Of a stretch of 44,710 nucleotides of DNA, positions 1-44,710 are shown in pieces. The notes below the pieces were generated by a model, which saw nothing but the letters and a program-made list of their open reading frames with translations, made no database searches and was not told the DNA's origin. Positions within the stretch are counted from its first letter, which is position 1. Each line of letters starts with the position of its first letter. Made by a program: the position numbers and the translations under genes. The DNA comes from Mycoplasmatota bacterium (lineage in GTDB: Bacteria > Bacillota_I > Bacilli_A > Izemoplasmatales > Hujiaoplasmataceae), in contig JAQIBJ010000086.1 of NCBI GenBank assembly GCA_027859085.1, positions 1 through 44,710 on the forward strand, in the 5' to 3' direction.

Positions 1-653
1 CCTTTATTCATCATTGTTGCTGAATCTATCGTTATTTTATCACCCATTGACCAATTCGGATGATTAAGTGCATCTTTTATGGTCACATTTTTTAATTCAT
101 CACGATTCAAATCTCTAAATGAACCCCCACTGGCTGTAATGATCAATCTTTTAATTTCTTTTTTATCTTCATGATTCATCAACTGCCATAAAGCATTGTG
201 TTCAGAATCAATTGGATAAAGATTAAAATCATACTCTTTTCTCAAAGACGATACTAAATGACCGCCAACAACCAATGTTTCTTTATTGGCAAGCAATATA
301 TCTCGTTCAATTTTAATCGCTTCTATGGTGGGTTCTAATCCAACCATACCCACAAGGGCATTAATTAAATAACCGTCTTTATCTTCTGATTTAAAAATCG
401 CTAATGCTTTTAGACCTTGTCTTCCATAATCTATTTTTATATTGGGAAACAATTTCTTAAAAGTTGATTGATCTTTTTCATCTTTCACAACCACAAATTC
501 AGGCAAAAACTTTTTAGTGATTTCTACCAATTTATTAAAATTTGAATAGCCTGACATCCCAATCAGTTTAAAATCATTAGGTTGTCTTTCTATAATATCT
601 AATGTTTGTTCTCCGATAGAACCTGTTGAGCCTAACAAATATATATTCTTCAT
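1..653 (-). CDS. dxr: 1-deoxy-D-xylulose 5-phosphate reductoisomerase, N-terminal part (cut by window edge)
   Basis: This is the second enzyme of the MEP isoprenoid pathway, converting DXP to MEP with NADPH. The visible part is about 217 residues from the ATG at 653. It shows the NADPH-binding GSTGSIG loop at residues 8-14, then ANKETLV, the metal/substrate motif PIDSEHNAL, TASGGSFR, and HPNWSMGDKITIDSATMMNK close to the window edge. All are diagnostic of Dxr. The C-terminal half lies outside the window, so completeness cannot be judged. The ATG overlaps the cdsA stop by one base (TAATG), which implies translational coupling in uppS-cdsA-dxr. Its product pathway feeds UppS two genes upstream. 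Confidence 0.95.
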   Translation of the reverse strand, partial: MKNIYLLGSTGSIGEQTLDIIERQPNDFKLIGMSGYSNFNKLVEITKKFLPEFVVVKDEKDQSTFKKLFPNIKIDYGRQGLKALAIFKSEDKDGYLINALVGMVGLEPTIEAIKIERDILLANKETLVVGGHLVSSLRKEYDFNLYPIDSEHNALWQLMNHEDKKEIKRLIITASGGSFRDLNRDELKNVTIKDALNHPNWSMGDKITIDSATMMNK

Positions 654-1462
654 TAAATCACCTGTAATACAAGCATTAAAAACGCAGCTGCGAACATGGT
701 TGAATCAAATCTATCCAATACTCCGCCATGTCCCGGAAATATATTAGAATAATCTTTAATACCTTGTTCTCTTTTAAATTTAGACGCAATCAAATCACCC
801 GATTGTGACACAATAGAGATTGCTATTGATAATAAGATGATGAATATGATATGAAAATCAAATACATTAAAATATACAGCAAATAAAGTTCCTAGTGCAC
901 CGCCAAATACCAATCCAGCAATAGCGCCTTCAATACTTTTCTTTGGAGAAACTTTAGGCATTAACTTATGCTTACCAAACTTAATACCAATAAAATACGC
1001 AAATGTATCTGTAAAGATAGTTATCACAAGTAAATACAATACCATTTCTAAATTAATTCTTCTTAAATATACAAGCGCAATAAAACCAATGCTTGTATAA
1101 AATATTGTCATCATAGATACACCAAGTTCTTGACGATCCATTCTTTGTTCAATCAGATAAATAATAAAATAAATAAATGCTAACGCAAGTAAATATAAAT
1201 ACATAATTCTTTCATATTGCAGACTTCCAAAATATAAAACATTTAACAAGACAAAAGCAAATGTCAAACCAATTGGTAAATAATGAAACCAGTATTTATC
1301 TAATCCATGTCTATGCAATTTAATCATAAATTCATAAGCAGCAACAGTCGCTAATAAAACAACACCACCAGAGAACAGAAAAGATAATGATCCCTCACCA
1401 ATAATAAGAATAAAACCAAAAGCTAATATTAAAATCAAAGCTGTAATTATTCTTGTTTTCAT
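653..1462 (-). CDS. cdsA: Phosphatidate cytidylyltransferase (CDP-diacylglycerol synthase)
   Basis: This integral membrane enzyme makes CDP-diacylglycerol from phosphatidate and CTP, the branch point of phospholipid synthesis. The 269-residue protein is a series of roughly eight hydrophobic segments. It ends with the family signature: SQSGDLIASKFKR, then KDYSNIFPGHGGVLDRFDS near residues 225-255, including the conserved K-R, K-D, H-G-G and D-R-x-D residues. Length is normal. Its ATG overlaps the uppS stop (ATGA) and a GGAGG lies within the end of uppS. The neighbouring order uppS-cdsA-dxr is typical of Bacillota. Confidence 0.97.
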   Translation of the reverse strand: MKTRIITALILILAFGFILIIGEGSLSFLFSGGVVLLATVAAYEFMIKLHRHGLDKYWFHYLPIGLTFAFVLLNVLYFGSLQYERIMYLYLLALAFIYFIIYLIEQRMDRQELGVSMMTIFYTSIGFIALVYLRRINLEMVLYLLVITIFTDTFAYFIGIKFGKHKLMPKVSPKKSIEGAIAGLVFGGALGTLFAVYFNVFDFHIIFIILLSIAISIVSQSGDLIASKFKREQGIKDYSNIFPGHGGVLDRFDSTMFAAAFLMLVLQVI

Positions 1463-2187
1463 GATTTAAGTCCTCCAAATCTTCTATTTCTATTTGTATA
1501 CTCTAACAATGCTTTTTCTAAAACCCTTTTTGAAAAAGCTGGCCAGTAAGTATCACAGAAATAAAGTTCTGCGTATGCTGCTTGCCATAACAAGAAATTA
1601 GATAATCTAACTTCACCACTCGGTCTAATTAACAAATCTAAATCCGGTAGATCTTTTGTATATAATCTCTCAGTAATCATCTCTTTGGTAATGTCTTCGG
1701 GACTAATTTTATTTTCTTTGACCTCTTCAGCTATCATCTTAACTGCTTCAGTAATCTCCGTTTGTGATCCATAATCAAAACAAATATTTAATACCAAGCC
1801 TTTTCTGTCTTTGGTGTTCTTAGTAATTCTTTCTAGTATTTCAAGGTTTTCCTTACTTAGCTGAGTCTTCCGTCCAGAAAACATCACTTTGATATCGTGT
1901 TTTTTAAACTCATCTTTGAATTTCTTCTCAAACTCACCAGGCAATTTCATTAAAAAATTTACTTCTTTCTCAGGTCTTTTCCAGTTTTCAGTAGAAAAAG
2001 CGTAAACTGATAAAGCTTTTATGCCCAATTCAGCTGAAGCAATTGCAATCGTTCTAATATTTTCAACACCTTTTTGGTGCCCGTATGTCCTAGGCATACC
2101 TCTTTTTTTTGCCCAGCGGCCGTTACCATCTAAGATAATTGCTATATGATCGGGAATATTTAATTCCTTATTTTTTCTTTTTAACAT
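1459..2187 (-). CDS. uppS: Isoprenyl transferase / undecaprenyl diphosphate synthase
   Basis: This cis-prenyltransferase elongates farnesyl diphosphate with IPP to a long-chain carrier lipid. The 242-residue protein has the catalytic P-loop-like DGNGRWAKKRG at residues 20-30 (Asp20 for Mg-diphosphate), the YAFSTENWKRP motif, the C-terminal DLLIRPSGEVRLSNFLLWQ motif, and the terminal basic NRRFGG. Canonical R-x-SGE-x-RLSNF residues are intact. An AAGGTG sequence precedes the ATG at 2187. It is the first gene of uppS-cdsA-dxr, separated from frr by a terminator. Whether the lipid serves peptidoglycan or another glycan cannot be told from this window. Confidence 0.96.
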   Translation of the reverse strand: MLKRKNKELNIPDHIAIILDGNGRWAKKRGMPRTYGHQKGVENIRTIAIASAELGIKALSVYAFSTENWKRPEKEVNFLMKLPGEFEKKFKDEFKKHDIKVMFSGRKTQLSKENLEILERITKNTKDRKGLVLNICFDYGSQTEITEAVKMIAEEVKENKISPEDITKEMITERLYTKDLPDLDLLIRPSGEVRLSNFLLWQAAYAELYFCDTYWPAFSKRVLEKALLEYTNRNRRFGGLKS

Positions 2188-2211
2188 ATTAACACCTTGA
2201 CTTTCATATTG

Positions 2212-2217
2212 ATTATA
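2212..2217 (-). promoter_or_regulatory. Possible promoter of uppS-cdsA-dxr (-10 box only)
   Basis: A TATAAT hexamer on the minus strand lies about 25 bases before the uppS start and downstream of the frr terminator. No good -35 box is visible at 16-18 bases. It is the only plausible promoter in the gap, so the call rests on position and the -10 match. Confidence 0.35.
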
Positions 2218-2272
2218 CTATAAATCATGTGATTATTCTATGAATATTATTTACTAAATCATTCTCAGTAAG

Positions 2273-2302
2273 CAAAAAAAATACAAGGCAATTTGCCTTG
2301 CA
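2273..2302 (-). terminator. Intrinsic terminator after frr
   Basis: On the minus strand an 8-pair stem (GCAAGGCA/TGCCTTGT, one G-T pair) with loop AAT is followed directly by eight T. It sits just after the frr stop and separates rpsB-tsf-pyrH-frr from uppS-cdsA-dxr. Confidence 0.9.
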
Positions 2303-2309
2303 TCATTTA

Positions 2310-2867
2310 TTATACATGTAAAATATCTTTTTCTTTTTCTTTGGCAAGTTCATCGATTTTAGCAATATATTTATCCGTTAACTCTTGAACTTCATCTTCA
2401 TAATATCTCAAATCATCTTCACTGATTTCTGATGCTTTTTCCATTTTTTTGAATTGTGTTATTGCATCTCTCCTGGTGTTTCTAATAGAAACTTTATCAT
2501 CTTCAGCCATTTTATGAATTTGTTTAGCAGAGTTTTTTCTGTTTTCTTCACTCATTGGCGGTAATGATAAGCGTACGCCGACACCATCATTAGAAGGTGT
2601 TACGCCTAAGTTCGCACCAAATATCGCTTTTTCGATATCAGATACTTGTGTTTTGTCATAAGGCTTAATATAAATTTGTGTTGCTTCTGGAACAGAAATT
2701 GAAGCGATTTGGGAAATTGGTGTTTCTACACCATAGTAATCGACTGTTACTTGTTCTAACATTCTTGGATTAGCTCTCCCACTTCTTACTGCTGAAAACC
2801 CTTTGATTAATGCATCAACAGTATGTTTCATTTTGTTTTCAGTTTCTTTTAAAATCTTTTCTGGCAT
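2310..2867 (-). CDS. frr: Ribosome recycling factor
   Basis: RRF splits post-termination ribosomes together with EF-G, which is also encoded in this window (fusA). The protein is 185 residues, the usual size. It has the hallmark GFSAVRSGRANPRML near residues 22-37, the ISVPEATQIYIKPYDK strand, and the long coiled-coil arm SEENRKNSAKQIHKM plus VSIRNTRRDAI. An AAGGAG site precedes the ATG and overlaps the end of pyrH, 13 bases upstream. The order pyrH-frr is widely conserved. A strong terminator follows. Confidence 0.98.
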   Translation of the reverse strand: MPEKILKETENKMKHTVDALIKGFSAVRSGRANPRMLEQVTVDYYGVETPISQIASISVPEATQIYIKPYDKTQVSDIEKAIFGANLGVTPSNDGVGVRLSLPPMSEENRKNSAKQIHKMAEDDKVSIRNTRRDAITQFKKMEKASEISEDDLRYYEDEVQELTDKYIAKIDELAKEKEKDILHV

Positions 2868-2880
2868 TTTAATTCACTCC

Positions 2881-3597
2881 TTATCCATTTTTAATCAAAG
2901 TACCAATATGTTCACCAAGTATAGCTTTTTTAATATTACCTGGTTTATTCATATCAAAAACATAAATATCTATATTATTATCATAACATAAAGCAGCTGC
3001 TGTTGAGTCCATTACTTCCAAATTATTATTTAATATCTCCTTATGAGTTATATTATCATATTTTTTCGAATTTTCAAATTTTCTTGGATCTTTATCATAT
3101 ACTCCATCCGTGCCGTTCTTTGCCATATAAATAATAGAAGCACCTAGTTCAGCAGCTCTTAAAGCAGCAGTTGTATCTGTTGAGAAGTATGGATTACCAG
3201 TTCCTCCACCAAAGATAACAACTCTATCTTTACTTAGATGAGACAAGGCTTTTCTTCTTATATAAGGTTCAGCAACTTCAGGTATATTAATCGAAGACAT
3301 CACTCTTGTTTGAACGCCTAGAGCCTCTAAAGAATTTTGTAATGCGAGTGCATTAACAATAGTTCCTATCATACCCATATAATCAGCGCTTGATCGTTCG
3401 ATACCCATTTGGTCTGCTAATTTCCCACGGAAAATATTACCACCACCAACAATGATTCCTATTTGACTATCACCAATATTATAGGCTTCTTTGACCTCAT
3501 TAGCGATTTCTTTTACTTTATTTGGATCAATACCAATACCTGTTTCACCAGCCATGGCTTCACCACTTAGTTTAATCATGATTCGTTTTTTCGACAT
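2881..3597 (-). CDS. pyrH: UMP kinase
   Basis: UMP kinase phosphorylates UMP to UDP in pyrimidine nucleotide synthesis. It is a hexameric amino-acid-kinase-fold enzyme. The 238-residue protein has the N-terminal KLSGEAMAG, the GGGNIFRG glycine loop, [18 protein letters not shown] for phosphate binding, and [16 protein letters not shown], a bacterial UMPK motif. The ATG at 3597 (MSKKR) is chosen because AGGAGG lies five bases upstream (3603-3608). A longer frame opening with TTG at 3621 would run through the tsf terminator and has no ribosome site. It lies between tsf and frr as in most bacteria. Confidence 0.97.
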
Positions 3598-3619
3598 AAT
3601 AACCTCCTTAAAAACTTGC

Positions 3620-3645
3620 AAAAAAAGGACAAAAAATGTCCTTTT
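3620..3645 (-). terminator. Hairpin terminator/attenuator between tsf and pyrH
   Basis: On the minus strand AAAAGGAC and GTCCTTTT form an 8-pair stem around a 7-base loop. The distal arm continues as a run of seven T. It lies immediately after the tsf stop and only about 23 bases before the pyrH ATG, leaving no room for a full promoter. It probably acts as a partial terminator that lowers pyrH-frr expression. Confidence 0.75.
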
Positions 3646-3647
3646 AA

Positions 3648-4538
3648 TTATCTAGATTGACTCATTACTTCTTCAGCAAAATTTTCTTCTTTTTTCTCAA
3701 TACCTTCACCAACAGCCAAACGTCTAAATGAAGCGACTGAAGCGCCCTGTGATTTAAGGTAACTTTTAATTGTTTCATTTGGATTTTTAACATACGGTTG
3801 GCTTAATAAACAAATTTCTTGGAAGTTTTTATTTAAACGACCAATCACCATTTTTTCAATGATATTTTCAGGTTTTGGTTTATCTGATTCAGCATTTTCA
3901 TTTAATGCTTGCGCTTTTAAAACTTCAGTTTCATGTTTAATAAATTCTTCAGAAATTTCATTTCTTGAAATATATTGTGGATTGCTAGCTGCAATATGCA
4001 TTGCAATATTTTTTGCAGTTTCTGCGTCAGCACCTTCTAATACAACTAAAGTCGCAATACTTCCACCAAAGTGAATATAAGAACCAAATACTTGGTTGTC
4101 ATCTTTTGTCATTAATTCATAACGTCTTAAAGTGATTTTTTCACCAATCATTGCTGTTTCATTTAACAAAACATCTTTTAATGGTTTACCATCAACTTCA
4201 ATTTCAAAAACATCTTCTTCAGTTTCTTTAGCAGCGTTTATTAATGCATCACCTATCTTTGAAACCAATGATTTAAACTTATCGTTTTTAGCAACGAAGT
4301 CTGTTTCACAGTTTAATTCAAAGATAACGCCTTTATTACCGGCAACTTTAACTTCAGCAACACCTTCTGCAGCAATTCTAGAAGCTTTCTTTTCAGCTTT
4401 AGAAATACCTTTTTCTCTTAACCAATCTACTGATTGTTCTACATCTCCATTATTTTCAACCAATGCTTTTTTACAGTCCATTAACCCAGCACCAGTTTTA
4501 TCGCGTAATTCTTTAACTAATTTTGCGCTAATTGCCAT
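3648..4538 (-). CDS. tsf: Translation elongation factor Ts
   Basis: EF-Ts is the guanine-nucleotide exchange factor for EF-Tu (tuf, 36 kb away in this window). The 296-residue protein opens with the UBA-like domain [22 protein letters not shown]. It contains the exchange motif [10 protein letters not shown] at about residues 79-88 and the duplicated core domain with [13 protein letters not shown]. Length matches bacterial EF-Ts. A GGAGGT lies eight bases before the ATG. It follows rpsB but is separated from it by a terminator hairpin. Confidence 0.98.
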
Positions 4539-4568
4539 TATTATACCTCCGATATTCTAATTTTCTAT

Positions 4569-4590
4569 AAAAAGGGAGCCGTAGCCCCCT
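4569..4590 (-). terminator. Intrinsic terminator between rpsB and tsf (UACG tetraloop)
   Basis: Minus-strand AGGGGGC-TACG-GCTCCCT forms a 7-pair GC-rich stem with one G-T pair. The C(UACG)G cap belongs to the exceptionally stable UNCG tetraloop class. Five T follow. The tsf ATG is only about 30 bases beyond, so tsf transcription probably depends on read-through. Confidence 0.85.
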
Positions 4591-4598
4591 AATTGTTA

Positions 4599-5777
4599 TT
4601 AAAGTGCTGTTTTAATTAATTCAATTAATTCAGCTTTTTTTAATTTTGAGTAGTTATGTAAATCATTTTCTTTTGCCATTTCTCTAAGTTCAACAACTGT
4701 ATGTGATTTTAATTTTTCTTGTAATTCTTTATCACTGTCTTTAACTTGTTCTTTTGCTTGTTTTTTTACAGTTTCTTTCTTAGGTGTTTCTTTCTTAGGT
4801 TCAACTTTTTTAGCTTCTGCTTTTTTAGCCGCTTTTTTCTCTACTTTTTTCGGCTCTGCTTTTTTCTCTGCTTTTTTAGCTTCTGCTTTTTTTGGCTCTG
4901 CTTTTTTAGCTTCTGCTTTTTTCGGCTCTGCTTTTTTAGCTTCTGCTTTTTTCGGCGCGTTAGAAACTTTAACAATCACAGGTTCGTCTTTTTTAGCTTC
5001 TGCTTTTTTAGGTTCTGCTTTTTTCTCTGCTTTTTTAGCTTCCACTTTTTTAGGTTCAGGTTTAGTTTCTTCTTTAACTTCTTGTTTAGCAGATTTTGCA
5101 TTTGTTGCTTCAACAACTGCATCAGACATAACACCACAGATTAAACTAATTGATCTTAAAGCATCATCATTCGCTGGAATAATATAGTCTAAATCATCAG
5201 GATCACAGTTCGTATCAATCATACCGAATACTGGGATACCTAATATTCTAGCTTCTAAAATAGCGTTTCTTTCTTTTTTAGGATCAATGATGAACAATGC
5301 TTGAGGCACTTTTCTCATATCTTTGATTCCATTAAAGAATTTTTCTAAACGTGCGATATCTTTTCTTAATTGAACAACTTCTTTTTTAGGTAAGCTATCG
5401 AATGTTCCATCTTTTTCCATTCTGTATAAGTCATGAAGTTTTTTAATTGAACGTTTAATTGTTTTAAAGTTAGTTAACGTTCCCCCTAACCATCTTTGGT
5501 TCACATAGAACTGACCAGAACGCTCTGCAGCCAATTGGATTGGTTCTTGTGCTTGTTTTTTCGTCCCTACGAACAATACGTTTCCACCATCAGCAACGAT
5601 ATCAAATAACGCTTTATACGCTGTATCGATGAATTTAGTTGTTTGTTGTAAGTCGATGATATGGATACCATTTCTAGAAGTAAAAATATAACGACCCATT
5701 TTTGGATTCCATCTTCTAGTTTGATGTCCAAAGTGTACCCCTGCTTCTAACAGGCTTTTCATTGTAACAATTCCCAT
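4599..5777 (-). CDS. rpsB: Ribosomal protein S2 with long Lys/Ala/Glu/Pro repeat and Rho-N-like C-terminal extension
   Basis: S2 binds the small-subunit head and helps recruit S1/mRNA. Residues 1-228 are a complete S2: [53 protein letters not shown], and [12 protein letters not shown]. Ordinary bacterial S2 ends at about 230-260 residues, but here the frame continues to 392. Residues 229-347 are a low-complexity [10 protein letters not shown]-type repeat. Residues 348-392 are compact and end in [20 protein letters not shown] then [12 protein letters not shown], resembling the Rho N-terminal/SAP helix-extended-helix fold. The ATG at 5777 follows AAAAGGAGG by ten bases. The core identity is certain; the tail function is unknown. 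Confidence 0.97.
4737..5093 (-). repeat. Low-complexity coding repeat in rpsB (Lys-Ala-Glu-Pro)
   Basis: The DNA encoding S2 residues 229-347 consists of repeated AAAAAAGC and GAAGCT-like blocks. The clearest run, 4863-4952, is about three tandem 30-base units, each encoding [10 protein letters not shown]. The pattern suggests expansion by slippage or unequal exchange. The peptide would be a highly charged, probably helical or disordered spacer. Confidence 0.85.
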
Positions 5778-5881
5778 TTTCTTAATTCCTCCTTTTGATT
5801 TGTATACCTCCACCTAATCTACGTTAGCACCACCATTTTGGCTCAAGGCGTTTCACTCATAGGTGTGTGTATTTAAATGGC
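5778..5881 (-). promoter_or_regulatory. Structured 5' leader of rpsB (candidate autoregulatory RNA)
   Basis: About 100 untranslated bases lie between the predicted transcription start and the ATG. CACCTA (plus 5859-5864 region) can pair with TAGGTG just before the ribosome site. Inside that, CGCC/GGTG and GCCA/TGGT form a bulged hairpin. Such leaders of ribosomal-protein genes often bind the encoded protein. No known S2 leader family was recognised, so this is inference from pairing and position. Confidence 0.4.
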
Positions 5882-5887
5882 TAAACT

Positions 5888-5916
5888 ATTTTATCAAATT
5901 TTGACCAATAAATCAA
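5888..5916 (-). promoter_or_regulatory. Promoter of rpsB-tsf-pyrH-frr
   Basis: Minus-strand TTGATT (5911-5916) and TAAAAT (5888-5893) are separated by exactly 17 bases, a good sigma-A pattern. It lies between the end of dut and the rpsB leader, directed toward rpsB. Confidence 0.75.
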
Positions 5917-5936
5917 GTAATATTTATCAATGGACG

Positions 5937-6386
5937 TTATTTATCCGTTGAACCAAACCCACCCAATCTTTTGGTCAAAGTATTGTCTTTATCTACTTTC
6001 AAATACTTAATGAAAATCCCTTGAGCAATACGCTCATTCTTTTCAATTTTTACTGGCTCATCACCAAAGTTATAAAATATTAAAGAAATCTCACCTTCAT
6101 TGTCTGGATTGTTGTAATAATCCGAATCAATGATGCCCACACTATTGACTTTCATTAAATGTTTTTTGAATCCTAAAGAACTTCTAGGATATACTTGTAA
6201 AACTTCATCTTCTTGCATGTAAGCCTTCATGCCTGTTGGAACAAAAGCAACTGCTTTGGGTTCAATGGTCATACTAACCCTTGAAGCAATATCATAACCT
6301 GCACTGCCTTTGGTTTTTCTCTCAGGTAATGTTAATTCATCATTTGCATAAGCATTAACAATTTCAAATCCACGTCTTTTCATCAT
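5937..6386 (-). CDS. dut: dUTP diphosphatase (dUTPase)
   Basis: dUTPase hydrolyses dUTP to dUMP, keeping uracil out of DNA and supplying dTMP synthesis. The 149-residue trimeric-type protein shows all five motifs in order: AGYDI (1), YPRSSL (2), GIIDSDYYNN (3), RIAQGIF (4) and the C-terminal RLGGFGSTDK arm (5). The start ATG overlaps the atpC stop (ATGA), so translation is probably coupled to the last ATP synthase gene. Either of two adjacent ATG codons could be used. Its place at the tail of an atp operon is unusual, with no obvious functional link. Confidence 0.95.
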   Translation of the reverse strand: MMKRRGFEIVNAYANDELTLPERKTKGSAGYDIASRVSMTIEPKAVAFVPTGMKAYMQEDEVLQVYPRSSLGFKKHLMKVNSVGIIDSDYYNNPDNEGEISLIFYNFGDEPVKIEKNERIAQGIFIKYLKVDKDNTLTKRLGGFGSTDK

Positions 6387-6775
6387 AACTGACCAGCGCC
6401 TGTTTGTTTAATTTGTTTTTGTAATTCCTTTTCAGCTTTGGCAAGTTCAACATTACGTTCTTTATTTTCTTTAATGCGATCTTCTCTAATTTGAAATAAA
6501 TTTTTCATGGCTTCCTCTTTCGATTTACCAACATATGCGTCTTGAGCAATGACTGTTATTTTATTGTCACGGTTTTCGACAAGTCCGTTAATGACCACAA
6601 CAAAGTAGACCAAGTCCTCATGACTTAGTTTAACATAACCTGTATCAATTGTTGAAACAATGGGAACGTGATTTGGTAAAATCTCATAATCACCATTGTT
6701 TGAACTTGATACAATGATTGAGCTTACGATTTCGTTATATAATTCTCCATCCGGTGTCACAATTGAAATATCCAT
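6383..6775 (-). CDS. atpC: F1Fo ATP synthase epsilon subunit
   Basis: Epsilon belongs to the central rotor stalk and inhibits ATP hydrolysis. The 130-residue protein starts MDISIVTPDGELYNE and has the beta-sandwich core with the NGDYEILPNHVPIVS motif. A C-terminal helical part follows (KSKEEAMKNLFQIRE, ELAKAEKELQKQ). It lies six bases after atpD, the standard last position of the atp cluster. It stops with TGA overlapping the dut start. Confidence 0.95.
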   Translation of the reverse strand: MDISIVTPDGELYNEIVSSIIVSSSNNGDYEILPNHVPIVSTIDTGYVKLSHEDLVYFVVVINGLVENRDNKITVIAQDAYVGKSKEEAMKNLFQIREDRIKENKERNVELAKAEKELQKQIKQTGAGQL

Positions 6776-6781
6776 GATAAC

Positions 6782-8203
<1,422 letters not shown>

Positions 8204-9058
8204 CTAATTAACTGCATTTGCACCACCGATAATATCGGTAAGTTCAATGGTTATTTGCGCTTGTCTAGCGCGGTTGTATATCAGATTTTGTTTTTTTATA
8301 ATATCTTTAGCATTATCTGTTGCATTTTTCATGGCTGTCATTCTTGAAGCGTGCTCACTTGTTTTCGCATCCAAGATAATACCATATAAAGTATTCTCTA
8401 AATAAATTGGTAATAATTGATTAATGACATCTTCAGTATCTGGTTCAAACACATAATTAGATACCATCACTTTACTCTTCACCAAGTCAGTGATTGGTAA
8501 AAGCACTTCTTCAGTTACGTTTTGATTTAATGTATTGATATAATCAGTATAAATCATCACTATTTTATCAACGCCTTTATCTAAATAAAGTTTAATAAAG
8601 GCTCTTGACATGGCTTGAAAATCAATAAACTTTATTTCATCTCTTGAACTAATAGATTCTGTGTTCAAAAGCGGATAATTTCTTTTTTTACAATGACTAT
8701 AAGCTTTATACCCAATGGTACCAACTATAAAATCTTTATCATTTTCTTCTAAAATTTTTTCAAAATGTTTAAAGACATTACTATTATATGGTCCTGCAAG
8801 CCCACGATCACTTGCGACAAGAATAAATCCAACTTTTTTGATTTCACGTTTTTCTAGTAATGGAAAAGATGTTTCAGGATTTGATGACAATACATCTTCT
8901 AAAATCCTTTTAACTTCATCTTTAATAGGCTGAAAAGAACGATACTTCTTTTCAACTTTTCTTAATTTCGAAGCTGAAACCATATTCATCGCTTTAGTAA
9001 TCTGCGATGTTTTTCTGGTTGATTCTATACGTTTTTTTATATCACGAAGTGAAGCCAT
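8204..9058 (-). CDS. atpG: F1Fo ATP synthase gamma subunit
   Basis: Gamma is the rotating shaft inside the alpha3beta3 head. The 284-residue protein begins with the typical coiled-coil MASLRDIKKRIESTRKTSQI followed by TKAMNMVSASKLRK. It has the SDRGLAGPYN motif (about residues 83-92). It ends with the second coiled-coil helix MTAMKNATDNAKDIIKK and RARQAQITIELTDIIGGANA, the family signature. GGAGG lies upstream of the ATG. Order A-G-D-C is standard. Confidence 0.97.
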   Translation of the reverse strand: MASLRDIKKRIESTRKTSQITKAMNMVSASKLRKVEKKYRSFQPIKDEVKRILEDVLSSNPETSFPLLEKREIKKVGFILVASDRGLAGPYNSNVFKHFEKILEENDKDFIVGTIGYKAYSHCKKRNYPLLNTESISSRDEIKFIDFQAMSRAFIKLYLDKGVDKIVMIYTDYINTLNQNVTEEVLLPITDLVKSKVMVSNYVFEPDTEDVINQLLPIYLENTLYGIILDAKTSEHASRMTAMKNATDNAKDIIKKQNLIYNRARQAQITIELTDIIGGANAVN

Positions 9059-9072
9059 CGTTTAGCCTCCTA

Positions 9073-10575
9073 TTAATATTGATCAACAAATTTATCAATC
9101 ATTTTATTTAACTTTTCTTTATTCACTAAATCTTTAGTTTCACGAATTTCTACTAGTAATTTGTTCGCTTCAGTGTCATTTAAGAAATAACTATGTAAAT
9201 CAGATTCAAATTGTTTGATTTTCGATGTTTTTATATTATCTAAAAATCCATTTGTTAATGCGTATATACTAATGGTTTGTAATTCAAATGGTAGTGGACT
9301 ATGTAATCCTTGTTTAAGAATTTCAACAGTTTTTTCACCACGGTTTAATTTCGCCTTTGTACTATCATCCAAATCAGAACCAAATTGAGTAAATGCTTCT
9401 AATTCTCGATAACTCGCTAAGTCAAGACGCAAGGTTCCCGATACTTTCTTAATGGCTTTATGTTGAGCCGCACCCCCTACTCTAGAAACTGATAATCCAG
9501 CGTTAATGGCTGGTCTAATTCCTGAGTAGAATAATTGTGCTTGTAAGAATATTTGACCATCAGTGATGGAAATAACATTGGTTGGAATATAAGCTGAGAT
9601 ATCCCCTTCTTGTGTTTCAATGATTGGTAGAGCGGTAATTGAACCGCCACCCAATTTATCAGAAAGTTTAGCTGCTCTTTCTAACAAACGTGAATGTAAA
9701 TAGAATACATCTCCAGGGAATGCCTCGCGACCTGGTGGACGCCTTAACAATAGAGACAGTTCTCTATAAGCAATCGCATGTTTAGTTAAATCATCATAAA
9801 CGATTAAAACATGTTTGCCCTGAAACATAAATTCTTCAGCGATTGATACACCAGCATAGGGTGCCAAATAAGAAAGTGGCGCTGGATCTGATGCACCAGA
9901 AGCAACGATTAACGAATAATCCATTGCATCATGTTTCTTAAGCGTTTCATAAACATCTAAGACAGAAGTTTGTTTTTGACCAATGGCCACATAAATACAA
10001 ATAACGTCTTTACCTTTTTGATTAATAATCGTATCTACTACAATTGACGTTTTACCAGTTTGTCTATCACCGATGATTAACTCTCTTTGTCCACGTCCAA
10101 TTGGTACCAAAGCATCTAATACTTTAATCCCAGTTTCTAATGGTTCATTAACAGATTGGCGATCGATAACACCTGTTGCTTTACTTTCGATTGGTCTTGT
10201 TTTGTCAGTTTCAATAGATCCTAAACCATCGATTGGTTGTCCCAATGGATTAATGATTCTTCCTATCATTTCTTCCCCAACACTAATTTCAAGAATACGA
10301 CCTGTTGCTTTAACTTCATCGCCTTCTTTAATTAAGTTTGTATCATTTAAAAGAATCGCACCAACATGATTTTTTTCTAAGTTTTGTACCATTCCATAAA
10401 CGCCATGAGGAAAGACAAGCAACTCACCACTCATTGCTTTATCGATACCATAAACAAGGGCAATACCGTCCCCTACCGAAATAACACTTCCGACATTTTC
10501 TGTTTTTATATCTTTTTCATATTTTTTGATTTGTTCTTTTAATAAAGAACTAATTTCTAACGGATTTATTTTCAC
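9073..10575 (-). CDS. atpA: F1Fo ATP synthase alpha subunit (GTG start)
   Basis: This is the non-catalytic nucleotide-binding F1 subunit. The 500-residue protein has the N-terminal [20 protein letters not shown], Walker A GDRQTGKT at 169-176, the [20 protein letters not shown] segment, and the alpha/beta signature with [17 protein letters not shown]. That last motif carries the arginine finger region. Start is GTG at 10573-10575, with GAGGT seven bases upstream and conserved N-terminal sequence directly after it. Length is normal. Confidence 0.98.
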
Positions 10576-10587
10576 TTGTTTACCTCG

Positions 10588-11103
10588 TCATCCTATTAAT
10601 GAAGATTTTAATTGTTCAAGAGTTGCATTGATGGTTTGATCCAATACGCTTCCTTGATATTCTATCCGAACACCACCAACAATTGATGGATTAATGACTT
10701 CATTAATAATAATTTTTTTATCTAATACTTTTGTAAATTTAGTTTTAAGTTTGTTTTTATTTTCTTCACTTAAAGCTTTTTGAGTATATATAGTAATTTC
10801 TGCAATATTTTGACTTTCATTTAATAAATCTTTGTAGGCTTTAAGAATTTCTTCAATAAAACTAAATCGATTATTATCAACAACCGTTTTTATAAAGTTA
10901 ATCAACAAAGGATTCTTTAATACATTTTCAACCACTTCTCGTTTGTCTTTATCCTCTATTTTAGGATGTAAGAAGAATTTATGGGTATTTTCATCTAACC
11001 CGTCGACAAATTGATGAAATTCATTATAAATTTCATCTGTTTGTTTATCATTGGCTGCAAGTGAAAAAAGAGCTAAGGCATATTGATTCGAAGTCTCTGT
11101 CAT
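10588..11103 (-). CDS. atpH: F1Fo ATP synthase delta subunit
   Basis: Delta links the peripheral stalk (b subunits) to the top of F1. The 171-residue protein starts TETSNQYALALFSLA, typical of OSCP/delta. It ends with INPSIVGGVRIEYQGSVLDQ and TINATLEQLKSSL, the conserved C-terminal membrane-proximal strand and helix. Its ATG overlaps the atpF stop (ATGA). Sequence conservation in this family is low, so identity rests on these end motifs and on the F-H-A order. Confidence 0.93.
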   Translation of the reverse strand: MTETSNQYALALFSLAANDKQTDEIYNEFHQFVDGLDENTHKFFLHPKIEDKDKREVVENVLKNPLLINFIKTVVDNNRFSFIEEILKAYKDLLNESQNIAEITIYTQKALSEENKNKLKTKFTKVLDKKIIINEVINPSIVGGVRIEYQGSVLDQTINATLEQLKSSLIG

Positions 11104-11636
11104 AGCTCTTCACTGCTCTCTATATCTTTGATGGTTACATCAAGAAAATCTTTTTCATCAACTTTTTTATTAATCACTTTTTCGGCCATAAGACTTGCAA
11201 TAGATACAATTTCTTTTTGTAGTTCTTCTCTTGCTTTTTTAAGTTCATGGTCAATTTCTTTATGACCGTTGCTTACAATTGTATCGGCTTCATTTTTAGC
11301 ATGATTAATAATACGGTTTTTCTCATCTTCACCACGATTTTTTGCATTTTCATAATATTCTTTCGATTTCATGCGAATTTCTTTAAGTTCTGCATCTCGT
11401 GTTTCTTTTAATTGAAGCGCTTCTTGATTAGCCTGTTCAGCTTCAGTTATTTCAGTCTCCATAAATTTTCTTCTTTTTTCTAGGAATTCAGTAATACGTC
11501 CCCAAAAAAACTTTTTAACAATAATCATTAAAACGATTGTTGCTAAAATCTGTACAACCATATCAAGCAAATTTATACCTAAAGCTTGCTCAACTGCTGC
11601 TTCTACACCCGAGACTAATCTATCTATAAAACTCAT
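11100..11636 (-). CDS. atpF: F1Fo ATP synthase b subunit
   Basis: Subunit b is the membrane-anchored peripheral stalk. The 178-residue protein has a hydrophobic span at about residues 21-42 (NLLDMVVQILATIVLMIIV), then KKFFWGRITEFLEKRRKFME. A long charged coiled coil runs to the C-terminus. A short hairpin between ribosome site and start codon could restrain initiation (see separate entry). It ends with TGA inside the atpH start. Confidence 0.95.
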   Translation of the reverse strand: MSFIDRLVSGVEAAVEQALGINLLDMVVQILATIVLMIIVKKFFWGRITEFLEKRRKFMETEITEAEQANQEALQLKETRDAELKEIRMKSKEYYENAKNRGEDEKNRIINHAKNEADTIVSNGHKEIDHELKKAREELQKEIVSIASLMAEKVINKKVDEKDFLDVTIKDIESSEEL

Positions 11637-11637
11637 T

Positions 11638-11653
11638 AGGCGTTCGCCTCCTT
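11638..11653 (-). promoter_or_regulatory. Ribosome site and small hairpin before atpF
   Basis: Minus-strand AAGGAGGCG is followed by AACGCCT and then AATG. AGGC can pair with GCCT (or AGGCG with CGCCT), tying up the 3' half of the Shine-Dalgarno sequence one or two bases before the start codon. This may set b-subunit synthesis below c-subunit synthesis. The pairing is short, so the role is inference. Confidence 0.35.
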
Positions 11654-11679
11654 GCTGTTAATATTTTAATAATAGTCTT

Positions 11680-11961
<282 letters not shown>

Positions 11962-11978
11962 CTATATATTTCAACATC

Positions 11979-12674
11979 TTAAGCATCTGTTGCCAAAGAA
12001 ATATTGATTGTAGTTAACATTAAAAATACGAATGCTTGTATTAATCCAAAGAAGATATCAAATATAGCATGTAAGAACATCCCCGCAAAAATACCTGATA
12101 ATCCTTGAAGAAATCCTACTGAAAAACTTAAAACAGAATAAACCATTGTTGCAATAACAACGCCACTTAATAGGTTAACGAATAAACGAAGTCCCATTGT
12201 AAATGGTGTTGATACTTCTCCAATTAAATTAATTGGAAATAAAATAGGTGCCATGAATTTGACTTCTCCAAGCAAATTATTGATTTTCTTTTTAACGCTG
12301 ATGAATTTAAATTCCGCAATCTTTATTGCTAAGAATGTCATCACTGTAAAAGCTAAAGCAACACCTAAATTTGATAATGGCGGTTTCAATCCAATTAGTG
12401 AAATTGTATTGGCTGTACCAAGAAAGACAATAATTGTAAATAAATAAGCTCCAAAGAACTTAAATTTGTCTTTATCCATATATTCAGATATAAAAGTATT
12501 AAATCCATCGACAATCATAATGCATCCAAATAAAAATCCTTTAGGGGTTTTCTTTGGATCCAACTTTTTGATTTTCATTCCAACGATTATAAAAAAAATT
12601 GACAATACAGCGACAATTATAAGTGTGGAACGAACTGCCGATGACATCGGATCAAATAAAGTAAAATCATTCAT
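11979..12674 (-). CDS. atpB: F1Fo ATP synthase a subunit
   Basis: Subunit a forms the ion half-channels beside the c-ring. The 231-residue protein has about five to six membrane spans. The essential arginine is Arg163 in the conserved FTMGLRLFVNLLSG segment, and GEVSTPFT precedes it. The start is put at the ATG at 12674 (MNDFTLF). It has AGAGGTG upstream and overlaps the end of the atpI-like gene by eight bases. A further upstream in-frame start would overlap that gene by about 60 bases and has no ribosome site. Confidence 0.95.
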   Translation of the reverse strand: MNDFTLFDPMSSAVRSTLIIVAVLSIFFIIVGMKIKKLDPKKTPKGFLFGCIMIVDGFNTFISEYMDKDKFKFFGAYLFTIIVFLGTANTISLIGLKPPLSNLGVALAFTVMTFLAIKIAEFKFISVKKKINNLLGEVKFMAPILFPINLIGEVSTPFTMGLRLFVNLLSGVVIATMVYSVLSFSVGFLQGLSGIFAGMFLHAIFDIFFGLIQAFVFLMLTTINISLATDA

Positions 12675-13050
12675 CCTCTTCGTCACCTCTATTAGTAAAG
12701 ATAATTGCTGTAGGTACTGATACAATTACAAACGTAAATAAACCTACAAAGGTAAAAATTTCATTGTATTCATCACTTTGGAACGTAATATAAAGAACCA
12801 AAGCCATAAATCCATATTTTAACACATACATAAGAATTTGAGTCGGCATAATTTTATCTTGTCTATTTTTATAAGTTGATTTCATTATTTTATAATTCAG
12901 CGAATTAACAAACATTGAAGTTGCTGCACCCAAAATAAAACTAATAACGATATCAAAATCACGTGTGATTAAATACAGTATTGCAGAAAAAACAATTGTA
13001 TAAGGCCAAGCAAATAAAAATGATTTTTCAATAATGTCTTTATTTTTCAT
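12667..13050 (-). CDS. atpI: AtpI-like membrane protein of the ATP synthase operon
   Basis: This 127-residue protein has four predicted membrane segments: FAWPYTIVFSAILYLIT; DIVISFILGAATSMFVNSL; ILMYVLKYGFMALVLYITF; and FTFVGLFTFVIVSVPTAIIF. The topology and the place directly before atpB match AtpI/ATP synthase protein I, which helps c-ring assembly in several bacteria. Sequence similarity in this family is weak, so the assignment leans on topology and position. It ends with a strongly acidic tail and a TGA stop within the atpB start. The start overlaps the preceding small gene by 11 bases. Confidence 0.75.
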   Translation of the reverse strand: MKNKDIIEKSFLFAWPYTIVFSAILYLITRDFDIVISFILGAATSMFVNSLNYKIMKSTYKNRQDKIMPTQILMYVLKYGFMALVLYITFQSDEYNEIFTFVGLFTFVIVSVPTAIIFTNRGDEEDE

Positions 13051-13279
13051 TGTCTTCTTCCTTTACATATTTTAAAGCTCTTATAATAAAATTTCTTAAT
13101 CCAGCAAATACACCTAGAATAATTAAGATATACATTAAAATGACTTTATTATTAAATAAAATACCATCCAACCATTTTCCCAAAAAATACCCTAAAGCCA
13201 TTGCGAAGAAAGTTTCATAAAAAAACTGTACAATCATATTAAAAATTAAAAAAACAGTTTTATGGTCTTTAGCTGGCAT
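13040..13279 (-). CDS. AtpZ-like small membrane protein of the ATP synthase operon
   Basis: This is a protein of about 79 residues with two hydrophobic segments: FLIFNMIVQFFYETFFAMALGY-type first span (contains FFAMALGYFLGKWLDG) and ILMYILIILGVFAGLRNFII. The GYFLGKWLDG motif between spans, and a second span ending G-x-x-x-G-x-R, are typical of AtpZ/AtpI-family proteins thought to aid Mg or c-ring assembly. The ATG at 13279 overlaps the upp stop (TAATG). No Shine-Dalgarno is obvious, so translation is probably coupled. A longer upstream frame would run inside upp and is not favoured. Confidence 0.75.
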   Translation of the reverse strand: MPAKDHKTVFLIFNMIVQFFYETFFAMALGYFLGKWLDGILFNNKVILMYILIILGVFAGLRNFIIRALKYVKEEDNEK

Positions 13280-13905
13280 TATTTTGTGCCAAACAGTCTG
13301 TCGCCACAATCCCCTAAACCAGGAACGATATATCCGACCTCGTTTAATCCTTCATCAATACTGACCATATAAATATCGACATCTGGATGTGCGTTTTGAA
13401 GTGCTTCTACACCTTCTGGACAACCCACAATTCCAACAAACCGAATATCTTTAGCACCAAATGCTTTTACTTCATCAATTGCTGCAATGGCAGAATGTCC
13501 CGTTGCAAGCATTGGATCAACAATTAAAACAGTTGCTTCTTTTATTTCTACAGGGAATTTTGAGTAATATTTTGTTGGTCTTAATGTTATCTCATCTCTA
13601 TATAAACCAATATGACCTATTTTCGCTGTTGGTATCACATTTTGAATACCATCAACCATGCCAAGACCTGCTCTTAAAATGGGTACAATCACAACATCTT
13701 TGGCAAGTATTCTTGCTTTGGTTTTTGTTATTGGTGTTTCAACCTCTACTTCTCTGGTTTCTAAATCTCTTGTTATTTCATAAGTAACCAAAGAACCTAT
13801 CTCATTAACATTTTCACGAAACGTTTTAGTGTTTGTGTTTTTGTCTCTAATAATGGTTAATTTGTGTTGAATCAAAGGATGATCAAATATAACAACTTTA
13901 CTCAT
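13279..13905 (-). CDS. upp: Uracil phosphoribosyltransferase
   Basis: UPRT salvages uracil to UMP with PRPP. The 208-residue protein begins [20 protein letters not shown] and has the PRPP-binding loop [14 protein letters not shown]. It ends with [20 protein letters not shown], a full-length match to bacterial Upp. The ATG at 13905 follows AAAGGGG by about five bases. An in-frame TTG five codons upstream is unlikely. It is the first gene of the atp operon, as in Bacillus, where upp lies just before atpI. Confidence 0.98.
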
Positions 13906-13965
13906 ATTTTCCCCTTTCAATATTTATTTAACAATTAATTTTTTTATCGAAAACTTAACATTATA

Positions 13966-13994
13966 ATTATAGCAAAAACCATCCCTTTTGACAA
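13966..13994 (-). promoter_or_regulatory. Strong promoter of the upp-atp-dut operon
   Basis: Minus-strand TTGTCA (13989-13994), a 17-base spacer, then TATAAT (13966-13971) preceded by TGC, an extended -10. This is close to the sigma-A consensus. The predicted start near 13959 gives a leader of about 54 bases. Confidence 0.9.
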
Positions 13995-14017
13995 TGAAAA
14001 ACATTGCTAAAATCTTG

Positions 14018-14578
14018 TTATTTTCCAATAACAACATCACCTTGTCTAAGAACACGATGATTAATCGTATCATAGACAGTTGAAGGTCGATTATTTAAAT
14101 CTCCGCCATTCACAATATAATCAACATTCAGCTCATATTTAAGGGAATCTCGGTATTTTACAATTGCAGGTTCAAAACTCTCATTTAAACTTGTCACAAC
14201 CATTGGACCATGTTTTTCTAATAAAGCTAATGCCATATCATTATTCGGAATTCTAACCCCTACCGTATCCATACCCGAAGTAATTTCATCGGATATATTT
14301 TTATTCTTTTTAAAAATTAAGGTTAATTTTCCCGGCCAATACTTAGTCAGTGATGAATCTAAACGAACAGAATCAGCTACCATTCCTTTTACTTGTTCGA
14401 TAGAAGAACAAAGGATTGCCATTGGCTTAGAATAATCTCTTTTTTTAATTGAATAAATTCTCTTAACAGAAGCTATATCCTGATATTTACAACCAATTCC
14501 GTAAACAGTATCTGTTGGAAAAATAATAATCTTCCCGTCAATGTTTACATCAAGAAAATTACTTTTATCTAATATCAT
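14018..14578 (-). CDS. tsaC: Threonylcarbamoyl-AMP synthase (YrdC/Sua5 family)
   Basis: This enzyme makes threonylcarbamoyl-AMP for the t6A37 modification of ANN-decoding tRNAs. The 186-residue protein is the YrdC domain alone, without the extra Sua5 C-terminal domain. Characteristic motifs are FPTDTVYGIGCKY near residue 20, KKRDYSKPMAI, WPGKLTLIFKK, TVGVRIPN, and the late STVYDT. Its ATG overlaps the gph stop (ATGA). It is last in the long ftsK operon. The other tsa genes are not in this window. Confidence 0.92.
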   Translation of the reverse strand: MILDKSNFLDVNIDGKIIIFPTDTVYGIGCKYQDIASVKRIYSIKKRDYSKPMAILCSSIEQVKGMVADSVRLDSSLTKYWPGKLTLIFKKNKNISDEITSGMDTVGVRIPNNDMALALLEKHGPMVVTSLNESFEPAIVKYRDSLKYELNVDYIVNGGDLNNRPSTVYDTINHRVLRQGDVVIGK

Positions 14579-15237
14579 TGGTTTTTCTCCTTAATAATTT
14601 TTGCAATTTCATTTGGTGAAGAAACAATATATGAAGCTTTCGCTTGAACCAATTCTGGTTCATCTCTAAATCCCCATAAAACTCCAACACTTGCTAAACC
14701 TGCATTTAAAGCTGTCTCCATATCTGTTTTAGTATCACCAACATATAAAATTTCTGTTGATTTAACTTTTAGCTCCTTGATCATTTTTCTAATAAGCGTT
14801 GGATTTGGTTTTGCCGGTAAATTATCATGCTTACCATACACAATATTAAATAGATTATCTTCAAAGTATGTTGGCATTAAATCTTTAACTTGATTATGTG
14901 GTTTATTAGATAATACATTGAGTGATATACCCATCTCTTTAAGATTTTCTAATAAAGGTACCATGCCTGGATATATCTTTGTCATTTTTGTAGACTCATT
15001 TTTATAAACATTAAAATAGTCATTTATAATTTCATCAAATAGATATTTTTCTATTTGACTAGCTTCCATCATTTTCTCTATTAAATGCTTAACACCCTTA
15101 CCAACGTATTGGCGATAATCTTTTAATGGTAATGTTTTGTATCCTCTTTTTTCTAACACAATGTTACACGTATTTGCAATGTCTTCTATGGTATCCAATA
15201 AGGTACCATCTAAGTCAAATATAACTGCTTTAATCAT
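14575..15237 (-). CDS. gph: HAD-family phosphatase, phosphoglycolate-phosphatase-like
   Basis: This 220-residue HAD hydrolase has a small helical cap. Motif I is VIFDLDGTLLDT at residues 5-16. Motif II is the Ser in NVLSNKPH. The Lys is in the PNPTLIRK region, and motif III/IV is ILYVGDTKTDMETALNAG. This pattern matches phosphoglycolate/pyrophosphate phosphatases (Gph/PpaX). The true substrate cannot be read from sequence, so the symbol is tentative. The start overlaps the rnhB stop (ATGA) and its stop overlaps tsaC. Confidence 0.85.
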   Translation of the reverse strand: MIKAVIFDLDGTLLDTIEDIANTCNIVLEKRGYKTLPLKDYRQYVGKGVKHLIEKMMEASQIEKYLFDEIINDYFNVYKNESTKMTKIYPGMVPLLENLKEMGISLNVLSNKPHNQVKDLMPTYFEDNLFNIVYGKHDNLPAKPNPTLIRKMIKELKVKSTEILYVGDTKTDMETALNAGLASVGVLWGFRDEPELVQAKASYIVSSPNEIAKIIKEKNQ

Positions 15238-15881
15238 TCTATGCCTCCTAAATCTAGTCTCTGTTGTATTAACCTTGCATCTTGTACAGGTTTATAACTT
15301 AAACGATGGATTTTACATGGTTTAAGTTTTTTTAGTTGTTGAATATGTTGTTTGGTCGGATATCCTTTATGCTGTTTAAAACCATATCCAGGATAAATTA
15401 TATCAAACTTTTCCATAATCTCGTCTCTTTTTACTTTAGCCAATATTGAAGCCCCTGCAATACTTACAGATTTAGTATCTCCTTTGATGATAGCATCTTG
15501 GGGTATATCTAAATCTAATTGCATGGCATCAATCAATAAATAATCTGGTTTGATTTTTAAATTATTAACGGCTCTTGTCATCGCTAATTTTGATGCTTGA
15601 TAGATGTTTAAATCGTCTATTTCAGTTTCATTCACATAGCCATAAGCATAAGCCAATGCATTGGCTTGAATCAATGGCGTTAAAACTTGCCTTTTTTTCT
15701 CACTTAGCTTTTTAGAATCATCAATACCTTCAATATGGATTTCTAAATTTAAAATACAAGCACATGCTAAAACACCAGCAGCAAGTGGCCCTCTGCCAAC
15801 TTCATCAATGCCAGCGATATATTTATAACCTTGTTTCTTTAACTTGTTTTCAAATGCATATAAATTATTTTGGCTTTTCAA
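15234..15881 (-). CDS. rnhB: Ribonuclease HII (TTG start)
   Basis: RNase HII cuts RNA in RNA-DNA hybrids and single ribonucleotides in DNA. The 215-residue protein has the catalytic IAGIDEVGRGPLAAGV (Asp-Glu pair, near residues 22-36), DSKKLSEKKR, the central LLIDAMQLDL aspartate, and SIAGASILAKVKRDEIM. The start is TTG at 15881, with AGGAG about nine bases upstream. No ATG precedes the catalytic motif. It overlaps the end of rbgA by 17 bases. Confidence 0.95.
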   Translation of the reverse strand: MKSQNNLYAFENKLKKQGYKYIAGIDEVGRGPLAAGVLACACILNLEIHIEGIDDSKKLSEKKRQVLTPLIQANALAYAYGYVNETEIDDLNIYQASKLAMTRAVNNLKIKPDYLLIDAMQLDLDIPQDAIIKGDTKSVSIAGASILAKVKRDEIMEKFDIIYPGYGFKQHKGYPTKQHIQQLKKLKPCKIHRLSYKPVQDARLIQQRLDLGGIE

Positions 15882-16716
15882 AACTCAACGCTCCTATTGC
15901 ACCATTTCTTAAATCATATAAGAATAAATTAAATACCCGTTCATAATCAATTTCATTCCCGGCCATTAAAGCACCTCTTCTTCGACCGATTTCATCAATG
16001 ATATCAATGGTCGTTTCTAAAGAAGATAAATCTAAATTATATTTTTCTTCAAGTGCTTTTGGATAGTGGTCTCTTAAATATTCTATACCAAAAATTGTTA
16101 CTTCATCCAAGGGTAGAATATCATCTTTAATTGAACCCAATAATGCTAAGCGAAATGCTTGTTCCATGGTTTCAAATTTCGGCCATAAAACACCAGGATT
16201 ATCAAATAACAATAAATTATTTTTTGCTCTTATAAAACTTTGATTTTTTGTAATACCAGGAATATTTCCTGTTTTCACTTTATTTTTACCTGCTAAATTA
16301 TTAATGAACTGAGATTTACCCACATTAGGCACCCCAATCACCATGGCTTTAAATTTTCTTTTTGTCATGCCTTTAGCAAGATCTTTATCGTGTAAATACT
16401 TTAGAACTTCGATTGTTTTTTTATAAACTTTATCCAAAATATTTTCATTCAAAGCATTACTAACCACAAAAGGAATGTTTTTTTCAGTATAATACTTTAT
16501 CCATTTCTTAGTTGTATTTGGATCCGCTAAATCTGATTTGTTTAAAATTAAAATGATGTCTTTATTTTTCAAGATTTCATTCATCATTGGGTTTTTTGAA
16601 GATTCAGGAATTCTTGCATCAACAACTTCATAAACAACATCAATAATTTTTAATTTTTCTTCTATTAATCTTCTGGCTTTGGCCATATGACCAGGAAACC
16701 ATTGTATTTGTTTCAT
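15865..16716 (-). CDS. rbgA: Ribosome biogenesis GTPase A
   Basis: RbgA is a circularly permuted GTPase needed for late 50S assembly. The 283-residue protein opens with the family signature QWFPGHMAKARR. It then shows the permuted G-motif order: NKSDLAD (G4), GVPNVGKSQFINNL (G1, near 130-143) and DNPGVLWPK (G3). A C-terminal helical RNA-binding domain follows. Its operon partner rnhB follows it in many Bacillota (ylqF-rnhB), supporting the call. Confidence 0.97.
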   Translation of the reverse strand: MKQIQWFPGHMAKARRLIEEKLKIIDVVYEVVDARIPESSKNPMMNEILKNKDIILILNKSDLADPNTTKKWIKYYTEKNIPFVVSNALNENILDKVYKKTIEVLKYLHDKDLAKGMTKRKFKAMVIGVPNVGKSQFINNLAGKNKVKTGNIPGITKNQSFIRAKNNLLLFDNPGVLWPKFETMEQAFRLALLGSIKDDILPLDEVTIFGIEYLRDHYPKALEEKYNLDLSSLETTIDIIDEIGRRRGALMAGNEIDYERVFNLFLYDLRNGAIGALSFEKPK

Positions 16717-16728
16717 AAACTCACGTCC

Positions 16729-17511
16729 TTAATCGATTTGACAATCTCTGTTGGTTAAATCTAAAATCACTGGGCCTATTAATTCATTTTCTTTGATCAA
16801 ACCAACCCGATCACTTCTTGAATCTAAAGAATTGTCTCTATTATCACCCAACACAAAATAATATCCATCTTCTATTGTGCCGTCGTAAAAAAAGTTGCCA
16901 AATGAATCTTCTATATAATCTCCGTTAATATAGACACCTGAACTATTCACAACAAGCGTATCTCCTGGTAAGCCAACTACTCTTTTAATATAAAGAAAAT
17001 CTTCCTTATCAAACACTATGATATCATCACGCTCAATGCCTGATAGGTAACTTATCAAAACCACATCTGTAGAACAATAAGTAGGTGCCATTGATTCTCC
17101 ATCAACAACAGCCAAAGAAAAAAACAATCCATTAATAATCATCATTGCCAAAAAGAATGTTGGAATGACAGTAAAGAAATCAAAGAAACCATATCTTTTT
17201 CTGACCAATTCATAATCAGTCTCATCATTTTTTCTTTCTTTTATATAGGTAACAAGTAAAAGTATATAACCAATAAAAAATAATAAAATGGTTGAATACA
17301 ATATGTATGATATTAATTGATAACTGCCATAAGCAGATATATTTTCTGATGAACGATTCAACTTAAAGATAAACAAAGGATGATTTTGAAAAACAGTGAA
17401 TAATACAACATCAATAATTGTGATGAAGAAAAAACTGATGAGTAAGATTTTTATTTTTTTCATCAGTTTTGTTTCTTCATTTAATTGTTCATGCATTAAA
17501 TTATTTTCCAC
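16729..17511 (-). CDS. lepB: Signal peptidase I with extra N-terminal membrane segments (GTG start)
   Basis: Leader peptidase cleaves Sec signal peptides at the outer membrane face. The catalytic Ser140 is in VDGESMAPTY and Lys176 is in YIKRVVGLPGDTL. Later boxes VLGDNRDNSLDSR and G-x-I are present. At 260 residues it has three hydrophobic segments: about 20-41, 65-90 and 112-135. Simple Gram-positive SipS-type enzymes have one. GTG at 17509-17511 is used, with AAGGA eight bases upstream. It overlaps the ftsK stop (TAGTG). The extra N-terminal spans may alter placement or partner contact. Confidence 0.92.
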   Translation of the reverse strand: MENNLMHEQLNEETKLMKKIKILLISFFFITIIDVVLFTVFQNHPLFIFKLNRSSENISAYGSYQLISYILYSTILLFFIGYILLLVTYIKERKNDETDYELVRKRYGFFDFFTVIPTFFLAMMIINGLFFSLAVVDGESMAPTYCSTDVVLISYLSGIERDDIIVFDKEDFLYIKRVVGLPGDTLVVNSSGVYINGDYIEDSFGNFFYDGTIEDGYYFVLGDNRDNSLDSRSDRVGLIKENELIGPVILDLTNRDCQID

Positions 17512-19658
17512 TAGTTAAGTCCTTCAAATATTTTGCTTAAATCTTCAAAATCTATTAAAACTTCTCTTGGTTTGGTTCCTATATTCTCTGAAACAATACC
17601 AAATTTTTCTAAACTATTAACGATATTGGTGGCTCTATTAAAGCCAATGGCAAATTCTTGAGTGATTTTGTTTAATGAACATTTGCCTTCTTCTACAACA
17701 TAAACAGCAACATCTTTAAACAATTCATCTATTTCTTCAATGTCTGTTTGTGTTTTCGCTTCTAAAGTTAATTTTTGATGGGTAAATAAATAATCTGGCT
17801 CTGCTTGTTTTTTAATGAAGTCTGTAATTTTTTCGATTTCTTCAGGCGACAAATAAGCCCCTTGAATACGTCTAATCAGACCGTTTTCAGATAATAACAT
17901 ATCCCCTTGACCAAGTAGTTTTTCAGCACCCGTTTTGTCTAGCACAACACTTGAATCTGTTGATGAAGGCACTCTAAACGCAAATCTTGTTGAGATATTC
18001 GCTTTGATAGTTCCTTTTAAGATATCCGCAGATGGTCTTTGTGTTGCTAAAATAATATGGATACCAACAGCTCTTGATTTTTGAGTTAATTTTAATATGC
18101 TATCTTCAATTTCTGAACCACCACTTAATAATAAATCTGATGCTTCTTCAATCACAACAACAATTCTTGGCATTTTCTCAAAATTCGGATTGTTTGATCT
18201 TCTTTCGTAATAATCACTGACATTTATCGCTTTAAATTTCTTTAAAACATCATAACGTCGTTCCATTTCATTAACCATCCATTTTAACGATTCAATCGCC
18301 ACTCTGGTATCATCAATAATAGGGGTGATTAAATGTGGTAAATCACCAAATTGTTGTAAATCAACTTTCTTAGGGTCAATCAATAGTAATTTTAATTCAT
18401 CTGGTTTATTTCTTGAGATTAATGAAACAATCGTCGCAGAAATACTAACAGATTTACCGGATTGTGTTGAACCCGCAACCAAACCATGTGGCATAGTTTC
18501 AATGGATGTATAAACAGGCAATGCATCAATATCTAAACCAACCGCTAATAATAAAGGATCTTTAGATTCTTTATATTTAGGGTGATCAATGACATCACCA
18601 AAGAATACAGGTTTTCTTGTTTTATTAGGCACTTCAATACCCACAGTATTTTTACCTGGGATGGGTGCTTCTATTCTTAAAGATACAGCTGATAAATTCA
18701 TCTGTAAGTTATCGGTAATACCGGTAATTTTCTTTGTTGGTACACCTGAACCAAGTGAAACTTCATAACGTGTAACAGTTGGTCCAACAGTATAATTAGT
18801 GACTTTACCATCAATGCTAAATGCAAATAGAGTTTCATTAATGACTTCAGTGTTTTCTTTAACCCAACTTGGTTCAACTTTTTCAGTCTCTTTTGTTTTT
18901 TTGAATAATGTTAATGGCGGTAAAGTATAATCATCTAAACGATTATCTTCAGTTCCCATGACATCTTCAGGATGATATTCTTCATAGTTGATGTCTTGTT
19001 CAAATTCAATGTCATCAACATCCATTTTATCTGGTTCTTTTTTCTCGAACAATACGTCATCCATTGCTTCTTCTTCATCCTCTTCGAAGTCAACAACACT
19101 TTCTTCTTGGTTTTCTTCATTAGTGTCTATTAATAAGTCTTTTAAAACATCATCTTCTTCAACTTCTTTAGATGATTCTTCTTGATATTGTTGCTGACCT
19201 TCAAAGAACTCATCAACAGAGACTGAATTCACTTGTTTATGTTCATCAATAATTGATTGAGTATCAACATTATCTTCATCTCTTTTAGAATGTTTTTGAC
19301 TAACATCATCTGAAGTCAAACCTTCTTCACTATATAATTTAGGCATCGTGTCTTTATTGACAGAAATAAATTCATAGTAAGAATGACCGTATCTTTTTTT
19401 AGCTTCTTCTTTGGTTAAACGTTTATTGGTTCGGAAGACATCATATTTTTTATCTATATCTCCTGTTCCTTTACGATCACTATCCACACTCATAATATTT
19501 TTATTACTCACACCAGAAGGACTAATAAAATCTTGTCTCATACGTTTTTTATCTTCTATGGGTGTTATTTGTGGGATATAGAAAGGACGGTGGTCTTTGG
19601 TTCTAGATGTTTTAGGTATAATTATGTCATACCTAAATTTTTTCTTAAAAAATAACAT
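17511..19658 (-). CDS. ftsK: FtsK/SpoIIIE-type DNA translocase lacking the N-terminal membrane domain
   Basis: This hexameric DNA pump segregates chromosome ends at division. The 715-residue protein has a basic N-terminus with no membrane span and an acidic linker of about 110-240. The alpha/beta motor follows, with Walker A GSTQSGKS at 396-403 and Walker-B-like VVVIEEASDLLL at 500-511. A C-terminal gamma winged helix lies at about 640-705 (CSLNKITQEFAIGFNRATNI). The usual FtsK has four membrane spans, and Walker B is normally DE rather than EE. GGAGGAGG precedes the ATG. It directly follows a small membrane protein gene that may supply the anchor (inference). Confidence 0.93.
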   Translation of the reverse strand: MLFFKKKFRYDIIIPKTSRTKDHRPFYIPQITPIEDKKRMRQDFISPSGVSNKNIMSVDSDRKGTGDIDKKYDVFRTNKRLTKEEAKKRYGHSYYEFISVNKDTMPKLYSEEGLTSDDVSQKHSKRDEDNVDTQSIIDEHKQVNSVSVDEFFEGQQQYQEESSKEVEEDDVLKDLLIDTNEENQEESVVDFEEDEEEAMDDVLFEKKEPDKMDVDDIEFEQDINYEEYHPEDVMGTEDNRLDDYTLPPLTLFKKTKETEKVEPSWVKENTEVINETLFAFSIDGKVTNYTVGPTVTRYEVSLGSGVPTKKITGITDNLQMNLSAVSLRIEAPIPGKNTVGIEVPNKTRKPVFFGDVIDHPKYKESKDPLLLAVGLDIDALPVYTSIETMPHGLVAGSTQSGKSVSISATIVSLISRNKPDELKLLLIDPKKVDLQQFGDLPHLITPIIDDTRVAIESLKWMVNEMERRYDVLKKFKAINVSDYYERRSNNPNFEKMPRIVVVIEEASDLLLSGGSEIEDSILKLTQKSRAVGIHIILATQRPSADILKGTIKANISTRFAFRVPSSTDSSVVLDKTGAEKLLGQGDMLLSENGLIRRIQGAYLSPEEIEKITDFIKKQAEPDYLFTHQKLTLEAKTQTDIEEIDELFKDVAVYVVEEGKCSLNKITQEFAIGFNRATNIVNSLEKFGIVSENIGTKPREVLIDFEDLSKIFEGLN

Positions 19659-20414
19659 TTAGTCCTCCTCCGATTCAATAATTTCATCAAATTTTTGTTC
19701 TAAATCTTCTTCGGGTTTATCTTCTGCAAAACTTTTACTATAAATTTTATTTGTTTCTTCTCCAACAACAGCGATAATATATTTACAAATTTCTTTTGTT
19801 AATACTTCTGTTGTTGGTTTAATTGCTAGACGTCTAAACCAATATACTGGATTTGCGTAGTTCACAACGGCTCTTCCAATGTTAAACATTTTGGATACTT
19901 TGAACTTTCTATTCAGTTTCATCAGTTTAGAATTATCCAAAGCTTTTTTCATGTGTAACATATTGATTAAAGATGAAATACGGTAATTTTTAAAATGTTT
20001 TAAAACTTTACCATTGACCATATCTTCTATACGCTTGGTGATGTATCTGTTTAATTCTAATAATTCTTCAACAGTGATTTCGTAAATTGGATATTTAGAT
20101 TTCGGGAAATAATGTTCCGCAATTTCTTCAAGCAATTCATAACTTAAATCAGTAGCCACTTTAAAATATGCATTATCAGTTAATCTTACTGTTTCAAGTA
20201 ATTGATTTTGTTTGATTTCAATCAAATCATATACTTCATGATTTTCTAAAGGTAATTTATTTAAAATTCTTTTTCTGAATCGTTTTTTTTCATTTATGGT
20301 GGCAATCAATAAAAACATGAGAAATAACAAGATGAATCCAGTTAATACACCCAGTAAAAAGTTTAATATTGTTGTCAGATCCAATTGAATAATTAATGTA
20401 TGTATATTGAACAT
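19659..20414 (-). CDS. Membrane-anchored protein of unknown function upstream of ftsK
   Basis: This gene was not recognised. The 251-residue protein has one strong N-terminal membrane helix (about residues 14-40), immediately followed by the basic NEKKRFRKR, so the bulk should be cytoplasmic. The soluble part is mostly helical. It has a conserved-looking block NYANPVYWFRRLAIKPTTEV near residues 187-206 and an acidic end (EDLEQKFDEIIESEED). It is the first gene after the divergent promoter, and its stop abuts the ftsK ATG. Because that FtsK has no membrane domain, a role as its anchor or partner is possible but unproven. Confidence 0.8.
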   Translation of the reverse strand: MFNIHTLIIQLDLTTILNFLLGVLTGFILLFLMFLLIATINEKKRFRKRILNKLPLENHEVYDLIEIKQNQLLETVRLTDNAYFKVATDLSYELLEEIAEHYFPKSKYPIYEITVEELLELNRYITKRIEDMVNGKVLKHFKNYRISSLINMLHMKKALDNSKLMKLNRKFKVSKMFNIGRAVVNYANPVYWFRRLAIKPTTEVLTKEICKYIIAVVGEETNKIYSKSFAEDKPEEDLEQKFDEIIESEED

Positions 20415-20436
20415 TCTCCACCTCTTAACTACTTAA

Positions 20437-20465
20437 ATTATATCTTAAAAGCTGGTTTTAATCAA
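20437..20465 (-). promoter_or_regulatory. Promoter of the ftsK-lepB-rbgA-rnhB-gph-tsaC unit
   Basis: Minus-strand TTGATT (20460-20465) and TATAAT (20437-20442) are separated by 17 bases. The predicted start lies about 16 bases before the first ATG. It is arranged back to back with the plus-strand promoter at 20479. Confidence 0.8.
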
Positions 20466-20478
20466 TCCATATAAACAT

Positions 20479-20507
20479 TTGCATTATTAAAATCCTTGTG
20501 AGATAAT
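20479..20507 (+). promoter_or_regulatory. Promoter of the plus-strand HAD phosphatase gene
   Basis: TTGCAT (20479-20484), a 17-base spacer and GATAAT (20502-20507), with TGA just before the -10 box (extended -10). It drives the only clear plus-strand gene. Confidence 0.7.
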
Positions 20508-20541
20508 ATTGTTACCAAAAATAAAGGAGAAACAAAGACTT

Positions 20542-21384
20542 ATGACAAATAATAAACAATATTTAATTGTGCTAGACTTAGATGGTACGGTCTTGTATGA
20601 TTTTGACTCAATATCACAAACATTGTGCGGTTATATAAAAAAATTACAAAATGATGGCCACAAGGTTGTTATCGCAACAGGAAGACCTTATAGAAGTTCT
20701 AAATTCATTTATGATGCCTTTGGTTTAGACACTCCAATCATCAATTATAACGGATCATTAATCCAGCATCCAACAGATAAAAACTTTAAAACCATTGATA
20801 AACGCATTGATAGAAATATTATCTTCGACATTTTTAACAACAACAAAGACCTTATCCGTAATGCTTTTTCTGAATTAAATGATGATATATATCTTTTCAG
20901 AAAAGAAAAAGCCATCGAACCCTTATTACACGCAGATAATGCGACTAATTTAACCATCGGTGACTTCGAAACAACCATTCCAGATGATATCAATGGGATG
21001 ATTATCATTGGTAAACAAGGTACCGGAGAAGAAATAAAAGGTTATGTTGATGAAAAATTTAATGGAATCGTCAATGCCAGAATTTGGAACACGTCTGGAG
21101 AATATGATTCTATCTTAGAAATCTTCGCACCAAGTGTCAACAAAGGCAATGCCATTGAAATTGTTAGCCAGTACTTAGGGTTTACAAGAGATCAAATCAT
21201 CGCCATTGGTGATGGGCATAACGACATTGAATTGTTAAAGTATGCAGGACTTGGTGTGGCAATGAAAAACTCCCATCCTGAATTACTAAAAGTCGCAGAT
21301 AAAGTACTAGAACATACGAGTAGTGAAGACGCTGTGTTTAGATTTTTAAATGAATACTTAGATAACGAAAAGGATAACTTTTAA
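20542..21384 (+). CDS. Cof-type HAD-IIB phosphatase
   Basis: This is a haloacid-dehalogenase-fold phosphatase of the Cof subfamily, which usually acts on sugar phosphates, flavin or nucleotide phosphates. The 280-residue protein has motif I VLDLDGTVL near residue 8 and motif II IATGRPYRSS. A large C2 cap occupies the middle. Motif III/IV is IIAIGDGHNDIELLKYAG, followed by GVAMKNS. The ATG at 20542 is chosen because AAAGGAGA lies about 11 bases upstream and homology begins there. An earlier in-frame start at 20509 lies next to the promoter. The substrate is unknown. Confidence 0.92.
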   Translation: MTNNKQYLIVLDLDGTVLYDFDSISQTLCGYIKKLQNDGHKVVIATGRPYRSSKFIYDAFGLDTPIINYNGSLIQHPTDKNFKTIDKRIDRNIIFDIFNNNKDLIRNAFSELNDDIYLFRKEKAIEPLLHADNATNLTIGDFETTIPDDINGMIIIGKQGTGEEIKGYVDEKFNGIVNARIWNTSGEYDSILEIFAPSVNKGNAIEIVSQYLGFTRDQIIAIGDGHNDIELLKYAGLGVAMKNSHPELLKVADKVLEHTSSEDAVFRFLNEYLDNEKDNF

Positions 21385-21395
21385 AGTTATCCTTT
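21369..21395. terminator. Bidirectional terminator between the HAD gene and ffh
   Basis: A perfect 12-pair stem AAAGGATAACTT/AAGTTATCCTTT with loop TTA overlaps the HAD stop codon. It sits between two convergent genes, with T-rich tracts on each side, so it can serve both directions. Confidence 0.85.
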
Positions 21396-21400
21396 ATTCT

Positions 21401-22801
21401 TTAGAATCTGAATCCACCTTTTTTCTTCATCTTACTACGTCTTTCACTACGAGATTTTTTCGGTTCAAAGTTTCCTTGAGCCATTGATTGCAATGAGTCA
21501 GGATTCATACCTTGCATTCTTCTCATCATCGTTTGTTGTTTTTCTAACATTTGTACCAATTTATTGATTTCAGAATATGAACGACCAGACCCATTCGCAA
21601 TTCTATTTCTTCTAGAAGAAGAGCGATTAATTAATTCTGGTTTTTTTCTTTCATGTTCAGTCATTGAACCAACAATTGCTTCAATATATTCTAATTGTTT
21701 ATCATCAATTTTATCCATGTTACCAAGATTTTTCATCCCTGGCATCATTTTCATGATTCCTGAAAATTTACCCATTCTTTTAATCATCTTCATTTGTTTA
21801 AGAAGATCATTATAGTTAAATTTACCTGACATCATTTTTTCCATCATTGATAACGCTTCATCTTCATCAATTTCTTCGGTTGCCTTTTCAACAAGTGATA
21901 AGATATCACCCATACCCAAGATTCTTGAAGCCATACGTTCTGGATGGAAAACTTCGATGTCTTCTAATTTTTCACCAGTCCCAGCGAATTTGATTGGAAC
22001 ACCAGTAATTTTTCTAATAGATAAAGCAGCACCACCACGAGTATCACCATCTAGTTTGGTTAAAATACAACCGGTAATGCTTAAAGCTTTATTAAAACTT
22101 TCCGCAACATTAACGGCGTCTTGACCAGTCATGGCATCTACTGTTAAGAGCACTTCATCAGGTTTGGTTAATTTTTCAATGCGTTGAATTTCATCCATCA
22201 TTGATTCATCAATATGCAAACGACCAGCCGTATCAATGATGACTAAATCATAATCATTTTCTTTGGCATAAGCAAGCCCATTCTTAATAATAGTATCTGG
22301 TTCTATTAAACCCTCTTGATAAACTTCAATGTCTAATTGTTCACCAACAGTTTGTAACTGTTCAATGGCTGCTGGACGGTAAACATCTGCAGCTATTAAC
22401 ATTGGTTTTTTATTGTGTTTTTTTCTAATTAAATTTGCTAATTTACCAGCTGTAGTGGTTTTACCAGCACCTTGCAAACCAACCATTAATATGATTGATA
22501 ATCCATTATGTTTTAAATCTAATTCAACCGCTTCTTCTCCCATTAATTTTGTCAATTCATCATTAACAATCTTAACAACATGTTCTCCTGGTTTTAATCC
22601 CTTAAGAATTTTTTCACCATAAGCAAGTTTTTTCACATCGTCTGTAAACTCTTTAACTACTTTATAATTGACATCGGCTTCAAGTAATGAAAGACGAACC
22701 TCTCTCATCATTTCATCAATGTCTTTTTCAGTTAACTTAGATTTCCCAGTTAATCTTCTTAGCGCCATTTGAAAGCGTCCAGTTAAATCTTCAAATGCCA
22801 T
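21401..22801 (-). CDS. ffh: Signal recognition particle protein Ffh (SRP54)
   Basis: Ffh binds signal sequences and 4.5S RNA and targets ribosomes to FtsY. The 466-residue protein has an N domain, a GTPase G domain with GLQGAGKTTTAGKLA (G1), DVYRPAAIEQL, DTAGRLHIDE (G3) and TKLDGDTRGGAALS. A Met-rich M domain (MMPGM, MMRRMQGMNP) ends in a basic tail, SRSERRSKMKKKGG. It forms an operon with ylxM and ftsY, putting the targeting pathway under one promoter. Confidence 0.98.
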   Translation of the reverse strand: MAFEDLTGRFQMALRRLTGKSKLTEKDIDEMMREVRLSLLEADVNYKVVKEFTDDVKKLAYGEKILKGLKPGEHVVKIVNDELTKLMGEEAVELDLKHNGLSIILMVGLQGAGKTTTAGKLANLIRKKHNKKPMLIAADVYRPAAIEQLQTVGEQLDIEVYQEGLIEPDTIIKNGLAYAKENDYDLVIIDTAGRLHIDESMMDEIQRIEKLTKPDEVLLTVDAMTGQDAVNVAESFNKALSITGCILTKLDGDTRGGAALSIRKITGVPIKFAGTGEKLEDIEVFHPERMASRILGMGDILSLVEKATEEIDEDEALSMMEKMMSGKFNYNDLLKQMKMIKRMGKFSGIMKMMPGMKNLGNMDKIDDKQLEYIEAIVGSMTEHERKKPELINRSSSRRNRIANGSGRSYSEINKLVQMLEKQQTMMRRMQGMNPDSLQSMAQGNFEPKKSRSERRSKMKKKGGFRF

Positions 22802-22805
22802 AGTC

Positions 22806-23132
22806 TCACACCTTCTCTATTTTATTTATCTTTTCTTTAATGTTTTTAGGTATATCTTGATCTTTTAATAAATCATCTAATAAATCTTGCCTTTTAACTT
22901 GTTTCTTAAACAATTCTAATTTTTTTTCATAGGACTCTAAATAAGCTGTAATTTTTTTTGTTTGTAAATGAACAGCATTACGACTCACTTCCATGATGTC
23001 CGCAATTTCACTTAGTGAATAATCTTCTCTGAAGTAATACATAAAATATTGTCTTTGTTTTTCAGTTAATAATGATTGATATAAATCATATAGATTATTC
23101 AATCTTACTGTGTCTTCAATATTATAGCTCAT
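22806..23132 (-). CDS. ylxM: YlxM-family SRP-associated helix-turn-helix protein
   Basis: This is a small protein (108 residues) of the UPF0122 family that stimulates SRP GTPase activity in related Gram-positives. The N-terminal NNLYDLYQSLLTEKQRQYFM and the helix-turn-helix-like DYSLSEIADIMEVSRNAVH are diagnostic. It lies between ftsY and ffh, four bases from ffh, the classical position. Confidence 0.95.
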   Translation of the reverse strand: MSYNIEDTVRLNNLYDLYQSLLTEKQRQYFMYYFREDYSLSEIADIMEVSRNAVHLQTKKITAYLESYEKKLELFKKQVKRQDLLDDLLKDQDIPKNIKEKINKIEKV

Positions 23133-23141
23133 AGGTCACCT

Positions 23142-24113
23142 CTACTCAAAGAAATCTGAAAACAAACCATAGATATAATCTTCAATATCAAAGTATTCCA
23201 AGTCTGTTATTTTTTCTCCCATCCCAACAAAACTAATAGGGATGTTTAATTTATTTCTAATGGCTAAAACAATACCGCCTTTTGCTGTTCCATCTAACTT
23301 CGTTAAAACAACGCCTGTAATATTGGCCACTTCAGAAAAAATCTTAGCTTGACTTAAACCGTTTTGACCAGTTGTTGCATCTATCACCAAATAGGTTTCA
23401 TAAATATTACTTCCAGTTTCTCTTTCAATGATACGATTAATCTTTCCAAGTTCATTCATTAAGTTTTTCTTATTTTGTAAACGACCGGCCGTATCAATTA
23501 ACAAAACATCAATCTTATCATCTTTTGCTTTTTTAATAGCATCAAAGATAACACTAGCCGGATCTGATCCTGCTTCTTTAGCAACCACTTCACAACCAAC
23601 ACGCTCACCAAATATCTTTAATTGGTTAATAGCACCAGCTCTAAAGGTATCGCCCGCTGCCATCATTACTGATTTTCCTTCGCTTTTGATTTTATGAGCC
23701 AATTTACCAATGGTAGTGGTTTTACCCGTGCCATTAACACCGACAAATAAAATAACGGTTAAATCACCTTCATTATACCTTATGTTGGTATTAATCACTT
23801 CACCTTTTAAGTATAATTCAAACATTTTATCCACGATCACATTTTCTAAATCTTTAGGATCTGTGATGTTTTCTTTTTCAACTTCTTCTCTTAATTCTTC
23901 AATAAACTCAACAACGGTATCTACCCCAACATCTGCCATGATAAATATCTCTTCTAATTGAACATATAAATCTTCATCTATTGTTTTCGAATTTCTCAAT
24001 AAGTCTTTCAACGATGATAACGTGTTTTTCCTCGTTTTCATCATACCTATTTTATATTTTTCAGCTTTTTTACGTTTTTCTTTATTGGTAAATAATTTCT
24101 TAAAAAGGCCCAT
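23142..24113 (-). CDS. ftsY: Signal recognition particle receptor FtsY
   Basis: FtsY is the membrane-associated GTPase that docks SRP-ribosome complexes. The 323-residue protein begins with a short basic amphipathic helix (GLFKKLFTNKEKRKK). The NG domain follows, with GVNGTGKTTTIGKLAH (G1), GDTFRAGAINQL, DTAGRLQNK (G3) and TKLDGTAKGG. The usual acidic A domain is absent, as in many low-GC bacteria. The ATG at 24113 has GAGGT seven bases upstream. A GTG five codons earlier is less likely. Confidence 0.97.
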   Translation of the reverse strand: MGLFKKLFTNKEKRKKAEKYKIGMMKTRKNTLSSLKDLLRNSKTIDEDLYVQLEEIFIMADVGVDTVVEFIEELREEVEKENITDPKDLENVIVDKMFELYLKGEVINTNIRYNEGDLTVILFVGVNGTGKTTTIGKLAHKIKSEGKSVMMAAGDTFRAGAINQLKIFGERVGCEVVAKEAGSDPASVIFDAIKKAKDDKIDVLLIDTAGRLQNKKNLMNELGKINRIIERETGSNIYETYLVIDATTGQNGLSQAKIFSEVANITGVVLTKLDGTAKGGIVLAIRNKLNIPISFVGMGEKITDLEYFDIEDYIYGLFSDFFE

Positions 24114-24150
24114 ATAGATACCTCTCACTCTCTCTTAATAATCTTTAAAT

Positions 24151-24159
24151 AGTATATCA
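24151..24159 (-). promoter_or_regulatory. Promoter of ftsY-ylxM-ffh (extended -10)
   Basis: Minus-strand TGATATACT gives an extended -10 box between the topA terminator and ftsY. The -35 region (TTTAAG at 17 bases) is poor. Position after a strong terminator supports the call. Confidence 0.6.
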
Positions 24160-24193
24160 TAAAATACTTAAACCTTAAACTGTTAAGACAAGA

Positions 24194-24229
24194 AAAAAAC
24201 CCATCTTATTAAAGTAAGACGGATTTTTT
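24194..24229 (-). terminator. Intrinsic terminator after topA
   Basis: A 15-pair stem with two G-T wobbles (minus strand AAAAAATCCGTCTTA with TAAGATGGGTTTTTT) has a 6-base loop. The distal arm supplies the T run. It ends the topA transcript before the ftsY promoter. Confidence 0.92.
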
Positions 24230-24238
24230 AGGAAGGGT

Positions 24239-24284
24239 AAGTGTTCTCACACTTTTTCAGGGAAATTCAACTACATAAGTAGTT
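24239..24284 (-). other. Two hairpins in the topA 3' untranslated region
   Basis: Minus strand AACTAC-TTAT-GTAGTT (24269-24284) and AAGTGT-GAGA-ACACTT (24239-24254) are perfect 6-pair stems, the second closed by a GAGA tetraloop of the GNRA class. They sit between the topA stop and its terminator, giving a tail of about 110 bases with three hairpins. This could be a stability element or the precursor of a small RNA. No known family was recognised. Confidence 0.5.
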
Positions 24285-24300
24285 TAAATTATTTTAACAT

Positions 24301-26382
24301 TTAATTTTGATGATTTTGTGATTGCTTACAATTTTCTCCATCTATACAGAATATTTTTCCGTCTTTATCTTTCACAACCACATTATCACAATCTTTACAT
24401 TTTTCATTAACAACGTTATGTGGTGAAATATATTTACACTTTGGAAATCTTGAACACCCTAAAAATTGATTCCCTTTATTTTTACCAGATTTAGCCGTTC
24501 TTAAGACCAATGTCCCCTTATGACAATTCGGGCATTCAACTTCGGTATTATAAGCTTTTTCTTTTGAATTTTCATTCGGTTTAATATATTTACACTTAGG
24601 AAAATTAGAACACGCCTCAAATTTACCATATCTGCCTAGTCTATAAACCATTGCTGATCCACATTCAGGACACATTTCACCGGTTTTCTCTGGTTCAATT
24701 TTTTCCATTTTTTCTTTTGCTTTTTCAATTAGAGGCATAAAATAATCATAAAAATCTCTTAAGACTTTTAATTGTTCCTCATCACCATTTGCGATATCAT
24801 CTAATATTTCTTCCATTTTTCTTGAATAATCCGCACTGATAAACTCATCAAAGAATTTTTGTAATTTATCAATGGTTAATAGTCCTTGATCCGTTGGGAA
24901 GAATTTTCTTTCTTTGAATTCAACATATTGTCTTTTCATAATCGTAGAAATAGTACTTGCATAAGTCGATGGACGACCAATACCCAAATCTTCCATTTCT
25001 TTTATCAATCTAGATTCTGTGTAACGAATCGGTGGTTTGGTGAACAATTGCTTATCATAAACCTTATCAGCTTTAAGTTTATCACCTTCATTAAACTCGG
25101 AAAGGTCTAATTGAGGTTGATTAGTTCTATTGTCAATAGTTTCTAAAGCTTTTAAATAACCATCAAAGACTTGTTTAGAACTTGTCGTTTTAAACAATAA
25201 ATTTTCATTGTCTAAAATTAAAGTTGTCACTTCATTTTTAGATGCTTTCATTAAAGAGGCCAGTGTTTTATAGTAAATTAAACTGTATAATTTAAACTCT
25301 TGAGATGTTAATTTGGATTTTATAGATTTAGGTGTACGGTTAATATCTGTAGGTCTTATTGCTTCATGAGCATCTTGAACATTTTGTTTTTTCTTTGATT
25401 CTTTATAAAATCCCAAATACTCTTTTCCGTATTTATCTGATATAAAGCCTCTAGTTCGACTTACAAAACCTTCAGACAATCTTGTTGAGTCAGTTCTCAT
25501 ATACGTAATTAAACCAACAGTTTCATTGCCAATGTCTTTACCTTCATATAATTTTTGAGCAACTGACATAGTTTTACTAGAAGAATAACTATATCTAGAA
25601 GACGCTTGTTGCTGAAGACTAGATGTCGTCAATGCCTTATTAGGATTGTTTTTAATTATTCTTTTTGATAGCTCACTGACAGTAAATTCTTCAATCATTC
25701 TATCTAATAATGCTTTAGATTGATCATTTGTTGAAATTTTCGGTTTTTTACCATCTACTTTAAACAACTGAGCTTCAATATCTTTAAACATCGCATATAT
25801 TTCATAATATTCTTCAGGTACGAAAGCATCAATTTTTCTTTCTCTATCTACGATTAACTTTAAAGCCGCTGATTGAACACGACCAGCAGATCTTGATTTA
25901 ATTTTACTTTGAAGTAATTTAGATAATTTAAAACCAATGATTCGATCTAACATTCTTCTCGTCTCTTGAGAAGACACTAAATCCTCATTGATGTCTCTTG
26001 TATGATCAAAAGCATTTAAGATGGCTTCTTTCGTGATTTCATTAAACTCTACACGTCTAACCAATTGATCCTTTATTTTTAACGTTTCTCTAAGATGCCA
26101 AGAAATCGCTTCCCCTTCTCTATCCGGGTCAGTTGCTAAATAAAGTTCACTAGAATCTTTTAATGCTTTATTTAATTCTGTAACTATTTTTTTCTTACCT
26201 TTTAAAATTTCATAGGTTGGTTCGAAGTTATTATCTACATCGATACCCAAACCACCCTTACCTTTAGTAGCCAAATCACGAATATGTCCAACACTTGATA
26301 ATACCTCAAAATCTTTACCAAGGTATTGTGATATCGTTTTGGATTTAGCTGGTGATTCTACTATTACAAGTTTTTTTGCCAT
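24301..26382 (-). CDS. topA: DNA topoisomerase I
   Basis: This type IA topoisomerase relaxes negative supercoils. The 693-residue protein starts MAKKLVIVESPAKSKTI (Toprim domain; LATDPDREGEAISWHL carries the metal acidic residues). The active Tyr is in TVGLITYMRTDSTRLSEG, and the IGRPSTYA motif is intact. The C-terminal part has three zinc-ribbon repeats of Cys4 type, at about 575-690 (CPECGS, CPNCHKG, CKDCDN). Length is normal for Bacillota. It is monocistronic, with its own promoter and terminator. Confidence 0.98.
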   Translation of the reverse strand: MAKKLVIVESPAKSKTISQYLGKDFEVLSSVGHIRDLATKGKGGLGIDVDNNFEPTYEILKGKKKIVTELNKALKDSSELYLATDPDREGEAISWHLRETLKIKDQLVRRVEFNEITKEAILNAFDHTRDINEDLVSSQETRRMLDRIIGFKLSKLLQSKIKSRSAGRVQSAALKLIVDRERKIDAFVPEEYYEIYAMFKDIEAQLFKVDGKKPKISTNDQSKALLDRMIEEFTVSELSKRIIKNNPNKALTTSSLQQQASSRYSYSSSKTMSVAQKLYEGKDIGNETVGLITYMRTDSTRLSEGFVSRTRGFISDKYGKEYLGFYKESKKKQNVQDAHEAIRPTDINRTPKSIKSKLTSQEFKLYSLIYYKTLASLMKASKNEVTTLILDNENLLFKTTSSKQVFDGYLKALETIDNRTNQPQLDLSEFNEGDKLKADKVYDKQLFTKPPIRYTESRLIKEMEDLGIGRPSTYASTISTIMKRQYVEFKERKFFPTDQGLLTIDKLQKFFDEFISADYSRKMEEILDDIANGDEEQLKVLRDFYDYFMPLIEKAKEKMEKIEPEKTGEMCPECGSAMVYRLGRYGKFEACSNFPKCKYIKPNENSKEKAYNTEVECPNCHKGTLVLRTAKSGKNKGNQFLGCSRFPKCKYISPHNVVNEKCKDCDNVVVKDKDGKIFCIDGENCKQSQNHQN

Positions 26383-26401
26383 ACGCTACCTCACTTACTA
26401 T

Positions 26402-26431
26402 ATAATATAAAGACTTTTTTAAAAATGTCAA
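26402..26431 (-). promoter_or_regulatory. Promoter of topA
   Basis: Minus-strand TTGACA (26426-26431) is followed after 18 bases by TATTAT (26402-26407). TATATT at 16 bases is an alternative -10. The -35 box is perfect, and the start codon is about 20 bases further on. Confidence 0.75.
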
Positions 26432-26465
26432 ATGGTTTCTATTGAGAAAAACCAGAGAAAAAATG

Positions 26466-26501
26466 AAAAACAATCATTGAATAAAATATATATTTTATTC
26501 A
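26466..26501 (-). terminator. AT-rich palindrome, probable terminator after prmC
   Basis: A perfect 24-base inverted repeat (26478-26501, arms TGAATAAAATAT and its complement) lies about 20 bases after the prmC stop. On the minus strand five T follow seven bases later. The stem contains no GC core, so it would be a weak terminator. An operator role for topA is an alternative. Confidence 0.55.
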
Positions 26502-26520
26502 TCAAACATTTTCTTTCTTA

Positions 26521-27369
26521 TTAAAAACCAATGATAATAAAAGTCATTCTATCTAAATTTTGCATATCTTTCACAGTACTAATTTTTGCATTGGGATAGG
26601 TTTCTCTTGCGATTGCTTGTAATTCATCTAATTTATCATAAGCATGTTCAAAAGCAATAATAGCCTTGTCCTTTAAAATCTTTTTTGAATCTTTAATGAT
26701 CTGACGATAAAAAAACAACCCATCTACCCCACCAAATAAAGCGATATGGGGTTCATTGTCTAATATCAATGTATCTACTTCTTCATTTGTTGGTATATAT
26801 GGAGGATTAGAAACCAAAATATCAAACTTTTGACCAAGAATCGGTTGAATCATATCTCCTTGATAAAAATCGATATCAACACCTAATAATTCTGCATTTT
26901 CTTTTGCTAAATCTAAAGCTTCATTTGATATATCAGTGGCTGTTACATTAAAATTAGGTTCTTCTTTAGCCAAAGCAATTGCCAAACAACCTGAACCTGT
27001 TCCAACATCAACCAATGAGACTTTTTGTTTTTCAAAATACTCATCATAAAGTATCAAAACATTCGCAACCAATTCCTCAGTTTCGAATCTAGGAATTAGC
27101 GCTTGGTTTGAGACTTTAAACTTATGACCATAAAAATAAACAGAACCTATGATTTGCTGGACTGGAATATTCTTATCTAAATATAAATTTAATCCTTCAT
27201 AAAAAGCATTCGCTTCTGTTTCAGGCATTTTATCATCAAACTTTAAGTATAGATCAGTTGGCTCTAACTTAGAAAAATGCAACAAAAGTAATTCCGTTGC
27301 ACTTGTTTCTTTATTATGTTTTCTCGTTAATTTTTTGCCTTTTTCTAATACTTGTTTATAACTTGCCAT
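26521..27369 (-). CDS. prmC: Release factor glutamine methyltransferase
   Basis: PrmC methylates the Gln of the GGQ motif in release factors RF1 and RF2. The 282-residue protein has an N-terminal helical domain with IPRFETEELV. The SAM-binding DVGTGSGCLAIALA is at about 121-134 and the catalytic NPPY at 188-191, which defines N5-glutamine methyltransferases. The target gene prfA lies directly upstream, one base apart, so enzyme and substrate are co-expressed. Confidence 0.97.
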   Translation of the reverse strand: MASYKQVLEKGKKLTRKHNKETSATELLLLHFSKLEPTDLYLKFDDKMPETEANAFYEGLNLYLDKNIPVQQIIGSVYFYGHKFKVSNQALIPRFETEELVANVLILYDEYFEKQKVSLVDVGTGSGCLAIALAKEEPNFNVTATDISNEALDLAKENAELLGVDIDFYQGDMIQPILGQKFDILVSNPPYIPTNEEVDTLILDNEPHIALFGGVDGLFFYRQIIKDSKKILKDKAIIAFEHAYDKLDELQAIARETYPNAKISTVKDMQNLDRMTFIIIGF

Positions 27370-27370
27370 A

Positions 27371-28435
27371 TTATTGTTTTTCTAACTTTCTTTTTTGTTC
27401 TTCAGAAATCAATGCTTCAATCACTGGTTCCAATTTGCCATCAACTATTTTATCTAATTGTTGAATTGATAAATTAATTCGATGATCTGTGACACGGTTT
27501 TGTGGATAATTATAAGTTCTAATTTTTTCAGAACGATCTCCCGTTCCAATTTTTGATTTTCTTTCGCCAGCTTCTTTTTCTTGTGCTTCTTGTAACACTT
27601 TATCATATAATCTTGAACGCAAGATTTTTAAAGCAGATGCTTTATTTTCATGTTGGCTTTTACCATCTTGGCATTGCGCCACAGTATCCGTTGGGACATG
27701 TGTCACTCTTACTGCAGATTTTGTTGTATTTACAGATTGTCCACCAGGTCCACTTGAACAGTATGTGTCTACACGGATATCGCTCATATCCATTTGAAAA
27801 TCAATTTCTTCTGCTTCAGGTAATATAACAACTGTGGCAGTTGATGTATGCACACGTCCACTTGATTCAGTTTGCGGTACTCTTTGAACACGGTGTACAC
27901 CAGATTCATATTTCATATGTGAATATACACTATCACCTTTGATCATGAATTCTAATTGAGAATATCCACCAGCTTCTTTTGGTTCAGCGGTTAATACATC
28001 AATTTTCCATTCCATATGTTCCGCGTATTTATTATACATTCTAAACAAATCTCCAGCAAAGATATTTGCTTCATCTCCACCAGCAGCCCCTCTAATCTCA
28101 ACGATAACATTCTTCTCATCATTAGGATCCTTAGGTACTAACATTAATTCTAATTCTTCTTCAATGGTCGGAATTTTATCATGAAGATCTTCTAATTCCA
28201 TTTCAGCCATTTCGCGAATTTCAGGGTCATCATCTTTTACCATATCTTTCAAACCATCTAACTGACCTAAAAGTTTTTTATATGTTCTATATTTTTTTAC
28301 AATTTTCTCAAGGTTAGAATATTCTTTGGCAAGTTTAGTCAATATCTTAATGTCTGTAGCCACTTCAGGCTTTGACATCTCTTGACCAATCTCCATATAT
28401 TTTTCCACTATTTGATCCAATCTATCTCTTAACAT
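27371..28435 (-). CDS. prfA: Peptide chain release factor 1
   Basis: RF1 ends translation at UAA and UAG. The 354-residue protein has the stop-codon-reading tripeptide PQT at 187-189 (PxT class of RF1) in RVPQTESSGRVHTST. The catalytic GGQ is at 231-233 in SSGPGGQSVNTTKSAV, and the C-terminal domain is intact. The GAGGGA ribosome site overlaps the end of dnaB. It lies with prmC, which modifies its GGQ. Confidence 0.98.
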   Translation of the reverse strand: MLRDRLDQIVEKYMEIGQEMSKPEVATDIKILTKLAKEYSNLEKIVKKYRTYKKLLGQLDGLKDMVKDDDPEIREMAEMELEDLHDKIPTIEEELELMLVPKDPNDEKNVIVEIRGAAGGDEANIFAGDLFRMYNKYAEHMEWKIDVLTAEPKEAGGYSQLEFMIKGDSVYSHMKYESGVHRVQRVPQTESSGRVHTSTATVVILPEAEEIDFQMDMSDIRVDTYCSSGPGGQSVNTTKSAVRVTHVPTDTVAQCQDGKSQHENKASALKILRSRLYDKVLQEAQEKEAGERKSKIGTGDRSEKIRTYNYPQNRVTDHRINLSIQQLDKIVDGKLEPVIEALISEEQKRKLEKQ

Positions 28436-28447
28436 ATTTATCCCTCA

Positions 28448-29767
28448 TTAATAATTTCTATGGTTACTGAAAGTTGATGTATTTTTATTAAATAACAATT
28501 CAAAATCTCCAGGTTGTCCATGTCTGTTTTTCGCAACAATAAATTGCGTAATATTACGTCTACTTTCATCTAAAGTATCTTCTTCTTTAACATACAAAAA
28601 GACAATAATATCCGCATCCTGCTCAATTGAACCAGATTCTCTCAAGTCAGACATCATCGGTGTTTTATTTGTACGTTGTTCAAGATTTCTTGATAACTGT
28701 GAAAGAGCAACAACTGGAACTTTTAATTCCCTTGCCATCTCTTTTAATACACGAGAAATTTCCGAAACCTCTTGAACCCTGTTTCCTTTATTATGTTGTG
28801 AACCACTTAATAACTGTAAATAGTCAACAATCACTAAATCTAATTTATTGTTTTGTTTTAATTTACGACATTTACTTCTTAAATCAAGTACTTGAACCGT
28901 TCCAGAATCATCAAAATAAATATTAGATCCTTTTAGATTGTGAACACCTGTTTGTAGTTTTTCCCAATCTAATTGTTTTAAATCACCTTTTCTTAATCTT
29001 GTATTATCTACACCTGAGATACTTGATAACAAACGCATGACCAACTGTTCAACACCCATCTCTAAAGAGAAGAATGCAATATGTGGAGTCTTTGGTAACA
29101 ACCCAATATTAAGCGCCATGTTCAAAGCAAACGCAGTTTTACCCAAACCTGGTCTTGCGGCCACGATAAGTAAATCTGAAGGCTGTAAACCTAATGTAAA
29201 GCGGTTTAAGTCATTATATCCTGTATCCAAGCCACTAAGTTCATCAGAATTTTGTGCTTGCTCAGCAATTTTACCTAAAGTTGTCTCAGCTGCATCCGCA
29301 ATATTCACGAAATCAGTGCTTCGTCTATCTTTTGTAATATTAAAAATTTCCTTTTCAACGTGATCAATGAAATGTGGTGTATCTTCTACTGATCTAGATT
29401 CATTGATTAATGCATTGAAACTTTCTTGTAATTTTCTTAAAACTGATTTATCTTTAACAATATTTATATATTCCATTAAGTTTGCAGTTGAAGGCATCAC
29501 AGCAGATAGGTAAGCAATGTATTCCCTGCCACCGGCTTTTTCAAGAGCGTTTATATTTTCAAGAAAATTACTCACTGTAATCACATCAATAGAATTACCG
29601 TTTTCATGTAATTTTAACACAGCTTTATATATTTCTTGATGATTTGGATTATAAAAATCATCCATTTGTAATTTATCAGCAATCGTCTTTATTTCGCTTT
29701 CGCTAAAAAAGATGGCACCTAATACAGATTCTTCTGCTTCAAGACTATAAGGTGTAAGGTTCTCCAT
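28448..29767 (-). CDS. dnaB: Replicative DNA helicase
   Basis: DnaB (DnaC in Bacillus) is the hexameric 5'-3' helicase at the fork. The 439-residue protein has an N-terminal primase-interaction domain (PYSLEAEESVLGAIFFSESE, FYNPNHQEIY) and a RecA-type motor with Walker A AARPGLGKTAFALN near 200. FFSLEMG, DLVIVDYLQLL (Walker B), LSQLSRNLEQR and DLRESGSIEQDADI follow. It lies downstream of gdpP-rplI as in Bacillus (yybT-rplI-dnaC). Confidence 0.98.
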   Translation of the reverse strand: MENLTPYSLEAEESVLGAIFFSESEIKTIADKLQMDDFYNPNHQEIYKAVLKLHENGNSIDVITVSNFLENINALEKAGGREYIAYLSAVMPSTANLMEYINIVKDKSVLRKLQESFNALINESRSVEDTPHFIDHVEKEIFNITKDRRSTDFVNIADAAETTLGKIAEQAQNSDELSGLDTGYNDLNRFTLGLQPSDLLIVAARPGLGKTAFALNMALNIGLLPKTPHIAFFSLEMGVEQLVMRLLSSISGVDNTRLRKGDLKQLDWEKLQTGVHNLKGSNIYFDDSGTVQVLDLRSKCRKLKQNNKLDLVIVDYLQLLSGSQHNKGNRVQEVSEISRVLKEMARELKVPVVALSQLSRNLEQRTNKTPMMSDLRESGSIEQDADIIVFLYVKEEDTLDESRRNITQFIVAKNRHGQPGDFELLFNKNTSTFSNHRNY

Positions 29768-29778
29768 AAACTACTCCT

Positions 29779-30225
29779 TTATTCTTTTTCTAATACTTGT
29801 ACATCAATAGTTGCGACAATATCTTTATGTAATTTCACATCAATGTCAAAATTTCCTAAAGTATTGATTTTATCTTCTAAGTTTATTTTACGTTTATCTA
29901 CTGTAATACTATGTTGTTTTTTAAGTTCATCAGCTATTTGCTTAGTATTAATTGAACCAAATAATTTACCTGATTCTCCTAATTTAACATATAGTTTAAT
30001 TGGACTTTTTTCAATTTTTTCTTTAAGATCCAAAGCTTTTTTCTTTGCCTTGTTTTCTTTTTCTTTTAATTCTTGACGTTCATCTTCTAACGCTTCAATG
30101 TTTGCAGAATTCGCTTTAATTGCATTTTTTGAAGTTAACAAGTAATTTCCATAACCCGTTGCAACTTCAATCACATCACCTTTTTTACCTTTACCTTTAA
30201 CATCTTTAATTAAAATAACTTTCAT
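29779..30225 (-). CDS. rplI: Ribosomal protein L9, probable independent translation from an internal start
   Basis: Read alone from the ATG at 30225, the frame gives a 148-residue, full-length bL9. It has an N-terminal RNA-binding domain (MKVILIKDVKGKGKKGD, GYGNYLLTSKNAI), a long connecting helix rich in Glu/Lys, and a C-terminal domain (LFGSINTKQIADELKKQ). AGGAGG lies eight bases upstream, an optimal distance. Ribosomes need far more L9 than a membrane phosphodiesterase would provide, so internal initiation is likely. This is inference from the sequence. Confidence 0.7.
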   Translation of the reverse strand: MKVILIKDVKGKGKKGDVIEVATGYGNYLLTSKNAIKANSANIEALEDERQELKEKENKAKKKALDLKEKIEKSPIKLYVKLGESGKLFGSINTKQIADELKKQHSITVDKRKINLEDKINTLGNFDIDVKLHKDIVATIDVQVLEKE

Positions 30226-32217
30226 GGTTGATTCCTCCTTATACGTACTTTCTATAAGCTTTTCAATTTTTTCAACAATATCTTCAGTATTTATATTTTT
30301 TAATTGAGCAGCCGCATTATTCAAATGTCCGCCTCCGCCAAATTTTTCCATAATAACTGAAACATTAAAATCATTGATAGATCTCGCTGAAATACCAATG
30401 GTAGAACCATCAATTTTACCAACAGCGAAAGCTGCAATAATGTTGTCTATTTCTAATAGTTCATCAGCAGTTTTCGCCAACTGAACTCTATCAGTCATGT
30501 CTACTTCATCTAAAGCAGTAATCGCAAAACGCTCATGAATAATTCTTGCTTTGTTTACAAGGTTTGATTTTGTTTTAATATCATCTAACGACTCTCTTAA
30601 TATTAATCTTGCTTGAGAAGGATCTGCACCTTTTTGTCTTAATGAAGCTGCGGCTTCAAAAGTACGTGAACCAGTTCTATTTGAGAAGTTATTAGTATCA
30701 ATCATCATACCCGCAAGCATAATGGTTGCTTCAAACTTATGAATTGATACATCTTCTTTAAAGAAATCAATCAACTCTGTCACTAACTCAACAGAAGATG
30801 ATGCATAAGGTTCAACATAGTTCAGTAATAAATCAGGAATGGTATCTTCAATACGTCTATGATGGTCTATCACGATAACATTTTTTGTTTTTTCAACCAT
30901 TTCAGGTGTATTTGACTGATTTGGTGAATGATGATCCACAAGAATAAGCAATGTATCATTTTTAACTTTAGGCAATGCTTCTTCTGGTTCAATCACATAT
31001 TCAAGTAATTTTATATATTCATGTTCCAACATGTTCAATACTTTTTGACAGGTTTGATCAATGTCATCAAAATTGATGATAATTTTAGCTTTTTTCTTCT
31101 TCGCTAAGGCCATCTCTAATAAACCGATTGCTGCACCTAAAGCATCAATATCCGTTGTCTTATGTGGCATAATAAAAACTTCTTTAGCCGCATCAAAATA
31201 ATCACCTAAAGCTCTTGAATTTACTTTCGCAGTAATTTTACTGCGTTTTTCAACTGTATTCGTTTTTCCACCAAAAAATTTGGTAGGTTGATTTTTTAAA
31301 TTTACAACAACTTGATCGCCACCACGATCAATCGCGAGTTGAAGCGCATCTTCTGCAGCTTCACCGAGTTCCGCAATATTGGTATCAAAAGAAGCAATAC
31401 CCATTGATAGTGAAACTCTAATATCATTGTCTTCAGCTTTTTCAGAAACACGTTCTAATATAGAAAATCCTTCTTCCATAAATTCGTCAAGTTTTTTCCG
31501 ACTTGTCATCATCACCGCTTTGTCTACACGAAGTGTAATAAAATAGATATCATTGTCTTGACACCAGTGATTAATAATCCCTAATATTGATCCTTCTATA
31601 TTTGATTTGTTTTGATAATCCATATTGGCAGTTGCTTCTACAAAATTATCCAAGCTAATAATACCAATAACATTTTGGTTTTCATGATATTTTTTTTTGA
31701 TTTCTTCTCTTTCAGTCACTTCAAATAAGTAAACTGTTTTATTTTTAGGATAATGAATAATGTCATACTTTTTATCATATTGTTTAATTGAAAATTTACC
31801 AATTCTTTTTTCAACATTATCATACAACGTTTTGTTCAAAACATTTAATGGTCTATCGACTAAAACGTTTGAAAAATAATCTTTGGCAGCGTTATTAGCG
31901 AAATCAACATTAAATACATCATCGTAAATAACAATACCAACTGGTAAGTAATTTAAAGCAATATCTTCATTGTTTAATTTTCTTCGGTTTATAAGATTTG
32001 TTTCTCTAATTTTTGTTTCCAATTGTTTAATTCTTTTTGATCTTTGACTAGATAATAATTCAAACAATAAAATTCCAAAAAAGATAACTGAAATAAAAGT
32101 ATTAAAAATAATAAAATAGTCTAGATCTGAAGAAAAAAAGTAAACAAAACTTAATATAATTAATATGACATATGCAATTGTCAGGAAGATATGAAACTTA
32201 TTAAAGAAATTTCTCAT
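29779..32217 (-). CDS. gdpP-rplI: Fusion of cyclic-di-AMP phosphodiesterase GdpP and ribosomal protein L9
   Basis: This is a single 812-codon frame. Residues 1-664 are GdpP: two N-terminal membrane helices, a PAS-like region, a degenerate GGDEF domain, then the DHH phosphodiesterase. The DHH part has HKTTDIDALGAA (His-x3-Asp-x-Asp), IDHHRRIED and the DHHA1 motif FGGGGHLNNAA. Residues 665-812 are a complete L9, starting MKVILIKDVKGKGKKGD. In most Bacillota yybT/gdpP and rplI are separate adjacent genes. Here no stop codon separates them, yet a good internal ribosome site precedes the L9 ATG. It may yield fusion, free L9, or both. AGAGGAG precedes the first ATG. Confidence 0.93.
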   Translation of the reverse strand: MRNFFNKFHIFLTIAYVILIILSFVYFFSSDLDYFIIFNTFISVIFFGILLFELLSSQRSKRIKQLETKIRETNLINRRKLNNEDIALNYLPVGIVIYDDVFNVDFANNAAKDYFSNVLVDRPLNVLNKTLYDNVEKRIGKFSIKQYDKKYDIIHYPKNKTVYLFEVTEREEIKKKYHENQNVIGIISLDNFVEATANMDYQNKSNIEGSILGIINHWCQDNDIYFITLRVDKAVMMTSRKKLDEFMEEGFSILERVSEKAEDNDIRVSLSMGIASFDTNIAELGEAAEDALQLAIDRGGDQVVVNLKNQPTKFFGGKTNTVEKRSKITAKVNSRALGDYFDAAKEVFIMPHKTTDIDALGAAIGLLEMALAKKKKAKIIINFDDIDQTCQKVLNMLEHEYIKLLEYVIEPEEALPKVKNDTLLILVDHHSPNQSNTPEMVEKTKNVIVIDHHRRIEDTIPDLLLNYVEPYASSSVELVTELIDFFKEDVSIHKFEATIMLAGMMIDTNNFSNRTGSRTFEAAASLRQKGADPSQARLILRESLDDIKTKSNLVNKARIIHERFAITALDEVDMTDRVQLAKTADELLEIDNIIAAFAVGKIDGSTIGISARSINDFNVSVIMEKFGGGGHLNNAAAQLKNINTEDIVEKIEKLIESTYKEESTMKVILIKDVKGKGKKGDVIEVATGYGNYLLTSKNAIKANSANIEALEDERQELKEKENKAKKKALDLKEKIEKSPIKLYVKLGESGKLFGSINTKQIADELKKQHSITVDKRKINLEDKINTLGNFDIDVKLHKDIVATIDVQVLEKE
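30223..30239 (-). promoter_or_regulatory. Internal ribosome binding site for L9 inside gdpP-rplI
   Basis: Minus-strand AGGAGG (30234-30239) is eight bases before an ATG that matches the exact N-terminus of L9. In the fusion frame the same bases encode Lys-Glu-Glu-Ser-Thr. Confidence 0.8.
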
Positions 32218-32246
32218 AGTAATCTCCTCTATATAAATAATAAATA

Positions 32247-32275
32247 ATTATAACATAAAATATATAAAAATTAAA
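32247..32275 (-). promoter_or_regulatory. Promoter of gdpP-rplI-dnaB-prfA-prmC
   Basis: Minus-strand TTTAAT (32270-32275), a 17-base spacer and TATAAT (32247-32252), with TGT before the -10 box (extended -10). It lies about 30 bases before the GdpP start. Confidence 0.7.
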
Positions 32276-32334
32276 CTATATCAATACATGCGCTAATGTT
32301 TAAATCAGTATAAATAGAAGTAATTTCGCTACCT

Positions 32335-32343
32335 ATTATACCA
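32335..32343 (-). promoter_or_regulatory. Second upstream promoter of gdpP-rplI (extended -10)
   Basis: Minus-strand TGGTATAAT is a perfect extended -10 sequence just after the rpsR terminator. The -35 region is poor. It would give a longer leader (about 110 bases) that contains the proximal promoter. Confidence 0.55.
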
Positions 32344-32370
32344 CAAATGGGCCAATATGTTATTCATAAG

Positions 32371-32393
32371 AAAAAAGGCCCCTAAGAGCCTTT
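32371..32393 (-). terminator. Intrinsic terminator after rpsR
   Basis: Minus-strand AAAGGCTC and GGGCCTTT form an 8-pair stem around TTAG, followed by a T run. It ends the rpsF-ssb-rpsR transcript. Confidence 0.92.
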
Positions 32394-32398
32394 GAAAA

Positions 32399-32638
32399 CT
32401 ATTCTTTAACGTATGGTAATAATGCCATGAAACGTGCTCTTTTAATCGCTTTTGCCAAATGTGATTGGTAATAAGCTTTAGTTCCTGTAACACGTTTTGG
32501 AAGAATTTTCCCTCTATCAGAAATAAATCTTCTCAATAATTCATAGTCTTTAAAATCTATATATGAAACTTTGTTTTCCGTGAAATAGCATCTTTTACGA
32601 TTTCTACGACGGTTACTTTTAAATCCTGGTCTTGCCAT
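32399..32638 (-). CDS. rpsR: Ribosomal protein S18
   Basis: S18 binds 16S rRNA as a heterodimer with S6, whose gene starts this operon. The 79-residue protein has [20 protein letters not shown] then [11 protein letters not shown], the family signature, with [17 protein letters not shown] at the end. AGGAGG precedes the ATG. No zinc-binding Cys pattern is present. Confidence 0.98.
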
Positions 32639-32653
32639 AATAATCCTCCTTTT

Positions 32654-33076
32654 TTAAAATGGTAGGTCATCTTCAACATCGTTGAAGTTGCCTGTATCAA
32701 TATCTTCGTCTTGTTTGTAGTTTTGACTTGGAGTATTATTGTTTTCTCTTTGTGATTTAGTGTCTAAGAATGTTACAGAGTCGCAAACGACATCTGTGGT
32801 GTATCTCTTAGCATTAATTTTTTCATCCATGTATTCGCCAGTTTGAAGTCTACCTTCAACTGCAACTAAACTACCTTTAGAAACATAACGGCTGATGTTT
32901 TCAGCTTGTTTCCGCCAAGCAGTACAATTGATAAAATCAACATCTTTTTCTGAATTACTAGAGGCGAAAGGACGATTAACCGCAAGGGAAAAACTACAAA
33001 CGGAAATGTTGTTATTGGTATGTCTTAATTCTGGGTCCCTTGTTAAGCGACCAATTAATACAACTTTATTAAACAT
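32654..33076 (-). CDS. ssb: Single-stranded DNA-binding protein
   Basis: SSB coats ssDNA in replication and repair. The 140-residue protein has the OB fold (MFNKVVLIGRLTRDPELRHT, FINCTAWRKQAENI, KGSLVAVEGRLQTG). A polar linker and the acidic C-terminal tip DVEDDLPF follow; the tip recruits partner proteins. AAGGAGAG precedes the ATG. It lies between rpsF and rpsR, the standard Bacillota order. Confidence 0.98.
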   Translation of the reverse strand: MFNKVVLIGRLTRDPELRHTNNNISVCSFSLAVNRPFASSNSEKDVDFINCTAWRKQAENISRYVSKGSLVAVEGRLQTGEYMDEKINAKRYTTDVVCDSVTFLDTKSQRENNNTPSQNYKQDEDIDTGNFNDVEDDLPF

Positions 33077-33087
33077 TTAATCTCTCC

Positions 33088-33378
33088 TTAAATTTCGTCT
33101 CTTGCAATTACAATATGACGAATGACATCTTCTTTGATTTTAATGACACGGTTAACTTCAGCAATTGCTTCAGTAGATGCTACAACGTCTAATACAACGT
33201 AGTATCCTTTTTTAAAGTCATCAATTTCATATGCAAGATCTTTCATGCCCCATTCAACGACTTTTGGTTCTTGAGATTCAAACTTCACAAAAATTTGATT
33301 AATATCATTAATTAAATCTTTTCTAGCTTGTTCTTCAAGGTTCGGACGAACAATGTACATAACTTCATATCTTTTCAT
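33088..33378 (-). CDS. rpsF: Ribosomal protein S6
   Basis: S6 pairs with S18 on the 30S platform. The 96-residue protein starts MKRYEVMYIVRPNLEEQARK. It has GMKDLAYEIDDFKKGYYVVL and the closing RVIKIKEDVIRHIVIARDE. The ATG at 33378 is six bases from AGGAGG. An upstream in-frame start at 33417 lies within the leader and lacks support. Confidence 0.97.
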   Translation of the reverse strand: MKRYEVMYIVRPNLEEQARKDLINDINQIFVKFESQEPKVVEWGMKDLAYEIDDFKKGYYVVLDVVASTEAIAEVNRVIKIKEDVIRHIVIARDEI

Positions 33379-33431
33379 AAAATACCTCCTTCTGGTCTTT
33401 GGCTGCTCTTGCAGCAAGGTTATAAATCACT
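33379..33431 (-). promoter_or_regulatory. rpsF leader with hairpin, possible S6:S18 binding site
   Basis: The leader holds a stable hairpin GCTGC-AAGA-GCAGC (33402-33415), followed on the minus strand by CAAAGACC and the ribosome site. CCTT before it can pair with AAGG of the Shine-Dalgarno. Many bacteria control rpsF with an S6:S18-binding hairpin in this place. The exact consensus (a CCG element) is not clearly seen here, so this is tentative. Confidence 0.35.
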
Positions 33432-33437
33432 TTACGA

Positions 33438-33466
33438 ATTATATCACAAAGTCTGAAATTTGTCCA
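33438..33466 (-). promoter_or_regulatory. Promoter of rpsF-ssb-rpsR
   Basis: Minus-strand TGGACA (33461-33466), a 17-base spacer and TATAAT (33438-33443), preceded by TGA (extended -10). Predicted leader about 53 bases. Confidence 0.85.
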
Positions 33467-33467
33467 T

Positions 33468-33491
33468 TAAAAAAAGCGAGAAAAACTCGCT
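33468..33491 (-). terminator. Intrinsic terminator after the lipoprotein gene
   Basis: Minus-strand AGCGAG-TTTTT-CTCGCT, a perfect 6-pair stem, is followed by seven T. It lies just after the lipoprotein stop and directly before the rpsF promoter. Confidence 0.9.
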
Positions 33492-33496
33492 CTTAA

Positions 33497-34027
33497 TTAT
33501 TCTGCAGTTCTATTAAATATTTCTATAATTTCATCTTCATAAGCAACAGTGCGAATGATTAACAATAAATTATCTCTTCTGTAGTATTCCATATCTTTAC
33601 CATCATAATAAGCTTGTAAAGAATCACTAACTGCCATTGCTTCTTCTAATTGTTCTTGAGAAGCAAATTCAATTATAATTGCACTTTTATTAATTTGAAC
33701 AGCATCCGGAACTGTTTGATAATAACCAATTAAATAAACGTTAAAGTTAAATGATGTAAATGTTTCTAAATCACTATAATTATCAATTAAATCAATTGTC
33801 ATGTTATCAACATGAGCAAAAATTTGTGAAGCAACTAACCCATCAGTTTCAGGTCTTTCTGGATCAAAGTTAACTGCAATAGGATTTTTATAGTCATATG
33901 CATGGTAACCTTCATCTTCAAAATTAGCTTGTACGGAATCAAATGTTCCCCCTGAACAAGCCGTTAAGGCACTAATCGAAAATACTAATGCAAAAATTAA
34001 TAAAACTTTCTTTATATTTCTCATCAT
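33497..34027 (-). CDS. Lipoprotein of unknown function
   Basis: The 176-residue protein has a clear type II signal peptide: basic MMRNIKK, hydrophobic VLLIFALVFSISA, and lipobox LTAC with the acylated Cys near residue 24. The mature part is a small, mostly acidic domain without a recognised family. It includes repeated Phe/Tyr-rich strands (FTSFNFNVYLIGYY) and a segment about bringing residues in or out (INKSAIIIEFASQEQLEEAM). It stands alone between a perfect-consensus promoter and a strong terminator, implying high constitutive expression. Either of two adjacent ATG codons may start it. Confidence 0.85.
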   Translation of the reverse strand: MMRNIKKVLLIFALVFSISALTACSGGTFDSVQANFEDEGYHAYDYKNPIAVNFDPERPETDGLVASQIFAHVDNMTIDLIDNYSDLETFTSFNFNVYLIGYYQTVPDAVQINKSAIIIEFASQEQLEEAMAVSDSLQAYYDGKDMEYYRRDNLLLIIRTVAYEDEIIEIFNRTAE

Positions 34028-34071
34028 TCCACCATCCTAAAATATTTAAATAACTCTCTCTTGTCTTTAAA

Positions 34072-34100
34072 ATTATATCTTATTAAACCTTTTATGTCAA
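34072..34100 (-). promoter_or_regulatory. Consensus promoter of the lipoprotein gene
   Basis: Minus-strand TTGACA (34095-34100), a 17-base spacer and TATAAT (34072-34077): both boxes match the sigma-A consensus perfectly. Confidence 0.92.
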
Positions 34101-34134
34101 CATGAATATAGAAGACAATTTAGCATTAATAAAT

Positions 34135-35022
34135 CTAATTTCTTTTTCTTTTTCTATATGGAAATAACATAGATACCTGCTTTTTATATTCTTTGAAACA
34201 TTCTCTATTGGCGAGTTTCATTTCCATCATTGGAATGCTTACAAACATAAATAAAGAAATCATTGCGATTGGATAGATAATATTAAAATCAATCGAACCA
34301 ACAACGCCAAGATACATTAAATAGACACCAACCCATAGTGATAGTTCACCTAAATAATTTGGGTGTCTTGAATAACGCCAAACACCTTGATTAATACATT
34401 CATTTTTATCCACTCTATTTTGTCTAAAATCAAACATTTGTTTGTCTGCAATAAATTGAATCGTGCTCGCAAAAATCATTAATGCAAAACCCACAATGCT
34501 TAATACACTTAATGATTCACTTAAAAACACCACATCATGAGCATTAATCAATTGGATATAAACAACCAATGTTGGAATCAAATGGATAGCGCCAAAATTA
34601 GACAATAAATAATATCCTCGAGTTCTTTCTTGAATCAAATCATATCGCCAATCTTGTTCTTTAAACCCTGGCCAATTTTTCCACCAATTATAAGTTAATC
34701 TAATTGCCCATAAAATTATTCCAACTAATAGAAGCCATATCACTGCATTTATTTGTACTGAATAATAAAGGATCCAACCAACAATGATGACCGGTGGTAT
34801 GACTGACCAATACGGATCATACATTGAAGCATTTTTTGTGATTAAACTAAATCCAAAAATTACAACTGTCGCAAATAAATTAGCAACAAAAGTTAATAAT
34901 ATAACATCACTTAACAATGGCTTAAGGCTAAAAAATACTAAGACACCTATGGCTATTGCGATTAAGTAGGCAACAATAAAGAAAATACCTGTTTGATTTT
35001 TTGACATTTTTAAATAATTCAT
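34135..35022 (-). CDS. DUF1295-family membrane protein (steroid 5-alpha-reductase/isoprenylcysteine methyltransferase-like fold)
   Basis: The 295-residue protein has about seven membrane spans. The family-defining C-terminal motif is NQGVWRYSRHPNYLGELSLW, near residue 218. Earlier it has DPYWSVIPP and NWWKNWPGFKEQDWRY, both typical of DUF1295 proteins. Relatives include steroid reductases and membrane methyltransferases, so a lipid or isoprenoid reductase/methyltransferase role is plausible but not shown. The ATG at 35022 follows AAGGA. It neighbours the TnpB relic upstream and a lipoprotein gene downstream. Confidence 0.85.
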   Translation of the reverse strand: MNYLKMSKNQTGIFFIVAYLIAIAIGVLVFFSLKPLLSDVILLTFVANLFATVVIFGFSLITKNASMYDPYWSVIPPVIIVGWILYYSVQINAVIWLLLVGIILWAIRLTYNWWKNWPGFKEQDWRYDLIQERTRGYYLLSNFGAIHLIPTLVVYIQLINAHDVVFLSESLSVLSIVGFALMIFASTIQFIADKQMFDFRQNRVDKNECINQGVWRYSRHPNYLGELSLWVGVYLMYLGVVGSIDFNIIYPIAMISLFMFVSIPMMEMKLANRECFKEYKKQVSMLFPYRKRKRN

Positions 35023-35070
35023 TTGTCTTCCTTTCAATACATTATGTGACAGTTATTTTATCAGAACAAA

Positions 35071-35087
35071 AGTAATCTTCGATTACT
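35071..35087 (-). other. Hairpin after the tnpB relic (candidate transposon right end)
   Basis: AGTAATC-GAA-GATTACT on the minus strand is a perfect 7-pair stem with a 3-base loop, about 17 bases beyond the tnpB stop. IS200/IS605-type elements carry such subterminal hairpins at their ends, so this may be the fossil right end. It could equally be a terminator. Confidence 0.4.
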
Positions 35088-35103
35088 CATTTGAAACGAA
35101 AAC

Positions 35104-35535
35104 TTAACTAAATAGATAAGTTCGCTTAGGCGTGTTCCAACCTTTAAACCCTGTCCCTAAGGCTTCGGGCTTACTTTTTTGTATGATGTTTAATGAGGCA
35201 TTTAAATCTGCATTGATGATTATGCCTTTTTTACTTTTATATAAACCTCTTTTAATTCTCTTCCCTGAGAACTCGGTTTCTTTACAGTCATCTCTATCAA
35301 TAAAAGATGCTTTTGATGTATAATCTTCATTAATCACTTTGTATTCAATATGATTAGTCTTTGCTAATAATATAATTCTATCTCTTAATTTGGCTATAGG
35401 AATTGCTTTAAACCATTGATTGTTTTGTTCATTGGTTAAGATATCTTTAAAGCCTTCATTATAGCCAATGATAATCTCTTTAACATTTTCTTTTTAGCTT
35501 AAATATAACTAAGTTTTTATAGCTTTATACCCCAT
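35104..35535 (-). pseudogene. tnpB: Decayed TnpB (IS200/IS605-type RNA-guided nuclease), internally deleted
   Basis: A TnpB-like start, MGYKAIKT, follows AAGGAGG at 35533-35535. It runs into TAG, and a second in-frame stop (TAA) follows. From 35493 on, 129 codons match the TnpB C-terminus: NVKEIIIGYNEGFK, then EDYTSKASF around the RuvC-II Glu, FSGKRIKRGLYKSK, and NADLNASLNI with the RuvC-III Asp. About two-thirds of a normal 370-400-residue protein, including RuvC-I, is missing. No tnpA is nearby. The 3' end is richer in GC than its surroundings. It cannot encode an active nuclease. Confidence in the family is high. Confidence 0.88.
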
Positions 35536-35690
35536 ATCCATCCTCCTTCCTGCATAGTTTTATATATCATAATTATACCATTTTTGGAGTTTTGGTAAAA
35601 GGTTATCTAATATATTATATTCCCAATATATTATATGCAATACAATTTCCTAATAAATAAAAGATATAAAAATAACATATAATCATTGAA
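35536..35690. other. Non-coding gap between the tnpB relic and cinA
   Basis: This gap holds AT-rich sequence with a 12-base direct repeat (separate entry), a TGGTATAAT promoter-like motif on the minus strand near 35580, and the cinA terminator. No gene is visible. Part of it may be the fossil left end of the transposon. Confidence 0.5.
35609..35636. repeat. Two 12-base direct repeats
   Basis: AATATATTATAT occurs at 35609-35620 and again at 35625-35636, separated by TCCC. They lie upstream of the tnpB relic. Because the sequence is pure A/T, chance or slippage is possible. Confidence 0.7.
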
Positions 35691-35702
35691 TTATATGTTA
35701 TT
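35667..35702 (-). terminator. Terminator after cinA
   Basis: A 13-pair AT-rich stem (35671-35683 with 35690-35702, loop of six) overlaps the cinA stop. On the minus strand it runs into a T-rich tract. It ends the tkt-tatD-ychF-cinA unit. Confidence 0.7.
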
Positions 35703-36176
35703 AATAATTGTGTTGAAGATGAATTTACTGGTCTTATATCTTATCATTAGCCGATCTCCAGTAAATTTTTCTTTAAAAATCAATCTCTTATTAAAAATAT
35801 CAATGCCTATATAGACTGTTCCTACATCTAAATCATTATATGTTTTCGGACCAGCAATACCTGACACAGCGACAAAAATATCAGAATTTGATAACGCTTT
35901 TAAACCATCAAGCATTTCTTGAATCACTTCATCACTATAAACTGAGCATTTATCCAGAGTCTCTTTTTTACAATTAAGTATATTTATTTTTGCATCTTCT
36001 GAATAAACAACAACGCTTTCACTAATCACTTTTGATGCGTCAGGAACCGAAGTTACTAAACTCGCCAGTAACCCGCCTGTCATTGATTCAGCAAAAACAA
36101 TTTTTAACTTTTTTTTGATACATCTTTCAACAATATCTTTTGCTAATAGATGAACTTCTTCAATAATTGGTTTCAT
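35691..36176 (-). CDS. pncC: CinA C-terminal-domain protein, nicotinamide-nucleotide amidohydrolase
   Basis: PncC deamidates NMN to nicotinate mononucleotide in pyridine nucleotide recycling. The 161-residue protein is the stand-alone C-terminal domain of CinA. It has the catalytic FAESMTGGLLASLVTSVPDAS (Ser-x-x-Gly region near residues 30-50) and SGIAGPKTYNDLDVGTVYIG. The N-terminal molybdopterin-like CinA domain is absent. GAGGT precedes the ATG within the ychF stop region. It is last in the tkt operon. Confidence 0.9.
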   Translation of the reverse strand: MKPIIEEVHLLAKDIVERCIKKKLKIVFAESMTGGLLASLVTSVPDASKVISESVVVYSEDAKINILNCKKETLDKCSVYSDEVIQEMLDGLKALSNSDIFVAVSGIAGPKTYNDLDVGTVYIGIDIFNKRLIFKEKFTGDRLMIRYKTSKFIFNTIINNI

Positions 36177-36184
36177 AAGACCTC

Positions 36185-37285
36185 TTAATCACTAAATCTA
36201 AAATTAAATACATCGCCATCTTTAGCAATGTAATTTTTACCCTCTAATCTATATTTACCCTTTTCTTTTGCCTTAGATTCACTCCCGGCTTCAACTAAAT
36301 CATCAAAGTAAATAGTTTCAGCACGAATAAATCCTTTTTCAAAATCACTGTGGATTACGCCTGCACATTCAGGTGCTTTCATACCCTCTTTAAATGTCCA
36401 TGCTCTCACTTCTTTCTCTCCTGCTGTTAGGAAAGTTCTTAACCCAAGTGTTTCATAACTCACACTAATTAATTGATCTAAACCAGATGAAGTCATACCC
36501 ATCTCGTTCATAAATTCTATTCTTTCCTCTTCTTCTAGTGATTGTAGTTCTTGTTCAATCTTTGCACTAATAACGACAGTTTTTGCATTCTCAGATTTAG
36601 CGAACTCTTTGACTTGAACAACATAATCATTGTCTAAATCATTCATTTCTTCTTCAGCAACATTACAAACATAAATCATAGGTTTAGCAGTTAAAAAAGA
36701 AAAGTTTTTGATGATTAGCGTTTCATCCTTATCCAACGGATAAGAACGAATTGGTAACTCATCTTTTAAATGTTCTAATAATTTTTGTAACAACTCATAT
36801 TCTTTAATAATTAACTTTTCAGTTTTAATTGAAGCTTGTTTTTTTAATTTTGGTAATCTTTTTTCAATCACTTCAATATCAGCAAAAATCAATTCAATTA
36901 AGATTGTTTCAATATCTCTTAAAGGATCAATGCTGCCATCAACATGTGTGACTTCATCATCGTCAAAACAACGTACAACTTGTACGATGGCATCCGTGGT
37001 TCTAATATGTGATAGAAATTGATTTCCTAATCCTTCTCCTTTAGACGCACCTCTTACAAGTCCAGCGATATCTCTAAACTCAAAGTTTGTGTAAATGACT
37101 TTTTTCGGATGATACATTTCAGCAAGTTTTTCTACCCTTGCATCTGGTACTTCAACAACCCCAACATTTGGTTCTATTGTAGCAAAAGCATAGTTTGCGG
37201 CCAAAACATTGGCTTTTGTTATTGCGTTAAAAAGTGTTGACTTACCAACATTTGGTAAGCCAACAATACCTGCGGTTAAACCCAT
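36185..37285 (-). CDS. ychF: Obg-like ATPase YchF
   Basis: YchF is a ribosome-associated, ATP-preferring member of the Obg GTPase group linked to stress responses. The 366-residue protein has G1 [18 protein letters not shown] at residues 6-23, [20 protein letters not shown], and the altered G4. A coiled-coil region and the C-terminal TGS domain follow, with [20 protein letters not shown] and GDVFNFRFS at the end. The start overlaps the tatD stop (TAATG). Confidence 0.97.
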
Positions 37286-38073
37286 TAATTGGCCTCTTTC
37301 TTTAATTCTGTTAAATCAAATAAATCAATTGTATTTTTGTAAGTAATATCAGAAATTTCTGTAAAACTCATGCCTTTAATTTTTGCAATTTCTTTAGCGA
37401 TAAATTCCACATTCCTCGGTTGATTTTGTTTTCCTCGATATGGTACGGGTGATAAATATGGTGAATCCGTTTCAACCAATAATCTATCCAACGGAACTAC
37501 TTTAGCAACTTCTTTTGGTGTATTAGCATTTTTAAAAGTAACTGGTCCAGCAATAGAAATATACATATTTAAGTCAATAAACTTCTCCATGTATTCTTTT
37601 GATCCAGAATAACAATGCATCACACCTTGTAAATCCTTGTCTTTATATTCTTTAATAATTTCATAAGTGTCATCAGTTGCATCTCTCATATGAATAGAGA
37701 TTGGCATTTTGTATTGATTGGCCAATTGGATCTGTTTGATAAACAAATCTTTTTGTTTATCCATAAAACTTTTATCCCAATGGTAGTCTAATCCAATTTC
37801 TCCAATACCTTTAACTTTTGGATGTTTAAGATTTTTCTCTAACCATTTCATGTCTTCTTCTCTAATATAAGAAGCTTCACTTGGATGAATTCCGATTAAT
37901 GCATATACTTGTTCATACATACTCGCTAATTCAATCGCGAGTTTTGATGATTCTATGTCATAACCCACAACTATGTAAGCAACAACACCAACACCTTCTG
38001 CTTTTTCTATTAAGGTTTCTATCTTTGTAAATAATTGTTCATCATTTAAATGAACATGAGAATCAATTAACAT
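37285..38073 (-). CDS. tatD: TatD-family deoxyribonuclease
   Basis: This metal-dependent hydrolase has a TIM-barrel fold, with 3'-5' DNase activity in relatives. The 262-residue protein has LIDSHVHLNDEQL (metal His-x-His), GIGEIGLDYHWDKS, PISIHMRDATDDT, GVMHCYSGS and LLVETDSPYLSPVPYRGK, covering all metal ligands. GGAGG precedes the ATG. It sits between tkt and ychF. Confidence 0.96.
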   Translation of the reverse strand: MLIDSHVHLNDEQLFTKIETLIEKAEGVGVVAYIVVGYDIESSKLAIELASMYEQVYALIGIHPSEASYIREEDMKWLEKNLKHPKVKGIGEIGLDYHWDKSFMDKQKDLFIKQIQLANQYKMPISIHMRDATDDTYEIIKEYKDKDLQGVMHCYSGSKEYMEKFIDLNMYISIAGPVTFKNANTPKEVAKVVPLDRLLVETDSPYLSPVPYRGKQNQPRNVEFIAKEIAKIKGMSFTEISDITYKNTIDLFDLTELKKEAN

Positions 38074-38099
38074 GTTTCCTCCTAATCCAGAATAACAAT

Positions 38100-40046
38100 T
38101 TATTCTTTCAAGTAATCTTTAATAATTTTATCAGCCGTAAATCCAAAGAATTCAATGACTTCTTCTCCTTTACCGCTGCGACCAAACTCATCAATACCAT
38201 AGACTTTATTCGCAAAACGATACCATGATAGAGACGCACCCATTTCAATTGCGATGATATTTTTACATTTTTTAGGTAAAATACGATCTTGAATCTCTTT
38301 TGGTTGCTTCATAAACAATTCTTGAGACGGCATTGATACAACACGAATATAAACATTATGTTCTGTGGCCAATTTATCTTGTATCTCTAACGCTAATTCA
38401 AGTTCAGAACCTGTCGCAATAAAGATAGCTTCATATTTATCATAATCTTTTACGATATAAGCGCCCATTCTAAATTTTTCATAATCGATTCTATTTTTAG
38501 TTGCGATGTTTTGTCTTGATAAAACAATAACAGTTGGTGTTTTCTTTGCTTCTAAAGCAAATCTTAATGCATGTTCTACCTCAAAAGCATTTCCTGGACG
38601 GATGACAGTTGTATTTGGCATTGCTCTAAACATTGTTAATTGTTCAACTGGCTCATGAGTTGGACCATCTTCTCCAACACCCACTGAATCATGCGTGAAA
38701 ATAAAGATTGATGGTACTTGCATCAATGCTGCAATACGCATTGCAGGTTTCATATAATCAGAGAAAATAAAGAATCCTCCACTAAATGCTTTCAAACCAT
38801 GTAATGTCATCCCATTAACAATACCTGCCATAGCATGTTCTCTTACACCAAAGTTGATGTTTCTACCCGTTCTATGATCTACATCGAAGTCTCCATCGAT
38901 ACCTTTTGCTTTTGTTGAAGCAGTTAAATCAGCAGATCCGCCAATCATATGAGGAATATGTTCACTGACTTTTGCAATTAATTTACCCATGGTCGCTCGA
39001 GTTGCTTCATTCATACCGATTTTAGCAACATTCAATACTTCAGCAAAGTTTATTGATAATTTATGGTCGACCACTTCCATAAATTGTTTGTATAAATCTA
39101 TGTTTTTTTCTCTGACTTTTTCTAAAGTTTTAATCCAATTCTTATAAGCTTTTTTGCCTCTTGAACCAAATGTATTTTCAAAATCTTCATAAGCATCTTT
39201 ATATACTTCAAACATTGAATTGTCATAACCTGCAGCTTTTTTCATTTTTTCAGTTTCTTCAACACCAATCGGTTTACCATGACTTTCAGAAGTACCTGCA
39301 GAAGATGCACCTTCTCCAATAATTGTTTTCACTTCAATAAATGAAGGTTTATCCGAATTTTTCGCATTATTAATGGCTTGATTTAATGCATCAAAATCAT
39401 CAGGATCTCTAACAATTTGATAATCCCAATTCATTGATTTCACTTTTTGTTCAATATCATCACTATTTGCATTTTTTACAGGACCATCCAATTGAATATC
39501 ATTAGAATCAAACAAAACAATTAACTTGTTTAATTTAAAACGTCCAGCAATTGACATTGATTCCATGGTAATACCTTCTTGCATATCACCATCGCCACAT
39601 AATGCATAGGTATAATGATTGACTAATTCAAACTCTTTTGTATTGAATTTGGCAGCTAAGTAACTTTCAGCAATTGCATTCCCTACAGCCATTGACATTC
39701 CTTGTCCCAAAGGTCCAGTTGTTGAGTCAACACCTGGTGTTTCTCTATATTCAGGATGTCCTGGTGTTATAGAATTTAATTGTCTAAAATCTTTAATATC
39801 TTCCATTGAAATATCATATCCTGCTAAGTGCAAAGTAGAATACAATAATGCGCTACCATGTCCAGCAGATAAAATAAAACGATCTCTATTAAACCACATT
39901 GGTTTCTCAGGATTAGCATTCATATGTTTTGTGTATAAGTTGTAAACTGTGTTTGCAGCACCTAGTACAATACCAGGGTGACCACTGTTTGCTTGATTAA
40001 TCATATCAAGACCTAAAAATTTCATTGATTGAATTGTTTTTTCCAT
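38100..40046 (-). CDS. tkt: Transketolase
   Basis: Transketolase moves two-carbon units in the non-oxidative pentose phosphate pathway, using thiamine diphosphate. The 648-residue protein starts MEKTIQSMKFLGLDMINQAN. It has SGHPG and DRFILSAGHGSALLYS, the ThDP motif GDGDMQEGITMES...FDSND, the pyrimidine-domain FGVREHAMAGI, and HDSVGVGEDGPTHEPVEQL, which is the transketolase signature. The ATG at 40046 has AGAGGTG seven bases upstream. An in-frame ATG 11 codons earlier lacks a ribosome site. Confidence 0.98.
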   Translation of the reverse strand: MEKTIQSMKFLGLDMINQANSGHPGIVLGAANTVYNLYTKHMNANPEKPMWFNRDRFILSAGHGSALLYSTLHLAGYDISMEDIKDFRQLNSITPGHPEYRETPGVDSTTGPLGQGMSMAVGNAIAESYLAAKFNTKEFELVNHYTYALCGDGDMQEGITMESMSIAGRFKLNKLIVLFDSNDIQLDGPVKNANSDDIEQKVKSMNWDYQIVRDPDDFDALNQAINNAKNSDKPSFIEVKTIIGEGASSAGTSESHGKPIGVEETEKMKKAAGYDNSMFEVYKDAYEDFENTFGSRGKKAYKNWIKTLEKVREKNIDLYKQFMEVVDHKLSINFAEVLNVAKIGMNEATRATMGKLIAKVSEHIPHMIGGSADLTASTKAKGIDGDFDVDHRTGRNINFGVREHAMAGIVNGMTLHGLKAFSGGFFIFSDYMKPAMRIAALMQVPSIFIFTHDSVGVGEDGPTHEPVEQLTMFRAMPNTTVIRPGNAFEVEHALRFALEAKKTPTVIVLSRQNIATKNRIDYEKFRMGAYIVKDYDKYEAIFIATGSELELALEIQDKLATEHNVYIRVVSMPSQELFMKQPKEIQDRILPKKCKNIIAIEMGASLSWYRFANKVYGIDEFGRSGKGEEVIEFFGFTADKIIKDYLKE

Positions 40047-40094
40047 GATTACACCTCTATCTTTTATATTAATATCCATAAAATTTCACATATT

Positions 40095-40103
40095 ATTATA
40101 TCA
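40095..40103 (-). promoter_or_regulatory. Promoter of tkt-tatD-ychF-cinA (extended -10)
   Basis: Minus-strand TGATATAAT is a perfect extended -10 box about 50 bases before tkt and after the tuf terminator. TTGTTA lies 15 bases upstream as a weak -35. Confidence 0.6.
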
Positions 40104-40152
40104 TAGTTCATATATTAACAAAAGAAAAGACGAGGTTAATTCATATAAAAAC

Positions 40153-40181
40153 AAAAAAAACACCCTTCGAAAAGGGCGTTT
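40153..40181 (-). terminator. Intrinsic terminator after tuf (TTCG loop)
   Basis: Minus-strand AAACGCCCTT-TTCG-AAGGGTGTTT forms a 10-pair stem with one wobble, followed by eight T. It ends the str/tuf transcript. Confidence 0.93.
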
Positions 40182-40195
40182 AAAGTTTATAAAAA

Positions 40196-41380
<1,185 letters not shown>

Positions 41381-41441
41381 TTTTTAATTTCTCCTTTTTC
41401 TTAATTTATTTGTTTTTTATAATGAATTGATATCATTATTT

Positions 41442-41470
41442 ATTTTATAACATTATTTCCAATATTGCAA
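41442..41470 (-). promoter_or_regulatory. Separate promoter for tuf
   Basis: Minus-strand TTGCAA (41465-41470), a 17-base spacer and TAAAAT (41442-41447) in the 110-base fusA-tuf gap. An extra tuf promoter is common because EF-Tu is needed in excess. Confidence 0.7.
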
Positions 41471-41490
41471 TGAATATCTCAATATGAGGA

Positions 41491-43560
41491 TTATTCCTCG
41501 TTATTTTTCATGATTTGTTCAGCAATACTTTTTGGAACTTTATCATAATGCGAAAATTGCATTGTGTGTGTTGCACGTCCTTGAGAGTTTGAACGAAGCG
41601 AAGTCGCATATCCAAACATTTCAGACAAAGGAACTTTTGAAGACACTTTTTGAGCGTTACCGATCATTTCTTGTCCTTCAATTCTTCCTCTTCTTGAAGT
41701 AATATCTCCAATAACATTACCGATATAATCATCAGGTGTAACAACATCAACCGTCATGATTGGTTCTAATAATACTGGAGCCCCTAGTTGTTTTGTTTGT
41801 TTTAAAGCCATTGATGCGGCGACTTTAAATGCCATTTCAGATGAGTCAACCTCATGGTACGATCCATCATAAAGCGTTGCTTTCAAGTCTAGCAATGGAT
41901 ATCCTGCTAATACACCGCCTGCAAGCGATTCTTGAATACCTTGATTAATAACTTTAATGTATTCTCTTGGTACCGAACCACCTACAACTTTATCAAAAAA
42001 TTCATATCCTTTTCCTGGGTTTGGTTCAAACAAGACTTTAACATGACCATATTGCCCACGTCCACCTGATTGTCTAATAAACTTAGCATCTGTATCAGCT
42101 GTTTGTGTAATGGTTTCACGGTAAGATACTTGTGGGTTACCAACGGTTGCATCCACTTTGAATTCACGTTTCATTCTATCAACGATAATTTCTAAGTGAA
42201 GCTCACCCATACCAGAAATAATGGTTTGTCCAGTTTCATGATCTGTATAAGTTCTGAAAGTTGGATCTTCCTCAGATAGTTTTTGAAGTGCAACACCCAT
42301 TTTGCCTTGATCTTTAGATGTTTTTGGTTCAATCGCTACTGAGATAACTGGTTCAGGGAAATTCATAGATTCAAGTACAACATGTGTATTTAATCCGCAT
42401 AGTGTATCTCCTGTGATTGTATCTTTCAATCCAACCGCAGCTGCAATATCTCCTGAATAAACTTGATCAACTTCTTCTCTTGAATTCGCATGAATCTTTA
42501 AGATACGTCCAAGTCTTTCTTTTTTACCTTTTGATGCATTATAAATGTATGAACCTTTATGTACAACACCAGAGTAAACTCTAATGAATGTAATACGACC
42601 TACGAATGGGTCTGTCATCACTTTGAATGCTAAGGCAACAAAGTCTTCTTCATCTGATTGTGGAACTTTAATTTCTTCACCATCTTTATCGTAACCTCTG
42701 ATGTTAACAACTTCAGTTGGAGATGGTAAGTAATCGATGACTGCATCGATCATGAATTTAACACCTTTATTTTTAAAGGCTGATCCACACATAACAGGGA
42801 AGAATTCAACTGAAAGCGTTGCTTTTCTTAATGCTGCTTTTACTTCAGCAATAGATAATTCTTCGCCTTCTAAGAATTTCATCATAAATTCTTCATCAAA
42901 ATCTGAGATAGCTTCTAATAATTTTATTCTTCTTTCTTCTGCTACTTCTACTAAATCTGATGGGATGTCAATTTCTGTATAATTTTCATCTATTTCACCA
43001 TCAAAATGATAAGCTTTCATTTCAACTAAATCAATAATTCCAGTGAATTGATCCTCTGCCCCAATAGGCCATTGGATTGCTTCTGCATTTTCACCAAGTC
43101 TGTCTTGTATAGACTTTACTGAAGCCGCAAAATCTGCCCCAATTTTATCCATTTTGTTTGCAAAAACGATTCTTGGAACTTTATATTCATTCGCCTGACG
43201 CCAAACTGTCTCCGTTTGTGGTTCGACACCGGCTTGAGCATCTAATACCGCTACAGCACCGTCTAATACACGTAAAGACCTTGATACTTCTACTGTAAAG
43301 TCCACATGACCTGGCGTATCGATAATATTGATTCTATGATTTTTCCAGAAAGCCGTCGTTGCTGCAGCAGTAATAGTAATCCCGCGTTCTTGTTCTTGTT
43401 CCATCCAGTCCATTTGTGAAGCACCATCATGTGTTTCACCCATTTTATGGATTTTACCAGTGTGATACAAAACGCGCTCAGTTGTTGTCGTTTTACCAGC
43501 ATCAATGTGTGCCATGATACCAATATTACGTGTTTTATCTAAACTATATTCACGTGCCAT
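41491..43560 (-). CDS. fusA: Elongation factor G
   Basis: EF-G drives translocation and, with RRF (frr), ribosome recycling. The 689-residue protein has [17 protein letters not shown] (G1), [21 protein letters not shown] (G3), NKMDKIGAD (G4) and domain IV with [11 protein letters not shown]. Domain IV also carries the YRETIT strand. Length is normal. It follows rpsG by 24 bases. Confidence 0.99.
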
Positions 43561-43584
43561 AACTTGTGTTTCCTTTCCTAAAAA

Positions 43585-44055
43585 TTAAAATCTATAATGA
43601 GCGAAAGCTTTATTTGCTTCAGCCATTCTGTGCATATCTTCTCTTTTCTTAACAGATGCGCCTGTGTTATTTGATGCATCCATAATTTCTTTTGCTAATC
43701 TTTCTTCCATTGTTCTCTCATTTCTTGAACGAGAGTATTGTACTAACCATCTAAGACCTAAAGTTGTTCTTCTATCTGCTCTAACTTCACTAGGTACTTG
43801 ATAGTTTTGTCCACCGATTCTACGGCTTCTAACTTCTAAAGCTGGCATAATGTTATTTAACGCTTCGTTAAATACTTCCATAGGCTCTTTGCCTGTTGCT
43901 TCTTGAATACGATTAAATGCGTTATAAAGAATTGATTGAGCTGTTGTTTTCTTACCACCTAACATAATGTTATTGATAAGCTTAGTCACCAATTTAGAAT
44001 TATAAATAGGATCTGCTAATACATCTCTTTTCGATACTTTTCCTTTACGAGGCAT
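43585..44055 (-). CDS. rpsG: Ribosomal protein S7
   Basis: S7 nucleates assembly of the 30S head. The 156-residue protein starts [20 protein letters not shown]. It has the signature [37 protein letters not shown], and [19 protein letters not shown] followed by [20 protein letters not shown]. It lies 42 bases after rpsL in the normal str order. Confidence 0.99.
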
Positions 44056-44097
44056 GATTCGATTCCTCCTTTCAAATTCTTCTTATCAATTTATTTT

Positions 44098-44508
44098 TTA
44101 TTTTGCTTTTTTCGTTCCATATTTTGAACGACCTTGTTTTCTTCCTTCTACTGACGTTGTATCCAATGTACCACGAATAACATGATATCTAACACCAGGT
44201 AAGTCTTTTACACGACCCCCTCTGATTAATACAACACTATGTTCCTGTAAAGAATGTCCAATACCTGGAATATAAGCATTAACTTCTCCACCATTTGATA
44301 AACGTACACGAGCGTATTTTCTTAAAGCTGAGTTAGGTTTTTTTGGAGTCATTGTTGCAACTCTAACACATACACCACGTTTTTGAGGGCTTGAAGCTTC
44401 CGAATAAGTCTTCTTCAAACTGTTGAACCCAATGTTTAACTGTGGAGATTTTGATTTCTTAGTTTTACTCTTACGTCCTTTTTTTATTAACTGATTAATA
44501 GTAGGCAT
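44098..44508 (-). CDS. rpsL: Ribosomal protein S12
   Basis: S12 lies at the decoding centre. The 136-residue protein has [33 protein letters not shown] and [18 protein letters not shown]. These carry the conserved lysines where streptomycin resistance arises, TPKKPNS and GRVKDLPG; both are wild-type-like. AAGGAGG precedes the ATG. It is first of rpsL-rpsG-fusA. Confidence 0.99.
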
Positions 44509-44604
44509 TTACTTTCCTCCTTTCTACCCACACACCCGGGAGGTGCGCTTGAGTCATTTTTATAAGGTTGCAAAGCAACCCGTCCATTAAATATATTTTA
44601 AAGC
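44509..44604 (-). promoter_or_regulatory. Structured leader of rpsL
   Basis: About 95 untranslated bases hold a perfect hairpin GGTTGC-TTT-GCAACC (44566-44580) and a GC-rich CACC/GGTG hairpin nearer the ribosome site. This may be a translational control element for the str operon. No known family was identified. Confidence 0.45.
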
Positions 44605-44610
44605 GTTATC

Positions 44611-44639
44611 ATTATACACCACTCATACAGGTGTGTCAA
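44611..44639 (-). promoter_or_regulatory. Consensus promoter of the str operon
   Basis: Minus-strand TTGACA (44634-44639), a 17-base spacer and TATAAT (44611-44616): a perfect sigma-A promoter. Confidence 0.93.
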
Positions 44640-44672
44640 GTTATAATAAACGCTAATTTAACAACCTATAAT

Positions 44673-44700
44673 ATTATACACGAACTATATAAAAAATCAA
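44673..44700 (-). promoter_or_regulatory. Second upstream promoter of the str operon
   Basis: Minus-strand TTGATT (44695-44700), a 16-base spacer and TATAAT (44673-44678), about 60 bases upstream of the main promoter. Tandem promoters are usual for str. Confidence 0.6.
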
Positions 44701-44710
44701 GGAAAAAATC

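Follow-up and report, generated by a model that had tools for sequence, protein, structure and literature searches.

An in-frame gdpP-rplI fusion with a conserved internal start for ribosomal protein L9 in Izemoplasmatales and related families

The gdpP-rplI locus

We analysed a 44,710-nucleotide stretch of DNA (the window) from contig JAQIBJ010000086.1 of a Mycoplasmatota bacterium of the order Izemoplasmatales (GCA_027859085.1), whose genome is a fragmented MAG of 109 contigs that is 87% complete. A single frame of 812 codons and a stop on the reverse strand (29779-32217) encodes a complete GdpP of 664 residues followed by a complete bL9 of 148 residues (Table 1). Pfam searches of the 812-residue product recovered PAS_GdpP, GGDEF_GdpP, DHH and DHHA1, and then Ribosomal_L9_N and Ribosomal_L9_C, each above its curated cut-off, and TIGR00158 aligned over positions 1-147 of 148, also above its cut-off. 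This open frame and these domains bear out the claim of an earlier note on this DNA that gdpP is joined in frame to a full-length rplI without a stop. The note had also placed an AGGAGG eight bases ahead of the L9 ATG, which matches the letters exactly: the junction reads tatAAGGAGGaatcaaccATG, with the AGGAGG at 30239-30234, the ATG at 30225-30223 and a spacing of 8 nt, and is also written tatAAGGAGGaatcaaccATGAAAGTT, with the same AGGAGG and ATG. A sequencing or assembly error that deleted a stop codon might be suspected in a source MAG of 109 contigs, but can be dismissed with near certainty, as the same open frame occurs in CP076020.1 (Mycoplasmatota bacterium zrk2, a complete genome), the nearest named genome, which is 91% identical and fused too, and in about 140 other assemblies, complete genomes among them.

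Upstream of the fused gene on the same strand lie rpsF, ssb and rpsR, and downstream lie dnaB/dnaC, prfA and prmC. Just 5' of rpsF, a reverse-strand frame at 33497-34027 encodes a probable lipoprotein of 176 residues with LTACSGG near its N terminus, for which no Pfam match was found. Rfam and tRNA scans of the window returned no matches.

Table 1. Features of the gdpP-rplI locus in the window
Feature	Position	Strand	Evidence or remarks
dnaB/dnaC replicative helicase, next downstream gene	28448..29767	-	
gdpP-rplI fused ORF	29779..32217	-	812 codons and stop; ORF call, Pfam, NF011110 architecture
bL9 part, 148 aa, both domains complete	29782..30225	-	Pfam, TIGR00158, PDB L9 matches
Internal ATG, start of free L9	30223..30225	-	Start-type codon in 139/139 coupled junctions, lost in 3/5 decoupled junctions
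GdpP part, 664 aa: N-terminal helices, PAS, GGDEF, DHH, DHHA1	30226..32217	-	Pfam, alignment, AlphaFold
Short linker, last DHHA1 helix (644-658) to first L9 strand (664-669)	30226..30242	-	AlphaFold model
Internal Shine-Dalgarno AGGAGG	30234..30239	-	Inside the linker Lys-Glu-Glu codons
AGGAG ribosome site for full-length product	32224..32228	-	Read from sequence
Promoter-like site 5' of gdpP-rplI	32335..32363	-	Consensus match only
Terminator-like hairpin after rpsR, dividing rpsF-ssb-rpsR from gdpP-rplI	32374..32393	-	Sequence

The PAS-GGDEF-DHH-DHHA1 architecture is present in the window protein and in all 55 aligned fusions, in which the catalytic residues H352, D356, D358, D428, the DHH motif at 451-453 and D507 are invariant. 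The AlphaFold model of GdpP-L9 (pLDDT 86, pTM 0.42) has N-terminal helices at residues 2-27 and 32-89, candidate membrane segments in which the local sequence is hydrophobic, and a normal L9 fold about five residues from the last DHHA1 helix. In this predicted structure the domain folds are fixed, but the seating of L9 against GdpP is uncertain. The genome of the window harbors one diadenylate cyclase, and a PgpH-type 7TM-HD protein was not found in it or in twelve relatives, so that GdpP-L9 may be the sole membrane c-di-AMP hydrolase of known type here; hydrolysis of c-di-AMP by GdpP-L9 would fit both observations. In family f3 (G083-G089), a diadenylate cyclase (PF02457) was found in none of the seven genomes, and the aligned members of this family (fused loci L107, L167, L169 and L170) retain every GdpP catalytic residue; either these bacteria have another kind of cyclase or a source of c-di-AMP outside the cell, or the enzyme has a different substrate.

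Distribution and origin of the fusion

In eight families (f1, f2, f3, f7, f12, f16, f18 and f22), all intact loci are fused, and 144 distinct fused junctions were extracted. In the order of the window, 83 of the 90 genomes gave an L9 match, which lies within a long frame (about 576-885 residues) except at loci that appear to end with a contig and for a second match in G030. The short frames of G029 and G053 hold L9 at contig edges, and the short loci of G049 and G088 seem to do likewise. Several other fused named relatives are titled Izemoplasmatales. In a sample of the class, the fusion was found again in f7, f12, f16, f18 and f22, and a separate L9 of about 150-190 residues in f4-f6, f8-f11, f13-f15, f17, f19-f21 and f23-f26. 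Three genomes of the fused clade that are 84-97% complete (G081, G083 and G163) gave neither L9 nor GdpP-L9, by loss or because contigs are missing. The earlier note had proposed a survey of relatives and held that a stop between the two parts in every one of them would count against it; the relatives are instead fused, and both the fusion and the internal ribosome site (next section) are conserved among them.

The tree that we constructed of the DHH-DHHA1-L9 region has 98 rows, each genus and state being represented about once. The fused rows all fall on one side of a single branch, which corresponds to one change of state compared with 32 in shuffles. A single ancient origin without reversal is probably the history of the fusion, but since the support of this branch is 44 (not starred), it is the simplest reading of the tree rather than a proven one. 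Two rows that seemed to be unfused within the fused clade (L229 and L239) are actually the second, free rplI of fused genomes. The earlier note had explained the fusion by the loss of one stop codon. A recent origin of this kind is not supported, the fusion being order-wide and ancient on the tree, and an indel is as likely a mechanism as stop loss, since the two genes, which mostly overlap or abut where they are unfused, differ in frame at 83 of the 96 unfused loci.

Some unfused loci have arrangements of their own. In those of f10, f21 and f17 (e.g. L135, L141 and L304), gdpP overlaps rplI by 20-23 nt in another frame, and this fixed long overlap covers the ribosome site of rplI. In two loci of Lachnospiraceae (L069 and L080), gdpP and rplI share a frame and are parted only by a TAA or TAG immediately 5' of the L9 ATG, one point change from fusion.

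Summed over the fused rows, the branch length comes to 25.6 amino-acid changes per column, along which there was no reversal, and no stop was seen in the linker. With about 12 codons in the linker and stops arising from about 5% of non-synonymous changes, rough arithmetic predicts that an unconstrained linker would have acquired a stop repeatedly over this length.

A conserved internal ribosome site

We considered a fused junction without an adjacent second L9 as coupled (139 of the 144) and one with an adjacent free rplI as decoupled (the other five). The first L9 codon of the coupled junctions is always a start codon (ATG in 133, GTG in five and TTG in one), even though it encodes Met, Val or Leu, and L9 residue 1 follows the GGGGH motif at a distance of 38-41 in 136 of 138 cases. 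The energy of the duplex with the anti-Shine-Dalgarno (anti-SD) sequence, computed over nucleotides -18 to -4, averages -10.0 kcal/mol at the coupled L9 starts and is never weaker than -5.5 (n=139), compared with a mean of -1.4 kcal/mol at 2299 other in-frame ATGs of the same ORFs (Mann-Whitney p 3e-86) and of -6.2 kcal/mol in synonymous-codon resamples at the same places (z -21). As the pairing is stronger than in the synonymous resamples, the signal lies in the nucleotides, not only in the linker peptide. The linker peptide itself varies by family (KEE, QEG, GGD, EGE) and the SD persists; moreover, 53% of the Glu codons at the internal site are GAG, versus 19% elsewhere. Hence, the internal SD and start codon are conserved, with a signal of selection in both the synonymous resampling and the linker comparison, and the kept internal ribosome site of the earlier note, present in every coupled junction and above both controls, is confirmed. 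All eight relatives that were tested carry the matching anti-SD GGATCACCTCCTTTCT; no match was found in the fragmented genome of the window, from which the rRNA contig is probably missing.

No second L9 was found elsewhere in the window's genome (87% complete), many of the surveyed genomes being incomplete MAGs in which a second L9 might escape detection. In one coupled genome (G030), whose internal site is intact, there is a distant L9 on another contig with 33% identity to that of the window; the size of this genome (2.5 Mb) and its 6% contamination suggest that the contig is foreign.

Loss of the internal site beside a second rplI

A second, free rplI is located 15-70 nt downstream of the fused gene in G159 and G481 (f22/g86) and in G333, G339 and G504 (f7/g89). 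In a tree of L9 (with some long branches), both copies fall within their own family each time, indicating two independent tandem duplications. The SD of the fused copy is lost in all five decoupled genomes (dG -2.4 to +0.5) and the start codon of the fused L9 in three of them (AAG, AAG and ACT), and the free copies carry an SD of their own (-5.7 to -10.3). Intact internal sites are therefore found in 139/139 junctions without and 0/5 with an adjacent second L9 (Fisher p 2e-9, a value that ignores kinship among the junctions, the independent losses being two).

Loss beside a free rplI is the pattern expected of an internal site whose putative purpose is to supply free L9, and it indicates such a purpose. 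The main reading of the earlier note, free L9 from the internal start, thus gains support from both the 139/139 conserved sites and their loss where a free rplI adjoins. The fusion might instead be the only product, with all L9 attached to GdpP or cut from it by a protease. The frame, open throughout, would agree with this, as would the dispensability of L9 in B. subtilis and E. coli; but such an arrangement is very improbable, as it fails to account for the strong SD and start-type codon in every coupled junction, for the synonymous-codon signal and the use of GTG or TTG in place of ATG, and for the loss of the SD and start exactly where a free rplI adjoins.

Fate of the tethered L9 domain

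The frame of the fused L9 is still open in all five decoupled genomes. Between G159 and G481, dN/dS is 0.12 for the fused L9, 0.14 for the free copy and 0.15 for GdpP; between G339 and G504, the corresponding values are 0.32, 0.16 and 0.15, and comparisons with the distant G333 gave 0.57 and 0.91 for the fused L9. By these estimates, the decoupled fused L9 remains under constraint, which is strong in one lineage and relaxed in g89. We scored the conservation of L9 on 19 columns that are near-invariant among other L9 proteins. Coupled fusions have a mean of 0.6 changes at these positions, with a maximum of three, and the decoupled fused L9 has six to eight, including Gly24 and Gly90, versus one or two in the free copies.

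These patterns are best read as follows: the free product would hold the ribosomal residues in coupled genomes, and the tethered copy would be kept for a use that does not need them; the tethered domain is apparently retained for its own sake and not for ribosome binding. The earlier note had suggested that a membrane-tethered L9 could place ribosomes at the membrane, for which we found no positive evidence. Binding of the tethered L9 to ribosomes, by which GdpP or translation would be drawn to the membrane, would agree with the conserved positions and canonical predicted fold retained by the L9 domain of the window's lineage, but these residues are explained by the free product from the same codons, the demand for ribosomal L9 presumably far exceeds any plausible amount of GdpP, and the loss of near-invariant residues from the decoupled fused L9 counts against a general role of this domain in ribosome binding. 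We thus consider ribosome tethering improbable.

The domain might otherwise be a passenger, only free L9 and GdpP activity being of consequence and reversal of the accidental fusion being awkward. Such a neutral passenger is unlikely, if less so than ribosome tethering: there is no known role for the tethered domain, and duplication was followed in g89 by a partial relaxation of its constraint (dN/dS 0.32-0.91), but the linker acquired no stop over 25.6 amino-acid changes per column, in a place where the unfused sisters terminate harmlessly, and after duplication the fused L9 stayed open in five of five genomes, with the low ratio seen in G159/G481. We prefer, tentatively and at a little under even confidence, a tethered L9 fold with a role outside the ribosome, for example in the stability, assembly or regulation of the phosphodiesterase. 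In most of the clade the same codons would have to serve both this role and ribosomal L9, and two lineages would have escaped through duplication of rplI; their tethered copies would then have lost the ribosomal signature and not the fold. The most economical guess, in our view, is that the domain serves GdpP as a structural or regulatory part.

A probable two-product gene

Taken together, these results make it highly likely that gdpP-rplI is a two-product gene for a membrane GdpP-L9 and a free L9, fused once, with an internal start that is kept as the only source of ordinary L9 and decays after duplication of rplI. Translation from the start at 32217 would yield a membrane GdpP, the c-di-AMP phosphodiesterase, with L9 as its C-terminal domain, and initiation at the internal AGGAGG/ATG (30239-30223) would yield free L9 for the 50S subunit; that both are produced, in what amounts, and what the tethered domain does, we infer. 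The fusion would date to a single event in a common ancestor of the Izemoplasmatales and several sister families, a large clade that probably includes Acholeplasmataceae (f12, as we infer), and was then retained in every descendant examined. The internal start would have been retained as the cell's only source of ordinary L9; once rplI is duplicated, it would decay, and the fused L9 would drift from the ribosomal protein and stay part of GdpP. From sequence comparison we read the fusion and its spread, a conserved internal site that is lost on duplication, and purifying selection on the decoupled domain.

Relation to known systems and implications

The fusion already has a named entry in NCBIfam, NF011110 (PRK14538, putative bifunctional signaling protein/50S ribosomal protein L9), which has the same domain order as the window protein. 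Our match covers positions 54-835 of the 838 of this profile (E 7e-194) at 646 bits, below the curated 707, and the members above the cut-off fall inside the same fused clade. The family name is silent on the internal start, the free L9 and the duplications. The GdpP part resembles GdpP (YybT) of Bacillota (solved relatives 9n0l and 5xsi) in its PAS, GGDEF, DHH and DHHA1 domains, catalytic residues and helical N terminus; however, a normal GdpP ends after DHHA1, and its rplI is separate, usually overlapping or abutting and mostly in another frame. Likewise, the L9 part resembles bL9 (rplI; PDB 1div and 7qgu) in its full length, both domains and conserved positions, but its codons double as the 3' end of gdpP. 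A comparable case is Cas11b of an archaeal type I-B CRISPR system, where an internal in-frame start in one ORF gives a small C-terminal product beside a large protein (PMC11899642); those two products act together in one complex, whereas the small product of gdpP-rplI would be a core ribosomal protein and the large one a membrane signalling enzyme.

Within the literature that was searchable, we found no paper analysing a GdpP-L9 fusion and nothing usable on precedents (a review on internal starts, an IspH-S1 fusion), and the main text of an A. laidlawii proteome paper (PMC3139596) mentions no fusion. Within the same scope, what appears to be new is the conserved internal start, its decay on duplication of rplI and the tethered domain's separate fate.

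The gene links c-di-AMP turnover to a ribosomal protein, a link retained for a very long time in a large set of relatives of the wall-less bacteria. Since databases name one bifunctional protein, it is easy to miss the free L9 of these genomes, with consequences for the ribosome inventories and minimal-gene lists drawn up for mollicute relatives. Lineages with a duplicated rplI are a natural experiment that separates two roles of the same codons, and they make the role of a tethered ribosomal protein directly testable in a cultivable relative.
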